Positions 1 to 64,000 of a DNA stretch of 64,000 nt are shown here, one piece after another. Every line of letters begins with the position of its first letter. Position 1 is the first letter of the stretch. Origin of the DNA: Saliphagus infecundisoli (lineage in GTDB: Archaea > Halobacteriota > Halobacteria > Halobacteriales > Natrialbaceae); contig NZ_JAIWHV010000006.1 of assembly GCF_020177375.1 (NCBI RefSeq), positions 1 to 64,000 of the forward strand. The letters run 5' to 3'. A model generated the notes under the pieces. That model made no database searches. It saw only the letters and a list, made by a program, of their open reading frames with translations, and had not been told where the DNA came from. The position numbers were made by a program, and so were the translations under genes.

Positions 1-81
1 GAGCTCATCTCCGAGACTGTTGACGACAAAATTAAGCAGGTGCTCTTCCTCTACCTCGTTGTCTGCTTGGGTTTGTTGCAC
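1..81 (-). mobile_element. ISH3-family transposase, N-terminal part (runs off the window)
   Basis: The minus strand reads from a GTG at 81 into a peptide containing QADNEVEEEHLLNFVVNSL. This resembles the N-terminus of haloarchaeal ISH3-family DDE transposases, which begin with a Q-A-D stretch followed by an LLNFLVN-like helix. The frame is closed by a stop just upstream (TAG at about 108), so translation must begin between about 96 and 79, and GTG is the best candidate. The rest of the gene lies beyond position 1. It sits next to, and apparently inside, an older related transposase (106-654). Family assignment is by remembered similarity over about 27 residues. Confidence 0.6.
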
Positions 82-98
82 GCACTCTCCAAGCAGAC
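61..98. repeat. 10-bp perfect inverted repeat around the transposase start
   Basis: GTCTGCTTGG at 61-70 is perfectly complementary to CCAAGCAGAC at 89-98, with an 18-nt spacer. The presumed GTG start of the transposase (81-79) lies in the spacer. In a minus-strand transcript this would form a stem with the start codon in its loop. It also lies at the inferred end of the inserted element. A role in limiting transposase translation is inference. Confidence 0.6.
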
Positions 99-105
99 AC
101 TTACT

Positions 106-654
106 CTAACCCGATGTGATCGACTGAGTATCGCTTCCCTCCAAGGCTACCGATCCAAGCGTAAATCGAACGCTTGGATCGACAATACAGACGGTAGCGA
201 ACTTGTATGCACGATCGGAGCCCTGGGCTGGATTCGTTGTACAGACGCGAGGGGTCTCTTTGTCGCCGTAATAGAGCCAGTCGTGAACGTCAATAGCGAC
301 GTCGACTGGGCGAGTGAACACACGATTGCGAGCAACTCTGTCAAGGGTCGCCTCGCGGACGCGGTCGACGACCAGTTCGACCGCGTCCGCGTTGAGCCCA
401 CGCAAATGGTAGAGTACTGCTCGCGCGAGCGGATTTCGTGTGGTTGCATCAATAGCAACGTCATCACCGCGGGCAAGTTGATAGGCTTTCGCGCCAGTAT
501 TGGCGAACTCGTTGTCGAAGGCAATCCGAGCGAGGACTCGCTGGAAGTCCTCGCTTGGATATGTGGCGTTAGCAGCGATTCCAAACTCAAGTTCAGGAAA
601 TAACAGTGACAACGCTGCGCGAGTCACCTGCGTTGCCTCAGTTGTCTCGACCAT
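106..654 (-). pseudogene. Truncated DDE transposase (ISH3-like), interrupted by a second element
   Basis: This 182-residue fragment contains a VLYHLRGL segment and a D-x-H-D-W-L-Y-Y-G-D block (residues about 122-132). These match the VLYHLR and D-L-H-x-x-x-Y-Y-G-D region of ISH3-type transposases, including the first catalytic Asp. The reading frame then breaks after the residues SDTQSI, at about 120, exactly where a second ISH3-like element begins. The C-terminal half with the remaining catalytic residues is absent. It is therefore an N-terminal remnant and not a functional enzyme. The start at 654 is the first ATG in frame. Confidence 0.7.
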
Positions 655-770
655 ATCGAGACAACGAGGACAACGACAATCGTCGCTTGGTCACTTCAGC
701 AACTACTGTGAAGCGTGGGGTTCCGCTATCATTTCGTCTCATCGACCGCCGCCCCCTCCCGGGACAAGAG

Positions 771-794
771 CTTTAATGTGGTAACACATACCAC
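771..794 (+). promoter_or_regulatory. TATA element followed by a 6-bp inverted repeat (possible operator)
   Basis: CTTTAATG at 771-778 sits 23-30 nt before the GTG start at 801, the usual place for an archaeal TATA box of a leaderless gene. It runs directly into GTGGTA (778-783) and TACCAC (789-794), a perfect inverted repeat with a 5-nt spacer. A dimeric regulator bound there would overlap the TATA/transcription start. No regulator is identified. The stretch 655-770 shows no gene and may be the flank of the old transposon. Confidence 0.5.
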
Positions 795-800
795 GACACG

Positions 801-983
801 GTGAACGCCGTGTCAGTCCGAGCGAGAGACGAGAGGCGCGAGGAGCACAGTCGCCACGACGACCCCGCAGTCGCGACGGTCGAGTGCTACGAAACCGACG
901 GCAGGACCGTCTTCTTCGACGCGGAGAACCCGCTCGCCTGGATGGAGACCGCCCGAACGCTCGCCCTAGAGGAGTTCGCGTAG
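801..983 (+). CDS. Small acidic haloarchaeal protein (DUF7331-like)
   Basis: A 60-residue protein starting at GTG. The C-terminal half reads VECYETDGRTVFFDAENPLAW, a pattern I recognise from the small haloarchaeal family DUF7331, whose function is unknown. There are no membrane segments, cysteines or catalytic signature. The start is favoured because a TATA-like element lies about 25 nt upstream. It is followed after 39 nt by a second small haloarchaeal gene on the same strand, so the three genes 801-1861 may be co-transcribed. Family name is from memory; the ORF itself is well supported by codon use and position. Confidence 0.75.
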   Translation: MNAVSVRARDERREEHSRHDDPAVATVECYETDGRTVFFDAENPLAWMETARTLALEEFA

Positions 984-1022
984 GGAGACAACGCTTTTCC
1001 CCCGACCCACCCTTTTCCGACC

Positions 1023-1427
1023 GTGGACCTCGAGCCGAGCGACCACGAGCCCGAGGAGGACGACCCCGAGGAGCGGTTTCACGACCCCGACTCCGAGGGA
1101 TTGACGATCCCCTCGGCCCCCTCGCCACCCTCTCCCGAGGCGCCAGAAGTGCCCTCGCCGGGGGGCGACGAGGACGTCCCCTCGGAGATCCACTCCGCGT
1201 TCTGGCTCGTCGTGTTGACCCTGAACGCGGCCATCCTCGCGACCGCGGTCGGCGCCCTCGTGCTCGTCTTCGGCCACGGGACCCGCCCCGGGCTCGCCGC
1301 CCTCGCCTGTGGCGTTGCCCTGTTCGCGCTCGCCGCCCGTCGGTACCGTAACTCCAAGGCGCTGGCCGGAGGCGGAAGCGACGACGCCGAGAGCGATTCC
1401 GACACCGAAAGGGAGGAAGCACAATGA
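1023..1427 (+). CDS. Small membrane protein with acidic N-terminus (DUF7322-like)
   Basis: 134 residues from a GTG start. The first 55 residues are acidic and rich in Pro, Asp and Glu. Two hydrophobic helices follow (about residues 58-83 and 86-105), separated by a short turn, then an acidic tail. This suggests a small integral membrane protein. The stop overlaps the ATG of the next gene by 4 nt (ATGA), a sign of translational coupling. It resembles haloarchaeal proteins annotated DUF7322. The biochemical role is unknown. Confidence 0.75.
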   Translation: MDLEPSDHEPEEDDPEERFHDPDSEGLTIPSAPSPPSPEAPEVPSPGGDEDVPSEIHSAFWLVVLTLNAAILATAVGALVLVFGHGTRPGLAALACGVALFALAARRYRNSKALAGGGSDDAESDSDTEREEAQ

Positions 1428-1861
1428 AAACCGTCCGCGACGCCGAGGGGACCCGCTACCTCCTCCGGAAACGCTCGACGGAGTCGAGTCTCGTCTACGA
1501 CCCAGAAACGGGGGAGGAACGCTACCTCCCCAACGACCGCCTCGAGGAAGAGGAGGGAAGCGGATCGCCCCTCGAGACGGCCGCAGCGGGCGTCGATCCG
1601 GCGGTCCGAACGCTGCTTTCGGCCGTCCACGACGACGAGACGCTGGGCCTGGTGATCGCGCTCGCCGACCGGGGACCCATCGCCGTCCGCCAACTCCTCG
1701 ACGGCTACGGCCTCTGCGAGAGCGACCTCCACGGCCGGCTGGCCGAACTCGTCGCCGCCGGCCTCGTAGAGGAGGCGACGGTCGCGGGCGAACGGGGCTA
1801 CCGGGCGACCGAGGACTGCCGAGTGGCGCTCGAGATCGTTCGTCCCGACGCCGGAAGCTGA
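1424..1861 (+). CDS. Predicted winged-helix protein (DUF7346-like)
   Basis: 145 residues. The N-terminal 45 residues form a small basic/acidic module (RYLLRKRSTESSLVYDPETG). Residues about 60-140 look like a winged helix-turn-helix: a recognition-like segment 'IAVRQLLDGYGLCESDLHGRLAELVAAGLV' followed by a wing. It overlaps the preceding membrane-protein gene by 4 nt, so the pair is probably translated together, which suggests a membrane partner with a DNA-binding partner. No ligand-binding domain is visible. The DUF7346 assignment is from memory of haloarchaeal annotations. Confidence 0.75.
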   Translation: MKTVRDAEGTRYLLRKRSTESSLVYDPETGEERYLPNDRLEEEEGSGSPLETAAAGVDPAVRTLLSAVHDDETLGLVIALADRGPIAVRQLLDGYGLCESDLHGRLAELVAAGLVEEATVAGERGYRATEDCRVALEIVRPDAGS

Positions 1862-1915
1862 CACTGCCGGCTGTGACTTCCTGCCGAAAGGTAGTCCGAG
1901 GTAAGAGAACCGTGG

Positions 1916-2110
1916 CTACGTTCGACTGAAAACCCTATAAGATCCGTACGCGAGGACGCCCCCTACGGCCAGGAGGAAGAACGCTGCAAAAGGCCCTAAT
2001 GGCTCGATCGACGCGAAAAATGCCAGGTAAAACACGGCCATGATCGCGATAGCGATCAACCCAACACCATTGACAAAGTCCAGCCAGGGAAAATGGGTAT
2101 GTTTCATCAT
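1916..2110 (-). CDS. Small membrane protein, two predicted helices
   Basis: 64 residues with two hydrophobic segments (about 12-32 and 38-58) and a short polar N-terminus starting MMKHTH. An AT-rich TATA-like stretch (TTTTAAGTG on the minus strand, about 2131-2139) lies roughly 25 nt upstream of the start. That supports a real leaderless gene. No family is recognised. It is convergent with the winged-helix gene ending at 1861 and sits downstream of no obvious operon. Confidence 0.6.
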   Translation of the reverse strand: MMKHTHFPWLDFVNGVGLIAIAIMAVFYLAFFASIEPLGPFAAFFLLAVGGVLAYGSYRVFSRT

Positions 2111-2245
2111 AAGCTGTCTACGGCGGAGAACACTTAAAATTCCATCCAGTTGCCATATTGGTCGTTAGCTTGTGCACAACGTAGTCGATCTCGCATAGCC
2201 GTAGTTCGGCACGCGGGAGTCATAGGATCCAGTTCATAGTACGAG

Positions 2246-4942
2246 TCAATCCGAGGTCAACAGCGCCTCCGAAGGCGCGCTGCGCTCGAGCCGCGAGCGA
2301 TTCGAGGTCGCCGACTTCTCGACGGCGACGAGGTCGTCGGCGGCCCCGACGAGTTCGTCGTCGTGGCTGACGACGACGATCTGCTCGACGCCGATCTCGC
2401 GCATCGACTCGATCAGCGAGACGAGCTGGGTGACGTGGCCCGAGTCCAGAAAGACGGTGGGCTCGTCTAAGATCAGCGGCGGCATCGGAGCCGACCCCTC
2501 GACGCCCTCGGCGAGCAGTCGGTAGATCGCACACCGCAGGCTGAGGTTGAACAGCGCCCGTTCCCCGCCCGAGAGCTGTTCGGGTTCGAGGGGCTCGCCG
2601 TCCTTCTGGTAGATCGTGAGCCTGTAGTCGCCGTCGAGATCGATCGCCGCGTAGGAGTCGTTTCTGTAGACCAGGTCGAACGTCTCGTTGACCAGTCGCT
2701 CCAGGGTCGAGACGTTTCGCTGGCGAAGCTCCGCCCGGAGGTCGCCGTAGGTCGCCTGGAGGGTCTCGGCCTCCTCGTAGAGCGAGTCGAGGCGCTCACA
2801 CCGGACCTCGACGCTCTCCAGGCGCTCCCGGAGGCGCTCGAGTTCCTCGATCTTCTCCTCGATGCCTCCGATCGCCCCCTGGAGTTCATCGCGATCGTCC
2901 TCGAGGTCCGATAGTTTCTCGCCGACCCGCTCGAGGTAGTCCTCCGCCTCGGCCTTCCGCTCGCGGGCCTGCTCGATCCGGTCGTCGTCGAACCCGCTTT
3001 CGAGGTCGCGCTTTCGCTCGCGTTTCTCCGAGAGCCCCTCGCGGCGTTCCTCGTTCATCGTCGCCCAGTCGTCCCGGCGCTCCCGGAGCCGTTCGATCTC
3101 GCCTTCGAGCTCGCCACGTTCGCTATCGATCTCGGCCACGCGCCGGAGCGTCTCGAGGGAGTCCCTGACCTCGCCGCGCTCGGCGTTGATTCCCCCGAGT
3201 TCCGAGCGGGCGTCCGCGACCTCGCTCTCTATGTCGGTTGCCTCCTCGCGGGCGTCTGCCGCCTCCTCGTCGTACTTCTCGGCCTCCTCGCGAAGCCGGT
3301 CGCGCTGGTCGCGGCGATCCGCGAGGGTTTCGCCTTTTTCGGCGAGCAACCGGGCGGCGCTCTCGCGCTGTTCTTCCAGTCGGTCGACCCGGCGTTCGGT
3401 CTCGACCAGGTCCTCGACGCGCTCGATGCGCTCGTCGATCTCCGCGCGGTCCGCTTCCAGTTCGGACAGCTCGGCCTCGAGCTCCGCCAGCCGCTCGCGT
3501 TTCCTCTCAAGGGCATCGACGTGGGGCGAGTCCTCGACGTCCTGGCCGCACTCTGGGCACTTGCCCGCCTCGCGCAACTGCTCGCCCTCCTCGATCGCGT
3601 CCTCAACCGACCGGATCTCGGCGGTCAGTTCGGTGAGCTCCGCCGTGAGGCCCTCGCGGTCGTCTTCCAGGGCCTCGAGACGGGACTCGCTCTCCCCGAA
3701 CGCGATCGGCGCGTCCGCGAACGCCTCGCGGGCGGACTCGATCTCGCCGTCGAGCTCCTCGACTCTCCCCTCGCGTTCCTCGATCGCCTCGACGTCCTCG
3801 GCGATACGCGATTCGAGGTCGTCGGCCGCCTCGCGGGCCGCCGCCGCCTCCTCGTCGTACTCCGTGGCCTCCTCGCGGAGGCGCTCGATCTCGCCGGTCC
3901 GCTCGGTGATCGTCACTCGGACCTCCTCTAGGTCGTCCCGGAGCGCCTCGTCTCTGGCCTCCAGCTCCTCGACCCGGTCCTCGATGGTTTCCTCGTCTCG
4001 ATCGCCGTCCGCGAGATCGATCTCAGAGACGTCGGCCTCCGCGAGCAGGCCCTCGCGTTCGTCGGCGAGCCCCTCGTCCTCGCCCTTCAGCTCGCGGAGC
4101 GCCTCGCCCGCCTCCTCGCGTTTGCGCTCGGTCTCGGCGATCTTCGACCGGAGCTTCTCGATCTCCTCCTCGAGCTCTTCGATCTCCTCGCGGGTCTCCT
4201 CGTGGCGCTCGAGAACGTCCGCCGCGCTCTCCCTGGCCTCTCTGGCCTCCTCGCGCTGGCTCTCGTAGCGCTCGATCTCGGAGACGACCTCGCCGCGGCG
4301 GCTTTCGAGGGCGTTCAGTCTCTCGTGGAGGTCCTGGTCTTCCTTGCGCTCGACTTGCGTCTGCAGATCCTCGAGGACCTCCCGCTGGCCGTCCAGCACC
4401 GACTTGACGCCCAGCCGGGCGTCGCTGGCACGTTCGCGGTACTCCTCTAGAGCACCCAGCTGGAGGAGGTCGTCGATCATGTCCTGGCGCTCGCCCGGCG
4501 AGGCGTGGATCAGCTTGTTGACCTCGCCCTGGCGGACGTACGCGCAGTTGACGAACGCGTCGGCGTCCATCCGCAGGAGTTCCGAGACCGCGCGCTCGAC
4601 GTCGCGGGCGCCCTCGATCGGCTCGCCCGCGCCCTCGAGGATGCAGGTCGTCGTCGTCGCGCGATCCCCCCGGAGGCGAAGCTCGCGCTCGATCCGGTAG
4701 TCCCCGCCGTCGTGGTGGAAGTCGAGTTCGACCGTACACTCCTCCTCGCCGGTGGAGATCACGTCGTCGAGGGTTCGGTCGTCGAGCGCGCTTGAGCCGT
4801 AGAGCGCGAAGAAGACCGCCTCGAGCAGCGTCGACTTCCCGCTGCCGTTGATGCCGTGGACGACCGTCACCCCCCGGCGCAGGCGGAGGTCGGCGTCGCC
4901 GTAGCACTTGAAGTTCCGCAGGCGGACGCGTTCGACCCTCAC
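2246..4942 (-). CDS. rad50: DNA double-strand break repair ATPase Rad50
   Basis: 898-residue SMC-like ATPase that with Mre11 tethers and processes DNA double-strand breaks. Seen in the sequence: Walker A GINGSGKST at residues 30-38, long heptad-rich coiled coils, and a zinc hook CPEC near residue 459 at mid-length. The ABC signature LSGGERALF lies near 788 and Walker B LILDEPTVFLD near 820, followed by the SHDDEL switch His region. Length is typical for archaeal Rad50. The ATG overlaps the mre11 stop by 4 nt, so mre11-rad50 is a coupled operon. An acidic short tail follows the ATPase head. Confidence 0.97.
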   Translation of the reverse strand: MRVERVRLRNFKCYGDADLRLRRGVTVVHGINGSGKSTLLEAVFFALYGSSALDDRTLDDVISTGEEECTVELDFHHDGGDYRIERELRLRGDRATTTTCILEGAGEPIEGARDVERAVSELLRMDADAFVNCAYVRQGEVNKLIHASPGERQDMIDDLLQLGALEEYRERASDARLGVKSVLDGQREVLEDLQTQVERKEDQDLHERLNALESRRGEVVSEIERYESQREEAREARESAADVLERHEETREEIEELEEEIEKLRSKIAETERKREEAGEALRELKGEDEGLADEREGLLAEADVSEIDLADGDRDEETIEDRVEELEARDEALRDDLEEVRVTITERTGEIERLREEATEYDEEAAAAREAADDLESRIAEDVEAIEEREGRVEELDGEIESAREAFADAPIAFGESESRLEALEDDREGLTAELTELTAEIRSVEDAIEEGEQLREAGKCPECGQDVEDSPHVDALERKRERLAELEAELSELEADRAEIDERIERVEDLVETERRVDRLEEQRESAARLLAEKGETLADRRDQRDRLREEAEKYDEEAADAREEATDIESEVADARSELGGINAERGEVRDSLETLRRVAEIDSERGELEGEIERLRERRDDWATMNEERREGLSEKRERKRDLESGFDDDRIEQARERKAEAEDYLERVGEKLSDLEDDRDELQGAIGGIEEKIEELERLRERLESVEVRCERLDSLYEEAETLQATYGDLRAELRQRNVSTLERLVNETFDLVYRNDSYAAIDLDGDYRLTIYQKDGEPLEPEQLSGGERALFNLSLRCAIYRLLAEGVEGSAPMPPLILDEPTVFLDSGHVTQLVSLIESMREIGVEQIVVVSHDDELVGAADDLVAVEKSATSNRSRLERSAPSEALLTSD

Positions 4943-6186
4943 GAGAACTCACCGATCGAGATCTGATCGTCGCTCTCGTCCGTCGGTTTCCCCGCTTCGG
5001 AGTCGTCGGAGGCTTCGGATTCGGGCGCTTTGGCGGCTTCGTCGCTCTCGGCATCGGTCCCGTCGCCGCCCTCGCCGGAAGCGGGCTCGAACGCCGCGGA
5101 CTCCTCGAGGCCCTCCCGGACCCGGCGCTCGATGGCGTCCCGGACGTTCGCGTCCGCGAGATCGTCGTCCCTGACCACCCGATCGATGTCGCGGGCGGCG
5201 TCGCTCAGGCCGAGGTCGCGTACCCGTTTTCGGACGGCCTCGTCGGGGTCGGCGAAGTTCACCGAGACCTCGGTCTCCTCGTCGATCTCGCGGCGGTCGG
5301 TCACCCGGGCGACCAGGGCCCCGCGCTCGCTGGCGGCGGTCTCGATCGTCGCGGGGGTGATCGGCTCGCCCTCGCCCTCTACCGTGACGACGACGACCGC
5401 GTCCTCGACGTCGTACTCGCCGACGCGCTCGCGGACGACATCGCCGCCCTCGCCCTCGTGGAGGGTGACGTCGACGAAGACGAACTCGCGGCTCTCGATC
5501 CCGCGTCGGCGGATCTCCACGGCGTCGTCGAACTCGACGACGTTGTACCCCCGGCTCTCGCGCTCGCTCGCGCTCGCGCGCTCGGTCGAGCCACAGTAGG
5601 TGACCCACGTGTCCTCCACTTCGGCGGTTCCCGGTTCGTGGTTGTCCCCGAGCAGGAGGGCGTCGAACTCGACGTCCGCCTCCGCCAGGAGGGTCTCGGT
5701 CTCCCAGTCGGCGTGGGCGAACGGGGAGAACAGGCCGTGGGTGACGAGCGCGGCGTGGTCGCCGTCGTGGTCCGCGAACTCGTACTCGAGGTCCTCGCGC
5801 CGGGAGCGGGGAACGAAGTCGAGGCCGTAGAGAGCGACCTCGCCCAGTCGATAGGGCTCGCGCCCGAGGCGGGTCGCCAGCCCGAGATCGGCGAAGAGGT
5901 CGAGCCACTGGGCGTCGCGTTTGCCCTCGTGGTTGCCGACGACGGCGAGAAAGGGGATCCCCGCGTCGTCGAGGTCTCGCAGGACCGAAAGGGTGCCCTG
6001 GAGGTCGACCAGCCCCGGCCGTCGGTCGTGAAAGAGGTCGCCAGCGTGGACGACCGCGTCGACGTCGAGATCCATCGCGTCGTCGGCGACCCGACGGAAC
6101 GCTCGCAGGAAGTCCCGGCGGCGCTCGGGAGCGTTGTACTGGCGATAGCCGATGTGGGTGTCGCCGGTGTGTATCACCCGCGTCAT
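4939..6186 (-). CDS. mre11: DNA double-strand break repair nuclease Mre11
   Basis: 415-residue calcineurin-like phosphoesterase, the Mn-dependent nuclease partner of Rad50. Metal-site motifs are visible: GDTHIG (residues 8-13), HAGDLFHDR (about 47-55), VVGNHEGK (about 82-89) and VTHGLF. The final motif reads GDNHEPG where many Mre11 proteins have GHxH. The C-terminal 100 residues are acidic and low-complexity, as in other haloarchaea. It is the first gene of the mre11-rad50 operon. A TATA-like element lies 24-33 nt upstream. Confidence 0.96.
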   Translation of the reverse strand: MTRVIHTGDTHIGYRQYNAPERRRDFLRAFRRVADDAMDLDVDAVVHAGDLFHDRRPGLVDLQGTLSVLRDLDDAGIPFLAVVGNHEGKRDAQWLDLFADLGLATRLGREPYRLGEVALYGLDFVPRSRREDLEYEFADHDGDHAALVTHGLFSPFAHADWETETLLAEADVEFDALLLGDNHEPGTAEVEDTWVTYCGSTERASASERESRGYNVVEFDDAVEIRRRGIESREFVFVDVTLHEGEGGDVVRERVGEYDVEDAVVVVTVEGEGEPITPATIETAASERGALVARVTDRREIDEETEVSVNFADPDEAVRKRVRDLGLSDAARDIDRVVRDDDLADANVRDAIERRVREGLEESAAFEPASGEGGDGTDAESDEAAKAPESEASDDSEAGKPTDESDDQISIGEFS

Positions 6187-6209
6187 CTACCTCTCCCTTG
6201 CCGGGCGAA

Positions 6210-6219
6210 CCCTATAGGG
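6210..6219 (-). promoter_or_regulatory. TATA element for mre11-rad50
   Basis: The minus-strand sequence CCCCTATAGG is centred about 28 nt upstream of the mre11 ATG at 6186, the spacing expected for a leaderless archaeal transcript. No Shine-Dalgarno is needed with such a start. The call is by position and composition only. Confidence 0.5.
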
Positions 6220-6243
6220 GTTCGGAGAGTCCGGTGAAACTAG

Positions 6244-6507
6244 TCAGTCCGCGATCGAAAGCGAGTAGAGCCGTTTCCGGGCGTCCGAGAACGAAAACCG
6301 GGAGTCGATGACGTTCTGCTCGTCGAGACGGCTCAACGCGTAGCGGACGGTTCGTGCGGGAAGCAGGGTTTCCTCGGCGATCTCCCCCTGAGTCATCGTC
6401 TCGTTGTACTCCAACACTTTGGCCACGAGTTTCGCACTCGGCGGCAGCTCCCGGACGTCCTCCCAGCTCCCCCCTCCTTCCGTGCCGATCGGCTCTGAGA
6501 CGCTCAT
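6244..6507 (-). CDS. Small winged-helix transcriptional regulator (MarR/TrmB-like)
   Basis: 87 residues. A winged helix occupies nearly the whole protein: 'LPPSAKLVAKVLEYNETMT' (helix 1), 'QGEIAEETLLPARTVRYALSRL' (helix-turn-helix) and 'NVIDSRFSFSDARKRLYSL' (wing). There is no sensor domain, so it probably acts as a dimeric DNA-binding protein or general architectural factor. It is divergently transcribed from pan. The 122-bp spacer holds an 8-bp perfect palindrome that could be its operator. A TATA-like ATAATATTTT lies about 30 nt upstream of its start. Target and signal are unknown. Confidence 0.85.
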   Translation of the reverse strand: MSVSEPIGTEGGGSWEDVRELPPSAKLVAKVLEYNETMTQGEIAEETLLPARTVRYALSRLDEQNVIDSRFSFSDARKRLYSLSIAD

Positions 6508-6533
6508 CGAGTCCCCCTACAGGATACAGAGTG

Positions 6534-6543
6534 ATAATATTTT
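6534..6543 (-). promoter_or_regulatory. TATA element for the wHTH gene
   Basis: AT-rich ATAATATTTT, 27-36 nt upstream of the minus-strand ATG at 6507, stands out in a GC-rich background. Position matches an archaeal TATA box for a leaderless mRNA. Confidence 0.5.
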
Positions 6544-6553
6544 CCCTTCTGTC

Positions 6554-6572
6554 GAATAACTTCTAGTTATTC
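6554..6572. promoter_or_regulatory. 8-bp perfect palindrome between wHTH gene and pan
   Basis: GAATAACT (6554-6561) and AGTTATTC (6565-6572) are perfect inverted repeats with a 3-nt spacer. The site lies just upstream of the wHTH gene's TATA element and about 27 bp upstream of pan's. It is the shape of a binding site for a dimeric winged-helix protein, and the neighbouring small regulator is the obvious candidate. The binding partner is inference. Confidence 0.5.
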
Positions 6573-6629
6573 CATCGGACGCCCGATCCACCCGAAGCCT
6601 CTTATGAAACAGCGACTTACGGAGGGGCA

Positions 6630-7844
6630 ATGAGCGACACTGCGGACGAGATCGACCTCCCCTACGACGAGGAGGAAACGTCCCAACAGGAGAAGATCCA
6701 GGTCCTCGAGGAACGCCTCGACGGGCTCGAATCCCGAAACGAGGAGATGCGCGACAAGCTACTGGACGCAAACGCCGAGAACAACAAGTACCAGCAGAAA
6801 CTCGAACGGCTGACCCACGAGAACAAGAAACTCAAGCAGTCGCCCCTGTTCGTCGCCACCGTCCAGGAGATGACCGACGACGGCGTCATCATCAAACAAC
6901 ACGGCAACAACCAGGAGGCCCTGACGGAGGTCACCGACGAGCTCCGCGAGGAACTCGACCACGACGCCCGGGTCGCCGTCAACAACTCCCTCTCGATCGT
7001 CAAGACGCTCTCCGACGAGACGGACGTTCGCGCTCGCGTAATGGAAGTAACTGAGAGCCCCGACGTCAGCTACGACGACATCGGCGGCCTCGAAGAACAG
7101 ATGCAGGAGGTCAGAGAGACCGTCGAGATGCCCCTCGAGAAACCCGACATGTTCCGGGACGTCGGCATCGACCCGCCCAGCGGCGTGCTCCTCTATGGCC
7201 CGCCGGGCACGGGCAAGACGATGCTCGCGAAGGCGGTTGCGAACCAGACCGACGCGACGTTCATCAAGATGGCCGGCTCCGAGCTGGTCCACAAGTTCAT
7301 CGGCGAGGGGGCAAAGCTCGTCCGGGACCTCTTCGAGGTCGCCCGCGAACACGAACCCGCCGTCATCTTCATCGACGAGATCGACGCCATCGCCGCGACC
7401 CGGACCGAGTCCAAGACGTCGGGCGACGCCGAGGTCCAGCGGACGATGATGCAACTGCTCTCCGAGATGGACGGTTTCGAGGACCGCGGCGAGATCCGGA
7501 TCATCGCCGCGACCAACCGCTTCGACATGCTCGATCGCGCGATCCTCCGGCCGGGTCGGTTCGACCGCCTGATCGAGGTCCCGAAACCCGACGAGGAGGG
7601 CCGGGAACTCATCTTCGAGATCCACACCCGCGACATGAACGTCGCCGACGACGTCGAGTTCGCCGTTCTCGCCGCGGAGGTCGAGGAGGCCTCCGGCGCC
7701 GACGTGAAGGCGATCTGTACGGAAGCCGGGATGTTCGCGATCAGGGACGACCGCACCGAGATCCGGATGGAGGACTTCCGGGCGGCCTGGGAGAAAGTCC
7801 AGGCCGAAAACGACGACGAAGAGGTCTCGAAGACGTTCGCCTGA
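6630..7844 (+). CDS. pan: Proteasome-activating nucleotidase (PAN)
   Basis: 404-residue hexameric AAA ATPase that unfolds substrates for the archaeal 20S proteasome. The N-terminal coiled coil (about 20-70) precedes the OB domain. Walker A GPPGTGKT is near 190-197, Walker [10 protein letters not shown] near 245-253, then the second region of homology ([20 protein letters not shown]). A TATA-like CTTATGAA at 6601 lies about 25 nt before the ATG. A GGAGGGG string ends only 2 nt from the ATG, too close to be a good ribosome site. The C-terminus is KTFA, so the penultimate Tyr of a canonical HbYX docking motif is absent. Confidence 0.95.
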
Positions 7845-7961
7845 GCCAGACCGGTAGAACCAACCACGGCGAGTGCCTCGGCTCAGAGAGCCAATGTACG
7901 GACACAGTTCATCCCACGAGCGAGCGAACCGTGACCGGCCCGGTCGGCCGGCGGGAGGCCG

Positions 7962-8360
7962 ATGAACCCGGCACGGGTCGACTTCGTCGTCGACCTCATC
8001 TACGGACTGTTGATCTTCGCCTCGATCGCCCTCATCGCCGTCCTCGGTACCCGTGTCGGGGTCGCGTTCGGCCTCGGCGTGCTCGCGTCCTACGTCGTCC
8101 ACGTCGTCTGGAAGATGGCCAGGTTCGATCCCGACTGGATGACCCGGGAGGTCGCCGACGAAGTCGAGGAGACGGTGACCGAGGAAGTCACCGAGGAGGT
8201 CGAACAAACCGTGAGCCAGGAGGTCGACGAAGTGATCGACAGATTAGAGGAGATCAACGACCGGGTCGACCGCCGTCCCCGAACCGAGGAGGTCGACGAA
8301 CGCGTCGAGGAGTTAACGCGCGAGAGCCGACCGGATGACGGCTCAGAGCGCGATCGGTAA
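7962..8360 (+). CDS. Membrane protein with cytoplasmic coiled coil
   Basis: 132 residues: two hydrophobic helices (about 8-30 and 34-50) followed by an acidic, heptad-rich region (60-125) with repeated TEEV/SQEV/DEV units that should form a coiled coil. The architecture suggests a membrane-anchored oligomer. No catalytic motif is visible and I do not recognise a named family. It lies downstream of pan on the same strand after a 117-nt gap, so operon membership is doubtful. The start at ATG 7962 gives a short N-terminus before the first helix. Confidence 0.7.
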   Translation: MNPARVDFVVDLIYGLLIFASIALIAVLGTRVGVAFGLGVLASYVVHVVWKMARFDPDWMTREVADEVEETVTEEVTEEVEQTVSQEVDEVIDRLEEINDRVDRRPRTEEVDERVEELTRESRPDDGSERDR

Positions 8361-8362
8361 GG

Positions 8363-8500
8363 CTACACCACTCCGAACGCCGCCCACGGCAGGACGAACA
8401 GCGCCGCCGCGAGCGCGAGGAGGATCAGCAGATAGCCCCCGGCTGTCGCGCCCGCGGCGAGCCAGGCGGGTGAGAGCTCCGCCGTTCGCGGATCGTTCAT
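8363..8500 (-). CDS. Very small single-helix membrane protein
   Basis: 45 residues from the ATG at 8500 (or 47 from 8506), reading MNDPRTAELSPAWLAAGATA and then one long hydrophobic helix ending at the C-terminus. The upstream in-frame extension to 8779 would cross a tail-to-head region and the guaA gene on the other strand, so a short form is preferred. It is convergent with the coiled-coil membrane protein, leaving 2 nt between stops. Function unknown. Confidence 0.55.
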   Translation of the reverse strand: MNDPRTAELSPAWLAAGATAGGYLLILLALAAALFVLPWAAFGVV

Positions 8501-8612
8501 GGACATCGGTCGCCGGGAGAGAGCAAAAGCCTGGCGGCGGTCGCCGGCGCCTCTCCGACAGGCGGCCGCGTGGTCCGGACCCCTTTTGTCGCCACGGGCG
8601 CTATCACCGGCA

Positions 8613-9167
8613 ATGACGACGATCGTCGTGGTCGACAACCACGGGCAGTTCACCCATCTCGAACGGCGGGCGCTCCGGGACCTCGGCGTCGAGACCGAAC
8701 TCGTCGACAACGAGACGCCACCCGAAGAGGTCGAAGCCGACGGGATCGTCCTCTCGGGAGGGCCCGACATGGACCGCATCGGCCACAGTGCCGACTACCT
8801 CCGCGACGGCCGGCCCGTCCTCGGGATCTGTCTGGGGATGCAACTGATCGCCGCCGAACTCGGCGGCCGCGTCGAGGGCGGGGACTACGGCGGCTACGCC
8901 GACGTCACCGTCGAGATCACCGATCCCGATGACCCCCTCGTCGGGTCGCTTGCCCCCGAGACCCGCGTCTGGGCGAGCCACGCCGACGAGGTCCGGGAGG
9001 TGCCGGAGGGCTTTTCGCGAACCGCCAGAAGCGACGTCTGTGGCGTCGAGGCGATGAGCGATCCCGAGAGGGCGCTCTACGGCGTCCAGTGGCACCCCGA
9101 GGTCGCCCACACTGAGGAGGGCGAGGCTGTCTTCGAGAACTTCGTCGCGATCTGCGAGTCCGCCTGA
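8613..9167 (+). CDS. guaA1: GMP synthase, glutamine amidotransferase subunit
   Basis: 184-residue class I amidotransferase that supplies ammonia from glutamine for XMP amination. In archaea this domain and the ATP-pyrophosphatase domain are usually separate genes, and the partner is not in this window. The triad is visible: Cys73 in GICLGMQ, His161 and Glu163 in WHPE. The oxyanion motif is SGGPD. The ATG at 8613 is chosen because the family begins M-T-x-I-V-V-V-D-N-x-G-Q-F. The neighbouring gene downstream is HMG-CoA reductase, unrelated in pathway. Confidence 0.95.
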   Translation: MTTIVVVDNHGQFTHLERRALRDLGVETELVDNETPPEEVEADGIVLSGGPDMDRIGHSADYLRDGRPVLGICLGMQLIAAELGGRVEGGDYGGYADVTVEITDPDDPLVGSLAPETRVWASHADEVREVPEGFSRTARSDVCGVEAMSDPERALYGVQWHPEVAHTEEGEAVFENFVAICESA

Positions 9168-9227
9168 CCCACCCCCAAACGAGCCCGGATAGGTACAGTT
9201 ACACCGCGGGAGTCCGATTCTCGCCCC

Positions 9228-10463
9228 ATGACCGACCCCGACGACCTGGCGGAACGGGTCCGGGAGGGCGACCTCCGCCTGCACGAACTCGAGGAGCACG
9301 CAGATAGCGAGACGGCCGCCACGGCTCGCCGGCGGCTCGTAGAGAGCGAGACGGGCGCCGACCTCGATACCGTGGGGGAGTACGCCTTCGACGCGGGGGA
9401 GGCGACGGAGTCGGCCGTCGAGAACCTGATCGGCGGGGCCCAGATCCCGATGGGCGTCGCCGGCCCCCTGGCGGTAGACGGCGGGGCAGCCTCGGGCGAG
9501 TACTACCTCCCGCTTGCGACCACCGAAGGGGCGCTCCTCGCGAGCGTCAATCGCGGGCTGTCCGCGATTCGAGCGGCGGGCGGCGCCGACGCGCGCGTGA
9601 CGAAATCGGGGATGACCCGCGCGCCCGTTTTCCGGGTTTCGGGCGTCGCCGAGGCCGCCGAGGTCGTCGAGTGGCTCGGCGAGCAGGAACACCTCGAGTC
9701 GGTCAGGGAAGCCGCGGAGGCGACGACGAGCCACGGGGAGTTACTGGGAATCGAACCCTACGTCGTCGGCGACTCGATCTACCTCCGTTTCGCCTACGAC
9801 ACCAAGGACGCGATGGGGATGAACATGGCCACCATCGCGACCAGGAAGGCCTGCGAGGTCGTCGAGAACGAGACGCCGGCCTCGCTGGTCGCGCTCTCGG
9901 GGAACCTCTGTTCGGACAAGAAACCGGCCGCGATCAACGCCGTCGAGGGCCGGGGCCGCTCCGTGACCGCCGACGTCGTCCTCCCCGGAGAGCTGATCGA
10001 GGAGCGCCTGGGAACGACCCCCAAGGCGATCGCCGAGGCCAACACCAGAAAGAACCTCGTGGGGAGCGCGAAAGCCGGGAGTCTGGGATTCAACGCCCAC
10101 GCGGCGAACACCGTGGCCGCCGCCTTCCTCGCGACCGGCCAGGACGCCGCCCAGGTCGTCGAGGGCGCGAACGCGATCACGACGATGGAGACTCGAGAGG
10201 GCGAGGAAGGGGAGACGGACCTCTACGCCAGCATCAGCCTCGCCTCTCTCGAGGTCGGCACCGTCGGCGGCGGGACGAAGCTGCCGACCCAGGCCGAAGC
10301 CCTCGACGTGCTCGGGCTCGCCGGCGGCGGCGACCCCGCTGGGTCGAACGCCGACGCGCTCGCGGAAGTGATCGCCGTCGGCGCGCTCGCGGGCGAACTC
10401 TCCCTGCTGGCGGCACTCGCCTCCCGGCACCTCGCGAGCGCCCACGAGGACCTGGGTCGGTAG
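9228..10463 (+). CDS. hmgA: Hydroxymethylglutaryl-CoA reductase
   Basis: 411-residue class I HMGR that makes mevalonate with NADPH, the committed step toward archaeal isoprenoid lipids. Features: ENLIGG motif near 65, catalytic Glu in ATTEGALLAS (about 98), catalytic Lys in SDKKPAAIN (about 227), Asp in GQDAAQ (about 304), and the general-acid His in ASAHEDLGR close to the C-terminus. Length is typical for archaeal enzymes lacking the eukaryotic membrane domain. It is a stand-alone gene, with a convergent small-gene pair downstream. In haloarchaea this enzyme is the target of statin-type inhibitors. Confidence 0.96.
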   Translation: MTDPDDLAERVREGDLRLHELEEHADSETAATARRRLVESETGADLDTVGEYAFDAGEATESAVENLIGGAQIPMGVAGPLAVDGGAASGEYYLPLATTEGALLASVNRGLSAIRAAGGADARVTKSGMTRAPVFRVSGVAEAAEVVEWLGEQEHLESVREAAEATTSHGELLGIEPYVVGDSIYLRFAYDTKDAMGMNMATIATRKACEVVENETPASLVALSGNLCSDKKPAAINAVEGRGRSVTADVVLPGELIEERLGTTPKAIAEANTRKNLVGSAKAGSLGFNAHAANTVAAAFLATGQDAAQVVEGANAITTMETREGEEGETDLYASISLASLEVGTVGGGTKLPTQAEALDVLGLAGGGDPAGSNADALAEVIAVGALAGELSLLAALASRHLASAHEDLGR

Positions 10464-10465
10464 GG

Positions 10466-10834
10466 TTACGCCCGATCGCCCTCGGTCGGTTCTCGGCGGG
10501 CGCGGACGGTCGCGACCGCGACGTAGGCGCCGCCGGCGACGAGCAGGAGGTAGCCCGCGATCGTAAAGAGGGGAGCCGCCGCGGGCGCCACGAGGAAGAG
10601 ACCGGCGGCGGCGAGGGCGTACGCGCCGGCGAAATCCCGCCGGCCGTAGGAGGCGTGGAGGACCGCGAGGGACGCAGCCGTAAGCGCGAACGCGACGAGG
10701 GCGAGCGCCGCGGGATCGAGCCCGAGGACCGAGCCGCCGATGTACCGGCCGTACGCGAAGAGGACGAGCGCGGCGACGGTGCCGACGCCGATCGCCGTCC
10801 CCTGGACGTCCACCGCGCCGTGTTCGTCGGCCAC
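10466..10834 (-). CDS. Small four-helix membrane protein
   Basis: 122 residues from a GTG at 10834, six bases after the stop of the preceding gene on the same strand. Four hydrophobic segments (about 10-27, 33-55, 63-80, 84-105) and a short basic/acidic tail (RARREPTEGDRA) are visible. The tight spacing to the DUF5817-like gene implies an operon. Longer in-frame extensions overlap that gene in a different frame and have unnatural composition, so the GTG is preferred. No function can be given. Confidence 0.7.
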   Translation of the reverse strand: MADEHGAVDVQGTAIGVGTVAALVLFAYGRYIGGSVLGLDPAALALVAFALTAASLAVLHASYGRRDFAGAYALAAAGLFLVAPAAAPLFTIAGYLLLVAGGAYVAVATVRARREPTEGDRA

Positions 10835-10839
10835 GGCGG

Positions 10840-11361
10840 TTAGAGCCGGCGGTACCGGCCGCCGCTCTCGCTCACCTCGCCCCGACGGCGCAGCTTTTCG
10901 AGGGCCGTTTCGACGTAGTCGGCGGGAACGCCGTGGTCGTCGGCGTACTCGACGATCTCGCTTTCGGTGGGTTCGTCGAGTTCGGAGAGAGCACGTTCGA
11001 CGACATCCTTCCGGCTCGAGCCCGAGGGAGAACGAGGATCCCGGTCGCCCGCGGCCGCGATCTCGTCGGCATCGAGTCCCGATCCCTCGAGGTAGGCCTC
11101 GTCGTCGATCACGCCGTCTTCGACCTGGTCCTCGAGCTCCGAGACCGAATCGACGTCGACGAACGCGTCGCTCTGGCCCTGGCGGGCGGCGAGCATCGAG
11201 GCGCGGACCTCGCGGGCGTGGTCGGCGTCGTCGGTCTCGACGAACTGCTTTCGCTTCTCGAAGGCCCGCCGGGTGCCACAGCGGGGGCACTCGGAGGTCT
11301 CGGAGCGACCCTCGACGATCCAGAGGTTCGAGCACTCGCCACAGCCGACGACGGCGTACAT
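10840..11361 (-). CDS. Zinc-ribbon/winged-helix protein (DUF5817-like)
   Basis: 173 residues from the ATG at 11361, which gives the family-like start MYAVVGCGECSNLWIVEG. Two CxxC pairs (CGEC and CPRC) in the first 32 residues form a zinc ribbon. The C-terminal 60 residues (KDVVERALSELDEPTESEIVEYADDHGV) look like a winged helix. An acidic linker joins them. I recognise the layout from haloarchaeal DUF5817 proteins, presumed nucleic-acid binding and not characterised. An ATG seven codons upstream (11382) is possible. It leads a two-gene operon with the membrane protein ending at 10466. Confidence 0.8.
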   Translation of the reverse strand: MYAVVGCGECSNLWIVEGRSETSECPRCGTRRAFEKRKQFVETDDADHAREVRASMLAARQGQSDAFVDVDSVSELEDQVEDGVIDDEAYLEGSGLDADEIAAAGDRDPRSPSGSSRKDVVERALSELDEPTESEIVEYADDHGVPADYVETALEKLRRRGEVSESGGRYRRL

Positions 11362-11417
11362 CGTCGGAACCTGCGGCGTCACCGTAATTCAACCTTCTCC
11401 CTCTCCGGTTCTCGAGG

Positions 11418-11427
11418 AACTATATGG
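11418..11427 (+). promoter_or_regulatory. TATA element for the S9 peptidase gene
   Basis: AACTATATGG at 11418-11427 lies 22-31 nt upstream of the ATG at 11449. It is the only AT-rich block in the intergenic region and matches the haloarchaeal TATA position for a leaderless mRNA. Confidence 0.5.
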
Positions 11428-11448
11428 CTGGTTTCACTCCACTGAAAC

Positions 11449-13326
11449 ATGACCGACGCCGCCGACGGCGATCCGAAGGACGTCCTCGACGAACTCGCCT
11501 CGCTCCCGACCTTCCACCATCCGACCGCCTCTCCCGACGGGGAGACGGTCGCGGTCTACCACGACGTCTCGGGCCGGAACGAACTCCACCTGATCGACGT
11601 CGCTACTGGGGAGTCCCGCCAGGTCAGCGACGGCGAGGTCCCCCGGAACGCCCGCTGGCCCGTCCGGTGGGACGCCGCGGGTGAGCGGGTCTACTTCCAC
11701 ATCGACGACGCGGGCGACGAACAGAACGACGTCCACGCGATCTCCCGCGAGGGCGAGGTCGAACCGATCCTCGAGCGCGAGGGCCAGACCGTCCTCGCCG
11801 ACGTGAGCGAGGCGTTCCTCCTCTTCGGCTCGACCGCGGAGGGCCAACTCAACCTCTATCGGTCGGATCCCGACGGCCGAAACCAGGAGAAGCTGACCGA
11901 CTACGACCGGGCCGCTGCGGCCGGAACGATCTCGCCCGACGGCGACCGGATCGCCTACGCGACCAACGAGAGCGACGAGTACGAGAACATGGACGTCTAC
12001 GTCGCCGAGGCCGACGGCTCGGACCCACGAAACGTAGAGATCGGCGAGGTCGGCGCCGAATCCGCGCCCGTCGATTGGAGTCTCGACGGCGACCGGCTGC
12101 TGATCGCGGACAACAGCGCGGACCTCGGTCGAGCCGGGATCTATGATCTCGAAGCGGGGGAGGTGACCTGGTTCGGCGAAGGCGAGGCCGAGGAGAGCCC
12201 GGTCCAGTTCATCGATGGAGGACGGTTCCTCGCGGCCCGAACCCGCGAGGCCGCGGTGGCTCCGGTGGTCTACGACGTCGAGAGCGGGACCTCGCGGGAG
12301 CTCGAGCTTCCCGAGGGCGTCGCCTCCTTCGCGGGCGGCGAGGCCGCCCTCTCGGATGATCGGGTGGTCCTCTCTCAGACCACGCCGAGCGAACGGCCGG
12401 CACTGCTCGCCTACGATCTCCACACCGATGGGACCGAGACGCTGATCGAGCCGACCTACGGCGACCTCGATCCCGACATGTTCGCCGACGCGGAATACTT
12501 CGAGTTCGACTCCGACGGCGTTCCCGAGGTCGAGGCCGAAGCGATCGAGCTGGAACCGGGAACCGACCTCGAGATCGGTGCCCTCCTCTACGACTCGGGC
12601 GAACGCCCCTCGCCGCTGGTCGTCAACCCCCACGGCGGGCCGCGGGCGGCCGACCAGCGCGCGTTCGGCCTCTACACCCAGTTTCTCGTCTCCCGGGGCT
12701 ACAGCGTCCTCCAGGTCAACTATCGGGGCTCGACCGGACGCGGGCGGTCGTTCGTCGAGGAACTCTATGGGGACTGGGGCGGGGCCGAACAGGGCGACGT
12801 CGCCCGCGGGGTCGAACACGTCCTCGCAGAGCGGGACTGGATCGACGCCGAGCGCGTGGTCGTCTTCGGGGGCTCGTATGGAGGGTACTCGGCCTACTGG
12901 CAGATGGTCCAGTACCCCGCGCTCTACGCCGCCGGCATCGCCTGGATCGGGGTCACGGACCTGAACCGGATGTACGACACCACGATGCCCCACTTCCGGA
13001 CCGAGCTGATGGAGAAACAACTCGGCAGTCCCGACGAGCACGCCGACCTCTACAAGGAGCGCAGCCCGATCACCCACGCCAAGAACCTCGCCGCACCCCT
13101 GCTGATGGTCCACGGCGTCACCGACCGGCGCGTCCCCGTCGAACAGGCTCGAGCCTTCCGCGAGCGTCTCGAGGAACTGGGCTACGAGTTCGGCGAGGAG
13201 GGCGACGTCGAGTACGTCGAACTCGGGGAGGAGGGGCACGCCTCCTCGGACATCGACCAGAAGGTGCGGCTGTTCGAGACGCTGGACGGGTTCCTCGAGC
13301 GCCGGATCGGGACACCTGGGACCTGA
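11449..13326 (+). CDS. S9-family (prolyl oligopeptidase-like) serine peptidase
   Basis: 625 residues. Residues 1-370 contain repeated TASPDGETVAVY/SPDGDRIAYATN-type blades of a beta-propeller. The C-terminal alpha/beta hydrolase carries the nucleophile Ser476 in GGSYGGYS, Asp559 in HGVTDRRVP and His597 in EEGHASS. This is the layout of acylaminoacyl peptidases and related S9 enzymes that cleave short peptides. No signal peptide is present, so it should be cytoplasmic and may degrade proteasome products. It is monocistronic. The exact substrate class (acylpeptide or prolyl) cannot be read from the sequence. Confidence 0.92.
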   Translation: MTDAADGDPKDVLDELASLPTFHHPTASPDGETVAVYHDVSGRNELHLIDVATGESRQVSDGEVPRNARWPVRWDAAGERVYFHIDDAGDEQNDVHAISREGEVEPILEREGQTVLADVSEAFLLFGSTAEGQLNLYRSDPDGRNQEKLTDYDRAAAAGTISPDGDRIAYATNESDEYENMDVYVAEADGSDPRNVEIGEVGAESAPVDWSLDGDRLLIADNSADLGRAGIYDLEAGEVTWFGEGEAEESPVQFIDGGRFLAARTREAAVAPVVYDVESGTSRELELPEGVASFAGGEAALSDDRVVLSQTTPSERPALLAYDLHTDGTETLIEPTYGDLDPDMFADAEYFEFDSDGVPEVEAEAIELEPGTDLEIGALLYDSGERPSPLVVNPHGGPRAADQRAFGLYTQFLVSRGYSVLQVNYRGSTGRGRSFVEELYGDWGGAEQGDVARGVEHVLAERDWIDAERVVVFGGSYGGYSAYWQMVQYPALYAAGIAWIGVTDLNRMYDTTMPHFRTELMEKQLGSPDEHADLYKERSPITHAKNLAAPLLMVHGVTDRRVPVEQARAFRERLEELGYEFGEEGDVEYVELGEEGHASSDIDQKVRLFETLDGFLERRIGTPGT

Positions 13327-13377
13327 GACTCGGTTTGGCTCGAGTTTCTCCCGATCGGCCAACCGCTGCCCTGGTGG

Positions 13378-13484
13378 ACTGAAAGGGCGAGGCTGTTTCG
13401 GGGAACCCCGGCGACGCAAGCACCGCAGCAACGCGAGGAGCGCAGCGAGCCGCGGGACGCGAAACAGCCGAGGGCTTTCGAGGT
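13378..13484. repeat. GC-rich intergenic hairpin element
   Basis: A 107-bp block bounded by TGAAAGGGCGAG and GGGCTTTCGAGGTGG contains GGCTGTTTCG (13391-13400) and its perfect complement CGAAACAGCC (13460-13469), giving a 10-bp stem. Within lie a GGGGAACCCC mini-hairpin and a 'GCAAGCACCGCAGC...GAGGAGCGCAGCGAGC' stretch. The sequence has the look of a dispersed haloarchaeal intergenic element I have seen between genes in other halophiles. It encodes no plausible protein. Function unknown; a structured RNA or repeat is possible. Confidence 0.5.
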
Positions 13485-13551
13485 GGTGTTGACCTCGACA
13501 ACGGCGCCAATCTCGACAACGACTTTCACGTCGAACTACCATGAGTAGAGT

Positions 13552-13890
13552 ATGGAACGAGTTTCGATCCACGACACCGAAACCACAGAAGTCGCAGAGG
13601 GCGTCGAGTTGGCACTATTAGCCGGCACGGACTCGATGACCGTCCAGCATTTCGAGATCGAGCCCGGAGCGCGGGTGGACAAACACAGCCACCCCAACGA
13701 GCAGACGGGGATGATCTACGAGGGGGAACTGGTCTTCCTCTCGGAGGGCGAGGAGGTCGTCTGTGGTCCCGGCGACTCCTACGGGATCCCCGGCGACGAG
13801 CCCCACGCCGCCGAGAACCGCGGCGAGGAGACGGTTCGGGGGTTCGATATCTTCGATCCGCCAAGAGAAAATCCTAGTTGGCAGGAGTAG
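13552..13890 (+). CDS. Cupin-domain protein
   Basis: 112 residues forming one small beta-barrel. Cupin motif 1 is seen as VDKHSHPNEQTGMIYEGEL (metal ligands His, His, Gln/Glu) and motif 2 as GDSYGIPGDEPHAAENRG (ligand His). A GDEPHAAEN histidine completes the probable metal site. The family includes enzymes, storage proteins and sugar-binding proteins, and no substrate can be assigned. It lies alone, flanked by the GC-rich element upstream and an AT-rich island downstream. Confidence 0.88.
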   Translation: MERVSIHDTETTEVAEGVELALLAGTDSMTVQHFEIEPGARVDKHSHPNEQTGMIYEGELVFLSEGEEVVCGPGDSYGIPGDEPHAAENRGEETVRGFDIFDPPRENPSWQE

Positions 13891-13918
13891 TTTGCAGAGC
13901 CTATAGAGAGGGCATTGT

Positions 13919-14537
13919 TCAAGGTGGTTCTAGATCCTCTGCTTCAAGTTCCTCACTATAGGTTTGAACTTCGTATTCTCGCTCTCCATCTACAATAATG
14001 AAATTTATTTTCGCCCTGATCTTTTCGTAGTCATCCCGAACATCTGCAATAGTAGAAAGGGCAAATATTCGCGGTACAACCTGTAATTCGACAGTTTCTC
14101 CTTTTTGAGAGTGAACGGCCCCCTCTCGTAACCCTTCTCAGTATCTACTATCTTGTTAGTTACAACAATTGGCTCTGAATCATAAACAAATCCCCTAATT
14201 CTTCTCTGTGGAGTATATTCTTCCCAGAGTCAGAAGGTGATTTATTATAAAATTCCAGCCAGTCCAATTCTGATCCAGTAATATGACCTGTGTCATCTCC
14301 CCGATTTTGAGCCAAAAAATAAAGCTCCATTTGGATTTCACCCGCACGGGTTGAGTTCGTATTAGACCGGGATGCAACCTTCTTATTAAATACAACATCT
14401 GACTTGGGCTTTCTAAAATGAGTTATAGCGAAGTCAACCAAAGATAATACCAAGGTTAGTGTAATGAGAATAAGGGTCCATTGCTCAATAGATAAGCCAA
14501 CATCTGCTATAGTGACCTCACTTAGTATATGGATCAA
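13919..14537 (-). pseudogene. AT-rich membrane-anchored protein gene broken by two apparent frameshifts
   Basis: From a TTG at 14537 the minus strand encodes one N-terminal membrane helix (WTLILITLTLVLSLVDFAITH) and a soluble domain. The frame runs to SPSDSG, then continues in another frame as EEYTPQRRIRGFVYDSEP to about 14134, then in a third frame as VELQVVPRIFALSTIADVRDD, ending at a TGA at 13919-13921. Both breaks are at a run of three C on the plus strand (14223-14225 and 14132-14134), and adding one C at each joins all three parts. The region is markedly AT-richer than its surroundings and abuts a tRNA gene, suggesting transfer. No family is recognised. Confidence 0.6.
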
Positions 14538-14574
14538 GGATAATTCATTGTTGTCATTAAACCAGAATTTCCTA

Positions 14575-14678
14575 CGGGCACGATGGGATTCGAACCCACG
14601 ACCGTCGGATGTCTTCCCCCACAACACACGTCACGGGGATAGAAGTCCGACGCTCTATCCGGACTGAGCTACGTGCCC
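14575..14678 (-). tRNA. tRNA-Arg(TCT) with a 29-nt intron
   Basis: The mature tRNA folds fully: acceptor GGGCACG/CGTGCCC, D-stem GCTC/GAGC, anticodon stem TCGGA/TCCGA with loop CTTCTA+A (anticodon TCT), T-stem GTGGG/CCCAT with loop TTCGAAT, and G73. No CCA is encoded. The intron lies at 14611-14639, between positions 37 and 38. It decodes AGA, a rare codon at this GC content. The tRNA is directly downstream of an AT-rich, probably acquired gene on the same strand. Confidence 0.95.
14611..14639 (-). other. tRNA intron with canonical bulge-helix-bulge
   Basis: Exon 1 CTTC pairs with intron GAAG (4 bp) between two 3-nt bulges, TA^T and AC^A. Outer helices are GTCGGA/TCCGAC and CCCC/GGGG. This is the textbook substrate of archaeal tRNA splicing endonuclease, and cutting each bulge after its second base restores a normal anticodon loop. 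Confidence 0.9.
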
Positions 14679-14738
14679 TCGGCCCATCATGGAGGACCGA
14701 TCGGCATAAGCGGTAGGGATTTCGCCCCCGAGACACAG

Positions 14739-14746
14739 CCCTTATG
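14739..14746 (+). promoter_or_regulatory. TATA element for the UPF0200 gene
   Basis: CCCTTATG lies 26-33 nt before the ATG at 14772, consistent with a leaderless transcript. There is no purine-rich ribosome site before the start. Confidence 0.45.
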
Positions 14747-14771
14747 CTCACCACCGCTGTATCCGCCCCCA

Positions 14772-15353
14772 ATGCACGTCATCGGAACCGTGGGCCTCGC
14801 GGGCAGCGGCAAGGGAGAGGCGGCCACGGTCGCACGGGAGGCCGGCATCCCGGTCGTGACGATGGGCGACGTCGTCCGCCAGGAGACCGCCGATCGCGGC
14901 CTCGATCCAGCAAGCGACCACGGCCAGGTCGCCCAGGCCCTCCGAAAAGAGAACGGCCCCGCTGCGATCGCCGAACGCTCGCTCCCGATGATCGAGGACC
15001 GCCTGGAGGACCACGACACCGTCCTCGTCGACGGCCTCCGCTCGGACCGCGAGGTCGATCGCTTCGAGGACCGCTTCGGCGACGCCTTCACCCTCGTCAG
15101 CATCGAGGCCCCCTTCGACCTCCGCCGGGAACGCGTCGAGGACCGGGGACGGGACACGAGCGAGGACGACGGCGGCGAACCCCTCGCCGAGCGCGACGAA
15201 CGCGAACGCGGCTTCGGGATGGGCGAGGCGATGGAGCGCGCCGAGGTCACCATCGAGAACACCGACTCCCTCGAGGCCTTCCACGAACGCATCCGGACGG
15301 TCATCCGCGAGGGCGGGATCGACCGGAACCACTCCCCCACTCACGAACCATGA
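14772..15353 (+). CDS. Predicted nucleoside/nucleotide kinase, UPF0200 family (AAA, dephospho-CoA kinase-like)
   Basis: 193 residues. P-loop GLAGSGKGE at residues 8-16, followed by 'VVTMGDVVRQE', resembling the substrate-binding region of dephospho-CoA and adenylate kinases. A DGLRSDREV motif near 92 replaces the usual Walker B. UPF0200 proteins are conserved in archaea and the substrate is not established. The stop overlaps the start of the UPF0201 gene by 4 nt, a conserved archaeal pairing. The ATG at 14772 is chosen because MHVIGTVGLAGSGKG matches the family start. Confidence 0.9.
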   Translation: MHVIGTVGLAGSGKGEAATVAREAGIPVVTMGDVVRQETADRGLDPASDHGQVAQALRKENGPAAIAERSLPMIEDRLEDHDTVLVDGLRSDREVDRFEDRFGDAFTLVSIEAPFDLRRERVEDRGRDTSEDDGGEPLAERDERERGFGMGEAMERAEVTIENTDSLEAFHERIRTVIREGGIDRNHSPTHEP

Positions 15354-15772
15354 CCGACGTCTACCGCATCGATGTCGAACTCGCGGCCCCCGTGTTCCCC
15401 ACCGAGGTCACCGCCCGGGTCGTGGACGCAGTCGAGAACATCTTTCCCAACGCCGATATCGAGGAGAGCCACGGCGAGATCCGCGGCGAGGCCCACTCCC
15501 TCGATCACCTCTCGGAGCTGCTCCACCGCCAGGAGATCCTCGATACCGCCCGCGGCGAGTTCTTCGGCAACCGCGAGGGCGAGGATACGTTCACCTTCGC
15601 GCTCAAGAAAGGGGCCGCCTTCCAGAGCCGAGTCAACTTCTCGGTGGGCGAACCCGACGAACTCGGCGAGATCACGGTCCGGGTCCGTGTCCACGAGCCA
15701 GGTATCGAGGAGTACGTCGATCACGTCGCACCTCCCACCGAGGGCGGCCGGCCGATCGACCCCGAGGTCTGA
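15350..15772 (+). CDS. UPF0201 family protein (RNA-binding-like fold)
   Basis: 140 residues beginning MTDVYRIDVELAAPVFPTEV, typical of UPF0201. The family is predicted to adopt a ribosomal-protein-L5-like fold; its role is not established. ATGA overlap with the upstream UPF0200 kinase suggests translational coupling and a shared function. It ends one base before the convergent srp54 gene. Residues such as RQEILDTARGEFF in the second half match the family pattern. Confidence 0.88.
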   Translation: MTDVYRIDVELAAPVFPTEVTARVVDAVENIFPNADIEESHGEIRGEAHSLDHLSELLHRQEILDTARGEFFGNREGEDTFTFALKKGAAFQSRVNFSVGEPDELGEITVRVRVHEPGIEEYVDHVAPPTEGGRPIDPEV

Positions 15773-17179
15773 TCAGCCGAAGGGACCGCCGCCACCGCCG
15801 CCGCCCAGTCCGCCCATCCCGCCACCGCCGCCGCCCTGCATCTGTTTCATCATCCGCTGCATCTCCTTGTCCGAGCCCATCCCCTGGAACTGCTTGAGCG
15901 TCTTCTCCATCATCTTGAACTGCTGGAGGAGTTCGCGGACCTCCTCCTCGCTGGTGCCCGACCCGCGCGCGATGCGCTCGATCTGGCTCGCGCCGATCGC
16001 CCTGGGATACTCCTTTTCGGCGTCGGTCATCGAGTCCATGATCACCGAAAACGAACGCATCCGGTCCTGGGTCACGTCCATCGCGTCGTCGGGCAACTGA
16101 TCTTTGATCCCGCCGCCGAACCCGGGGATCATATCGAGGACCTGATCGAGCGGTCCCATGTTGTTCATCGCCTCCATCTGTTTTTGCATGTCGTTCAGCG
16201 TGAACTGCCCCGAGAGGAGGTCCTCGGGGTCCCAGTCGTCTTCCTCCTCGATGCCCGTCTCGGCCATCGCGCGCTCGACGCGTTCGGCGAGCTGGCCCAG
16301 ATCGCCCATCCCCAACAACCGAGAGATGAAGCCCTCGGGCTCGAAGCGCTCGACGTCCTCGACCTCCTCCCCAGTCCCCAGGAAGGCAATCGAGGAGTCG
16401 GTCTGATCGACCGCGGCGAGCGCGCCCCCACCTTTCGCGGTCCCGTCGAGTTTCGTGATGACGACGCCGTCGATCCCGATCGACTCGTCGAACTGAGCGG
16501 CCTGGTCTTTCGCTCCCTGTCCGATCGCGGCGTCGAGCACGAGCAGGGAGGTGTCGGGCTCGACGACACCCTCGATCTCCTCGATCTCGGCGATGAGGTC
16601 GTCCTCCAGGGCGTGGCGACCCGCGGTGTCGACGATGTGGACGTCAGCCTCGCTCGTCGCCTCCAGTCCCTCGCGGGCGACCGCGACGGGGTCGTCGGCG
16701 TCGGGATCGCCGTAGAAGTCGACCTCGGCGCGCTCGGCCATCTGTTTGCCCTGTTCGTAGGCGCCCGGCCGGAAGGTGTCGGTCTGGATCACCGCCGGCC
16801 GGAGCCCCTTCGTCGAGAACCACCAGGCCATCTTCGCGGCCGACGTCGTCTTCCCCGAGCCCTGGAGGCCCGCGAGCAGGATCGTCTGCCCCTCTAAGGG
16901 GAGATCTGTCGACTCGCCGATGAGATCGACCAACTCCTCGTAGACGATCCGGAGAACGAAGTCCCGCGCGGGGGTGCCCGCCGGGGGCTCCTCCTCTAGG
17001 GCCCGTTCCTCGATGTTGTCCGACAGCTCCATCACGAGCGAGACGTCGACGTCGGCCGACAGCAGCGATCGCTGGATCTCCTTTACGACCTCCTCGACGT
17101 CCTCCTCGGAGATCCGCGACTGCCCGCGGAGTTTGTCCAACGTGCCCCGGAGCGAGCTTCCGAGATCGTCGAGTACCAT
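15773..17179 (-). CDS. srp54: Signal recognition particle GTPase SRP54
   Basis: 468 residues. The N domain (1-95) is followed by the G domain with P-loop [11 protein letters not shown] (about 107-117), [16 protein letters not shown], and [10 protein letters not shown] (about 245). The methionine-rich M domain (about 300-440) binds signal peptides and 7S RNA. A Gly-rich tail ends the protein. It directs nascent membrane proteins to the translocon. The ATG at 17179 starts [17 protein letters not shown], the normal SRP54 N-terminus. Longer in-frame extensions upstream are not coding. The 7S RNA and FtsY are not in the window. Confidence 0.97.
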
Positions 17180-17323
17180 TTGCTCCCGGTAGGTCGCCGG
17201 GCGGTTAAAGCCTTGTCCGTCGCCCCCGCCCCGATCCGCACCGCCCGCACCCCCTCTCGAACCCCCGGCTATCGTAAGCACGTCTCCTTCGCGCGTCGGG
17301 ACCCTTCTCGAAGACGCCCTCCC

Positions 17324-17659
17324 ATGACCGCATCCACCGAACGCCGAGGGGTGACCCTGTCGCTGTCCCACGAGGAACAGTGGCTCCTCCACCACCTGAT
17401 GCTCGACCGCATGGAACTCGAGGCCCGCTCGCCCGAGACCGATCCACCCTCGATGGACGTCTACCGAATCTTCGACAAGCTCGAGGCCGGCACCCACTGG
17501 TTCACCCGCCAGGAGTGTCGACGGCTCCGGGACGAACTCGACCGGTACGTCGACGCACGGGACACCCCCGACCGGGACAGGCCGACCGCGAGGCGGCTTC
17601 TCGACCGACTCGACGGGGAGGGGACGCCTCGCGGTTCGATCAGTCACGCGGGTCCCTGA
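17324..17659 (+). CDS. Small conserved haloarchaeal protein
   Basis: 111 residues, charged and helical: [23 protein letters not shown] and a later '[30 protein letters not shown]'. The pattern matches a small haloarchaeal family of unknown function that I cannot name with confidence. No zinc ligands, membrane helices or catalytic motifs are visible. It is divergent from srp54, with a 144-bp spacer. The ATG at 17324 is supported by composition and by the compact acidic N-terminus. Confidence 0.65.
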
Positions 17660-17738
17660 TCGCGGACGGCATCGACCGCAACCGTTCGAGGGGTCGAGAC
17701 TGAGAGAGGCGACGGCCCGCAGTCGGGACGTGACAGCG

Positions 17739-17745
17739 CTTATTG
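17739..17745 (+). promoter_or_regulatory. TATA element for kdgA
   Basis: CTTATTG lies 23-29 nt before the ATG at 17768, in an otherwise GC-rich 108-nt spacer. It indicates a separate leaderless transcript. Confidence 0.45.
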
Positions 17746-17767
17746 TGGTGCCCCTCGATCCGCCGGT

Positions 17768-18421
17768 ATGGCCGACAAACTCGAAACCTACGAGCGGATC
17801 GTCGACGCGGGCGTCGTCGCCGTCATGCGCGGGATCGGCGAGGACGACGTCGTCCCCGTCGCCCGTGCCCTCCACGAGGGCGGCGTTGAGGCGCTGGAAG
17901 TGACCGCCGACGCGACGCGCGCCAGCGAACTGATCGCCGACGTCGACCGGGCGCTCGCCGAGACGGACGCCGTCGTCGGCGCGGGGACGGTCCTCGACGA
18001 AGCAATGGCGGTAAACGTCATCGAGGCCGGCGCCGACTACATCCTGGCGCCGCACTTCGATCGCGGGATGGTCACCGCCTGCAACCGCTACGGCAAGGTC
18101 GCGATTCCGGGGGTCGCGACGCCGACCGAGGCCGTCGAGGCGGCCGAGGCAGGCGCAGACATGCTGAAGGTGTTTCCCGCCTCGGATCTCGGTCCCGGCT
18201 ACATCAGCGCGATCCAGGGCCCGCTCGGCCAGTTGCCGATCGTCGCCACCGGCGGCGTCAGTCCCGACAACGTCGACGAGTTCTTCGCGGCGGGCGCGAC
18301 CGCGGTCGGCGCGGGATCGGCGATGATCGACTACGACGCGATCGATCGGGGCGATATGGACGGCGTCCGCGAACACGCCGCCCGGTTCGTCGAGGCCGTC
18401 GCCGACGCCCGTTCGGAGTAG
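17768..18421 (+). CDS. kdgA: 2-keto-3-deoxy-6-phosphogluconate (KDPG) aldolase
   Basis: 217-residue class I aldolase of the KDPG/KHG family, which splits KDPG into pyruvate and glyceraldehyde 3-phosphate in the haloarchaeal semi-phosphorylative Entner-Doudoroff pathway. The Schiff-base Lys134 lies in MLKVFPAS, the catalytic Glu in ALEVTADAT, and the phosphate loop in [11 protein letters not shown] and GAGSAM. The usual Arg of the EVTxRT motif is replaced (EVTADAT), so substrate preference could differ. It is monocistronic. KHG aldolase activity cannot be excluded. Confidence 0.9.
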
Positions 18422-18518
18422 CGTCCGACGGCCACCCACCGGGGCGGCCTTCGCGGAAGTATCCAGGTTCGTGCATACTTCCCCGCCCGGGTCGGGCGAT
18501 CGAGGCACGAACAAGGAG

Positions 18519-18526
18519 CTTTTTGG
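18519..18526 (+). promoter_or_regulatory. TATA element for purF
   Basis: CTTTTTGG (18519-18526) lies 24-31 nt before the ATG at 18550. Position and T-richness fit an archaeal promoter. Confidence 0.45.
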
Positions 18527-18549
18527 TCGCTCGGTTCGACTCCCGTCCC

Positions 18550-20058
18550 ATGAGCAACCCGCGGGGCGAGATCCCCCAGCGGACCGGGATGACCGAGAAG
18601 TGCGGCGTCGTCGGCATCTCCCTCGACGGCCGACCGGCGTCGCGCCCCCTCTATTACGGACTCTACGCGCTCCAGCACCGCGGCCAGGAGTCCGCGGGGA
18701 TCGTCACCCACGACGGCTTCCAGCAACACAGCCACGTCTCGATGGGGCTGGTCGGCGACGCCTTCACCGAGGGCGACCTCGAGGACTTGAACGGGTCGGC
18801 GGGGATCGGCCACGTCCGCTACCCCACCGCGGGCAGCGTCGATTCGAGCTGTGCCCAGCCCTTCTCGGTGTCGTTCAAGAGCGGCTCGCTCGGCCTGAGC
18901 CACAACGGCAACCTCGTCAACGCCGCGGAGGTCCGCGAGGAACTCGCGGGGATCGGCCACGCCTTCACCAGCGACGGCGACACCGAGGTCATCGCCCACG
19001 ACCTCGCGCGGAACCTGCTCGATGCCGACCTCGTCCGGGCGGTCAAGCGGACGATGGACCGGATCCACGGCTCGTACGCGCTCACGATCAGCCACGACGA
19101 CACGATCATGGGCGTCCGAGACCCCCAGGGGAATCGCCCGCTCTGTATCGGCGAGCTGGAGGACGGCTACATCCTCGCCTCCGAGTCCGCCGCAATCGAC
19201 ACCCTCGATGGGGAACTGGTCCGTGACGTCCGCCCGGGCGAGCTCGTCGTCCTCGCCGAGGACGGTTCCGGCTTCGACTCCTACCAGCTCGTCGACCTCG
19301 ACGACACCGCCCACTGCTTCTTCGAACACGTCTACTTCGCGCGCCCGGACTCCGTGATCGACGACAGCCTGGTCTACGAGGTACGGCGGAACCTCGGTCG
19401 CAAACTGTGGGCCGAAAGCGGTGTCGAGAGCGACGTCGTGATGCCCGTCCCCGACTCGGGACGGGCGTTCGCGTCGGGCTACGCCGACGCCGCAAGCGAG
19501 ACGACTCCCGGCGGGGCCGACCGCCCGGAGGACGACGACGGCGTCGAGTTCGCCGAGGGGCTGATGAAAAACCGCTACGTCGGCCGGACGTTCATCATGC
19601 CGACCCAGGACGAACGCGAGCGCGCGGTCCGCCTGAAACTGAACCCAATCAAGTCCACCGTCGAGGGGAAATCGATCACCCTCATCGACGACTCGATCGT
19701 CCGCGGGACGACCTCGAACCAGCTCGTCTCCCTCCTTCGCGACAGCGGCGCCGCGGAGGTCCACATGCGCATCGGCGCGCCCCCGATCGTCGCCCCCTGC
19801 TACATGGGGATCGACATGGCGACCCGCGAGGAGCTGATCGCCGCCGACAAAACGGTCGAGGAGATCCGCGAGGAGATCGACGCCGACAGCCTCGCGTACC
19901 TCTCCACCGAGGCCGTCGCCGACGTCCTGGCGACCGATCGGACCGACCTCTGTATGGGCTGTGTCACCGGCGAGTACCCATACGACATCGCCGGCGAGGA
20001 GACCGACCGGCCCGTCAGCCGACCGACGATCGAGGCCGCGATGAGCGCCGACGACTGA
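18550..20058 (+). CDS. purF: Amidophosphoribosyltransferase
   Basis: 502 residues from the ATG at 18550. It transfers glutamine-derived ammonia to PRPP, the first step of purine synthesis. The N-terminal nucleophile is probably the Cys of [10 protein letters not shown] (residue 18 from this start), exposed after removal of a propeptide. The glutaminase domain continues with [11 protein letters not shown] and HVRYPTAG. The PRPP-binding motif [11 protein letters not shown] is near 380. Cysteines in PCYMGID and [11 protein letters not shown] match the ligands of the Fe-S type enzyme. An acidic insert near 330 is haloadaptive. Confidence 0.96.
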
Positions 20059-20133
20059 CTCTCCCGGCGTCCGACCTCCAGTAACCTGTCGGGCGGTGAA
20101 AACGTTTAATAGTCGAAGTGGAAACAGCCATCC

Positions 20134-20400
20134 ATGGACAGGGCGTTAATCTATCACGTGTCCCTATCCGTCGTCGGGGGCCTCTTGGGACTAAACGGGC
20201 TCTCGGAGATTCTCGGCGGGGAAACATCCCTCGCCTCGCTACTGATGGCGATCGGCGGTTTCGGGATCGTTCTGGGCGTGATCTACGACCGGATCTCCAC
20301 TGGCGACTCGTCCGAATCAGCTCCGGACGCACGAGTGGTCCGCTTGGCGCTTCTCGGGGCCGTACTCGCCGTCGCCGGCACTCTCCTCGAGACGATATAG
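20134..20400 (+). CDS. Small membrane protein, three predicted helices
   Basis: 88 residues with hydrophobic segments at about 5-25, 32-50 and 65-84, and a short charged loop (YDRISTGDSSESAPDARVV). A TATA-like GTTTAATAG at about 20104-20112 lies 22-30 nt before the ATG, supporting a separate leaderless gene. No named family is recognised. It is convergent with the flippase gene that ends at 20476. Confidence 0.65.
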   Translation: MDRALIYHVSLSVVGGLLGLNGLSEILGGETSLASLLMAIGGFGIVLGVIYDRISTGDSSESAPDARVVRLALLGAVLAVAGTLLETI

Positions 20401-20475
20401 CAACCGCCGGGCAGGCGGTTCGAATCTACGGCTTCGCGGGTTTGGTTCGCTACTCCGTGAGCCGAAGTTTTGGAG

Positions 20476-22059
20476 TCAGAAGTACCGAGACAGCCCGCCC
20501 TCGCCGTCGAACTCCCGGACCCGACGACACAGCGGGCGTGCCGCCGATCCGATCGGGTCGGGAAACCCCGCGAGGATCCGGAGCATCTCGGTCAGCTCGA
20601 GCGCCCGGAAGACGATGGCGGTGACGAAGAAGATCGCGAGCCCGACGGGCGGGACGACGGCCGCCGAGACCGGGACCGGGCCGACGAGGGGGACGGCGAT
20701 CGACGCCGAGATCGCGTCGGCGAGCGAGAAGATGGGGACCGCCGCGACGACGGTGGTGGCGGCGATGCGGACGTACCGGGCGTCGGCAGCAGGGTCGAAG
20801 CCGACCTGCCGGGCGCTCCAGACGTGGAGGACGGCCATCGAGCCGTAGCCGATCGAGGTCGCGACCGCCGCTCCCTGGATCCCGTAGCGCGGGATGAGAA
20901 CGGCGTTCAGCACGGCGTTCAACAGCGCCGCGACCCCGGTCGCGGCGATCGGGTACCGGAGTTCGCCTTTCCCCTGGCTGATCGCGAGGATCGGGCGCGC
21001 GAGCGCGAACCCGACCGCGCCGGGAAGCAAGAGGAGCAACGGAGCGATCACCGGCTCCGAGCCGGGGCCCCAGTAGACGGGTACGACGTCGTCGGCCAGC
21101 GCCGCCATGCCGACGGCCATCACTGCGGTCAGCAATAAGGTGTACCGGCTCGTCCGCGCCGCGATCCGGGAGACCTCTGCCTCTCGCCCCTGGGACCACA
21201 GCTCCGAGGTCGACTGGACGAACACCATCTGGAGGGTCACCGGCGCGAACCAGAGGAACTCGGCGAACACCAGCGCCGCCTTGTAGTGGTCGACCTGGCC
21301 CCCGGGGACGAGCGCCTGAAGCATCATCACGTCGATGTGGTATAGCGACATCACCAGGAAGACGAGCACGATCGACAGCGAGTTGAACGCCATCATCTCG
21401 CGTCTGGGGAGGCCGTCGTTCCCGAACCGGAAGACCCCGCGCAGCGACAGCCTCGAGTGCAAGAGCCCGAGCCCGAGGACGGCGGCCACGCCGGTCGCGA
21501 TGATCTGGCCCGCGAGCGCGCCGACGACGCCGTAGCCGTAGTAGACCAGGGGGACGGCGACGACCACGAACGCGACGTTGTAGAGCACCTTCAACGGCTC
21601 GGAGTAGCGCTCGAGGCCCAGCCCCATGAGCGACTTCCGGGCGAGTTCCCAGTACTGGGAGGTGATCACCAACCCGACGACAACGTAGAGGTACGTCCGG
21701 AACTCGGGGCCCCAGAGCGCGTCGAAGACGCCGACGTAGGTGAGCAGCGCCAGCACCGTCGCGCCGAGGATCGCCAGAAGCGTCGCCAGTCGGACGTAGA
21801 AGCCGACGACCGACCGCTCCCAGCCGGACTCCTCGCGGGTCTCGGCGACGAACTTCCGGACGCCGTCGGAGATGGCCGTACTCACGAGGATCATGAAAAG
21901 CGAGTGGGCGGCCAGCACCGTCGCGTACGCGCCGTACTCGCCCTCGTCCATCCAGCGGTAGAGCAACGGCGAGGAGAGGATCCCGAGCACCGTCGTGATC
22001 GCCCGCCCGCTCGCGACCGAGAGGATCCCGCTCGTGAGGCTCCGTTTCACGGGGCCCAC
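20476..22059 (-). CDS. Polysaccharide/oligosaccharide flippase (MOP superfamily)
   Basis: 527 residues with about 14 hydrophobic segments. The N-terminus (MGPVKRSLTSGILSVASGRAITTVLGILSS) and the polar patches between helices resemble Wzx/polysaccharide_synt_C flippases. In haloarchaea such proteins move dolichol-linked glycans across the membrane for S-layer N-glycosylation. No glycosyltransferases are adjacent, so the substrate is unknown. A separate promoter may lie in the 200-nt gap upstream (22060-22259), which otherwise shows no gene; a TATA-like CTATAATAG lies near 22173. Confidence 0.85.
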   Translation of the reverse strand: MGPVKRSLTSGILSVASGRAITTVLGILSSPLLYRWMDEGEYGAYATVLAAHSLFMILVSTAISDGVRKFVAETREESGWERSVVGFYVRLATLLAILGATVLALLTYVGVFDALWGPEFRTYLYVVVGLVITSQYWELARKSLMGLGLERYSEPLKVLYNVAFVVVAVPLVYYGYGVVGALAGQIIATGVAAVLGLGLLHSRLSLRGVFRFGNDGLPRREMMAFNSLSIVLVFLVMSLYHIDVMMLQALVPGGQVDHYKAALVFAEFLWFAPVTLQMVFVQSTSELWSQGREAEVSRIAARTSRYTLLLTAVMAVGMAALADDVVPVYWGPGSEPVIAPLLLLLPGAVGFALARPILAISQGKGELRYPIAATGVAALLNAVLNAVLIPRYGIQGAAVATSIGYGSMAVLHVWSARQVGFDPAADARYVRIAATTVVAAVPIFSLADAISASIAVPLVGPVPVSAAVVPPVGLAIFFVTAIVFRALELTEMLRILAGFPDPIGSAARPLCRRVREFDGEGGLSRYF

Positions 22060-22259
22060 CCCGAATCGGGAGACGGACCGCCCGCCGGGACCTCAGGCGG
22101 GCACGGAGCGAACGGAGAGGGCGATCGGCACGTCCGGTACATCGAGAGCGATCATCGGTACGTCGCCCACCTATTATAGTTCGGCGATCCCACGAGAGGG
22201 TCGGAGGGCAGGGAGCGTGCTCGGCCGTCGGACAGGTCAGTGATGTACGGCAGTTCGGA

Positions 22260-22820
22260 TCAGTAGACGTGATACAACATCGTGTAGACGACGACCCCCA
22301 GAGCGAAGGAGACGAGCCAGAGCGTCGCCGCGACCCGCCCGACAGCGGCGTGGCGGGTCGCCGGAAGCTCCGCCGCCGGGCGAGTCGCCGCCAGCAGAAG
22401 GACGTAGTACAGAAGCGGGATGCAGACCACGGCGAGCAGGATGTGGACGGCGAGCACGGGGAGATAGACGAACCGCTCGACGGCCGCCGGCCCCGGGAAG
22501 GAAGCGGGGCCCCCCAGCGCGACCAGCCGGTAGAGGTAGAGCCCGAGAAACGCCACGAACAGGAGAAAGGAGGCGACCATCGCCGCCCGGTGGCGGTCGA
22601 TCCGGCCGGCCCTGATCGCCCGCCAGCCCGCGGCGATCGTCCCGATCGCCGTCAGGCTGATCGCCGCGTTGACGTGCGGGATCGCCTCGAGGACCCACGA
22701 CGGTGCCCCCGGGACCGCCGACGGCGGGATCCGTCCGCCGGCGGCAGCGAAGACGACCGCGAGCGAGGCGACGCTCAACACCGCCGTCAGGAGCGGGACC
22801 CGGGATCGGACGACTGCCAT
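22260..22820 (-). CDS. DUF420 family membrane protein
   Basis: 186 residues with five hydrophobic helices. Several histidines (HVNAAIS, HRAAMV, HILLAV, YHVY at the end) are placed as in DUF420 proteins. These are found with haem-copper oxidase genes and presumed to aid their assembly. The cox genes of this window lie about 21 kb away, so a link to them is inference. It starts at ATG 22820 and is divergent from the glycerophosphodiesterase gene. Confidence 0.85.
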   Translation of the reverse strand: MAVVRSRVPLLTAVLSVASLAVVFAAAGGRIPPSAVPGAPSWVLEAIPHVNAAISLTAIGTIAAGWRAIRAGRIDRHRAAMVASFLLFVAFLGLYLYRLVALGGPASFPGPAAVERFVYLPVLAVHILLAVVCIPLLYYVLLLAATRPAAELPATRHAAVGRVAATLWLVSFALGVVVYTMLYHVY

Positions 22821-22890
22821 ACCGGATCTTGGCGCCCCGGGAGAAAGGGATTGCTCTCTCGACCTGCCCCCCGACGTCGGAGTACCGGTC

Positions 22891-22898
22891 GGTATAAG
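22891..22898 (+). promoter_or_regulatory. TATA element for the glycerophosphodiesterase gene
   Basis: GGTATAAG (22891-22898) sits 26-33 nt upstream of the ATG at 22924, the expected TATA position for a leaderless transcript. Confidence 0.5.
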
Positions 22899-22923
22899 CC
22901 CCGCCGGACGGAAGCCGGACGAC

Positions 22924-23679
22924 ATGAGGAAACGGGCGACCGACGCTCTCGTCGCCGGGGTGCTCGCGGCCGGGCTCGCGGTCCTCGCCGGAATCCGGGC
23001 GAGATCGCTGACGACGTTCGCCCACCGCGGGTTCGCGGCCGACGCCCCCGAGAACACCGTCCCGGCGGTTCGCGGGGCCGCCGACCGCGCCGACGGGGTC
23101 GAGATTGACGTCCGTCGGTGCGCCTCCGGCGAACTCGTCTGCGTCCACGACGCCGACGTCGAGCGCTTCACCGGCGACCCAACCCCCGTCGGCGAGACGG
23201 AGTGGACCGCCCTCCGGGAGATCGAGGTCGGCGACGGGGCGACGGTCCCCCGTCTCGAGGACGTCCTCGATGCCGTTCCCGACGACGTGCTCCTCAACGT
23301 CGAACTCAAGGAACGCGGGCTCGCGGCCGACGCCCTCGCGGCCGTCGCCGGCCGAGAGCGGGTCCTGCTCTCCGCGTTCGATCCCGAAGTTCTCGAGGAG
23401 GTCCGGGCCGCCGACGGCGGCGATGAGGTCGCACTCGCGTACGTCACCCGCTCGTCGCGGGGGACCTGTTCGGTTGCCGATCGCTTCGACTGCGTCGCCG
23501 TCCACCCCCGTGCCGACCTCCCGTTTCGGTCGGCGATCGTCCCGCGGGCCCACCGGCGGGGGCTCGCGGTCAACGCCTGGACGGTCGACTCCCGGCTCGA
23601 GATGCTCGCACTCGCGCTCGTCGGGGTCGACGGCGTCTTCGCTGACTCGGCGCGCTGTCTGGGCCGGTCCCGGCGGTAA
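22924..23679 (+). CDS. Glycerophosphodiester phosphodiesterase
   Basis: 251 residues. After a hydrophobic N-terminal helix (about 8-24), the GDPD barrel starts with FAHRGFAADAPENT (catalytic His and Glu), continues with DGVEIDVRRCASGELVCVHD (metal Glu/Asp and second His) and NVELKE, and ends with VNAWTVD. These are the standard residues for hydrolysis of glycerophosphodiesters to glycerol 3-phosphate. The N-terminal helix suggests membrane anchoring or export. It is followed after 20 nt by an MFS transporter, so the pair may form an operon. Confidence 0.92.
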   Translation: MRKRATDALVAGVLAAGLAVLAGIRARSLTTFAHRGFAADAPENTVPAVRGAADRADGVEIDVRRCASGELVCVHDADVERFTGDPTPVGETEWTALREIEVGDGATVPRLEDVLDAVPDDVLLNVELKERGLAADALAAVAGRERVLLSAFDPEVLEEVRAADGGDEVALAYVTRSSRGTCSVADRFDCVAVHPRADLPFRSAIVPRAHRRGLAVNAWTVDSRLEMLALALVGVDGVFADSARCLGRSRR

Positions 23680-23699
23680 TCGGGCCGAACGGAAGCTAC

Positions 23700-24905
23700 A
23701 TGCAAGCGGGGGCGGGAACGCCACTCGTGCACGCAGGCGAGCGGTCGGGTGGCGAGCGGCTGATCGGGGGATACTCCGGACGGTTGCTGATCGGGCTCTC
23801 GACGGGCTACCTCGCGATCCAGCTCGGCCGGAACGTCCTCTCGCCGCTGCTTCCGGCGATCGTCGAGGACCTGGCGATTTCGTCGTTCGAGGCAGGAGTC
23901 GCCATCTCCGTGCTCTCGGCGGCGTACGCGCTGTGTATGTACCCCGGCGGACGGCTCTCGGACCAGCTCACCCGCAAGACCGTCCTGGTCGCCGCCGCTC
24001 TCGTCGCCGCCGCCGGTTTCGGGGTCCTCTCGGTCGCCGGCTCATACCCCGCCCTCCTCGGGGGCGCCGCGACGGCCGGCCTCGGCGCCGGTCTCTACTG
24101 GATCGCGCTGCGTGGCCTGCTCGCCGACCTCTTCGTCGACCGACGCGGCCAGGCGTTCGGGGTCCAGGACGCCCTGGGGTTCGTCGGGCCCATCGTCGCC
24201 GCCGGCGGCGCCGTCGCCGTCCTCTCGATCGGGGGGTGGCGCCTCGCGTTCCCCCCGCTCGTCGCCTTCCTGGTGGCGTCGGCGACGTTCGCCCATCGCC
24301 GGATCGACGAACCCTACGAACTCGCCCGCGTCGGGTTCGATCTCCTGGCAACCGGCTGGCGCGTCTTCGGCGACCGCCAGGTCCGGTGGCTCGTCGTCGG
24401 CTACACCTGTGGCATCTTCGCGATGCAGGCCGTGATCGGTTTCCTTCCGCTCTTCTTGCAGGCCGAACGCGGCCTGCCCTCCGCGTACGCAAGCGCCGGC
24501 TTCGCCGTCCTCTTTCTCGGCGCCGTGATAACGATGCCGACGGCGGGCTACCTCGGCGACCGCCTCTCCCACGTCCCCGTCGCCGTCGGCGGGCTCTGTC
24601 TGAGCATCGCCGGTCTCCTCGGGTTCGTCCTCGGCCCCTCGCTCCCGGTCATCGCCCTCGGAATCCTCTCGTTCGGGCTCGGCATCTGGGCGTTCCCGCC
24701 AGTGATCCAGGCCCACCTCATGACCCGCTTTCCCGACGAGAGCATGGGCGGGGATTTCGGCGCGTTCAAGACCATCTACGCGGGCGTCGGGAGTCTCGGC
24801 CCCGCCTACGTCGGCTTCGCGGCCGGCGTCGTCGGCTACACCCCCGCGTTCCTCGGGCTGATCGCACTGCTCGTCGCCGCGATCGTCGTCTTCCTGTGGG
24901 TCTGA
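23700..24905 (+). CDS. Major facilitator superfamily transporter
   Basis: 401 residues with about 12 membrane helices. The MFS loop-2/3 motif appears as GGRLSDQLTRK (about 82-92), and a related GYLGDRLSH in the second half. It probably drives ion-coupled uptake or efflux of a small solute. Its substrate is not evident. Proximity to the glycerophosphodiesterase (20 nt) raises glycerol-phosphate-type substrates, but this is weak inference. The ATG at 23700 gives a 27-residue cytoplasmic N-terminus. Confidence 0.88.
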   Translation: MQAGAGTPLVHAGERSGGERLIGGYSGRLLIGLSTGYLAIQLGRNVLSPLLPAIVEDLAISSFEAGVAISVLSAAYALCMYPGGRLSDQLTRKTVLVAAALVAAAGFGVLSVAGSYPALLGGAATAGLGAGLYWIALRGLLADLFVDRRGQAFGVQDALGFVGPIVAAGGAVAVLSIGGWRLAFPPLVAFLVASATFAHRRIDEPYELARVGFDLLATGWRVFGDRQVRWLVVGYTCGIFAMQAVIGFLPLFLQAERGLPSAYASAGFAVLFLGAVITMPTAGYLGDRLSHVPVAVGGLCLSIAGLLGFVLGPSLPVIALGILSFGLGIWAFPPVIQAHLMTRFPDESMGGDFGAFKTIYAGVGSLGPAYVGFAAGVVGYTPAFLGLIALLVAAIVVFLWV

Positions 24906-24920
24906 GCCGGCGGTGGACGA

Positions 24921-24994
24921 AAAGTAGGGCCGGATTCGAACCACGCGAAGACGTGGTCGCTTCGCTGTGCACGTCTTCTCTACTTCGAATCCGG
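24921..24994. repeat. Inverted pair of tRNA T-arm-like segments
   Basis: CCGGATTCGAA at 24930-24940 and its exact complement TTCGAATCCGG at 24984-24994 flank a second pair, CGAAGACGTG (24946-24955) and CACGTCTTC (24970-24978). The first arm lies in GTAGGGCCGGATTCGAACC (24925-24943), which closely matches the 3' end of the tRNA-Leu gene just downstream (CGTGGGACCGGATTCGAACC). The block is therefore a decayed tRNA 3' end with an inverted copy, or an integration scar, and not an independent gene. Confidence 0.5.
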
Positions 24995-25038
24995 TCGTAC
25001 GATTCGCGACGCTCGCGGATTTGCTCGCGTCGAGAGAA

Positions 25039-25123
<85 letters not shown>

Positions 25124-25193
25124 GCGGCAAGACTGCATTCCCGAGTAGACGGAGTTGTTTGATATGGGTTTCGCTTTGGCCCCCGCGAGCGGT

Positions 25194-25201
25194 GTATTCA
25201 A
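25194..25201 (+). promoter_or_regulatory. TATA element for the aMBF1 gene
   Basis: GTATTCAA lies 25-32 nt before the ATG at 25226. It is the AT-richest stretch in the spacer between tRNA-Leu and the gene. Confidence 0.45.
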
Positions 25202-25225
25202 ATGCGGTAGCCCCCAACGTCCCCT

Positions 25226-25759
25226 ATGGCGAAATACTCGACGGGCACCTCGTCGGGCGGCGGTGGCGACAGCTGCGAGCTCTGTGGCGCCGAGAGCGGC
25301 TCGCTCCGGACGGCGACCGTCGCCGGCGCCGAACTCGAGGTCTGTCCCGACTGTGCGCCCCACGGCGAGGGCGGTTCGGGCAGGCGGTCGGGCTCGGGCG
25401 GCGCGGGCGGCGGCCAGAGCCACGGCGGCAGTCAGGACAGCGAGGCCGAGCGGCGCAAACGCGCCGCCCGGAACACCGCGAAGGCGAACCCGATCTGGGA
25501 CGGCGACTCCGAACACTGGGAGCGTGAGGGAACCAACTACGACGACGACCAGCTTCCGTACCTGGTCTCGGACTACGGCGAGGTCGTCGTCGAGGCCCGC
25601 CGGGACGCGGGCTACCAGCGCGGCGAACTCGCCGACGAGCTCGAGGTCCCCGAATCCGACCTGCTCGCGATCGAACAGGGCCGGGCGACCCAGGCCGGCG
25701 TCGGCGGCGGCCTCGTCCGGGAGCTAGAGGAGGTCCTCGAGGTCGAACTCGCGGAGTGA
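25226..25759 (+). CDS. Archaeal multiprotein bridging factor aMBF1
   Basis: 177 residues. A zinc ribbon (CELCG near 17-21, CPDC near 40-43) is followed by a Gly/Ser-rich linker. A conserved segment (SEHWEREGTNYDDDQLPYLVSDYGEVV) and a C-terminal HTH (RRDAGYQRGELADELEVPESDLLAIEQG) complete the classic aMBF1 layout. Archaeal MBF1 associates with the ribosome/translation machinery and may also affect transcription. The linker between ribbon and HTH is unusually Gly-rich. Monocistronic with its own TATA element. Confidence 0.93.
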   Translation: MAKYSTGTSSGGGGDSCELCGAESGSLRTATVAGAELEVCPDCAPHGEGGSGRRSGSGGAGGGQSHGGSQDSEAERRKRAARNTAKANPIWDGDSEHWEREGTNYDDDQLPYLVSDYGEVVVEARRDAGYQRGELADELEVPESDLLAIEQGRATQAGVGGGLVRELEEVLEVELAE

Positions 25760-25815
25760 TCCCGCGGACCGGCCGGAAGCGACACGTTGACGGCGACGGC
25801 GCCGCCGAACCTCGT

Positions 25816-26889
25816 ATGGACCTGCTCGTCTACGGCTCCTACGGCTACACCGGCCGGCTGATCGCCCACCGGCTCGTCCGACGTGGACGGGAGCCGACGC
25901 TCGCGGGCCGAAACCGCGACCGCCTCGAGGACCAGGCCGACGCCCTCGGTCTCGAGAGTCGAGCCTTCTCGCTCGACGGGCCGACCGAAGGGATTGTAGA
26001 GTACCTCGAGGGGTTCGACGCGGTCCTCAACTGTGCCGGCCCGTTCGTCGATACCTGCGGGCCGCTCGTCGAGGCCTGTCTCGAGGCCGGAACCGACTAC
26101 CTCGACATCACCGGCGAGTTCCGGGTGTTCGAGGACCTCATCGAGAACGACGACCGCGCGCGTGAGGCGGGGATCGCTCTCCTTCCGGGCGCCGGCTTCG
26201 ACATCGTCCCCTCGGACTGTCTCGCGGCCTTCCTCGCCGACCAGTTGGGATCGGTCGAGGAGCTTACCATCGGGATCGCCGGCGGAGCCTCGATATCGGC
26301 TGGGACCGCCAGAACGATCCTCCGGATGGCGGGCGAGGGCGCGGTCGTCCGCCGGGAGGGTCGGCTGCGGCGGGTTCCGGCGGCCGACGACGTCCGCGAG
26401 ATCGAGTTCGGGCGGGGTTACGGCACCCGGAGCGCCGTCACCGTGCCGTGGGCCGACGTCGTCTCGGCGCCCCGCTCGACCGGCGCCGAGGACGTCACGG
26501 CCTACGCCGCCGTTCCCTCGCCCGCAATCGGGCTCATGCGTCGGATGGAGCGGCTCGCTCCACTGGTCGGCAGCCGGCCTGCCAGGTGGCTCGGCGACCG
26601 ACTGATCGACGCTGCGATCTCGGGCCCGAGCGCGCGCGAACGTGCTACCGGCTCGGCGGTCGTCTGGGCCGAGGCGACCGACGGCGACGACGTGGCGCGG
26701 GGACGCGTCGAGACCTCCGAACCGTACGGATTTACGGCACAGGCCGCGACGGCCATCGCCGAACGGGTCGTCGCGGGCGAGGTCGATCCAGGCTATCAGA
26801 CGCCGGCGACCGCCCTGGGTCCCGATCTGGTCCTCGAGTTCCCCGGCGTCGATCGGGAACTGCTCGTGGCACCCGGAGAGGTGCCATGA
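25816..26889 (+). CDS. Saccharopine dehydrogenase-like NAD(P) oxidoreductase (trans-acting enoyl reductase type)
   Basis: 357 residues from the ATG at 25816. The N-terminal Rossmann motif GSYGYTGRLIA (residues 7-17), NCAGPF near 75-80 and DYLDITGEF near 96-104 match saccharopine dehydrogenase-like reductases. In bacteria some of these reduce enoyl groups on lipids, and in haloarchaea the substrate is unknown. The stop overlaps the next gene by 4 nt. A longer in-frame start at 25756 is less likely because its 20 extra residues are not conserved-looking. Pathway cannot be inferred from neighbours. Confidence 0.85.
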   Translation: MDLLVYGSYGYTGRLIAHRLVRRGREPTLAGRNRDRLEDQADALGLESRAFSLDGPTEGIVEYLEGFDAVLNCAGPFVDTCGPLVEACLEAGTDYLDITGEFRVFEDLIENDDRAREAGIALLPGAGFDIVPSDCLAAFLADQLGSVEELTIGIAGGASISAGTARTILRMAGEGAVVRREGRLRRVPAADDVREIEFGRGYGTRSAVTVPWADVVSAPRSTGAEDVTAYAAVPSPAIGLMRRMERLAPLVGSRPARWLGDRLIDAAISGPSARERATGSAVVWAEATDGDDVARGRVETSEPYGFTAQAATAIAERVVAGEVDPGYQTPATALGPDLVLEFPGVDRELLVAPGEVP

Positions 26890-27053
26890 ACGTCGACCGG
26901 GCCGGCGCGTTCTACCTCGTCGGGGTCGCGCTCAACGCGGTCGCGTTCGTCTTCGCGCTGGCCGACGGCGAACCCCTGTTCGCGCTCGCCTTTGGCCTCG
27001 TGATGGTTTACCTCGGGATCCGCTATCGGATGCACGCCAGCGGCGGTCAGTAA
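26886..27053 (+). CDS. Very small membrane protein
   Basis: 55 residues, MNVDRAGAFYLVGVALNAVA..., with two hydrophobic segments (about 8-25 and 30-46) and a short tail. Its ATG overlaps the oxidoreductase stop (ATGA), so the two are likely translated together. The last 7 nt overlap the convergent PabC-like gene. No family is recognised. Confidence 0.65.
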   Translation: MNVDRAGAFYLVGVALNAVAFVFALADGEPLFALAFGLVMVYLGIRYRMHASGGQ

Positions 27054-27916
27054 CAAGCCGTCTCGACGCGCTCGTCGTACAGTCGGGCGAGCAACTCGGT
27101 GACGGGGCCGACCTCGCGGTCGATGCCGTCGACGGTCCGAACCGGCCGAACCTCCCAGGTCGTGTTCGTGAGGAAGACCTCCTCGGCCTCCCGGATCGCC
27201 GCGGGCTCGTAGTACCCCTCCTCGATCGGGATCTCGGCCTCCTCGGCGAGTTCCATCACCACCCGCCGCGTGATTCCCGGGAGCACCGGACCGTCGGTCG
27301 TCGGCGTCCGTACTCCCTCCCCGGTGACGAAGAAGACGTTGCTCGTCGCGCCCTCGGCGACGTACCCTTCACCGTCGCGAACCAGGGCCTCGTCGGCGTC
27401 GTGGAGTTCCCGGCGGGCGAGGATCCCGTTCAGGTAGTTGTGGGTCTTCGCGCCCGCCGGGATCGCCTCGTCGGGAACCCGTCGAGTTCGGACCGTCTCG
27501 AGGGCGGCGGGGCCGTCATCGGCCCAGATCGCCTCCCCGGAGAGCCCGCCCCGCGGGAGCGGCTTGGCGACGACGACGACCGTCGGATCGACCGCGGGAC
27601 CGGGGGTCAGCTTCCCTGGCTGGACCCCGCGAGTGATCGAGAGCCGGACGTAGGCGTCGAGCAGGTCGTTCGCCGCGAGCGTCTCGTCGATCCGCTCTCG
27701 AAGGTCCCCACGGGAAAGGCCGTGATCCAGCCCGATCGCCTCGCAGGTGGCCTCGAGGCGGTCGACGTGGGCCGCCCACTCGAAGACCGCGCCGCCGTAG
27801 GCCCGCATCGTCTCGAACGCACCGTCGCCGTACCGAAACCCCCGGTCCTCGACGGAGACCGTCGCCTCGCTTCGGGGCCGGAGTTCGCCGTCGACGTGAT
27901 AGAGTCGCTCGGCCAT
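27047..27916 (-). CDS. pabC: Aminotransferase class IV (aminodeoxychorismate lyase/branched-chain aminotransferase-like)
   Basis: 289 residues, fold type IV PLP enzyme. The PLP Lys is in AKTHNYLNGILARRE (about residue 160), and VEDRGFRYGDGAFETMRAYGG is the family N-terminus. EGATSNVFFV and LPGITRRVV are the phosphate-binding and substrate regions. The family includes ADC lyase (PabC, p-aminobenzoate synthesis) and branched-chain or D-amino-acid aminotransferases. The sequence is closest in feel to PabC, but its usual partners pabA/pabB are not adjacent, so function is moderately uncertain. Confidence 0.8.
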   Translation of the reverse strand: MAERLYHVDGELRPRSEATVSVEDRGFRYGDGAFETMRAYGGAVFEWAAHVDRLEATCEAIGLDHGLSRGDLRERIDETLAANDLLDAYVRLSITRGVQPGKLTPGPAVDPTVVVVAKPLPRGGLSGEAIWADDGPAALETVRTRRVPDEAIPAGAKTHNYLNGILARRELHDADEALVRDGEGYVAEGATSNVFFVTGEGVRTPTTDGPVLPGITRRVVMELAEEAEIPIEEGYYEPAAIREAEEVFLTNTTWEVRPVRTVDGIDREVGPVTELLARLYDERVETACY

Positions 27917-28037
27917 ACCGTCGCTTCGGCTCGCGGGTATTTAGGGACTGGACGTCGGGTCGGGGACACCGTTTCCGCTCGGGCGGCTCGCCGTCGCTCG
28001 CCACCGTTCGCTGAAAAACCTGCACCAAAAAACCGCC

Positions 28038-28790
28038 TTACCGCTCGATGACTTCGATCTCGTGGCCGTCCTGGTCCTTCGTGAAGGCGTAGTTGTAATC
28101 ACACGACTCGGGATCGCGGTAGTCCTCGCTCTCGCGGGTCATCAGCGTCTCCCAGTCCTCCTCCAAGTCGTCGACGCGGACCGCGACGTGGCCCCAGGCG
28201 TCCCCGAGGTCGTAGCTGCGCCCGTCGTAGTTGTAGGTGAGTTCGAGGTCCATCTCCTCGCGGGAGGCATCCTCGGGAGCCATGAAGTAGTTCGCGAAGG
28301 AGTCGGCCTCCCAGCGGCCGGTCTCCTCGTACTCGAGGGTCCGGGTCCAGTAGCCCAGCGCCTCGGTCGCGTCCTCGACTCTGATCATCGTGTGGTCCAG
28401 CGACCAGCGCTCGCCGTAGTCGCGTTCGACGATCTCGATCTCGTGGCCGTCGGGGTCTTTGACGAACGCGTAGCCGGGGTTGTCCTCGGGCCGGCGGTAG
28501 TCCTCGACGCCGTTGTCCATCAGCTCGTAGTAGGCGTCCTCGACGTCCTCGACCCGAACCGCGATGTGGCCCCAGCCGTCGCCCATCTCGTACGTTCGGT
28601 CGTCGTGGTTGTAGGTCAGCTCGAGGGTCGCGCCGTCGTCGGGCTTGTCCTTGGGGCCGAGGTGGACGTTCGTGAACGTGTCGGCGTCCCAGCGGCCGTG
28701 TTCGACGTAGCCGAAGTTCTCTTGATAGAAGTCGAGCGATTCCTCCAAGTCCTCGACGCGCATCATCACGTGGTCGAGCGTCGCGTGCAT
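28038..28790 (-). CDS. Two-domain VOC (glyoxalase/dioxygenase superfamily) protein
   Basis: 250 residues made of two homologous VOC modules (about 1-125 and 128-250). Both begin LDHxMxRVED and end with FxKDxDGHEIEIxER, and both contain GHxAVRVxD (WGHIAVRVED, WGHVAVRVDD). Each module has the His and Glu positions expected for a metal site. Candidate activities include lactoylglutathione-lyase-like or ring-cleaving enzymes. Because haloarchaea often lack glutathione, the first is unlikely. It is monocistronic. Confidence 0.85.
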   Translation of the reverse strand: MHATLDHVMMRVEDLEESLDFYQENFGYVEHGRWDADTFTNVHLGPKDKPDDGATLELTYNHDDRTYEMGDGWGHIAVRVEDVEDAYYELMDNGVEDYRRPEDNPGYAFVKDPDGHEIEIVERDYGERWSLDHTMIRVEDATEALGYWTRTLEYEETGRWEADSFANYFMAPEDASREEMDLELTYNYDGRSYDLGDAWGHVAVRVDDLEEDWETLMTRESEDYRDPESCDYNYAFTKDQDGHEIEVIER

Positions 28791-28960
28791 GGAAGGTCAT
28801 GTGCGACCCCGAGCCAAAAGCGTAGCGGAGGCGGCGACCGCCGGACACCCACCAGTGCCGTGGCCGGCAGTGATGGTCAACGGGCGATCGGGGCCCGGGT
28901 ACGCGGACCCCGTTTCGCCCATCAGAACCTATTTCCGTCCATTCCGACCTTGATTACTCG

Positions 28961-29260
28961 ATGCGGCAGGTGCTCTGGTGGCTGATCGGCGGTTCCCGCG
29001 GCGGGAAAAACCGCCTCCGGATCGTCCGAACGCTCGGCGATCGGCCGATGAACACCAATCAGCTCTCGGAGGAACTCGATCTGAACTACAAGACCGTCCA
29101 GCACCATCTCGAAGTGCTCGAGGAAAACGACGTCGTCGACACCCAGGGCGGCAACTACGGTCGGATGTACTTCCTGACCGATCGAATGCAACGCAACGTC
29201 GACGTTCTAGAGGAGATAGCCGCCCAAGCCGACATCGAGACCACCACCAATGACACGTGA
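28961..29260 (+). CDS. Winged-helix transcriptional regulator
   Basis: 99 residues. 'GKNRLRIVRTLGDRPMNTNQLSEELDLNYKTVQHHLEVLEENDVVDTQGGNYGRMYFLTD' is a classic ArsR-like winged helix: TNQLSEELDLNYKTVQHHL is the HTH and YGRMYFLT the wing. The first residues (MRQVLWWLIGGSRGG) are hydrophobic. It overlaps the downstream membrane-protein gene by 11 nt. No cysteine metal site is visible, so it is not a metal sensor of the ArsR type. The coupled membrane protein is the likely signal partner or target. Confidence 0.88.
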   Translation: MRQVLWWLIGGSRGGKNRLRIVRTLGDRPMNTNQLSEELDLNYKTVQHHLEVLEENDVVDTQGGNYGRMYFLTDRMQRNVDVLEEIAAQADIETTTNDT

Positions 29261-29663
29261 ACGCTCCGCGCTCGTAAAGACGGGTATCGTGGCCGCCGTC
29301 GCGGCGGTCGCCGGATACGCTGCCACGCTCACGCTCGGGCGGACGCCGCCGTTTCCGTTCGGGCCCCCGGAGTTGCTGGTGGCGCTCGTCCGGATCCAGC
29401 TGTTCGTCACGACGTTCAACCTGATCGTCCTCGTCCTCCTGATCCGGTCGTACGTCTCGCTGTACCGGGGCCTTCCGAACAAATACACGCGGAGCATGCT
29501 CGTGTTGAGCGTCGCCTTGCTGCTCTACGCGCTGACGTCGAACCCCTACGTCGCGGCGCTTTTCGGCTTCTCGCCGGGGGTCGACCTCGGGCCGTTCCTG
29601 TTCATCCCGCACGTGTTCGTCGGCGTGGGAATCGTCGTCCTGTTCTACCAGAGCCAGACGTGA
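29250..29663 (+). CDS. Four-helix membrane protein coupled to the HTH gene
   Basis: 137 residues with four hydrophobic segments (about 10-28, 42-66, 80-99, 110-133). The start overlaps the HTH stop by 11 nt in another frame, implying coupled translation. The combination of a small HTH and a 4-helix membrane protein recurs in haloarchaeal genomes as I remember them, but neither function is known. It ends 25 nt before the convergent htrA-like gene. Confidence 0.75.
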   Translation: MTRERSALVKTGIVAAVAAVAGYAATLTLGRTPPFPFGPPELLVALVRIQLFVTTFNLIVLVLLIRSYVSLYRGLPNKYTRSMLVLSVALLLYALTSNPYVAALFGFSPGVDLGPFLFIPHVFVGVGIVVLFYQSQT

Positions 29664-29688
29664 GCCCAAGTGGAGCGACCCGGGCTCG

Positions 29689-30798
29689 CTACCGGGAGGC
29701 CGTCGCCGGCCGCTCGGGTCGTACCCCGAGAGTAACCGATACCGTCCGTCGCTCGCCGTCGCGACGCACCGCCAACTCGACGGTCTCCTCGGGCGACGCC
29801 TCGAGGGCGAGATACGACGAGAGCTCCTGGCCGTCGTCGATCGTCCGGCCCGCGACGCCGACGACGACGTCGCCCTGCCGGAGGGCATCCGCGGACGGCC
29901 CGTCCGGTTCGACTCGGGCGACCGCTACGCCGCGTGGCCCGTCGAGGCCGGCCTGGGAGGCGATCTCGGGGGTCACCGTCCGGAACCCGATTCCCAGGTA
30001 CGGGTGGTCGTAGCTCCCGTCCTCGACGAGCGCCGGGACGACCCGGTCGACGAGGGCCGCCGAGATGGCGAACGCGAGGTTCTCGCCGCCGCCGGAGTTG
30101 ATCACGCCGACGACCTCACCGTCCGTGGTGACGAGGGGCCCGCCGGAGTTGCCGGGGTTGACCGGCGCGCCGGTCTGGATCCCGTCGGGGATCGTGTAGC
30201 CGTTCGGCGCCGGAATAGACCGGTTGACGCCGCTTACGAGTCCCGAGGTGACCGAGCCCTCGAGCCCATAGGGGTTCCCGATCGCGAGGACTTCCGTCCC
30301 GACTGCGGGCTGGCTCTCGACCAGCGAAAGCGCCTCCGCGTAGTCGGGTTTCTCGTCGACCTCGATCACGGCGAGATCGCTCGAGGCGTCGGTCCCGACG
30401 ACCGACCCGTCGCGCCACTCGCCCTCGGCGAAGCGCACCTGGACGTCCGTCGCGTCGGTGACGACGTGTGCGTTGGTGACGACGTAGCCGTCGCGGTACA
30501 CCCAGCCCGATCCCTGGCCACCGCCCGAGCCCTGACTGCCCGCGGAGCCGCCCCCGACCCGAACGAGGACGACCGACCCGATCACGTCGTCGTAGACCGC
30601 CGCGTATCCCCCCGTCGAGCCGGCGGCCGACGGAGCGGAGTCGTTGCCGGATTCGTCGGTTTCGTTTTCGGAGTCACCGTCGGTTCCGTTCGCGGTCACC
30701 GATCCGATGTTCTCCGCGCTACAGCCGGCGAGCGCCGACGCGAGCGTAACGCCCGCAGCGGAGAGAACGGCGCGGCGACTCGGTTGGTTCGGTGTCAT
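29689..30798 (-). CDS. HtrA/DegP-like serine protease lipoprotein with PDZ domain
   Basis: 369 residues from the ATG at 30798. A twin-Arg SRRAVLS signal and lipobox LAGC (Cys26) point to Tat export and lipid anchoring. The trypsin-like domain has the triad His near 110 (TNAHVV), Asp near 140 (SSDLAV) and Ser near 217 (GNSGGPL). One PDZ domain follows (about 280-365, GVAVARVEPDGPSADALRQGDVV). A Ser/Gly-rich linker (GSAGSQGSGGGQGSG) lies in the protease N-terminus. It should guard protein quality outside the membrane. Three 11-bp tandem repeats lie 52-84 nt upstream of its start. Confidence 0.92.
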   Translation of the reverse strand: MTPNQPSRRAVLSAAGVTLASALAGCSAENIGSVTANGTDGDSENETDESGNDSAPSAAGSTGGYAAVYDDVIGSVVLVRVGGGSAGSQGSGGGQGSGWVYRDGYVVTNAHVVTDATDVQVRFAEGEWRDGSVVGTDASSDLAVIEVDEKPDYAEALSLVESQPAVGTEVLAIGNPYGLEGSVTSGLVSGVNRSIPAPNGYTIPDGIQTGAPVNPGNSGGPLVTTDGEVVGVINSGGGENLAFAISAALVDRVVPALVEDGSYDHPYLGIGFRTVTPEIASQAGLDGPRGVAVARVEPDGPSADALRQGDVVVGVAGRTIDDGQELSSYLALEASPEETVELAVRRDGERRTVSVTLGVRPERPATASR

Positions 30799-30839
30799 TG
30801 CATCTAATCGAAGCGCCGCAGACCGGAAAACCGTTGGCC

Positions 30840-30882
30840 GAACTCCGATACAACTCCGGGACAACTCGGGGACAACTGAGGC
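30840..30882. repeat. 11-bp tandem direct repeats upstream of htrA
   Basis: Three 11-bp units run head to tail at 30850-30860, 30861-30871 and 30872-30882 (plus-strand ACAACTCCGGG, ACAACTCGGGG, ACAACTGAGGC), with a degenerate fourth before them at 30840-30849. An 11-bp period places each unit on the same face of the helix. They lie 52-84 bp upstream of the htrA ATG. The rest of 30799-30987 shows no gene. Confidence 0.6.
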
Positions 30883-30987
30883 ACAATTTCGTCACGAATC
30901 CGGTGCCCCCGCCCGCGTCGAACGGCTCGCCGGCCGCCTCCCCGTCTTCGCGCGCGGGCTCCTCCGCGGGGCTACCTTGCGCGGGAA

Positions 30988-31443
30988 CTACCGCTCTCGC
31001 CCGTTCAGGTATGCCCAGCCCGCGAGCCCACCCAGCAGGACAGAGCCGACCGGGACCGCCGACCGTGTCGGTTCGGCGGCCAGCCCCCAGGCCATCCAGC
31101 CGGCGGCGAGCGCCGCGAGCGCGAACAGGCCGGCGGCCACCCGCGGGTCGGCGCCGAGCCGCTCGCCGGCCGCCCAGACCGCCCCGAGGACGTAACAGGC
31201 GGTTCCGACCGGCCACATCCGGAGGTACCGGGGGAGGCCCGCAGTCGCCGAGAGGTACTCCGGGAGGGTGGTGACGTAGAACCCCTCGAGCGCGACCATC
31301 CCCCAGGGGAAGACGAGCGTCGCCGAGGTCGTCCGGACGGCGACCAGCGGCACCACGAGCGGCGCGAGGACGGCGAGGCGCCACGCCCATATCGCCTTTC
31401 GGTCGCGGACGGCACCGGCGCTCCCCTCGCCTGTGCGCGTCAC
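30988..31443 (-). CDS. Conserved haloarchaeal membrane protein (TIGR04206-like)
   Basis: 151 residues with about five hydrophobic segments and short charged ends. TIGR04206 is a haloarchaeal family of unknown function whose layout this matches as I remember it. The ATG at 31443 overlaps the stop of the DRG GTPase gene by 4 nt, so the two form an operon with the GTPase first. No catalytic residues are visible. Confidence 0.7.
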   Translation of the reverse strand: MTRTGEGSAGAVRDRKAIWAWRLAVLAPLVVPLVAVRTTSATLVFPWGMVALEGFYVTTLPEYLSATAGLPRYLRMWPVGTACYVLGAVWAAGERLGADPRVAAGLFALAALAAGWMAWGLAAEPTRSAVPVGSVLLGGLAGWAYLNGRER

Positions 31444-32549
31444 CGCCGGAGGATCAGCTTCAGGACGTCCTCGTCCTGCAGGACGTGCTGATCACCCACT
31501 TGCTGTTCGTCGTGGGTCGCGCTCGGCCCCGAAACCCGCGCGAACCGAAAGCGCTCCTCGAACTCGCCGCCGAGCTTGTCGATGGCGTCCTCGACGGTCG
31601 CGCCCTCCCGGAGCATCAGGGGCTCCTCGCGGTCGATCCCGCGACCGGGCTTGTCCATGTAGACCCGGATGAACTCGAGGTGCTCCCAGATCCGGTCCTT
31701 GAGGGTGTCGAGACCGCGCTCCGCTTCGGCGCTGATGAACGTGACCTCCTCGGGGTCGAGCCCGCGCTCGCGCAGTTGGTCGTCCACCGTCTCCTTGTAG
31801 TCGGGATCGATCAGGTCGACCTTGTTGACGCAGGTGATCGAGGGGATGTACTCGCGGTTCTCCATCAGACCGTCGACGAGCCGGTCGATGTCCACCTTCT
31901 CGCCGAGGTTGAGATCGGCGTTGACGTAGCCGTACTCGCGGGCGACCTCCTTGATCGTCGTTTCATCCAGATCCTGGTCGGCGCTCGAGGTCACCCGGAT
32001 GCCGTCCTTGTGCTTCCGGCGTGCGGTCACCCGCGGGGGGTCGCGATCGACCCGGATGTTGATGTTATACAGCTCCTCCTGAAGGCGATCATACTGTTCG
32101 ATCTCGAACACCGAGAGCACGAACAGGACGAGGTCGGCGTTGCGCACGACCGCGAGCACCTGCTTCCCGTCGCCCTTTCCAGTTGCTGCGCCCTGGATCA
32201 GCCCCGGCACGTCGAGCAACTGGATGTTCGCGCCCCGGTGGGCGAGCATGCCGGGGTTGACGTCCAGGGTCGTGAACTCGTAGTCGCCCGTCTCGCTCTC
32301 GGCGTTCGTAAGCGAGTTCAGCAGCGAGGACTTCCCGACGCTGGGAAAGCCAACGAGGGCGACCGTCGCATCACCGGTCTTCTCGACGGAGTAGCCCGTC
32401 CCGCCGCCCGCGGAGGACTGGTTCTCCAGCTTCTCCTTTTTCTCCGCGAGCTTCGCCTTTAGCCGGCCGATGTGGGACTCCGTGGACTTATTGTAGGGGG
32501 TGTCCTCGATCTCGGTTTCGATCTCCTCGATCTCCTCCTCGAGCCCCAT
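31440..32549 (-). CDS. DRG-type GTPase (Obg/HflX superfamily)
   Basis: 369 residues. An N-terminal helical region (1-55, KAKLAEKKEKLEN) precedes the G domain: G1 GFPSVGKS at 67-74, G3 DVPG, G4 NKVD near 248-251. The C-terminal TGS domain (about 290-368) ends ...LQDEDVLKLILRR. DRG proteins are translation-associated GTPases in archaea and eukaryotes. Length and domain order are standard. It is upstream of, and translationally coupled to, the TIGR04206-like membrane gene. The precise role is not settled. Confidence 0.95.
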   Translation of the reverse strand: MGLEEEIEEIETEIEDTPYNKSTESHIGRLKAKLAEKKEKLENQSSAGGGTGYSVEKTGDATVALVGFPSVGKSSLLNSLTNAESETGDYEFTTLDVNPGMLAHRGANIQLLDVPGLIQGAATGKGDGKQVLAVVRNADLVLFVLSVFEIEQYDRLQEELYNINIRVDRDPPRVTARRKHKDGIRVTSSADQDLDETTIKEVAREYGYVNADLNLGEKVDIDRLVDGLMENREYIPSITCVNKVDLIDPDYKETVDDQLRERGLDPEEVTFISAEAERGLDTLKDRIWEHLEFIRVYMDKPGRGIDREEPLMLREGATVEDAIDKLGGEFEERFRFARVSGPSATHDEQQVGDQHVLQDEDVLKLILRR

Positions 32550-32607
32550 TTGTCCCTAGCCAGCCGGTCGTGCCGAAAAACCCTTTCTATGCGCGACCCC
32601 GACTCCC

Positions 32608-34308
32608 TCACTCGATCCGGTAGCCGTCGAAGCGGGCGACGGCGTACCGGTAGCCGGCGAGGGGCGCGACCAGCCCGACCACGAGAACGAGCCAGGCGAG
32701 GGCCGTGATCAGTCCCGCGGGGACGGTCGGCTCGCCGATCACGGGGAGGAAGGCGAGAAGCGCCGTCAGAACATCGGCGAGGAGGGCGGCAGCGTCGATG
32801 GCGATGACCGCGGCGGCCGCCGCGGGGAGGGCGATCGCGAGGCTGTAACAAAGGAAAGCGGCCTTGCTCGGCATCACCGCCTCCCGGTTGTTCGTTACCT
32901 TCACGCTGCCAAAGCGGGGGAAGGCGGTGCCGACGCCGGTCGCGAGCGCGGGCGAGAGGACCGCCCCTACGACGGTTCCGGCGACCAGGAGGAGCGTTCG
33001 CTCGACCGGGAGCGGGCTCGCGACTCCCGCCGCCAGGGCGACGAGGAGGCCGATCGGGGCGGTAACGCCCGCGCCCGCGAGGATCAGTCCCCGGGTCGAG
33101 GCTCGTCCCGACACCGTCGAGGTCATCGCGGCCGGCAGCGCGGGTCCGAGGTCGCCGAGTGGGTTCAGAGTGGCGAACGCGCCCGCGGCCCAGACGACGT
33201 ACAACGAGAGAAGGACGGCGAGATAGGACGGAAACGTCCCCGTCGAGTACACCGTCTGCGCGAGCGGGAACACGCCGAACAGCGGGTAGGCGACGTACAG
33301 CAACCGGACCGGCGCCCGCTTGGTCCGGCGAAGAGCGGTCGCCGCGACTGTCCAGGCCGGCCGCCCGACGGTGGGGACGAGGGCGCTTTCGAGCCGACCG
33401 GGCGCGCGCTCGACGGGCTCGCGGGACGTGGCGGTCTCGTCCCCGCTGCCTCCGCCCTCGGTCCGGGCGGGGTCCGCGTACCAGTGGACCCGCGCGGAGG
33501 CGACGCCGGCGGCGAGGGCGACCGGGACGAACAGGACGGTGCCGACGAGAGCGCCGACCGCGGCCACCGGCGAGGGGTCGATGGTCGGAACGCCGACGAG
33601 CAGGAGGTGGCCGGGCCAGCCAAGCGGGCTGTCCCCCAGCACCGAGAACACCACGGAGGTGATCCTGTTGAACCAGCCCGTCGCGATCAGACCCATGTAG
33701 ACGGCAAAGGCGAGGACGCCGATGACGGTCCGGAAGCGCGCGACCGGTTCGTAGACCGTCAGCAGGTGGCGGATCCAGACGCCGACGACGAAGCCGACCG
33801 GGACGGCCGTCACGAGGAGCACGGCGACGACGGCGACCGCGGCGGGCACCGGCAGGGCGGTCCCCGCGCCGTAGGCAAAGGCCCCCGAGAGCAGGAGCGT
33901 CGGGACGGCGATCCAGGCGCCGAAGAGGGCGATCTCGGCGCCGACGAGGCCGACGACGGCGTTCCTGAGTGGCGTCGAGATCAGCAGACACGCGGGCTTT
34001 TCGACATCTGCGACCGCGGTCGTCGTCCGGATCGTGGCCATGACCGCGACCCCGACCCAGAGCACGGCAGCGCCGCCGGTGACGATCTCCGTCGGCGTCG
34101 CAAACCCGAGGTCGCCGACGCCCCCCGCGGCGACGGCCTCGCCCGCCGCCGAGAGCCCGAGCACCCCGAACACGCTCACGGGACCGAGCATGAACAGAGC
34201 GACGGCCCCGAGCACCAGCAGCTTCGTCCGGTCGCCGGCGACGACACGGACGGTCCGGCGAAACTCCGTGCGGGCGACGACCGAGGCGGCACGCGAGACT
34301 CCGTTCAT
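32608..34308 (-). CDS. Large polytopic membrane protein (ABC-2-type permease-like)
   Basis: 566 residues from the ATG at 34308, with about 14 hydrophobic segments and a soluble acidic loop near 270-300 (ARTEGGGSGDETATSREPV). The repeated architecture, with a similar N-terminal half and C-terminal half, suggests an internal duplication. No ATP-binding subunit is adjacent, so the ABC-permease reading is weak. An alternative is an exporter or an assembly protein. The neighbour is a DRG GTPase transcribed in the same direction after 58 nt. Confidence 0.65.
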   Translation of the reverse strand: MNGVSRAASVVARTEFRRTVRVVAGDRTKLLVLGAVALFMLGPVSVFGVLGLSAAGEAVAAGGVGDLGFATPTEIVTGGAAVLWVGVAVMATIRTTTAVADVEKPACLLISTPLRNAVVGLVGAEIALFGAWIAVPTLLLSGAFAYGAGTALPVPAAVAVVAVLLVTAVPVGFVVGVWIRHLLTVYEPVARFRTVIGVLAFAVYMGLIATGWFNRITSVVFSVLGDSPLGWPGHLLLVGVPTIDPSPVAAVGALVGTVLFVPVALAAGVASARVHWYADPARTEGGGSGDETATSREPVERAPGRLESALVPTVGRPAWTVAATALRRTKRAPVRLLYVAYPLFGVFPLAQTVYSTGTFPSYLAVLLSLYVVWAAGAFATLNPLGDLGPALPAAMTSTVSGRASTRGLILAGAGVTAPIGLLVALAAGVASPLPVERTLLLVAGTVVGAVLSPALATGVGTAFPRFGSVKVTNNREAVMPSKAAFLCYSLAIALPAAAAAVIAIDAAALLADVLTALLAFLPVIGEPTVPAGLITALAWLVLVVGLVAPLAGYRYAVARFDGYRIE

Positions 34309-34446
34309 CGTCCGTCCCTGTCTCCCCGCCGACCCTAAACCTTTCGCACCGTTGTCGTTTCGGCGGGCGAACGGAGTCGAGGTCGAAACCGGCCGTGTGA
34401 CATGACTTCGACACACATATCATCCGGGATACGCACGGGCCGGACG

Positions 34447-34650
34447 ATGCCGGACCCGTCGTCGCTGCGCGACAGCACCCAGATCGTTCTTCCCCGGGAG
34501 GCGCTGGCAGGGCTCGAGGCGGGCCTCGACGACGCGTGTACGGTGACGGTGTTCGAGGAGGGCGAGGACCACTACCGGATCATCGGCAGCCCCGTCGAGA
34601 TCAAACGTGCCGGCGAGTTCCTCGCGCGGAACGGCGTCGCCTTGCCTTAG
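34447..34650 (+). CDS. Small conserved haloarchaeal protein (VNG_1110C family)
   Basis: 67 residues from the ATG at 34447: MPDPSSLRDSTQIVLPREAL...VTVFEEGEDHYRIIGSPVEIKRAGEFLARNGV. This matches the VNG_1110C family pattern, with the conserved RIIGSPVEIK core. Function is unknown. It is divergent from the large membrane-protein gene, with an AT-rich promoter-like stretch (ACACATATCATCC near 34415). Its stop lies 4 nt before the convergent oxidoreductase gene ends. Confidence 0.8.
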   Translation: MPDPSSLRDSTQIVLPREALAGLEAGLDDACTVTVFEEGEDHYRIIGSPVEIKRAGEFLARNGVALP

Positions 34651-34654
34651 CTCC

Positions 34655-35653
34655 TCAATACTTGATCTCGACGCGCTCGCCCGCCCGGGCCGACTCGTAG
34701 GCAGCCTCGGTGAGCATCGTCGCGTACAGCGCCGTCCGCGCGGTCGCGGGCGGCTCGGTCCCCTCGCGGACCGACTCGAGGAACGCCCCGACTTTCTCCG
34801 CGGTCGAGAGCACGCCCTCGATCGTCTTGCTTTCGCCCTCGGCGCCGGTTCGGATCAGTTGGCGGTCGTCCCAGCCCTCGCCTTCGATGATGCCCCGGCC
34901 GCCGTCGCCCCGGATCGCGATCCGCTCCAAGACGTCCGGGGAGTCCCCCGAGACGCCGATCGAGGCGACGGTGCCGTCCTCGAACTCGGCCGAGAGCGCG
35001 GCCTGGAGGTCGATCCGTTCGGCCTCGTCGTAGTAACTCATCTCGGCGGAGACGCTCGTCGGCCGGGCGTCGAGCATCCAGACGATGGCATCTAAGACGT
35101 GGCTCCCGCTGTCGTACAGCTGGCCGCCACCCGAGAGATCCGGATTCACTCGCCAGGTGCCCGCGACGTTCTGGATCCAGTCCTGGGCGATCTCGGCGGT
35201 GACGAACTTCGGTTCGATCTCGCCGGCCGCGATCGCCTCCCGGAGTTCGACGTAGGCGGTACAGAGGTGGCGCTGGTAGCCGACCATGAACACCTCCTCA
35301 CTCCCTTCGACGCGCTCGGTGATCTCGCGGGCGCGATCGACGCCGGGGGTAAAGGGCTTCTCACAGAAGACGTGGAGGCCCGCGTCGAGGGCGTCCATGA
35401 TGTGGTCGTAGTGGAGGGTGTGCGGCGAGGAGATCTGGACCGCGTCGAGGTCCTCGCTTTCGAACATCTCCTCGTGGCTCTCGTAGCGATGATCGGGCGC
35501 GACCGCGAGTTGCTCGCCCGCTCGCTCGCGGCTCGCCTCGGCGACATCGGCCAGCGCGACGACCTCGGCTCCGGGATTCTCGTGAAACTGGGTCGCGACG
35601 TGGGTTCCCCAGCCGCCGGTGCCGACGACCGCCGTCCTGATCGTCTCGTCCAT
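34655..35653 (-). CDS. Gfo/Idh/MocA-family NAD(P) oxidoreductase
   Basis: 332 residues from the ATG at 35653. Rossmann motif AVVGTGGWGTHVA (residues 8-20), EKPFTPGVDRA with the catalytic Lys near 98, and a C-terminal alpha/beta domain with DSGSHVLDAIVWML, the usual His. The family oxidises or reduces sugars, inositols and related polyols. The substrate cannot be read from the sequence and the neighbours give no pathway clue. The first Met at 35767 is rejected because the extra residues are Arg-rich and not family-like. Confidence 0.9.
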   Translation of the reverse strand: MDETIRTAVVGTGGWGTHVATQFHENPGAEVVALADVAEASRERAGEQLAVAPDHRYESHEEMFESEDLDAVQISSPHTLHYDHIMDALDAGLHVFCEKPFTPGVDRAREITERVEGSEEVFMVGYQRHLCTAYVELREAIAAGEIEPKFVTAEIAQDWIQNVAGTWRVNPDLSGGGQLYDSGSHVLDAIVWMLDARPTSVSAEMSYYDEAERIDLQAALSAEFEDGTVASIGVSGDSPDVLERIAIRGDGGRGIIEGEGWDDRQLIRTGAEGESKTIEGVLSTAEKVGAFLESVREGTEPPATARTALYATMLTEAAYESARAGERVEIKY

Positions 35654-35696
35654 ACACCCCCACGCTCGGCGAGCGGGTAAGCGGTTTCGTTCCGCC

Positions 35697-36950
35697 TCAG
35701 CGCTCGGGGTGGACGGGCGCGTCGAACCCGCCGCGTACCAGCGGTTTCGCGATATGGCGGCGGGCACAGGGGGGCACCTCGTACCAACCCTCCTCGAGCT
35801 CGCGTTCTACTGCCCGTTCGACCTTCCCCTCTGCCGTCCTCGCACAGTCGCGACACCGATAGCCTTGGTCGGCTCCGGCGCTCTCCATTCGCCGGCCGCA
35901 GTCGGGACAGGTCGGGGTCTCGAGTCGGGTCGTCCGCAGGTCGCGGACGGCGAACTTCTCGAGTTTGAGGGTGCCCCCCGAGAGTTCCCCACAGACCGTA
36001 AGGGAGTCACCGGCCCGCAGCCCCCGGACCCGCTCGCGAAAGCGTTTGGTCGGCTCGAAGGCGACACACTCCAGCCGACGGTCGCCGTCACCGACCTCGA
36101 AAAAGACGTGGCCTCCCTCGCGGGTTTCGGGACCCGAAACGACCTCGCCGGAGAGGCGATAGGCCCGGCCGTTCCGGAGCTCGCCGATCTCACCCTCCCG
36201 GAGGTGGACGTCGGTCCCCTGGTTCGTGACGAACAGTTGGCGCTCCGCAACGGGTTCGCTCTCGATCCTCGCCGCGATCCGCCTGACCGCATCGGCGTCG
36301 TCGCCGCGGATGCCGTACAGAATCGGTCCCGGCGTGTGGGGGACACAGACCGTCTCGCCCTCGATCCGGTCGACGGTGTCCCACACCGCCGGGTAACCCG
36401 TCTTTGCGGCCGCGAACACGCTTTGGTGATCGACCTCGCGGGGCGTGCCCCACCGCTCCGGTTCGCGGTAGGAGATCTCCTCGAGGGTCCACTCCGAGAG
36501 CGTCGACCAGGCGCCGACCGCCGCGAGCGCGCCGATCCGGCCCCGGCCGTTGCCCGCTCCCCAAGCACGATAGCCCGCCCGCTCGATCAGCGCCTCGCTC
36601 TCGGGGATCGTGAGGTGGTCCCGGACCGCCTCCCGAGCGAACTCGCTCACGGAGTCGGGCACCGCCTCGGGCGCGTGATCGGCGACGACGACACCGGGGT
36701 TTGCCGTGCCGTCCCCCGCGGCGAGGTCGGTGACCGTCTCGCGGGCGACCGAAAACGCCTCGCCGGGATCACAGTCGGCATGGACGGCGAGGGCGGCGTT
36801 CCCGCGGGTCTTGTGTTCGACGGCGGGGTTCAACCTGACGAGGAGCAGTCGCTCGACGCCCGACAGGGCGCTGGCGATCCGGGCGGCGACGTAGGTCGTA
36901 CACATCCCCTCCTCGCGAGAGTCGGTGTCGTCGACGGCGACGACGGTCAT
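35697..36950 (-). CDS. tiaS: tRNA(Ile2) 2-agmatinylcytidine synthetase TiaS
   Basis: 417 residues. TiaS modifies C34 of tRNA-Ile(CAU) to agmatidine so that it reads AUA. Seen here: N-terminal VAVDDTDSREEGMCTTYVA (ATP site), NPAVEHKTRGNAALA, WGAGNGRGRIGALAA, an OB-fold region near 260-340 (SGEVVSGPE) and a zinc ribbon CPDC/CRDC near 350-375. This is the standard order. It is convergent with no gene and sits directly before the divergent acyl-CoA synthetase. Confidence 0.95.
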   Translation of the reverse strand: MTVVAVDDTDSREEGMCTTYVAARIASALSGVERLLLVRLNPAVEHKTRGNAALAVHADCDPGEAFSVARETVTDLAAGDGTANPGVVVADHAPEAVPDSVSEFAREAVRDHLTIPESEALIERAGYRAWGAGNGRGRIGALAAVGAWSTLSEWTLEEISYREPERWGTPREVDHQSVFAAAKTGYPAVWDTVDRIEGETVCVPHTPGPILYGIRGDDADAVRRIAARIESEPVAERQLFVTNQGTDVHLREGEIGELRNGRAYRLSGEVVSGPETREGGHVFFEVGDGDRRLECVAFEPTKRFRERVRGLRAGDSLTVCGELSGGTLKLEKFAVRDLRTTRLETPTCPDCGRRMESAGADQGYRCRDCARTAEGKVERAVERELEEGWYEVPPCARRHIAKPLVRGGFDAPVHPER

Positions 36951-37006
36951 CGGATCCAGTTGGAACCGCGGGCAGTAACGCGTTTCGGGCGCGGGCCGCG
37001 GCCACG

Positions 37007-37014
37007 CTTATTAC
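37007..37014 (+). promoter_or_regulatory. TATA element for the acyl-CoA synthetase operon
   Basis: CTTATTAC lies 22-29 nt before the ATG at 37036 and is the only AT-rich block between this gene and divergent tiaS. Confidence 0.45.
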
Positions 37015-37035
37015 GCTCGCTCCGATGGATGGCGT

Positions 37036-39135
37036 ATGGGCGTACCGACGGAGTCGGCGGGATCGCTGACCGATCTCTTCGCTCCCCGGCGGGTCGCCGT
37101 CGTCGGCGCGACCGACCGCGAGGGGTCGGTCGGCCGTGCGATCGTCGAGAACCTCGCTCCGTTCGGCGGCGAGGTCGTCGGCGTCAACCCCTCGCGGGAG
37201 TCGGTGCTCGGCGTCGACTGCGTCGATTCCCTCGCCGAGGCGGGCGACCCCGACGTCGCGGTGGTCGCCGTCCCGCCCGACGCCGCGGTCGAGGCCGTCC
37301 GGACGGCCGGCGAGGTCGGGATCGGGAGCGTCGTCGTCATCACGGCGGGCTTCGGCGAGACCGGCAGCGAGGGCGTCGCCCGCGAGCGCGACCTCCGCGA
37401 GATCGCCGCGGAGTACGAGCTCGACCTCGTCGGGCCCAATAGCCTGGGCGTGATCGGAACCGGCACCGGTTTCAACGCCACGTTCGGTCCCGACGCGCCC
37501 CTCGAGGGCTCGATCTCCTTTCTGAGCCAGTCGGGGGCGTTCGTCACGAGCGTGGTCGACTGGGCCCGCGACCGGGGGCTTGGCTTTCGAAACGTCGTCT
37601 CGCTGGGCAACAAGGCCGTTCTGGACGAGGTGGACTTCGTCCGGGAGTTCGACGAGGACCCGGAGACAGACGTCATCGTCGGCTACCTCGAGGGGATCGA
37701 CGACGGCCGGGGGTTCATCGAGGCCGCCCGTGCGTGCGAGACGCCGATCGTCCTCGTCAAATCCGGTCGAACGGACGCCGGCGCGCGGGCTGCCTCCTCC
37801 CATACGGGGGCGATCGCGGGCAGCGACCGGGCCTACGAGGCGGGCCTCGAACAGGCCGGCGTCCTGCGCGCACAAACGGTTCAAGAACTGTTCGACGCCG
37901 CCGAAACGCTGGCGGGCCAACCCCTCCCCGAGGGCGACGGCGTCGCGGTCGTCACCAACGCCGGCGGGCCGGGCGTGATGGCGACCGACGCAGTCGGGGA
38001 CTCCCGGCTCTCGCTTTCCTCGTTCAGTGAGGAGACCACGAGCCGACTCCGGGAGGCCATGCCCGACGCCGCGAGCGTCCACAACCCGATCGACGTGATC
38101 GGCGACGCCGACGTCTCGCGCTTTCGGGATGCGCTTGCGGCCGCGACGGCCGACCCGAACGTGGGGATGGCAACGGTGATCGCGGCGCCGACCGCCGTCC
38201 TCTCGTTCGACGCGCTCGCGGAGACGATCCTCGCTATCCGCGAGGAGACGGGGGTGCCGATCGTCGCCTGCCTGATGGGCGGGGAGAGCGCGCGGATCGC
38301 CAGTGGGGCCCTCTCCGAGGCGGGGGTCCCCGCCCACTTCGATCCCGCCCGAGCGATCGAGGGGCTGGACGCACTCGATGAGTACCGAGAGATCGGGAGC
38401 CGAGAGTACGACGACCCCATGAGTTTCGACGTCAACCGCGAGCGCGCCCGCGAGGTGCTGGATCGCGCCACCGAACGCGGCGACAATCGGATCGGCGTCG
38501 AGGCGACGGACCTCCTCGACGCCTACGGCATCCCCACCCCCGAGGGCGCGGTCGTCGAGTCGCCGGGGGAGGCCGAACGGGTCGCGAGGGGAGTCGAGGG
38601 CGACGTCGTCATGAAGATCGTCAGCCCCGATATCCTCCACAAGAGCGACATCGGCGGGGTCCGCGTCGGCGTCGCGGACGGGGAGGTCGCCGACGCCTAC
38701 GAGGACCTCGTCGCCCGCGCGCGAAACTACCAGTCCGACGCGACCGTCCTCGGAGTGCAGGTCCAGGAGCTGGTCGACACCGAGGAAGGCGTTGAAACGA
38801 TCGTCGGGATGACCCGCGATCCCCAGTTCGGCCCGCTCCTGCTGTTCGGGCTGGGCGGGATCTTCGTCGAGGTCCTGGAGGACACCGCCTTCCGCGTCGG
38901 CCCCGTGAGCGAACGCGAGGCCCGCGAGATGGTCGGCGAGATCGACGCCGCGCCGCTCCTCCGTGGCGCCCGCGGGCGCGAGCCCGTGGACGAGGCGGGG
39001 ATCGTCGAGGCGATCGGCCGGCTCTCACAGTTCGTGACCGACTTCCCCGAGATCGTCGAACTGGATATCAACCCGCTGGTCGCGACGCCCGATGGGGTGT
39101 GCGCGATCGACCTCCAACTCACCGTCGAACCATGA
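37036..39135 (+). CDS. acd: ADP-forming acetate/acyl-CoA ligase (fused alpha-beta)
   Basis: 699 residues. It converts acyl-CoA, ADP and phosphate to the acid, CoA and ATP; in haloarchaea it conserves energy as acetate is formed. The alpha part has the CoA-binding Rossmann motif VVGATDREGSVGR and the phosphohistidine His256 in SSHTGAIAG. The beta part (about 470-699) is an ATP-grasp domain with EVLDRATERGDNRIGVEATDLL and 'LVGARARNYQSDATVLGVQVQE'-like segments. The fused order alpha-beta is the usual haloarchaeal form. The stop overlaps the next gene by 4 nt. Acyl specificity is not known. Confidence 0.93.
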   Translation: MGVPTESAGSLTDLFAPRRVAVVGATDREGSVGRAIVENLAPFGGEVVGVNPSRESVLGVDCVDSLAEAGDPDVAVVAVPPDAAVEAVRTAGEVGIGSVVVITAGFGETGSEGVARERDLREIAAEYELDLVGPNSLGVIGTGTGFNATFGPDAPLEGSISFLSQSGAFVTSVVDWARDRGLGFRNVVSLGNKAVLDEVDFVREFDEDPETDVIVGYLEGIDDGRGFIEAARACETPIVLVKSGRTDAGARAASSHTGAIAGSDRAYEAGLEQAGVLRAQTVQELFDAAETLAGQPLPEGDGVAVVTNAGGPGVMATDAVGDSRLSLSSFSEETTSRLREAMPDAASVHNPIDVIGDADVSRFRDALAAATADPNVGMATVIAAPTAVLSFDALAETILAIREETGVPIVACLMGGESARIASGALSEAGVPAHFDPARAIEGLDALDEYREIGSREYDDPMSFDVNRERAREVLDRATERGDNRIGVEATDLLDAYGIPTPEGAVVESPGEAERVARGVEGDVVMKIVSPDILHKSDIGGVRVGVADGEVADAYEDLVARARNYQSDATVLGVQVQELVDTEEGVETIVGMTRDPQFGPLLLFGLGGIFVEVLEDTAFRVGPVSEREAREMVGEIDAAPLLRGARGREPVDEAGIVEAIGRLSQFVTDFPEIVELDINPLVATPDGVCAIDLQLTVEP

Positions 39136-40193
39136 CCCGAACCCTGCTCGTCGCCGGCACCGAGGAAAGCACCGGAAAGACCGCCATCGCGCTCGCGCTC
39201 GCGAAGATTGCCGCCGGGAGAGGCGAAAGTGTCGGCTACATGAAACCGAAGGGGACCCGCCTCGAGAGCCACGTGGGAAAGACCAGAGACGAGGACCCGA
39301 TGCTCGCGCGCGAACTCCTCGACCTCGACGCAGAGATGCACCGACTCGAGCCGATCGTCTACTCGCCAACGTTCGTCTCCGAGGCGATCCGCGGCCGGGA
39401 GGACCCCCAGGAACTCCGGGCGACCGTCCGGGAGTGTTTCGACGACCTCGCCGACGGCCGGGACCTGCTGATCGTCGAAGGGGCCGATCGGATCGACACC
39501 GGCTCGATCGTCGATCTCTCCGAACCGGCGGTCGCCGACCTGCTGGACGCGGAGGTCGTCCTCGTCGGCCGCTACGACTCCGCCCGCGACGTAGACGGCG
39601 TGCTCGGCGCGGCCGAACGCTTTGGCGACCGGTTTCGCGGGGCCGTGTTCAACGCCGTCCCGGACGCCGCCGTCGACGAGGTCGAGGCGGCCGCGGGCTT
39701 TCTCGAGGGCCGAGACGTTCCCGTCCTTGGCGTACTCCCCAGAGAGCGCGACCTCGCGGGTGTCACCGTCGCCGACCTCGCCGACGAGTTGGGTGCCGAG
39801 ATCGTCACCCGGGACGCCCCGACCGACGCCTACGTCGAGCGCTTCCTCGTCGGCGCGATGAGCGCCGAGGGGGCCCTCTCCTACCTCCGGCGGAGCCGCG
39901 ACGGCGCCCTGATCACCGGCGGCGACCGCGCGGACCTCCAGACCGTCGCCTTGGAGGCTCCAGGGGTCCGCGCACTCGTGCTCTCGGGGGGGATCCGTCC
40001 CTCCGGGGCCGTGGTCGGCGCCGCCGAGGAGGCGGGCGTCCCGATTCTCGTCGTCGGCGCCGACACCCGCTCGACCGTCGAGCGGGCCGAGGACGTCGTC
40101 CGGAGCGGCCGGACCCGCGACGAACGCACGGTCGAAACCATGGGCCGGTTGCTCGCCGACCACGCCGACACCGACGCCCTCCTTCGGGACTGA
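39132..40193 (+). CDS. BioD-like P-loop/DRTGG-domain protein (phosphotransacetylase-family annotation)
   Basis: 353 residues. The N-terminal P-loop TEESTGKTAIALAL (about 9-22) and the YMKPKGTRL strand are as in dethiobiotin synthetase-like ATPases. The C-terminal 120 residues form a DRTGG domain (GALITGGDRADLQTVALEA). These proteins are often annotated as phosphotransacetylase-family but lack the acyltransferase domain. It is coupled (ATGA) to the acyl-CoA synthetase, a pairing I know from other archaea, so a regulatory role for acyl-CoA/acyl-phosphate metabolism is plausible. No enzymatic activity is claimed. Confidence 0.85.
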   Translation: MTRTLLVAGTEESTGKTAIALALAKIAAGRGESVGYMKPKGTRLESHVGKTRDEDPMLARELLDLDAEMHRLEPIVYSPTFVSEAIRGREDPQELRATVRECFDDLADGRDLLIVEGADRIDTGSIVDLSEPAVADLLDAEVVLVGRYDSARDVDGVLGAAERFGDRFRGAVFNAVPDAAVDEVEAAAGFLEGRDVPVLGVLPRERDLAGVTVADLADELGAEIVTRDAPTDAYVERFLVGAMSAEGALSYLRRSRDGALITGGDRADLQTVALEAPGVRALVLSGGIRPSGAVVGAAEEAGVPILVVGADTRSTVERAEDVVRSGRTRDERTVETMGRLLADHADTDALLRD

Positions 40194-40199
40194 TGCGGC

Positions 40200-40952
40200 C
40201 TACGCCATGTAGCCGCCGTCGATCACGAGCGGGTGGCCGGTAACGAAGGAGGCGTCATCCGAGCAGAGCCAGACGACCGCGCTCGCGACCTCCTCGGGCT
40301 GGCCCATCCGGCCGAGCGGTTTGGCGTCGATGAACGCCTGCATCTGCTCGCCCATCTCCTCGGCCGAGCGGGCGACCATCTCGGTGTTGATGACGCCCGG
40401 ACAGACCGCGTTGACCCGGACGCCCTCGGGACCGTACTGGGCGGCCGCGACCCGGGTCAGCCCGATCACGCCGTGTTTGCTCGCGACGTAGGGACCGGGA
40501 CCCGCGGCGGCCAGCCCGGCGATCGACGCCGTGTTGACGATCCGACCGCCACCGTCGTCGGCCATCGCCGCCAGCTCCTCCTTGAGACAGAGCCAGACGC
40601 CGGTCTGGTTGACCGCGATCGTTCGGTCCCAGTCCTCGATCGACTGCTCGGCGAGGGGCGCGTGGTCGCCCTCGATCCCCGCGTTGTTGAACGCCATGTC
40701 GGGAACGCCGTAGCTCTCCTCGGCCGCCTCGATCAGCGCCGCTACGCTTCCCTCGTCGGTGACGTCGGTCTCGACGGCGGTCGCCTCCCCGCCCGCCGAC
40801 TCGATTTCGTCGATCGTCTCTTCGATCCCGTCGCCGTCGACGTCGGCGGCGACGACCCGCGCGCCCTCCTCGGCGAACCGTTCGGCGGCCGCCCGTCCGA
40901 TCCCGCCCGCTGCGCCCGTCACGACCGCGACGCCGTCACTGATCCCGTTCAT
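40200..40952 (-). CDS. Short-chain dehydrogenase/reductase
   Basis: 250 residues, classical [11 protein letters not shown] (13-20) binds the dinucleotide, NNAG near 90 and the catalytic Ser (NTAS), Tyr and Lys (YVASK, near 155) are all present. An Asp at the end of strand 2 (AADVDGDG) suggests NAD preference. The substrate is unknown. It is convergent with the DRTGG gene and divergent from the regulator at 41127. The 174-bp divergent spacer holds a TATA-like TCTATATAAACG at 41027-41038. Confidence 0.92.
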
Positions 40953-41126
40953 ATCGAACCGAGGACTACGACCACGAGACGGTACATCAACCCATGGCCC
41001 TGTTGCAGCCGGTCCGGAGCTCCCCTTCTATATAAACGCTCCGGCTCCCGTACCCGGAAATCGACCGACTGCGACCGGGACGGGTCGGGGAAACACTCAT
41101 GTATCGAGAGTCGCTTACGTCCTTCC

Positions 41127-42101
41127 ATGTCCCGGGGAGCACTGGTCGGAAACGTCACCGCGATGCTCGAGGACGCGGGGTTTGCCGTCAGCGAACGGTG
41201 TGCGATCCGCCCGAAGAGCTTCGACGTTGCTGCCAGACGCGGGGACAGTCTCGTCCTCGTGAAGATCCTCGGCAACGTCGACGCCTTCACCGAGGAGACG
41301 GGCCACGAGATGCGCCGGCTCGGCTCCTATCTGCGGGCGACGCCGCTTCTGGTCGGCCTACGGAGCCGCGACGAGGAACTCAAACCCGACGTCGTCTACT
41401 TCCGCCACGGCGTCCCCGCGTTCAGCCCCGACACCGCCTACAACTTCTTCGTCGAGGGCGTCCCGCCGCTGATCTACGCCGCACCCGGCGGTCTCTACGT
41501 CAACATCGACGGCGACCTGCTCGCCGACGAGCGCGCCGACCGCGAGTGGAGTCTCGGCCAGCTCGCGAGCGAGTTGGGAGTCTCCCGGCGAACCGTCTCG
41601 AAGTACGAGGACGGGATGAACGCCTCCGTCGAGATCGCGATGGCCTTAGAAGAGCTGTTCGAGGCGCCCCTGACGAGCCCCGTAGACGTTCTAGAGGGCG
41701 CCGAGGACGTCCACGACAGCGACCCCACTCCAGAGGACCCCGACGCCGATCCCGACGACGCCGAGGTCGTCACCGTCCTCACCCGGGCGGGGTTTCGGGT
41801 CCACCCCACGCTCCGCTCTCCGTTCAAGGCCGTCAGCGAGGACGGGGAGCGAGACGACGGCGAGGACGTCGTTCTCACGGGCCACTCCGCGTTCACGGAG
41901 GCCGCCGAGAAACGCGCCCGCATCATGAGTTCGATCGGCCGGGTCGCCGACACCCGGTCGGTCTACTTCGTCGAGAAGGCAAATCGGGAGTCCGTCGACG
42001 GCACCGCGCTCGTCGAACGCGAGGAACTCGCGGAGATCCGGGATGCAGAACACCTCCGCGAGGTCATCCGCGAGCGTGCCGACCGGGAGGAAGCGGCCTG
42101 A
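41127..42101 (+). CDS. Archaeal HTH transcriptional regulator (Xre-type)
   Basis: 324 residues. The N-terminal 130 residues have a fold not named here but conserved in archaeal regulators ([32 protein letters not shown]). A central HTH (about 138-162, [25 protein letters not shown]) is Xre-like. The C-terminal region ([19 protein letters not shown]) repeats the N-terminal 'AGFxV' pattern. This is the layout of the putative HTH regulators widespread in euryarchaea. Ligand and targets unknown. The ATG at 41127 is chosen since the upstream extension is not acidic or family-like. Confidence 0.85.
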
Positions 42102-42459
42102 GGGCCACGTCGAACCCGGCCGAACTACGTCTCTCCCGTCCGCCCCGGAGCCCGCCCGAAGAAAACGGGGAACGCGCCCCACCCGGCGACGCGGCAGCCC
42201 GGATCGGCAACGGTCGTCCGGAACCGATACGGATCGTGCGTCGATACTACTAATAACCGTTGGGCCAGGGGACAGGGTACGGGAGCCAAGCCGTTCCAGG
42301 ATCGCGCGAGACACCCGAGATACGACGCCATCGGTCGAGCGGGCCGCGCCCGTCCAGGTCCCAGCCGAGACCGATGGCGATATAGCCAATGACCACGATG
42401 GCGAGGACAGTCAGGCGATCCGAGCGGACGGCGAGAGGACCCATCGGGAGGCCATCGAT
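42102..42459. other. 358-nt stretch with no convincing gene
   Basis: The regulator gene stops at 42101 and the next gene's best start is at 42460. Open frames cross this stretch but are Arg/Pro-rich and unlike haloarchaeal proteins. An AT-rich ATACTACTAATAACC at about 42244-42258 may be a promoter. A GGGAGG at 42446-42451 is well placed (8 nt) for the ATG at 42460. Confidence 0.5.
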
Positions 42460-43851
42460 ATGAACGACACGGACAACGAGATCACGACCGACGAGAGCGA
42501 GAGCACCGACAGCGAGGCGATCGCGGCGCTTACCGTCCGGGTCGTCGGGCCGGCCGGCGAGCCGATCGAGGGCGCGATCGTCCGAGGCGAGGGCGACGGC
42601 GTCGAGTTCGGCGGCGAGACCGACGCCGACGGGACCTACGTCGAGGAGGAAGCGGACACGAGTACGTACACGATCGAGGTCGACCACGGCGAGTACGAGG
42701 CGGCGACGGTCGAGTACACTCACGACGACGACGGCGAGGTGACGGTCGAACTCGCCTCGCCGGTCGCCGTCGCCGAACTCTCCGTTCGGGTCGTCGATTC
42801 GGCCGGCGAACCGATCGCCGGCGCGAGCGTCGACGCCGAAGGCCGACCCCACGACGCCGGGATCCCCCTCGAGTTCTCCGGCGAGACCGATAGCGAGGGA
42901 GTCTACCGGGACACCGTCTACGAGAACGCCTACGCGATCACCGTCGACCACGAGGAGTACCATCCCGAGACCGTCGAGTACGGCCACGACGGCGACGGCG
43001 GACCGACGGTTTCCCTCGAACCCATCGAGGGCGGAGTCCCGGGCGCCTCGCGGATCACCGTCGCCGTCGTCGACGAAAGCGGATCGCCCATCGAGGGCGC
43101 GGAGGTGATCGGCCGCGGGACGCCCCACGAGGCCGACATCCCCCTCCAGTTCCGCGGCGAGACCAACAGCAACGGCCGCCATCCCGACGTCGTCTACCAC
43201 AACGACTACCGGATCCAGGCCGACCACCCCGACTACACCGGCGAGATCGTCCGACACACCCACGACGGCCCCGCCGACGTCGCCGTCGAACTCGAGTCCG
43301 GTCCCGAACGGATCCCGGTGGCGATCACGGCCATCCACCCCGACACGGGGGGTGCCATCGAGGGCGCGGCGGTGCGTCTCGTCCGGACCAGCGGACCCGA
43401 CAGCGTCACCGCCGACGCCGAAACCGGAAGCGACGGGGCGGCCCTCCTCGAGGTCGAGGCCGGCGAGTACAACGTGTTGGTGGCCGACGACATCGACCTG
43501 ACGCTCGTCGAGACCGAGTACACCGTCGCCGTCGGTGACGATCCGGTCCAGACCTCCTTCGAGGCCGTCACCGAACCCGACGACTGCGTGTTGACCGTCG
43601 AGGTCGTCGACGGCGAAACCGGGAGCCCGATCGAGGGCGCGCGGGTCCAGGCCGACGTCCGCGCCGAGAACATCGACGACATGGGCCTGGCGGCCGGCGA
43701 GGCCGACGGCAACGGGATCGCCGAAATCCAGGGCTGGTGTGGCGAGTGGGAGCCCGCCATCGGCTCCGAGGGCTACTGGCCCGCCGACCCCGGTCGGCTC
43801 GACGTCGCGGGCAACGACGCGCTCACCGTCGAACTCGAGCCCCGCGAGTAA
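42460..43851 (+). CDS. Acidic protein of carboxypeptidase-regulatory-like (Ig/CNA-B-like) repeats
   Basis: 463 residues from the ATG at 42460, chosen for the GGGAGG ribosome site. After an Asp/Glu-rich start it consists of five or six beta-sandwich repeats of 70-100 residues. Each begins VxVVDxxGxPIEGAxVxxxG and holds G-E-T-(D/N)-S-(E/N)-G. Such repeats are peptidase-regulatory-like domains usual in extracellular proteins. No signal peptide or membrane helix is visible at this start, so location is uncertain. It lies upstream, same strand, of no related gene and convergent to the cox operon. Confidence 0.75.
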   Translation: MNDTDNEITTDESESTDSEAIAALTVRVVGPAGEPIEGAIVRGEGDGVEFGGETDADGTYVEEEADTSTYTIEVDHGEYEAATVEYTHDDDGEVTVELASPVAVAELSVRVVDSAGEPIAGASVDAEGRPHDAGIPLEFSGETDSEGVYRDTVYENAYAITVDHEEYHPETVEYGHDGDGGPTVSLEPIEGGVPGASRITVAVVDESGSPIEGAEVIGRGTPHEADIPLQFRGETNSNGRHPDVVYHNDYRIQADHPDYTGEIVRHTHDGPADVAVELESGPERIPVAITAIHPDTGGAIEGAAVRLVRTSGPDSVTADAETGSDGAALLEVEAGEYNVLVADDIDLTLVETEYTVAVGDDPVQTSFEAVTEPDDCVLTVEVVDGETGSPIEGARVQADVRAENIDDMGLAAGEADGNGIAEIQGWCGEWEPAIGSEGYWPADPGRLDVAGNDALTVELEPRE

Positions 43852-43998
43852 CGCCGGAATCGCTCCCGGAGCCTCCTTCGAGCCGGCTCGGTATCGTTCG
43901 GACGGAAGTCGAGCGCCACGCTCGCGGACTCGACGATTCGTTCTCGAGTTGCCCACTGGTCGGGATTGAGGACGGAAAACGGGCCGACCGCCGACCCG

Positions 43999-46515
43999 CT
44001 ACATCAGGTAGAAAAGCGGGAAGAGGAAGACCCAGACGATGTCGACGAAGTGCCAGTAGAGCCCGAAGAACTCCACGGGCCGGGAGTCCTCGAGATAGGC
44101 GTCGATCGAGATCACGCGATAGATCATGAAGACGGCGACGAAGAGGCCAAGCAGCACGTGGAGCCCGTGGAGGCCGGTCGTGACGAAATACATCGAGTAG
44201 TGGAGGTCGGTGAACCAGAAGATCCCGTGGCTGAACTCGTAGCTCCACTCGTAGGCCTTCACGCCCATGAACGTCAGTCCCAGCAGGACGGTGGTCCCGA
44301 GGGTGGCGAGCAGCCCCGTCTTGTTCTTCCGTTCGGCCATCACGAGCGCGAGGATGACCGTGAAACTCGACGTGAGCAGGATGTACGTGTTCAACAGGCC
44401 GAGCTGGGTGAACGGCGGCACGGGGTCCCAGCTACCCCAGCCCGCGTAGATCCGCATGAAGACGTACGCACCGATGAACGCGCCGAAGACCACGACGTCC
44501 GACGCCAGGAAGAACCAGACGCCGAGTTTCGTGTTGGCGACGTTCTCGAACGGCCACCGTTCGGCGATCGCCATCGTCGGCGCGGTAAAGCGCTCGCGGC
44601 CGAACTCGAAGAGCGTGTAGCCGAGCGTGGCGACCCCGACGACGGTGATCCCCGAGTAGAGGTAGCTCACGTTGGCCGTGAGCCCCGCGCTCTCGAAGTA
44701 CTCGGGGTCGAGCGATTCGACCAGCGCCGCGACCGTTCCCGTCATGCCCGAGGCGCCAAGCAGGGTGATGAACAGCCCCAGCCCGATGCCGAAGGGCCAG
44801 ATGCTCGCGTGATCGACGTGTTCCTCGGCGGTCGCGTGGTCGTGGCCGTGGTCGCGCTCGAGGGCGGCCCCGGCGTCGGCGGTCGCCATCGCGCCGCCGT
44901 CGGTGGTCGCACCGCCGTCGGTCGCCGGCGTGTCGTCGACGAACTCGAGGCGCCCGCTCGCATAGGAGGGGCGTCCGGGCCAGTTCTCGAGGGGTGGCGG
45001 CGAGGGGATCGCCCACTCGGCGGTCCGGGAGAACTCCCAGGGGTTATCGGGGGCGTCGGGACCGGAGACGAGGCTCTTCCCGAGGGTGTAGAACATGATG
45101 AGGAACGAACTCCCCAGGACGAACGCGCCGACGGTCGCCATCTGGTGGTAGATCTGCATGCCGTCGGCGTAGTGGAACACCCGGCGTGGGGTCTCCCAGG
45201 CGAGGAACATCGGGAAGTAAAGCAGGTTGAAGCCGACGAAGTAGACCGCGAAGTTGACCTTGCCCAGCAGCTCGTCGTACATCTTCCCGGTCATCTTCGG
45301 CCACCAGTAGTAGACCCCGCCGACCAGCGCGGTCACCCCCGAGACCATGACGTAGTGGAAGTGCGCGACGACCCAGTAGGTGCCCCGGAACTCGTAGTCG
45401 AGGACGACCGCGCCGAGGAACACGCCCGTAATGCCCCCGAGGATGAAGAGGACGAGCGCACCCAGGCTGAAGAGGAACGGGGTGGTAAAGCGGACGCGGC
45501 CCTTGACCATCGTGTAGATCAGCGAGAAGACCATCAGGTCGAACGGCAGCGAGATCCCGATCGTCGTCGCCATGAAGAGGGTCTTGATCTCCAGGTTGAT
45601 CGTCGTCAGGAACATGTGGTGCATCCAGACCAGGAAGGACTGCACCGCCACCAGGACCATCGCGATGATGACCCACTTCCGGCCGACGATCCGCCGACCC
45701 GTAAAGGTCTGGAACGTCTCGAACATGATCCCCAGCGCGGGGAAGAAGACGATGTACACCTCCGGATGGCCGAAGAACCAGAACAGGTGTGCCCACAACA
45801 GGCTCGAGCCCTGGTCGGTCACGAAGTACTGGGTCAGCAGGATCTTGTCGCTTACGAGCAAGAGCAAGGCCGCGAGGAGGGCCGCGAACGCAAACAGCAT
45901 CATCCAGACCGTAAGCAGCCACGACCAGCTGAAAAGCGGGACGTTCCAGAGGCCAAGCCCCTCCGCACGGGAGCGGTGCATCGTCGTCAGGAAGTTGACC
46001 GTCCCGACCGTGATCGAGGTGACGAACAGGAGTAACGCGACGATCGCTGCGGTTCCGCCCGTGGTCGCCTGAACGGCGGGCGTGTACATCGGGACGTTGA
46101 GCGGGGCGTACATCGTCCAGCCGCCCTCGAAGGACCCGCCCTGGAAGAAGGAGATCGCGAGCAGGACCCCCGAGAAGAGGTAGAACCAGTAGCTGAGCGC
46201 GTTCAGCCGGGGGAACGCGAGGTCCTTCGCGCCGATCTGGAGCGGGACGAGGTAGTTCGCAAAGCCCGTCGCGACCGGCGAGAGGAACCAGAACACCATC
46301 ACCAGCCCGTGGATGGAGACCGCCTGGTTGAAGCCGCTGTTCGAGAGGAGAGTCCCGCCCGGGCTCCAGAGCTGGACCCGGAAGAGCAAGGCGAGGACGC
46401 CCCCGAAGATCAGGAAGAAAAACGCGGTCACGAGATAGAGGATCCCGACGTCCTTGTGGTTGGTCGTCACCAGCCAGCGTTTGATCGACGTCCGCGGCGG
46501 GAAGTGCTCAGACAT
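43999..46515 (-). CDS. coxAC: Cytochrome c oxidase subunit I+III fusion
   Basis: 838 residues, a haem-copper oxidase subunit I (about 1-560) fused to subunit III (about 590-838). Subunit I has the CuB/haem ligands: WFFGHPEVYI near 245-253 (CuB His and Tyr), HHMF near 298, and AHFHYV near 385 (haem a3 and a ligands). The GHPEVY motif with Glu marks the A1 type. The linker (560-590) is acidic and His-rich near 600. The fusion is known in haloarchaea. It is coupled to coxB by a TGATG overlap, with coxB upstream. Confidence 0.96.
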   Translation of the reverse strand: MSEHFPPRTSIKRWLVTTNHKDVGILYLVTAFFFLIFGGVLALLFRVQLWSPGGTLLSNSGFNQAVSIHGLVMVFWFLSPVATGFANYLVPLQIGAKDLAFPRLNALSYWFYLFSGVLLAISFFQGGSFEGGWTMYAPLNVPMYTPAVQATTGGTAAIVALLLFVTSITVGTVNFLTTMHRSRAEGLGLWNVPLFSWSWLLTVWMMLFAFAALLAALLLLVSDKILLTQYFVTDQGSSLLWAHLFWFFGHPEVYIVFFPALGIMFETFQTFTGRRIVGRKWVIIAMVLVAVQSFLVWMHHMFLTTINLEIKTLFMATTIGISLPFDLMVFSLIYTMVKGRVRFTTPFLFSLGALVLFILGGITGVFLGAVVLDYEFRGTYWVVAHFHYVMVSGVTALVGGVYYWWPKMTGKMYDELLGKVNFAVYFVGFNLLYFPMFLAWETPRRVFHYADGMQIYHQMATVGAFVLGSSFLIMFYTLGKSLVSGPDAPDNPWEFSRTAEWAIPSPPPLENWPGRPSYASGRLEFVDDTPATDGGATTDGGAMATADAGAALERDHGHDHATAEEHVDHASIWPFGIGLGLFITLLGASGMTGTVAALVESLDPEYFESAGLTANVSYLYSGITVVGVATLGYTLFEFGRERFTAPTMAIAERWPFENVANTKLGVWFFLASDVVVFGAFIGAYVFMRIYAGWGSWDPVPPFTQLGLLNTYILLTSSFTVILALVMAERKNKTGLLATLGTTVLLGLTFMGVKAYEWSYEFSHGIFWFTDLHYSMYFVTTGLHGLHVLLGLFVAVFMIYRVISIDAYLEDSRPVEFFGLYWHFVDIVWVFLFPLFYLM

Positions 46516-47522
46516 CAGCTCTCACCCTCCTGGCCGGATTCGTCGTCGGCGTTGCCGTCGGTTTCGTTGTCCTCAGTGTCATTGTTTCCGTCGTCGCCAC
46601 TGGCGTCGGTACCGTTCGTGTCGCTTTCGTTGCCGGCGTTCGTTTCGTTGGCCGCGTCGGTCGCGTTGCCCCCGGCGCCGGCCGCGGAGCTCTCGTTCGC
46701 TCCGCTCTCGTTGCTCGCAGCGTCGGTACCGTTCGCACTGCTTTCGTTGCCCTCGGGGCCCGTTTGGGTGCCCGTGGCGCTCTCGTTGCCCCCACCGCTT
46801 TCGTTTCCGCCGCTGTTCGCCTGGGCTTCCTGTTCTGCCATCCACTCCTGGAAAGCCTCCTCTTCCATCACGGTGAGGTCGGCTTTCATGTTGGAGTGGC
46901 CGGCACCACAGAGCTCGAAGCACTCGATGGCGTCCTCGTGGGTCACGTTCTCTCCGTTCTCGGGCGCGTCGGCGATGAACCAGGTCTCGGAGTACTCGCC
47001 GGGGATCGCGTCGGCTTTCGCGCGTTGATCCGGTATGCCGAAGGCGTGCCAGACGTCGATCGACGTCACGTTCAGCTGGATCTCCCTGTCGGCGGGGACG
47101 ACGAGCTCGCCGTTGGACTCGACGCCGTTTTCGTACTGGAAGGTCCAGGAGAACGCCTGTCCCTCGACGTCGACGTTGAGCGCCTCCTCCTGGGCCTCGT
47201 CGCCCGGACCGGCCTCGACGTAGAGGAGCATCTGGTACGACCAGAAGACGAGCCCGAGCACGATGACGGCGCTCAGCCCGAACGAGAGGAAGAGCTTCCG
47301 CCCTCCCTTCCCCCCGGTCGGCAGTTCGCCGACGACCGGGAGGTCCTCGTCCTCGCCGTGGTTGCCGTCGTCGCGGTACTTGTAGGCGTTGTACAGCGTA
47401 TAGCTGACGACGACGATGCCGACGAGCGTCCCGAGTCCGAGAAAGAGGACGAAGATCTCGTTGAAGACGTCGACACGCGTCTGCTGTAACGGAGTGGTAA
47501 GTTGGGGAAGGATCGTGGTCAC
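46515..47522 (-). CDS. coxB: Cytochrome c oxidase subunit II
   Basis: 335 residues starting at GTG 47522. Two N-terminal membrane helices (about 25-47 and 78-102) anchor a cupredoxin domain with the CuA motif ECFELCGAGHSNM near 199-211 (Cys, Cys, His, Met) and the upstream His in DVWHAF. The last 90 residues are an Asn/Ser/Thr/Asp-rich tail with many N-x-S/T sequons (NES, NGT, NET). Such tails occur on haloarchaeal surface proteins and probably lie outside the cell. It is the first gene of the cox pair. Confidence 0.95.
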   Translation of the reverse strand: MTTILPQLTTPLQQTRVDVFNEIFVLFLGLGTLVGIVVVSYTLYNAYKYRDDGNHGEDEDLPVVGELPTGGKGGRKLFLSFGLSAVIVLGLVFWSYQMLLYVEAGPGDEAQEEALNVDVEGQAFSWTFQYENGVESNGELVVPADREIQLNVTSIDVWHAFGIPDQRAKADAIPGEYSETWFIADAPENGENVTHEDAIECFELCGAGHSNMKADLTVMEEEAFQEWMAEQEAQANSGGNESGGGNESATGTQTGPEGNESSANGTDAASNESGANESSAAGAGGNATDAANETNAGNESDTNGTDASGDDGNNDTEDNETDGNADDESGQEGES

Positions 47523-47534
47523 CTCGTTTGCCGG

Positions 47535-47547
47535 CTACTTTTATAGT
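47535..47547 (-). promoter_or_regulatory. Palindromic AT-rich promoter element before coxB
   Basis: CTACTTTTATAGTAG at 47535-47549 contains a minus-strand TATA-like ACTATAAAAG. It ends 14-16 nt before the coxB GTG, closer than the usual 22-25 nt for a leaderless start. So either the spacing is tight or translation begins slightly downstream. The arms are imperfect palindromes and could bind a regulator. The remaining gap to 47796 shows no gene. Confidence 0.4.
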
Positions 47548-47769
47548 AGTCGCTGAGTGCTGGGTCCACTTGGCTATTGTGGAAGCCCTCGTCGAACCGA
47601 ACGGACGGTCCGCTCGCCGCCGGCGCTTCCGTCCGCATCGACCGCGCGTTGTTCTCCGGCATCCAGGTCTCTAAACGGACCTTTGTCCGACCGACCTTTT
47701 GTGTATCGTTCTGGAGCCGTCGCCCGACCGCCGCCCCGCCGCCGGACCCGACCTCCCACCACGACGACT

Positions 47770-47777
47770 CTTATACC
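47770..47777 (+). promoter_or_regulatory. TATA element for the amphi-Trp gene
   Basis: CTTATACC (47770-47777) lies 20-27 nt before the ATG at 47797, as expected for a leaderless haloarchaeal gene. Confidence 0.45.
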
Positions 47778-47796
47778 CGCGACGCGTAGGGGGCGT

Positions 47797-48087
47797 ATGC
47801 CCGAAGACGTCCTCTTCGAGTTCGAGCGCCCGATGGGCCGCACCGAGATCGCCGACTACCTCCGGACCGTCGCCGACCGCCTCGAGGCCGGCGATGAGCT
47901 CGCCATGGAAGGCGGCGGCGAGAGCGTCAGCCTCTCCCCGCCCGCGACCCCCACCTTCGAGGTCAAAGCCGAACGCGAGACCTCGAGTAAGGGCGGCCCA
48001 GGCGAGTTGAGCGTCGAGTTCGAGCTCGAGTGGGACGAGCGTGAGGACGGCAAGGAAGGCGACGAGGGCGGACTCTCCATCGAGTAG
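47797..48087 (+). CDS. amphi-Trp domain protein
   Basis: 96 residues, acidic, from ATG 47797. The N-terminal MPEDVLFEFERPMGRTEIADYLRTVADRLEAG matches the amphi-Trp domain, a small archaeal/bacterial domain of unknown function named for an amphipathic pattern, and the segment LSVEFELEWDE carries the conserved Trp. No catalytic residues. It ends 2 nt before the convergent gene. Confidence 0.85.
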   Translation: MPEDVLFEFERPMGRTEIADYLRTVADRLEAGDELAMEGGGESVSLSPPATPTFEVKAERETSSKGGPGELSVEFELEWDEREDGKEGDEGGLSIE

Positions 48088-48088
48088 C

Positions 48089-48475
48089 TTAGACCTCGAC
48101 GACCCAGGCGGTGAACCCTTCGTCGAGTTCGTACACCGACCGGAAGATCGCGTCGAGCGCCGCCGCGACCCGGTCGTCGTCGGCCCGCGCCGCGATCCGG
48201 ACGTTGACCCCTTCGGCCTCCTCGGGACGCGCGAGTTCGTCGATCGAAAAGGCGGGGTAGTCCTCGAGGAGCGCCTTTAGGGACTCGAGTTCCGCTTCCG
48301 TGCAGTCGACGTTTACGATCCCCTCCGCGAACTGGAGCCAGGGGATTGCCCCCTCGTCGGGGTCGACCGCGGCTTCGATCGTGACGAACGCGCTCGCGCG
48401 GGCGCGATGGGCGGCGATCGCGTCGGCGTAGAGGGCACGGCGTTTCTCGGGCTCGGCGGCGTCGAATCGAGTCAT
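48089..48475 (-). CDS. Conserved haloarchaeal protein, alpha/beta
   Basis: 128 residues. The pattern [35 protein letters not shown] followed by a beta-rich second half ([27 protein letters not shown]) suggests a ferredoxin-like fold, but I do not recognise a named family. The minus-strand TATA-like CTTAAAG at 48497-48503 is 22-28 nt upstream of the ATG at 48475. It is divergent from adk and convergent with the amphi-Trp gene. Confidence 0.65.
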
Positions 48476-48496
48476 ATCGGCCGTTCGATCGCCTTT

Positions 48497-48511
48497 CTTT
48501 AAGCCTTTATG
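48497..48511. promoter_or_regulatory. Back-to-back TATA elements between the gene at 48475 and adk
   Basis: CTTTAAG (48497-48503, minus-strand CTTAAAG) is placed for the gene at 48475, and CCTTTATG (48504-48511) is 23-30 nt before the adk ATG at 48534. The two TATA elements abut, so the two genes share a compact divergent promoter. Confidence 0.5.
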
Positions 48512-48533
48512 CGACGGGGCGCAACGCTCGGGT

Positions 48534-49169
48534 ATGGCACAGCCACGAATACTCATCCTCGGGCCCCCGGGAGCGGGCAAGGGGACACAAAGCGGCCGCC
48601 TCGTAGAGCACTTCGACATCGCCCACATCACGACCGGCGACGCGCTCCGGGCGAACAAGGGAATGGACATCAGCGACGTCCACGACGAGTACGACACCCC
48701 CGGCGAGATCATGGCCGCGGGCGAACTCGTCCCCGACGAAGTCGTCACCGCAATCGTCGAGGAAGCCCTCGCCGACGCCGACGGCTTCGTCCTCGACGGC
48801 TACCCGCGCAACATCGCCCAGGCAGAGGCCCTAGAGGGGATGACCGACCTCGACGTCGTCCTCAAACTCGACGTGAGCGAGGACGAACTCGTCCACCGCC
48901 TGACCGGCCGGCGGATCGACCCCGAAACCGACGAGGTCTACCACGTCGAGTACGACCCCGCCGAGGACGAGGAGGTCAAAGAGCGACTGGTCCAGCGCGA
49001 CGACGACACCGAGGAGACCGTCGTCGAGCGCCTCCGGGTCTACGAGGAGAACACGGCACCGGTCGTCGAGTACTACGACGAGAAGGGTTCCCTGGAACGG
49101 ATCGACGGCGACCGCGCGCCCGAGGAGGTCTGGACGGAGATCCGCGAGCGCGTCGAGAGTGCCGTCTAG
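48534..49169 (+). CDS. adk: Adenylate kinase
   Basis: 211 residues. P-loop GPPGAGKGT at 10-18, the AMP-binding [21 protein letters not shown] near 86-98, and a LID with [18 protein letters not shown] and no zinc cysteines. It interconverts ATP+AMP and 2 ADP. In many archaea adk precedes the DUF106, cmk and cbf5 genes; here a gene on the opposite strand lies between. Its last 4 nt overlap that gene. Confidence 0.97.
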
Positions 49170-51007
49170 TCGAGAACGATCTCGTGGGTGCGGACGTGGA
49201 CGTAGACCGTCAGCTCGTCGGTCGCGATGTTATCCATGTGGCCGTCCCAGTTGCCCGTCGGTGAGGTGGGCCCGGCGCTGCTGTCGCCGTGGAAGGTTAC
49301 GGTCCCGCTGGCGTCGAGTCCGCCGATGACGAAGGTTCCGTAGAAGTCGAGCGACCCGCTCGCGTCGAAGTCGGTGTCGGCCGACACCTCGTCGTGGGGC
49401 GCGTAGATCGAGCCGTAGTAGGCCCCGCCGCCGCTGAACCTGAAACTACTCCCGGTCGTGCCGAAGATCTGGAATCGGTTCGCCTCCCCTCCCGAGTTCG
49501 TCACGGCGCCGCCGGACATCGACACCGTACCGCTCGTGATCACCCGGACGACGTGGTCGTTTCCACTGGTGCCGGTCACCGTGATGTCCCCGTTCCCCGT
49601 CATGGATACGCCCCCGCCCGGACGGACCAGGATGTCGATGTCGCCGTCGCTGACGTCGAGTTCGAGGTCGCTGTTCCCGCCGATAGAGATTTCCCCGGCG
49701 AAGTACTGGCCAGCCTCGAGGTGATCGTCGCTCAGGGTGCCGACTTCGTCGCCCTCTCCCTGATCGAGGATCTGGTCATAGGCGCGGTCGATCGGCTCGT
49801 GTTCGGGGAGGTCGTCGAGTTCGTCGTTCGGATGGGGGCCGATCTCGCCGGGCGGGACGCCCTCTCTCACCTCGCAGTCGCCGACGCAGTAGCCGTTGTC
49901 GGTGATCGATCCGGCCGCGACGAGGTCACCGGCGTACGATTTGTCCCACCGGATCTCGATGTCGCCGTAGGAGACGACGCCGCCGTCGACGTGGCCGCCG
50001 ACGGTGACGTCCCCGCCCGCGAGGACGCTCCCGGCGTCGTCGTCGCCCGCGATGTCGACGCTCCCGGCCGCGATGATTCGGCCAGTGACCTCGCCGGAGT
50101 GGCTGACGCTCACGTCCCCGCCCGAGACGACGTCGCCGTAGATCGTGTGTCCGACGTCGACGTCCCCCGGCGAGACGACGTCGCCGCTCGTGTAGCTGTT
50201 TCCCGCCGTACTCGTCGAGATCGACCCCCCGGTCGCCGACAGGACGCTCGCACGATCGGAATTGAGGTTTACGTCCTCGATCTCCTGGGGAAGCTCGGAG
50301 ATGCCGACGATCACCTCGATGGTCCGGTACTCGCCGGTACCGCTGGTCTCGACGCTCGTGTTCCCCATCGATCGGAAGTATTCCGCCCAGCCGTTGTGAT
50401 AGGCTGTCGTGACGGAGATCTTGATGTTCTGGCTCTCGTCGACACCGCCAGTGAGTCCGGAGTGGTTCGAGGTGGTGTTGACCCCCGAGACCGCGACCCC
50501 GCTTCCTGAGGCCGAGCCGCCGCTCACGTTGAAGATCGGAAGCGTCAGCGTCCCGTCGGTGTACGTAATCGGCGGTCCCGAGACGGGCATCGATCGGTCG
50601 CCCGTTCCCCGCCAGACGCCGCCGCCCTCGTAGGCGACGACCGAGCCGTCGTCGTTGGTGTACTCGATCGCACCGAGGCTCTCGTTTGCGACTTCTCCTT
50701 TCCCTTCGATGGAGACGGTCATGTTCCCGCCGTCGACCTTGCGGATCGTTCCCTCGCTCGCGTCGATGTCGAGTTCCGTCGTGCCTCCGGCGTCGCTCGT
50801 CGCGGCGGCAGTCGCGATGTCCGTGCTGAGTTCGACGAACGCGCTCTCGACGCGATCGATCTCGGCCTGGCTCTCGATCCCGTCGGTTGTCGCGCCCGAA
50901 GCGAGCAGGATCGCGACGCTGCCGATCGCGACGATTCCGAACAGCAGGACGAACCCGAGGACCTCCGACTGGCCGCGTTCCTCGCTCACTCCGATCGCCC
51001 GGCGCAC
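49166..51007 (-). CDS. Surface-type protein: pilin-like N-terminus with polymer-forming (bactofilin-like) repeats
   Basis: 613 residues from GTG 51007. [23 protein letters not shown] (about 10-32) is the prepilin-like/TM N-terminus common in haloarchaeal DUF7289-type proteins. Residues 260-370 ([19 protein letters not shown], then GGDVSVS.., [23 protein letters not shown]) and 430-590 contain regular glycine-rich strand repeats like bactofilins/polymer-forming domains. A CVGDC pair lies near 380. Many N-x-S/T sequons are consistent with N-glycosylation outside the cell. It lies in reverse orientation between adk and the DUF106-cmk-cbf5 cluster. Function unknown; a pilus- or matrix-like role is inference. 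Confidence 0.75.
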
Positions 51008-51187
51008 CGTCTTCTCTCCATATTGCTGCTAGATATATCCGACACCGTGATATACTATTCGGTTGGTACGTGGACGGCGTCCCGCACTGGCGGCCGACGG
51101 GATCGGACTGGGGCCACGAACCGGCGTCCCGTCGCCGGCGCCCGAAGATAAACACTTGTATACTGGACGTGACCTAGCTTCGAGTAG

Positions 51188-52138
51188 ATGACGCGTACCG
51201 CGGAGAAGGTAGACTCCCTCGTCCGCGAGGACGCCGCGATGGCCGAGGCACTCGAGTCGATCCGCCGGGAGGCCGACCGCAACGGCGGCGAGGTCGAGTG
51301 GGCCGACGTCCGGGACGACCTCACTAGCGGCCAGTGGGGTCGAATCATCGAGACGGGGATCTTAGTCGACGGCCGTGACGGGTTCGAGATCGCCGACCGG
51401 GAGGCGTTCGATCGCGCCCTGGACGACGACGAGGAGGGGGTCGACGCCGACACTCCCGAGATCGACGACGACGCCTCCTCGTGGTCCCAGTGGGACAAAC
51501 TGGCCGGGCTGAGCGCCGTATTGTTGATGACCGGCTACTGGTTCGACTCCATCCGGAACCTCATCGGGGGAACGATCGACGTCGCGCTCGGGCCGCTCAA
51601 CGCCGCGCTCCCATTTTACGCGGTGATCCTCACGGTTGCGATGGTGACCGGGCTCTACTCGACGCTGCTGCAGGCGAACCTGATGAACCCCGAGCGGATG
51701 GGCAAATATCAAGAACGGATGAAGGCGATGCAGGAGAAACGAAAGGACGTCGAGGAGCGAAAGGAAGCCGCCGAGGAACGCGGGGCCAGCGAGTCCGAAC
51801 TCGAGCGACTCGACAACGAGATGGACCGCGTCCAAGAGGAGCAGATGGAGGCGATGGCCGAGAACCTCGGGATGTTCAAAGAACAGTTCCGTCCGATGGT
51901 CTGGATCATGCTGTTTACGATCCCGCTTTTCCTCTGGATGTGGTGGATGATCCGCGACGGCCACATCGCCAGCGACGAGCTCCAGGTCGTGATGCCGATC
52001 GCCGGCGTCGTCGAGTGGAACGACGGCGTCGTTGGCCCGATGCAAGCCTGGATCGTCTGGTACTTCCTCTGTTCGATGGGTTTCACCCAGTTGCTCCGGA
52101 AAGCCGTCAACATCGACATGTCGCCGGCGACCAGCTGA
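51188..52138 (+). CDS. DUF106 membrane protein (Oxa1/EMC3-like)
   Basis: 316 residues. The acidic N-terminal 95 residues include a winged-helix-like part (VREDAAMAEALESIRREADRNGG). The membrane part has helices at about 105-125, 135-160 and 235-258, plus a C-terminal helix, with a long coiled coil (175-225, ERMKAMQEKRKDVEERKEAAEE) between. This is the DUF106 arrangement related to YidC/Oxa1 and EMC3/TMCO1, insertases of membrane proteins. The gene is the first of a tight group with cmk and cbf5. Confidence 0.92.
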   Translation: MTRTAEKVDSLVREDAAMAEALESIRREADRNGGEVEWADVRDDLTSGQWGRIIETGILVDGRDGFEIADREAFDRALDDDEEGVDADTPEIDDDASSWSQWDKLAGLSAVLLMTGYWFDSIRNLIGGTIDVALGPLNAALPFYAVILTVAMVTGLYSTLLQANLMNPERMGKYQERMKAMQEKRKDVEERKEAAEERGASESELERLDNEMDRVQEEQMEAMAENLGMFKEQFRPMVWIMLFTIPLFLWMWWMIRDGHIASDELQVVMPIAGVVEWNDGVVGPMQAWIVWYFLCSMGFTQLLRKAVNIDMSPATS

Positions 52139-52186
52139 CGCGGGGACTTTCACAATTCCTTTGAACGAGCCCGGTGGAGGGAACGT

Positions 52187-52759
52187 ATGTTACTCACCGT
52201 CTCCGGCCCGCCTGGAAGCGGGAAGAGCACCACCGCGGGGTTGCTCGCCGACGCCTTCGACCTCGAACACGTAAGCGGGGGCGACATCTTCCGCGAACTC
52301 GCCGACGAGCGGGGGTACACCCCCCTCGAGTTCAACAAGCTCGCCGAGGAAAACGAGGAGATCGACCGCGACCTGGATCGTCGGCTGGGTCGGATCGCCC
52401 GCGACCGCGACGACCTCGTCCTCGAGTCGCGGCTGGCGGGCTGGCTGGCGGGCGAACACGCCGACTTCCGGTTCTGGCTCGACGCGCCCGCGAGCGTCCG
52501 GGGCGAGCGGATCGCCGACCGCGAGGGCAAGGAGCCGGGGCCCGCGACGGAGGAGACCCGCGCACGGGAGGCCAGCGAGGCCAGCCGGTACGAGGACTAC
52601 TATGGAATCGACATCACCGACCTGAAGATATACGACCTTTCGGTGAACACCGGCCGGTGGGAGCCCGACGCCGTCCTCGACATGCTCGTGACCGCAGTCG
52701 AGGAGTACCACCCCGAAAAGGACGAGGGGAAGTACCCGATCACCGGCGTCGAGATCTGA
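52187..52759 (+). CDS. cmk: Cytidylate kinase
   Basis: 190 residues. P-loop GPPGSGKST at 7-15, '[16 protein letters not shown]' for nucleotide binding, and an R-rich C-terminal half ([21 protein letters not shown]) typical of archaeal Cmk, which is shorter than the bacterial enzyme. It phosphorylates CMP/dCMP. It overlaps the cbf5 start by 1 nt (TGATG) and lies 48 nt downstream of the DUF106 gene, so the three likely form an operon. Confidence 0.94.
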
Positions 52760-53661
52760 TGGCCCTGCGTGGCCCGCCCGCCGAGCGCTCGCCCGCCTCC
52801 CTCCTCCGGTTCGGAGTGGTGAACCTCGACAAACCACCGGGACCGTCCTCCCACCAGGTCAGCGGCTGGCTCCGGGACAGCGTCGCCGACGCACTCGCCG
52901 AGACAGGAGAGGAGCCGATCGACCGGGCGGCCCACGCCGGCACCCTCGACCCGAAGGTCACCGGCTGTCTGCCGATCATGTTTGGAACCGCGACCCGGCT
53001 CGCACCCGCCTTTCTGGAGGGCGGCAAGGAGTACGTCGCGGTCCTCGAGTGCCACGGGCCGGTCCCCGAGGACGCCTCCGAGATCGTCGCGGAGTTCGAG
53101 GGCCCGATCTACCAGAAGCCGCCCCGAAAGAGCGCCGTCTCGCGACGATTGCGGGTCCGGGAGATCTACACCCTCGAGGTGCTCGAGACGGCCGACCGAA
53201 AGATCCTGCTCCGGACGCGGTGCGAGAGCGGGACCTACATCCGCAAACTCTGTCACGACCTCGGGCTGGCGCTTGGGACGGGCGCCCACATGGGCGACCT
53301 CCGGCGGACGGCGACCGACCCGTTCGACGACCGGACGCTCCATTCGGCGTACGACCTGCTCGACGCGCTGGCGTTCTGGGTCGAGGACGGCGACGAGAAG
53401 CTGCTCCGGGAGGTTGTCTCCCCCGCCGAGCGAGTGTTGGAGGGGCTTCCGTCGGTAACGATCGCCGAGAGCGCGGCCCGCGAGGTCGCAAATGGCGCGC
53501 AGGTGTACGCCCCCGGCGTTCTTTCTGCGGATGACGCCGGCCCCGAGGACCTGCTCGCCTGTTACACCCCCGACGGCGCCGCGGTCTGTCTCGGGCGGCT
53601 GGTCGGTGACCCGGACGCGGAGTCGGGGATCGTGGTGGAACTCGAGCGCGTGCTGGTCTGA
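52759..53661 (+). CDS. cbf5: tRNA/rRNA pseudouridine synthase Cbf5 (TruB family)
   Basis: 300 residues. Catalytic Asp64 in HAGTLDPKVTGCLP; the N-terminal motif FGVVNLDKPPGPSSHQVSGW; YRKPRKSAV-type segment as YQKPPRKSAVSRRLR; RIRKLCHD-type TYIRKLCHDLG; and a C-terminal PUA domain (about 215-300). In archaea Cbf5 guides rRNA pseudouridylation in H/ACA RNPs and modifies tRNA U55. Gar1, Nop10 and L7Ae are not in the window. It overlaps cmk by 1 nt. Confidence 0.94.
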   Translation: MALRGPPAERSPASLLRFGVVNLDKPPGPSSHQVSGWLRDSVADALAETGEEPIDRAAHAGTLDPKVTGCLPIMFGTATRLAPAFLEGGKEYVAVLECHGPVPEDASEIVAEFEGPIYQKPPRKSAVSRRLRVREIYTLEVLETADRKILLRTRCESGTYIRKLCHDLGLALGTGAHMGDLRRTATDPFDDRTLHSAYDLLDALAFWVEDGDEKLLREVVSPAERVLEGLPSVTIAESAAREVANGAQVYAPGVLSADDAGPEDLLACYTPDGAAVCLGRLVGDPDAESGIVVELERVLV

Positions 53662-53700
53662 GTCGGTGAACGGAGGACGGCGAGGACGGTGAAACGACAC

Positions 53701-53708
53701 TCTTAAAC
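53701..53708 (+). promoter_or_regulatory. TATA element for tRNA-Pro
   Basis: TCTTAAAC lies 26-33 nt before the tRNA 5' end at 53734, in a GC-rich spacer after cbf5. The position fits an archaeal tRNA promoter. Confidence 0.5.
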
Positions 53709-53733
53709 GGAACACGCCCGTCGTCGGAAACAC

Positions 53734-53804
53734 GGGACCGTGGGGTAGTGGTATCCTCTGCGGATGGGGTCCGTAGGACCCGAGTTCGACTCTCGGCGGT
53801 CCCA
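53734..53804 (+). tRNA. tRNA-Pro(GGG)
   Basis: 71 nt: acceptor GGGACCG/CGGTCCC, anticodon stem TGCGG/CCGTA with loop ATGGGGT (anticodon GGG), T-arm CCGAG/CTCGG with TTCGACT loop, and A73. No intron and no encoded CCA. A TATA-like TCTTAAAC sits about 30 nt upstream. It follows the cbf5 gene on the same strand. Confidence 0.95.
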
Positions 53805-53919
53805 CTGATTTTGCGACGAACAAACCCACGAGGCGCGTCTCTCTGATGTCCGTCGTGAGAACGACAGAACGGGTCCTATTCGGGTGCTGAGACCGGATTC
53901 ATAGCTACCGGACAACGGG

Positions 53920-54087
53920 CTACTCGCTCTCGAGTGCGGCGTAGATATCCGAGTGGCGGCGTCCGTCAAGTTCTCCCATCTCGAGGAGAATTTTGTGGCG
54001 CTCCTCGTCGGTGTCTGCTGACTGGTATCGCTCGTACAGACGGCGAACCTCGTCGTCGGCCGTGGAGGGTTCAGTACCGGACGCCAT
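53920..54087 (-). CDS. Small acidic protein, 55 residues
   Basis: Minus-strand ATG at 54087 to TAG at 53920: MASGTEPSTADDEVRRLYER and on to ...DIYAALESE, highly charged and helical. A TATA-like TATAAAAAG at about 54114-54122 lies 27 nt upstream of the ATG, which argues that it is transcribed without a leader. Composition is as in haloarchaeal proteins. No family is recognised. The gap between it and tRNA-Pro (53805-53919) shows nothing else. Confidence 0.65.
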   Translation of the reverse strand: MASGTEPSTADDEVRRLYERYQSADTDEERHKILLEMGELDGRRHSDIYAALESE

Positions 54088-54429
54088 TGTCTACTGGATA
54101 TGTGCGTTCGCGCCTTTTTATACGTAATGTAGGGCGGACCCGGTCACGTTTTCCGACCGAATCCCTGGTTCCGTGTCGTCGCCTTCGCGAACGATCTGGT
54201 CGTGGAGACCACAAACGAGTTCGACGGAGGGATACGCGACGTCGGCGGTCACACCTCTCCATCTCTCGTGCTATCCGATAACGGTTTGCGATGTGAAAGT
54301 CGAGTGCGGCCAGTACCCCGACCCCATTCGTTATCGCCGTTCGACCCTCATACGGACTTCTGTGAATCAGTACCGGTGAAACCATGACCGTTCTGGGATT
54401 TCACCGGTAAATCGTTACAGCAATCCGTA
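54088..54429. other. 342-nt spacer with a TATA element and an 11-bp inverted repeat, no gene
   Basis: Apart from the promoter of the 55-residue gene (54114-54122), the main structure is TACCGGTGAAA (54371-54381) with its perfect complement TTTCACCGGTA (54399-54409) around a 17-nt loop. It lies 21 nt beyond the stop of the clamp-loader gene. Short open frames here are not protein-like. The region is somewhat AT-richer than neighbours. Confidence 0.6.
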
Positions 54430-55488
54430 TCAGGCCTCTCGACCCAACTCCGCCAGTAGATGCGAAACGTGGATCCGATCGCTCGCCCCTTCGCCCATCT
54501 CGAACTCGACGTCAGCCGCCAGCCGGTGTAACCTGGCGAGTTTCTCGCCCTGGTACTGCTTGCGCGCGACCGACAGCACCTCGTCGATGACCTCGCTGCC
54601 CGACAGTCCCTCGTCCACCAGCAGGTCGTCGAGCGTGCTCCGGGCGTCGGTGAACGCCCCCGATTCGGCGTCCTCGAGCATCTCCCCCACTTCGTCGTCG
54701 TAGCCGACGCTCCCGATGGTCTCGTAGGCGGCGTCCATCGTGATCTCGCCTTCCTCGACGGCGGCGGTCTGAGAAGCTAAGATCGCCCGGCGGAGGTCGC
54801 CGTCGGCGTAGCCCGCGACGAACTCGAGGCCGTCGGCGTCGTACTCGACGCCTTCGCGCTCGGCGATCCGCTCGAGTACCGCGACGGTCTCCTCGCTGGT
54901 GGGCGCGCGCATCGTGACCGGGAAACACCGCGAACGGATCGGCGGGATCAGCTTGGTGGGCTGGCGGGTCCCGATCACGAACTGGGTCGTCCGGTGGTGT
55001 TGTTCCATGATCCGGCGAAGGGCCTGCTGGAAGTCCTCCCGAATCGTCTCGGCGTTGTCGAGCAGGATCGTCTTGTACGTCCCCGAGGAGGGCGCGTAGC
55101 CCGCCTGTTCTTTGAGGACGTGGGCGATCATGTCCCGTTTCGACCAGTTTCGCTTGTACTTGTTCGACCGGTCGCCGCTCCGGCGGTACTGTTTGGAGAA
55201 CTCGGTCTGGCCCTGGAGGAAGTGCGCAAAGCGGGGGTCCTCGCGGATCTCCTTTTTCGTCCGCTCAAAGAAGTCCGCGACGTTAATCTCGACGAAGTCG
55301 TTGTCGGGATCCGCGTGGGCCTCGCGGGCGAGTGCGCGTGCGGCCGCGGTCTTTCCGCTTCCCGTCGGCCCCTGGAGGATCAGGTTGATCGGCTCCTCGA
55401 TCGCTCGCTCGAGATACTCTCGGGCGCCGTCTTGGGGGAGTTCCGACAGCTCCGGCGCGTGCGCCTCGGTCCACAGTGGCCCGTCCAT
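54430..55488 (-). CDS. rfcC: RFC-type clamp-loader small subunit homologue with degenerate ATPase motifs
   Basis: 352 residues. Walker A GPTGSGKT near 41-48 is intact. The Walker B region reads TILLDNAET near 142-150, with Asn where RFC has the catalytic Glu of DEAD. The sensor-1 region reads FVIGTRQPTK instead of the usual SCN pattern, and IRSRC keeps the arginine finger. The C-terminal helices match the RFC collar. Haloarchaea have several RFC small-subunit genes, and this looks like the divergent 'RfcC'. The name is tentative. It probably binds ATP but hydrolyses it poorly. Confidence 0.75.
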   Translation of the reverse strand: MDGPLWTEAHAPELSELPQDGAREYLERAIEEPINLILQGPTGSGKTAAARALAREAHADPDNDFVEINVADFFERTKKEIREDPRFAHFLQGQTEFSKQYRRSGDRSNKYKRNWSKRDMIAHVLKEQAGYAPSSGTYKTILLDNAETIREDFQQALRRIMEQHHRTTQFVIGTRQPTKLIPPIRSRCFPVTMRAPTSEETVAVLERIAEREGVEYDADGLEFVAGYADGDLRRAILASQTAAVEEGEITMDAAYETIGSVGYDDEVGEMLEDAESGAFTDARSTLDDLLVDEGLSGSEVIDEVLSVARKQYQGEKLARLHRLAADVEFEMGEGASDRIHVSHLLAELGREA

Positions 55489-55527
55489 CGCCGATCTGTA
55501 GGGCGGCTGGCGGTAAGAATCGGTCGG

Positions 55528-56802
55528 TTACGCGTCGTCCTCGCCTTCGGCCTGGGTCTCGTTTCCGCTCCCGTCGTCGGACTCGTTCGAGCCGTCCGCC
55601 CCGTCGCTTTCGTTGGTCGCGTCGGTCCCGTTGGTCTCGTTCGTCTGGTTGCCATCGTCGGTTCCGTTCGACTCGTTGTCCCCGATCCCGCCGCCGGGCG
55701 AGAGGGCGTCGTCGGCCTCGCCCTCGACGGTCGCGGTCGCCTGGACAGGGTCGCCCTCGCCATCCACGTACGGTACCGTCGTCGCCACCTCCCCGGGGTC
55801 GCCGCCGTAGACGACGACGGTCGCGGTCTCGCCGTCGGCGAGTTCGTCCCCGACGTCGATCGTCACGTTCTCGTGGTCGCCGTACTCGAGAGCGTCGGAG
55901 GTCGCGACGACGGAGCCGTTGCCGTCCTCGACGGCGAGGAACCCGTCGATCGGGAGCGTCGCGTCGGCGACGACCTCCTCGGGCGTGGCCTCGACGACGG
56001 TCACGTCCGCGGGCGCGTACTCGACGAGGAAGTCGTCGACGGCGCCGTCCTCGTCGGTGTAGATCCCGTAGCCGTGTTCGCCGGGTTCGACGCCGCTGAG
56101 GTCGATCGTGAAGTTGAGCTGGCGGGTCTCGTCGGCCGAGAGCGAGACGATCTGGCGTTCACGGACCTCGCCGTCGATCCGGAAGTCGACTGGCTGTTGG
56201 TCCTCGAAGTCGTTGGGGTTGCGGATCTCGCTCGTGATCTCCAAGGTGTCGTTTACCGGAACCCGATCGGTCGCGTTCGCGGACTCGACGATGAAGGAGG
56301 TGCTCGTGGCGCCCTCCTCGGGGCCGTCGGGCATCGAGACGGTCGCGGTGTCGCTTACGGGATAGCCGTCCGCGCCGATGTAGGGCCGGTCGTGGTCCTC
56401 GTCCTCGCCGGCCTCCTCGGGGCCGACGAACGTCTCGTTGCCGGTGACGTCCTGGTGGGCCGTCGCCGTCAGCTGGCCGAGCAGCTCCCCCTCGCCGCGC
56501 TGTTCGACCGTGACGTTCTCGTGGTCTCCCTCGCCGAGATACTCCGAGACGCCGACGATCTCGCCTTCCGACGTGACGACCACGAAGCCGCCGTCAGAGA
56601 GGGTGACGTTGTCGACGGTGGCGCTCGTGCCGTCGCCGGTCTGATCCGAGAACTCGATCGAGCCTTCGGGCTCCTCTGTGACGTCGGCGCCGAAGAGTGC
56701 GGGTGCCTGCCCGACCACCGTCCCCGCCGCGAGGACGACGACGAGGGCGACCAGGATGGCGCCGATCCGTTTTACCGTGCCGAGCTCGGGTAGTCTACTC
56801 AT
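55528..56802 (-). CDS. DUF7282-type surface protein with Asn/Thr-rich tail
   Basis: 424 residues from the ATG at 56802. An N-terminal membrane/signal helix (about 12-32) is followed by repeated beta-rich modules (GFVVVTSEGEIVGVSEYLGEGDHENVTV near 70-100 and a similar one near 310-340). These are DUF7282-like and share an EYGDHENVTI pattern. A middle region (200-260) resembles CARDB (adhesion-type) domains. The last 60 residues are N/D/G/S/T-rich with many N-x-S/T sequons. It is likely exported and anchored at the cell surface. No enzymatic motif. Confidence 0.82.
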   Translation of the reverse strand: MSRLPELGTVKRIGAILVALVVVLAAGTVVGQAPALFGADVTEEPEGSIEFSDQTGDGTSATVDNVTLSDGGFVVVTSEGEIVGVSEYLGEGDHENVTVEQRGEGELLGQLTATAHQDVTGNETFVGPEEAGEDEDHDRPYIGADGYPVSDTATVSMPDGPEEGATSTSFIVESANATDRVPVNDTLEITSEIRNPNDFEDQQPVDFRIDGEVRERQIVSLSADETRQLNFTIDLSGVEPGEHGYGIYTDEDGAVDDFLVEYAPADVTVVEATPEEVVADATLPIDGFLAVEDGNGSVVATSDALEYGDHENVTIDVGDELADGETATVVVYGGDPGEVATTVPYVDGEGDPVQATATVEGEADDALSPGGGIGDNESNGTDDGNQTNETNGTDATNESDGADGSNESDDGSGNETQAEGEDDA

Positions 56803-56929
56803 TCTCGCGGTTGTCTCCAGTCTATCCCTGCGTTCGTCCCGCAGTGATGTAAATTTCACCCTTTCGACCACGCATATGCAACCACTTGGATCGAAGCCGG
56901 TTTACCCCGGCCGCTCCCAGTCCCGGGTG

Positions 56930-57862
56930 ATGGCACTGCGCGTGACGTTCCTGGGGACCAGCGGGGCCGTCCCGACGGCCGAGCGGAATCCGACGGCGAT
57001 CCACGTCGCCCGCGAGGGCGACGAGCTCCTCTTCGACGCCGGCGAGGGAACCCAGCGCCAGATGATGCGCTTTTCGACGGGGTTTTCGGTCTCGCAGCTG
57101 TTCGTCACACATCTCCACGGCGACCACGTCTTCGGGATCCCGGGCTTGCTCCAGACGATGGACTTCAACGAGCGTGCGGCCCCCCTCGCCGTCCACGCCC
57201 CACGGGGCTGTCGGCGCCGACTGGAGGAGCTGATCGCCGCGGGCGGAACCCGACCCTCCTTTCCGGTCCGGATCGACGAGGTCGCTCCCGGCGACGTCGC
57301 CTACCGCGCCGACGAGTACGAGGTCCGGGCGTTCGACGCCGACCACGACACCCGCTCGGTCGGCTACGCGCTGGTCGAGGACGAGCGCAAGGGCCGCTTC
57401 GACCGCGAACGGGCCGAGGAACTGGGCGTCCCCGTCGGCCCGAAGTTCTCGCAGCTCCACGAGGGCGACCCCGTCGAGCTCGAGGACGGCGCCGTCGTCC
57501 GGCCGGAGCAGGTCGTCGGCGACCCCCGCCCCGGACGCTCGGTCGTCTACACCGGCGACACCCGGCCCGTGGCTGGGACCGTCGAGGCCGCCGACGAGCC
57601 CGACCTGTTGATCCACGACGCGACGTTCGCCGACGACGGTGTCGAGCGCGCGGGCAAGACTGCCCACTCGACGGCCCGTCAAGCCGGCGCCATCGCGAGC
57701 GAGGCCGGCGCCCGCCGACTCGCACTGACCCACCTCTCCTCGCGGTACGCCGGCCGGACCGGGGACCACCTCGCGCAGGCCCGCGAGGTCTTCGACGGCG
57801 AGGTGTTCGCCCCCGACGACGGCGACGCCGTCGAGATCCCCTATCCCGACGCCGACGAGTGA
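56930..57862 (+). CDS. rnz: Ribonuclease Z
   Basis: 310 residues. tRNA 3'-end endonuclease of the metallo-beta-lactamase fold. The metal motif is HLHGDH (His61-His66), with DAGEGTQRQ and FGTSGAVP-like N-terminus [24 protein letters not shown], and LTHLSSRY near 275. Length matches RNase Z of archaea. The flexible arm is near 140-170. It is in the region between the surface-protein gene (divergent) and EngB. Confidence 0.94.
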
Positions 57863-57962
57863 ATCGAGGGGTCGGGACGGCCCCGGCGCGGACGACGACC
57901 GTCGAACTATCGCCAGGGGCCGCGAACGCCGGGTCTTTTGCCCGACGGCCCGTAGGCGGGGT

Positions 57963-58580
57963 ATGTTCGACACCCGCCCGGACCGCGGAAGCGAGGCCGT
58001 CCTCGTCGGCCGCTCGAACGTGGGCAAGTCCACGTTGATGCGCGAGCTGACCGGCCACACGTTCGACACCGGCCGGAATCCAGGGGTAACGCGCTCGCCG
58101 AACCACTACGACTGGGCCCCCGAGGACTTCGTGATCACCGACCTCCCCGGCTACGGGTTCATGAGCGGCGTTCCCGAGGAGCGCCGCGAGGAGATCAAGA
58201 CCGGGATCGTCCGCTATCTCGAGGACAACGCCGAGAAGATCCTCGTCGCGATCCACGTCGTCGACGGCAAGAGCGTCGTCGATATCATCGACCGCCACAG
58301 CGGCGGCGAAGAGATCCCCTACGACGTCGAGCTGTTTCACTTCCTCCGGGAACTCGATATCCCGACGGTCGTCGCGGTCAACAAGATGGACAAGGTCGAC
58401 GACCGCGACGAACGCCTCGACGCGATCTGTGACCGCCTCGGCCTGCTCCCGCCCTGGAAACAGTGGCAGGAGACGGTCGCCCCGATCAGCGCCAAGCGGG
58501 GCCAGCTCGACCCCCTGGAAAAAGCGGTCCGGACCCACCTCCACGACCAGGAGAGGGACGACCTCTTCACGTTCTTCTAG
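57963..58580 (+). CDS. engB: EngB-type GTP-binding protein
   Basis: 205 residues. G1 GRSNVGKST at 16-24, G3 DLPGYGF near 60-66, G4 NKMDK near 140-144 and G5 SAK near 180. EngB/YihA-type GTPases act in ribosome assembly in bacteria. Archaeal members are less studied. Its last 4 nt overlap the convergent dehydrogenase gene. No membrane segments. Confidence 0.9.
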
Positions 58581-59509
58581 ACCACCCGGTTTCGAAACTC
58601 GCCGTCCCGCTCGATGCGCACGACGTTGTCGGCGACGATCTCCCCGACGTCCCGGTAGTAGTCCCGGGTGTAGGCGCCACAGTGGGGCGTGACGATCACC
58701 TCCTCGAACCCCCACAGCGGCGATGATTCGGGAAGCGGTTCGGTCTCGAAGACGTCCAGGGCCGCCCCCGCGATCGACCCCGACTCGAGGGCCGCCACGA
58801 GCGCCGGCTCGTCGACGACCCCGCCGCGGGCGACGTTGACGAAGCGAGCCTCGGGGGCCATCGCCTCGAACGCCGCCCGGTCGAACAGCCCCTCGGTGTC
58901 GGCGGTCAGCGGGACGGTCGCGACAACGAACTCCGGGCCGGCGATCGCCTCGTGGAGCGTCTCGGTCGCGTACATCTCCTCGAACTCCGGCAGTGAGTCT
59001 GGAGAGCGCCGGACCCCCACAGTACGAACGCCCAGCGAGCCGACGACGTCGGCGACTCCCCGACCCAGGGTTCCGGTGCCGACGATGCAGGCCGTCGTCC
59101 CCGAAAGGGTAAACGCCTCGTCCCACTCGGGGCGGTTCCACTCCCGTCGCTCCCCGGCGGCGACGTGGTCGTGGAGCCGCCGGGCGAACGCGAGCAGGTA
59201 GCCCGCGACGGTCTCGCCGATCGACCGGCCGTGGATCCCCGTGCTGTTCGTGAGGACGACGCCCCGCTCATCGAGCGCCTCGAGGGGAAACCGATCGATC
59301 CCCGCCTGGATCGAGTGGATCCACTCGAGGTCCCGAAACGCATCGCGGTGCTCCAGGGTGACGACCCCGTCGACGCCGCCGAGCCCGTCGTCGCCGATCA
59401 CCGCGACGTCGATCCCCCCATGCGTCTCGCTCGCGAGGAACTCGCGGAGCCGCTCGGGCGGGAAGACGGCCGCGACGGAGTCGTGAATTCCGAGTCGGTC
59501 GATCTCCAT
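58577..59509 (-). CDS. D-isomer-specific 2-hydroxyacid dehydrogenase
   Basis: 310 residues. NAD motif [14 protein letters not shown] near 142-155, catalytic Arg in [14 protein letters not shown] (near 230), Glu in ETEPLPESS and His in VTPHCGAYT (near 283). Closely similar families reduce glyoxylate, hydroxypyruvate or 2-oxoacids, and the substrate cannot be fixed. Monocistronic; the 142-nt gap to the next gene shows no reading frame of interest. Confidence 0.92.
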
Positions 59510-59651
59510 GCCGCGGGCTACGCGGGCCGGCTACTCAATACGAGGGGCGGCTCGGGAGAGGGTCCTCGTCACACGGGGCTCGGTGGGGGTAACTCCTCGT
59601 CACCGCCGCCCGGCCTGCTGTAGGGTCCAGGGGGGTTTCGGTCTGTCGCTC

Positions 59652-60944
59652 CTACCTCTCGGCCCACCGCTCGTACTCCCGGAGTTCCTCGGCGACGGCC
59701 TCGATCTCGCCGGACTCCACGACGCCCGCCTCGGTGACGATTCCCGTCAGGCAATCCGCGGGAGTGACGTCGAAGGTCGGGTTGGCGACGTCGATCGGTG
59801 CCTCGCCGTCGTAGACCGTCTCCGGGGAACCCGACTCCAGGTTGACCGCCTCGCGGGTCGAGACCTTGTCGCTCGCGGCGACCGCGTAGACGGGGACTCC
59901 CTCGCGGGCGGCAGCGATCGCGGCCCCTCGAGTCCCAGTCTTGTTCACGATCCGACCGTCGGGAAGGACCGTGTCGGCACCCACGAGGACGGTATCGACG
60001 TCCGCGCGGGCGAGGAGGTGGGCGACGGCGGCGTCGGTGTGCAGCGTCACCGCCGTTCCCGGGACCTCCGCCGCGAGTTCCTCGGCGACCGCCCGCCCCT
60101 CGCAGGCGGGCCGGGACTCGGCGACAAAAACGCGGTCGGGGTCGCCCGCCCGAAGCGCCCGCCGGACGGTGCCCGACCGCGAGAGGGTCAACACCCGTCC
60201 GCCGACCTCCCCGGCGGCGTTGTCGGCCGCCCGGTCGTCGGCCGCGTGGGCCCGGTCGATCGCCTCGAGGGTGCTATCGAGGACCGCCGACGCGTCCTGG
60301 CCGTCGTCGTCCGCTCCTGCCATCGCCCGGTTGACCCGGTTTCGGAGGACCGCCATGCTCGGTCGGGCCTCGATCAGCCGGTCGGCGAGGGAAGCGAGTT
60401 CGTCCCACTCCTCGCTCGCCTCGTTCCCCCCATCGTCGCTCCCTTCAGCGACCAGGAGACCCGCGCGATCCCGGAGGACCTCGAGCGCGCGAATCGAGAG
60501 GAAGGCAGCGCCGTGCGTGCCGTCGACTGCGATCGATCGAACCGTGGGCGCGACCCGCTCGTAGGCGTTCCAGAGACCGGGGACGGTCTCGCGATCCCCG
60601 GTGGCGATCCCGGTCGGGGAGACCCACGCCGCCTCGTCGTGTTCCTCGCCGAGTTCGACCTCGCGGTTCCCGGCGTCGAACAGGTAGGGGTGGACCCGCC
60701 AGCGTTCGCTCTCGACGGTGAGGGGGCGACCCGCCCGGACGGCATCGGTCTCGTCTGTCGAGAGGTCCGCCTCCTCACGGATCTCCCGGCGGACCTGCTC
60801 GTCGGGGTCGTCCTCGGCGTCCCCCGAGATCCCGCCCCACTGGCCCCGGAAGCTTCCCGCGTTTTCGCTTCGCAGGAGGACCAGGACCTCGCTCCGGTTC
60901 CGGAGGAACGCGGTGACGACGTCGGTCGGACCGTCGTCGGTCAT
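59652..60944 (-). CDS. NUDIX hydrolase fused to eIF2B/R15P-isomerase-like domain
   Basis: 430 residues from the ATG at 60944. Residues 1-140 are a NUDIX fold with a box-like stretch (GGISGDAEDDPDEQVRREIREEADL). The C-terminal two-thirds (about 175-430) match the eIF2B-alpha/ribose-1,5-bisphosphate isomerase superfamily: 'VLTLSRSGTVRRALRAGDPDRVFVAESRPACEGRAVAEELA', DTVLVGADTVLPDGRIVNKTGT, and VYAVAASDKVSTRE. The R15P isomerase relatives work in archaeal AMP metabolism. The fused enzyme's substrate is unknown. It is divergent from cofE. Confidence 0.82.
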   Translation of the reverse strand: MTDDGPTDVVTAFLRNRSEVLVLLRSENAGSFRGQWGGISGDAEDDPDEQVRREIREEADLSTDETDAVRAGRPLTVESERWRVHPYLFDAGNREVELGEEHDEAAWVSPTGIATGDRETVPGLWNAYERVAPTVRSIAVDGTHGAAFLSIRALEVLRDRAGLLVAEGSDDGGNEASEEWDELASLADRLIEARPSMAVLRNRVNRAMAGADDDGQDASAVLDSTLEAIDRAHAADDRAADNAAGEVGGRVLTLSRSGTVRRALRAGDPDRVFVAESRPACEGRAVAEELAAEVPGTAVTLHTDAAVAHLLARADVDTVLVGADTVLPDGRIVNKTGTRGAAIAAAREGVPVYAVAASDKVSTREAVNLESGSPETVYDGEAPIDVANPTFDVTPADCLTGIVTEAGVVESGEIEAVAEELREYERWAER

Positions 60945-61028
60945 ACGTCCCCCCACGACGGGAACCCGAAAGTCGGTTTCGCCCGCCGATGACGGTGGCC
61001 TTTTCCTGGCGCTTCCCCCACGAACGGT

Positions 61029-61787
61029 ATGGAACTCGACGCAGTCGAAGGGATCCCCGAGATCCGCCCCGGCGACGACCTCGCATCCCTCGTCGCCGAA
61101 CGGACGGACCTCGCCGACGGCGACGTGCTGACGGTCGCCAGCACGGTGGTCTCGAAAGCCGAGAGCCGGGTGGCCGACCTCGCCGATTTCCCCGCCGGCC
61201 CGCGGGCCGAGGAGATCGCGACCCGGCTCTCCGAGCGGACCGACGAGGAGAAAGATCCCCGGTTCGCCCAGGCAGTCCTTGAGGAGAGCACCGACCTCGT
61301 GATGGAGGAGCCGTTCCTGCTGACCGAAACCCGCTTCGGCCACGTCTGTGTCAACGCGGGGATCGACCGCTCGAACGTCCCCGACAACGACCTCCTCTTG
61401 CTCCCGAAACGACCCGGGGAGAGCGCCCGCCGGATCCGGGAGGCGCTTCCCGAAGACGTCGCGGTGATCGTCACCGACACCTGCGGGCGACCCTTCCGCT
61501 ACGGCCAGCGCGGGGTGGCGATCGGCTGGGACGGGATCCCCGCGAGCCGGGACTGGCGCGGCGAAGAGGACCGCGACGGCCACGAACTCGCGGTCACCGT
61601 CCAGTCGGTCGTCGACGAACTCGCCGCCGCCGCGAACCTCGTCACGGGGGAAGGTGCCGGCGGCACCCCCGCCGTCGTCGTCCGGGACTGGGACTTTGGC
61701 GATCATGCGGGCAGCGAGAACCTCTTTCGTGATCTCGAGAGCGACTTCGTTCGCCAAGCCCTCCGGGAGTGGCAGTGGGAGCCATGA
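61029..61787 (+). CDS. cofE: Coenzyme F420-0:L-glutamate ligase
   Basis: 252 residues. CofE adds gamma-linked glutamates to F420-0 using GTP. Motifs seen: ASTVVSKAESRVADL (N-terminal), DNDLLLLPKRPGESARRIREAL, TDTCGRPFRYGQRGVAIGWDGI (metal and GTP site) and GEGAGGTPAVVVRDWDFGDH. This is the standard pattern for the archaeal enzyme. The ATG of the next gene overlaps the stop by 4 nt, linking F420 synthesis to an F420-dependent enzyme. Confidence 0.94.
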   Translation: MELDAVEGIPEIRPGDDLASLVAERTDLADGDVLTVASTVVSKAESRVADLADFPAGPRAEEIATRLSERTDEEKDPRFAQAVLEESTDLVMEEPFLLTETRFGHVCVNAGIDRSNVPDNDLLLLPKRPGESARRIREALPEDVAVIVTDTCGRPFRYGQRGVAIGWDGIPASRDWRGEEDRDGHELAVTVQSVVDELAAAANLVTGEGAGGTPAVVVRDWDFGDHAGSENLFRDLESDFVRQALREWQWEP

Positions 61788-62761
61788 AGGGAATCGAGTT
61801 CACGCCCGAACACCCGCCCGACGAGCTCGCGGATCTCGCCGCTCTCGCCGAGGCAGAGGGGTTCGAGGCGGCCTTCGCGAGCAGCCACTACTTCAACCGC
61901 GATCCCTTCGTCACGCTCTCGCGGATGGCGGCGGCGACCGAGGAAATCCGGCTGGGACCCGGCGTCGTCAACCCCTACGAGAGCCACCCTGCGACGCTCG
62001 CGGCCCGCGTCGCGACCGTAGCGGAGGTAAGCGACGGCCGCGCGCTGCTCGGCCTCGGCGCGGGCGACCGCTCGGCGCTCGCCGCTCTGGGAATCGACCG
62101 CGACCGGCCGCTCCGGCGCGTGTTGGAGACGATGGACGTCGTCCGGGACCTCTGGCAGGGAAAGACGGTCTCGCGCGAGGGGACCTTCGAGGTCCGCGAA
62201 GCGTCGCTCAACACGCCCTCGGCGGCGATCCCGGTCTACGTCGGCGCCCAGGGGCCCGACATGCTCCGGATGGCCGCCAAACACGCCGACGGCGTCCTGG
62301 TCAACGCCTCCCACCCCGACGACCTCGCGTGGGCCGAAGAACGGCTCGAGGAGGGGAGAGCCGAGCGCGGTCGGGACGGCGAGTTCGAAGCGCTGTCGTG
62401 GGCCTCCGTCAGCGTCGCCGAGGACCGCGACGACGCACGGGAGGCCGCCCGGCCGCCGGTCGCGTTCATCGCGGCCGACGTCGCAGAGCCCGTCCTGGAG
62501 CGCCACGGGATCGCCGGCGAGGACGCCCGCTCGGTCGGCGAGGCCCTCGAGGCCGGCGAGTTCTCGACGGCGTTCGAGCGGGTCACGCCCGCGATGCTCG
62601 ACGCCTTTTCGATCGCGGGGACCCCGAGAGAGGTCGAGGAGCGGTTCGAGGCCGTCCTCGAACACGTCGACGGGATCGTCGTCGGCTCGCCGCTGGGGCC
62701 CGACCTCGGTCGGGGGGTAGAGCTCGCCGGCGAGGCTCTGGCGCGGGCTACTCGAGACTGA
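61784..62761 (+). CDS. mer: 5,10-methylenetetrahydromethanopterin reductase-like F420-dependent enzyme
   Basis: 325 residues, luciferase-like TIM barrel. MKGIEFTPEHPPDELADLAALAEAEGFEAAFASSHYFNRDPFVTLSRM is the N-terminus, with a conserved F420-binding region (RLGPGVVNPYESHPATLAARVATV, GLGAGDR) and LGLGAG near 90. In haloarchaea Mer-like genes are annotated as methylene-H4MPT/H4F reductases. Coupling to cofE by ATGA overlap supports F420 use. Whether methylene-H4F is its substrate is not proven. Confidence 0.88.
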   Translation: MKGIEFTPEHPPDELADLAALAEAEGFEAAFASSHYFNRDPFVTLSRMAAATEEIRLGPGVVNPYESHPATLAARVATVAEVSDGRALLGLGAGDRSALAALGIDRDRPLRRVLETMDVVRDLWQGKTVSREGTFEVREASLNTPSAAIPVYVGAQGPDMLRMAAKHADGVLVNASHPDDLAWAEERLEEGRAERGRDGEFEALSWASVSVAEDRDDAREAARPPVAFIAADVAEPVLERHGIAGEDARSVGEALEAGEFSTAFERVTPAMLDAFSIAGTPREVEERFEAVLEHVDGIVVGSPLGPDLGRGVELAGEALARATRD

Positions 62762-62939
62762 ACAGCGAGCCGACCGCACCGAGGGTGAGGCCGCCGAAGA
62801 CGGCGAGGCTGAAGGCGACCAGCAGGGCGCCAACGAGGAACAGAAGCGGCGCGAGAAGCTCGCCGGTCGCGACCTCGGCGAACAGTTCGGTCATCTCGGT
62901 GACGTTCTCGACGATGACGTTCAGCGGGACGGGGTCCAT
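62748..62939 (-). CDS. Small membrane protein, 63 residues
   Basis: From ATG 62939: MDPVPLNVIVENVTEMTELF, then a hydrophobic stretch (about 28-58) to the C-terminus LGAVGSLFSLE, giving one or two helices. It overlaps the mer stop by 14 nt in the opposite orientation. No function recognised. A start at 62963 is possible. Confidence 0.6.
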   Translation of the reverse strand: MDPVPLNVIVENVTEMTELFAEVATGELLAPLLFLVGALLVAFSLAVFGGLTLGAVGSLFSLE

Positions 62940-63040
62940 ACCGGGAGTTTTCGCCCGGCGCACTTGGCCATGCCGGTCTACGGTGCCGCTGGTGCGGTGC
63001 GGGCCCGGGGATTAAGGCGCCCGCCGCCCGACGTCCGGTC

Positions 63041-63301
63041 GTGACCAGGGAGCCGACGATCGCCGACTGCACGAGCGGGGGCGACGGCGACGAGGAGTCC
63101 AGGACCGATACGGAAGGGGACGAATCCCGACGGCGGGCATCGACGACGGGCGGCCGGGAGGGGAGCGATCCGGATGCCGCCGAGCCCGCGCGAGCGACGT
63201 ACGGATGGGGCTCGTACGACTGTGCCCGCTGTGGGTCGGCGACCGAGCGAGTTTGGAGGGGCGAGGAGGGAGTCGTCTGCTCGGACTGCAAGGAGTGGTA
63301 A
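63041..63301 (+). CDS. Zinc-ribbon small protein (DUF7573-like)
   Basis: 86 residues from GTG 63041. An acidic, Ser/Arg-rich disordered N-terminus (1-50) precedes a single zinc ribbon, WGSYDCARCGSATERVWRGEEGVVCSDCKEW, with two CxxC pairs. This matches the small haloarchaeal DUF7573 family in my memory. The function is unknown. Immediately downstream begins the IS200/IS605-like remnant (63305). Confidence 0.75.
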   Translation: MTREPTIADCTSGGDGDEESRTDTEGDESRRRASTTGGREGSDPDAAEPARATYGWGSYDCARCGSATERVWRGEEGVVCSDCKEW

Positions 63302-63304
63302 ACT

Positions 63305-63327
63305 GCCTCGGGGTCAAGCCCCGAGGC
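63305..63327. repeat. Right-end hairpin of an IS200/IS605-like remnant
   Basis: GCCTCGGGG (63305-63313), loop TCAAG, CCCCGAGGC (63319-63327): a perfect 9-bp stem. It lies 27-49 nt beyond the stop of the TnpB fragment, on the 3' side, where IS200/IS605 elements carry their right-end hairpin and the omega RNA ends. Confidence 0.55.
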
Positions 63328-63353
63328 TTTCGCGTGGGCTCCCGTTCTATGCC

Positions 63354-63851
63354 TCAACAGAGGTAGGGGGGGACGTACTCCCCACTCACGTTCAACGTCC
63401 CGCGATTCAAGCGCACGTCTACGGGTGCGCCTCCGTCGGCTGCGTTTTGCCGCCGGCGGAGATACCGGAAACCGATGTTCTTCGCCGCATTGTAATCCGC
63501 GTGGTTCTGATACCCGCACTTTAAGCACTCGAAGTGCTCGCTATCACGGTTGTCCTCGTGGGTCCAGCCGCACGTCGAGCACCGTTGGGACGTATGGTTT
63601 GGCGGGACTTGGGCAGCTTCGACGCCGTGCTCTGCCGCCTTGTACTCGACATATTGGAACAATCGACGGAACGCCCACACGTGTTGCCACGTCGCCTGCG
63701 GGATGTTCTCGCGGATGTGTGTTAGGTCCACGTTCGGGAGTGTGATAGTCTGAGAACGGAGGTTTGTGTCGAGTATCGACGCGCTTCCTCCCCGAGGTCG
63801 AGCCTCGGGGCATCCGCGCTGTGTTTTCTGTGAACCCCCGAAAACCGGCAA
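63354..63851 (-). pseudogene. tnpB: IS200/IS605-family TnpB (RNA-guided nuclease), C-terminal fragment
   Basis: The open frame is 165 residues, of which the last about 120 are TnpB-like: LTHIRENI at the start, then [15 protein letters not shown] and [17 protein letters not shown]. This includes the zinc-finger CxxC pairs and the RuvC-III Asp, ending [12 protein letters not shown]. The fragment starts just after the RuvC-II Glu region, so the RuvC-I Asp and the N-terminal two-thirds are missing. The first about 43 residues are not TnpB-like and overlap a hairpin at 63790-63810. TnpA is absent. It cannot cut DNA. Confidence 0.8.
63790..63810. repeat. Second hairpin of the TnpB remnant, matching the first
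   Basis: CCCCGAGG (63790-63797), loop TCGAG, CCTCGGGG (63803-63810): a perfect 8-bp stem whose arms match those of the hairpin at 63305-63327. It lies upstream of the truncated TnpB region, so the remnant is bounded by two related hairpins, as a deletion derivative or a hybrid of two elements. Confidence 0.5.
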
Positions 63852-63883
63852 GTGCAGGCAGTTTCGCGGCGATACCCCCAGAA

Positions 63884-63892
63884 CATTTATGA
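63884..63892 (+). promoter_or_regulatory. TATA element for the cold-shock gene
   Basis: CATTTATGA lies 27-35 nt before the ATG at 63919 and matches an archaeal TATA box for a leaderless mRNA. Confidence 0.45.
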
Positions 63893-63918
63893 GGTTGTCC
63901 GGAGTTTATGCGGACGCA

Positions 63919-64000
63919 ATGGCGCAAGGTACGGTCGCGTTCTTCAACGACACGGGCGGTTACGGGTTCATCGAGACGGACGACGCGGACGACGACGTCT
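63919..64000 (+). CDS. cspA: Cold-shock domain protein, N-terminal part (runs off the window)
   Basis: The visible 27 residues read MAQGTVAFFNDTGGYGFIET and on to DDADDDV. This is the start of a cold-shock domain: the first strand GTVAFFN and the RNP-1-like GGYGFI are present. Haloarchaea carry several such small single-stranded nucleic-acid-binding proteins. Only the first third is in the window. It follows directly after the TnpB remnant. Confidence 0.9.
   Translation, partial: MAQGTVAFFNDTGGYGFIETDDADDDV

Follow-up and report, generated by a model that had tools for sequence, protein, structure and literature searches.

Between adk and the gene run DUF106-cmk-cbf5 of Saliphagus infecundisoli lies a long gene in reverse orientation, which raises the questions of what kind of protein it encodes and whether it is an insertion or a shared feature of the family Natrialbaceae. 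The DNA analysed, called the window below, is a stretch of 64,000 nucleotides.

The adk/DUF106 junction and the 613-residue protein

The ORF is open throughout from 49166 to 51007 on the reverse strand, starts with GTG and encodes 613 residues. Full-length homologues from two other genera are 37–38% identical to the product over residues 6–612, and because they span the whole length the ORF is not a chance reading frame. Its position exactly between adk and DUF106-cmk-cbf5 agrees with the original prediction. The features of the locus are as follows.

48534..49169 (+): adk, adenylate kinase (flanking)
49166..51007 (−): whole gene for a DUF7289-(bactofilin-like)-DUF7305 modular pilin-like protein, 613 aa, GTG start
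49166..49169: CTAG, overlapping convergent stop codons of adk and the pilin-like gene
49172..49204 (−): predicted C-terminal beta-strand, residues 602–612 (model and comparison with long family members)
49280..49819 (−): DUF7305 (PF23981), residues 397–576, in which the predicted second beta-solenoid block is 419–573 (Pfam E 4e-27 and model)
49754..49858 (−): predicted short helical link between the solenoid blocks, residues 384–418 (AlphaFold model)
49859..50257 (−): predicted first beta-solenoid block, bactofilin-like, residues 251–383 (Pfam scan of the C-terminal part and model)
50345..50977 (−): DUF7289 (PF23960), residues 11–221, helix and all-beta head (Pfam match)
50801..50971 (−): hydrophobic N-terminal helix that continues as a long stalk helix, residues 13–69 (AlphaFold model)
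50972..51007 (−): prepilin leader, residues 1–12, ending R11 G12 before Q13 (charged −2, G −1)
51008..51187: divergent intergenic region of 180 bp between the pilin-like gene and DUF106
51188..52138 (+): DUF106 / EMC3-TMCO1-like membrane protein (flanking)
52187..52759 (+): cmk, cytidylate kinase-like (flanking)
After cmk, to 53661: cbf5/TruB-like gene

TATA-like stretches, read by eye and without statistics, are present upstream of both starts (GGATATATC for the pilin-like gene and TTGTATACT for DUF106). An Rfam search around the locus gave no match, and neither pilB nor pilC is among the neighbours of this gene copy. The adk/DUF106 position says nothing of a link to adenylate kinase. Elsewhere in the window, an 838-aa ORF (43999–46515) appears by eye to read in a single frame as cytochrome oxidase subunit I and then a part resembling subunit III, and it is adjoined by an ORF (46515–47522) that looks subunit II-like and has an Asn/Gly/Glu-rich tail.

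The N-terminus of the 613-residue protein carries an archaeal prepilin signal, RG/QS, followed by a hydrophobic stretch, and R11 is invariant in 47 homologues. Archaeal pilin leaders are recognised by a charged residue at −2, G, A or S at −1 and a hydrophobic helix directly after the site (PMC4371748); the leader examined here has R11 and G12 at these positions, with the hydrophobic helix following Q13. In Pfam, DUF7289 matched residues 11–221 with 110.4 bits (E 1.3e-31), and DUF7305 matched with 95.8 bits (E 4e-27) when the C-terminal part was scanned alone, both above the gathering cut-off, which is 27 bits for either family. DUF7305 was absent from the Pfam output for the whole protein and was recovered by the genome search. 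The match to Bactofilin (PF04519) stayed below its cut-off of 27.9 bits, at 19.9 bits for the whole protein and 23.7 bits (E 5.7e-5) for the C-terminal part alone, and membership in that family was rejected on score. Pfam Ice_binding (PF11999) gave no match in the whole protein up to E 1 or in the C-terminal part up to E 10. The protein has 96 D/E and 23 K/R residues, haloarchaeal proteins being acidic in general, and six N-glycosylation sequons, all in the head and in no excess over shuffled sequences (p 0.17). The literature library searched contained no paper naming DUF7289 or DUF7305.

Predicted fold and the systems it resembles

An AlphaFold model built with 47 homologues as input reached a mean pLDDT of 81. 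It places a helix at residues 13–69, a beta head at 76–235, a beta-solenoid at 253–382, a helical link at 386–416, a second solenoid block at 420–573 and a terminal strand at 602–612. The original prediction had described a prepilin-type helix and two blocks of polymer-forming repeats, and had allowed that the repeats might not be beta-helical. The description holds up well: alongside the RG/Q leader and the long helix, both repeat blocks are modelled confidently as beta-solenoid, a fold that, judging from the model, they very probably adopt.

Structural alignment of the solenoid with DUF3494-type ice-binding proteins gave Z scores of about 16.5 over about 199 residues at 2.7–2.8 Å, the best matches reaching Z 16.6 and FfIBP (4nu2) Z 16.5; the top structural matches were mostly ice-binding proteins. 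ComZ (6qvi) aligned with model residues 251–584 (Z 16.1, 238 residues, 3.4 Å), and the tapirins 4wa0 and 6n2b aligned with the solenoid at Z 15–15.9. The bactofilin subunit 6rib aligned over block 1 only (residues 282–383, Z 8.1); block 2 and the helical link resemble the plan of ice-binding proteins and ComZ, not that of bactofilin. The solenoid fold of ice-binding proteins is widespread and serves many purposes, so that sharing it shows no function. Foldseek alone found no match to the model under E 0.001, and a PDB sequence search with the family alignment found none at E 1. A short DUF7289 paralogue from the same genome was modelled at pLDDT 90, and a fold search of the DUF7289 head against the PDB gave no clear match, a Thermus type IV-like pilin appearing at Z 2.2 only.

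A similar design is known from ComZ of Thermus thermophilus, a tip pilin with a solenoid that binds DNA (PMC6561018). Both proteins join a pilin-like N-terminal domain to a large solenoid of the ice-binding-protein type, with a helical stretch between parts, but the likeness is one of predicted fold and not of demonstrated sequence relation. In ComZ the solenoid is inserted ahead of the final head strand, directly after the penultimate one. A strand after the solenoid would fit such a plan, and a similar terminal strand lies a few residues from the C-terminus in nearly all long family members, whatever module they carry; mean-field coevolution analysis for its partner (133 long proteins, effective number 96) gave no diagonal that stood out, the best value being 2.7. 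We dropped the idea that the last strand of the short proteins corresponds to the C-terminal strand of the long ones; the end of the Pfam profile reaches the pre-module strand in several long members.

The tapirins of Caldicellulosiruptor are adhesins. They share a beta-helical C-terminal domain with the protein examined here, but they are bacterial, lack DUF7289 and have no demonstrated relation to it in sequence. Block 1 likewise resembles the bactofilin beta-helix, but a prepilin leader and a score below the family cut-off set the protein apart from bactofilins, and most of its relatives lack the block. A modular pilin is also known in bacteria from PilB of Streptococcus sanguinis (PMC8179133). 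It too is a pilin onto which a bulky module has been grafted, and some of the archaeal genes at the adk/DUF106 junction carry vWA; its head belongs to another pilin family and its host to another domain of life, and the 613-residue copy bears a solenoid, not vWA. In archaea, Makarova et al. (2016) described a pilin family of euryarchaeal pilB-pilC operons, 250–550 aa long and prone to duplication, and proposed it to be a minor pilin (PMC4858521). DUF7289 is probably this arCOG02911 family, an identification made by description only: it shares the variable length, the tendency to duplicate and the membership in pilB-pilC operons. The copy studied here differs in being long, solenoid-bearing and away from the operon.

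Distribution and origin of the junction genes

DUF7289 is present in 124 of 125 Natrialbaceae genomes, with 1–9 copies each. We compared the sequence upstream of DUF106 between 60 Natrialbaceae genomes (27 genera besides Saliphagus) and 40 genomes from other haloarchaeal families. Of the 60, 46 had one to five DUF7289 genes there at the adk junction, with few exceptions in the orientation opposite to that of DUF106; none of the 40 had any. In the other families adk ended less than 300 bp from DUF106 in 32 of 40 genomes (median gap 105 bp), which bears out the earlier statement that the two genes are usually contiguous. The view of the gene as an insertion stood only in so far as it splits the cluster relative to other haloarchaea; it is not peculiar to this genome, and finding it at the same site in many genomes is the result that had been named in advance as speaking against an insertion. 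Natrialbaceae share the gene as an old feature; it is neither a peculiarity of one strain nor a recent arrival.

Fourteen of the 60 genomes had no DUF7289 gene upstream of DUF106. Four of these (G034, G030, G032 and G033) keep the array beside adk and have DUF106 elsewhere, and in the remaining 10 adk abuts DUF106. DUF7305 was not found anywhere in six core-family genomes lacking the junction array (G018, G019, G021, G037, G088 and G089), and its absence genome-wide suggests that it was lost and did not simply change position. On the DUF106 tree, the junction-array label needs 6 changes against 17 in shuffles, a pattern compatible with one gain on the core Natrialbaceae stem and several losses. 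In loci L290–L294 the pilin array has remained next to adk and DUF106-cmk lies elsewhere, the break in the cluster being on the side of the array away from adk. Many Natrialbaceae genomes also have a second DUF106/EMC3 paralogue elsewhere, about 50% identical (for example on G054:C63 and G042:C39).

The short DUF7289 paralogue lies on another contig at the end of the run pilB (PilB3_C)-pilC-DUF7287-DUF7288-DUF7261-like-DUF7266-DUF7289. The genome encodes a protein of the prepilin peptidase family Peptidase_A24 and two T2SSE-type ATPases, one of which belongs to this locus, the one clear pilB-pilC locus of the genome. Outside Natrialbaceae, a long DUF7289-DUF7305 gene adjoins the same pilus operon, usually convergently, in 9 of 14 loci, a rate based solely on loci hand-picked, not drawn at random, from class-level DUF7305 matches; other named loci were left out of it because they had been chosen by similarity and had short flanks. 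The linked long gene also occurs in many named genomes, such as those of Haloarcula, Halorubrum, Haladaptatus and Halomarina. The genomic link used as a criterion for type IV pilins is thus found for the short paralogue and for long homologues elsewhere. The copy examined here is unlinked, and its tie to a pilus is weakened by its probable relocation away from the pilus operon.

In a tree of the heads the junction copies fell in one clade (SH-aLRT 100), outside which the pilus-linked copies formed a grade. One relocation followed by tandem duplication is the simplest reading. That the move went from operon to junction is suggested by the pilus-linked position being the more widespread of the two. 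The most likely history is one old relocation of a pilus-linked gene, which would have taken place on the stem of core Natrialbaceae, followed at the junction by tandem duplication, module swaps and some losses. The junction clade also includes a few copies from other places (for example L308, L259 and L269). L308, from genome G149 of another family, has a solenoid-DUF7289 gene 45% identical to that of L116; neither adk, DUF106 nor pilB-pilC lies alongside within its 18-kb stretch, and transfer or an intermediate position is possible.

A candidate modular minor type IV pilin

Mean identity falls from 55% in the helix (residues 11–45) to 42% in the head and 18–31% in the solenoid, a gradient that would be expected if a conserved portion served assembly and carried an exposed portion free to vary. 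In sister genes of this junction, vWA or CARDB/Ig-like domains take the place of the solenoid; among the longer genes of alignment A2 (n = 19), 8 have vWA and 6 have CARDB-type domains. All 47 junction members match DUF7289, and 41 of them have no bactofilin match at 0.01, one relative (L110, 5580–7835) passing the Pfam bactofilin cut-off with 44 bits.

We assign a probability of about 0.68 to the combined reading that the gene encodes a minor type IV pilin of modular build, and that the beta-solenoid it displays is probably adhesive and located at the tip. Taken separately, its being a pilin-type protein of a pilus system is highly likely, and adhesion at the pilus tip has about an even chance. 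Prepilin peptidase would cut the leader and the helix would pack into a type IV pilus built by PilB and PilC. The bulky, fast-diverging solenoid would be displayed on the surface of the pilus or at its tip and might there bind a polysaccharide, a surface or another cell.

The protein might instead be a membrane-anchored surface adhesin, its leader processed and its helix holding the solenoid to the cell without ever being assembled into a pilus. Such an anchor would suit the removal of the gene from pilB-pilC in Natrialbaceae, the very long stalk helix and the head for which the PDB offers no pilin match, but the same type of gene adjoins the pilus operon in other families and the short paralogue lies inside it, and we consider an anchored adhesin rather improbable. 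Given the same linkage, the original prediction of a filament or lattice unlike ordinary pili is not supported. Nucleotide-free self-polymerisation into filaments is expected of bactofilins, and a self-polymerising surface lattice of that kind could draw on the weak match of block 1, on the alignment with 6rib, a bactofilin filament subunit, and on the L110 relative. However, the score of the protein itself, the predominance of junction members with DUF7289 and no bactofilin match, and the ice-binding-protein/ComZ plan of block 2 and the link all stand against it, making a bactofilin-like lattice very unlikely.

The chance is similarly slim that the protein is a DNA receptor at the tip of a competence-like pilus: the solenoid fold is that of the DNA-binding ComZ, but this fold is widespread, competence genes are absent nearby and the protein is strongly acidic, as haloarchaeal proteins generally are. 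A mobile element that had recently carried in a surface gene would explain how a cluster contiguous in most outside genomes came to be split. Such an insertion is hardly credible for a gene that belongs to one clade and keeps nearly always the same strand, and the gene-length ORFs inspected at the junction include none of transposase type. The presence of the gene at the same place in most of the sampled Natrialbaceae led us to reject a recent insertion.

The modular minor pilin reading would give DUF7289 and DUF7305, both Pfam families without a known function, a role that can be tested. It also suggests that archaeal pili follow the modular-pilin principle seen in bacteria, with the ComZ solenoid and the S. 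sanguinis PilB vWA module. The locus is uncharacterised but ordinary for Natrialbaceae, and its product would be of a kind already known. A broader proposal is that haloarchaea have a ComZ-like design, in which a DUF7289 chassis takes solenoid, vWA or Ig-like modules before a conserved terminal strand, and that the junction is a dedicated Natrialbaceae site for storing and swapping pilus-tip modules; we offer it tentatively, as a rather unlikely possibility. Further DUF7289 proteins of 1000–1550 aa are encoded at junction loci L111, L112, L150, L161 and L155, with C-terminal parts that are mostly unassigned or Ig-like.
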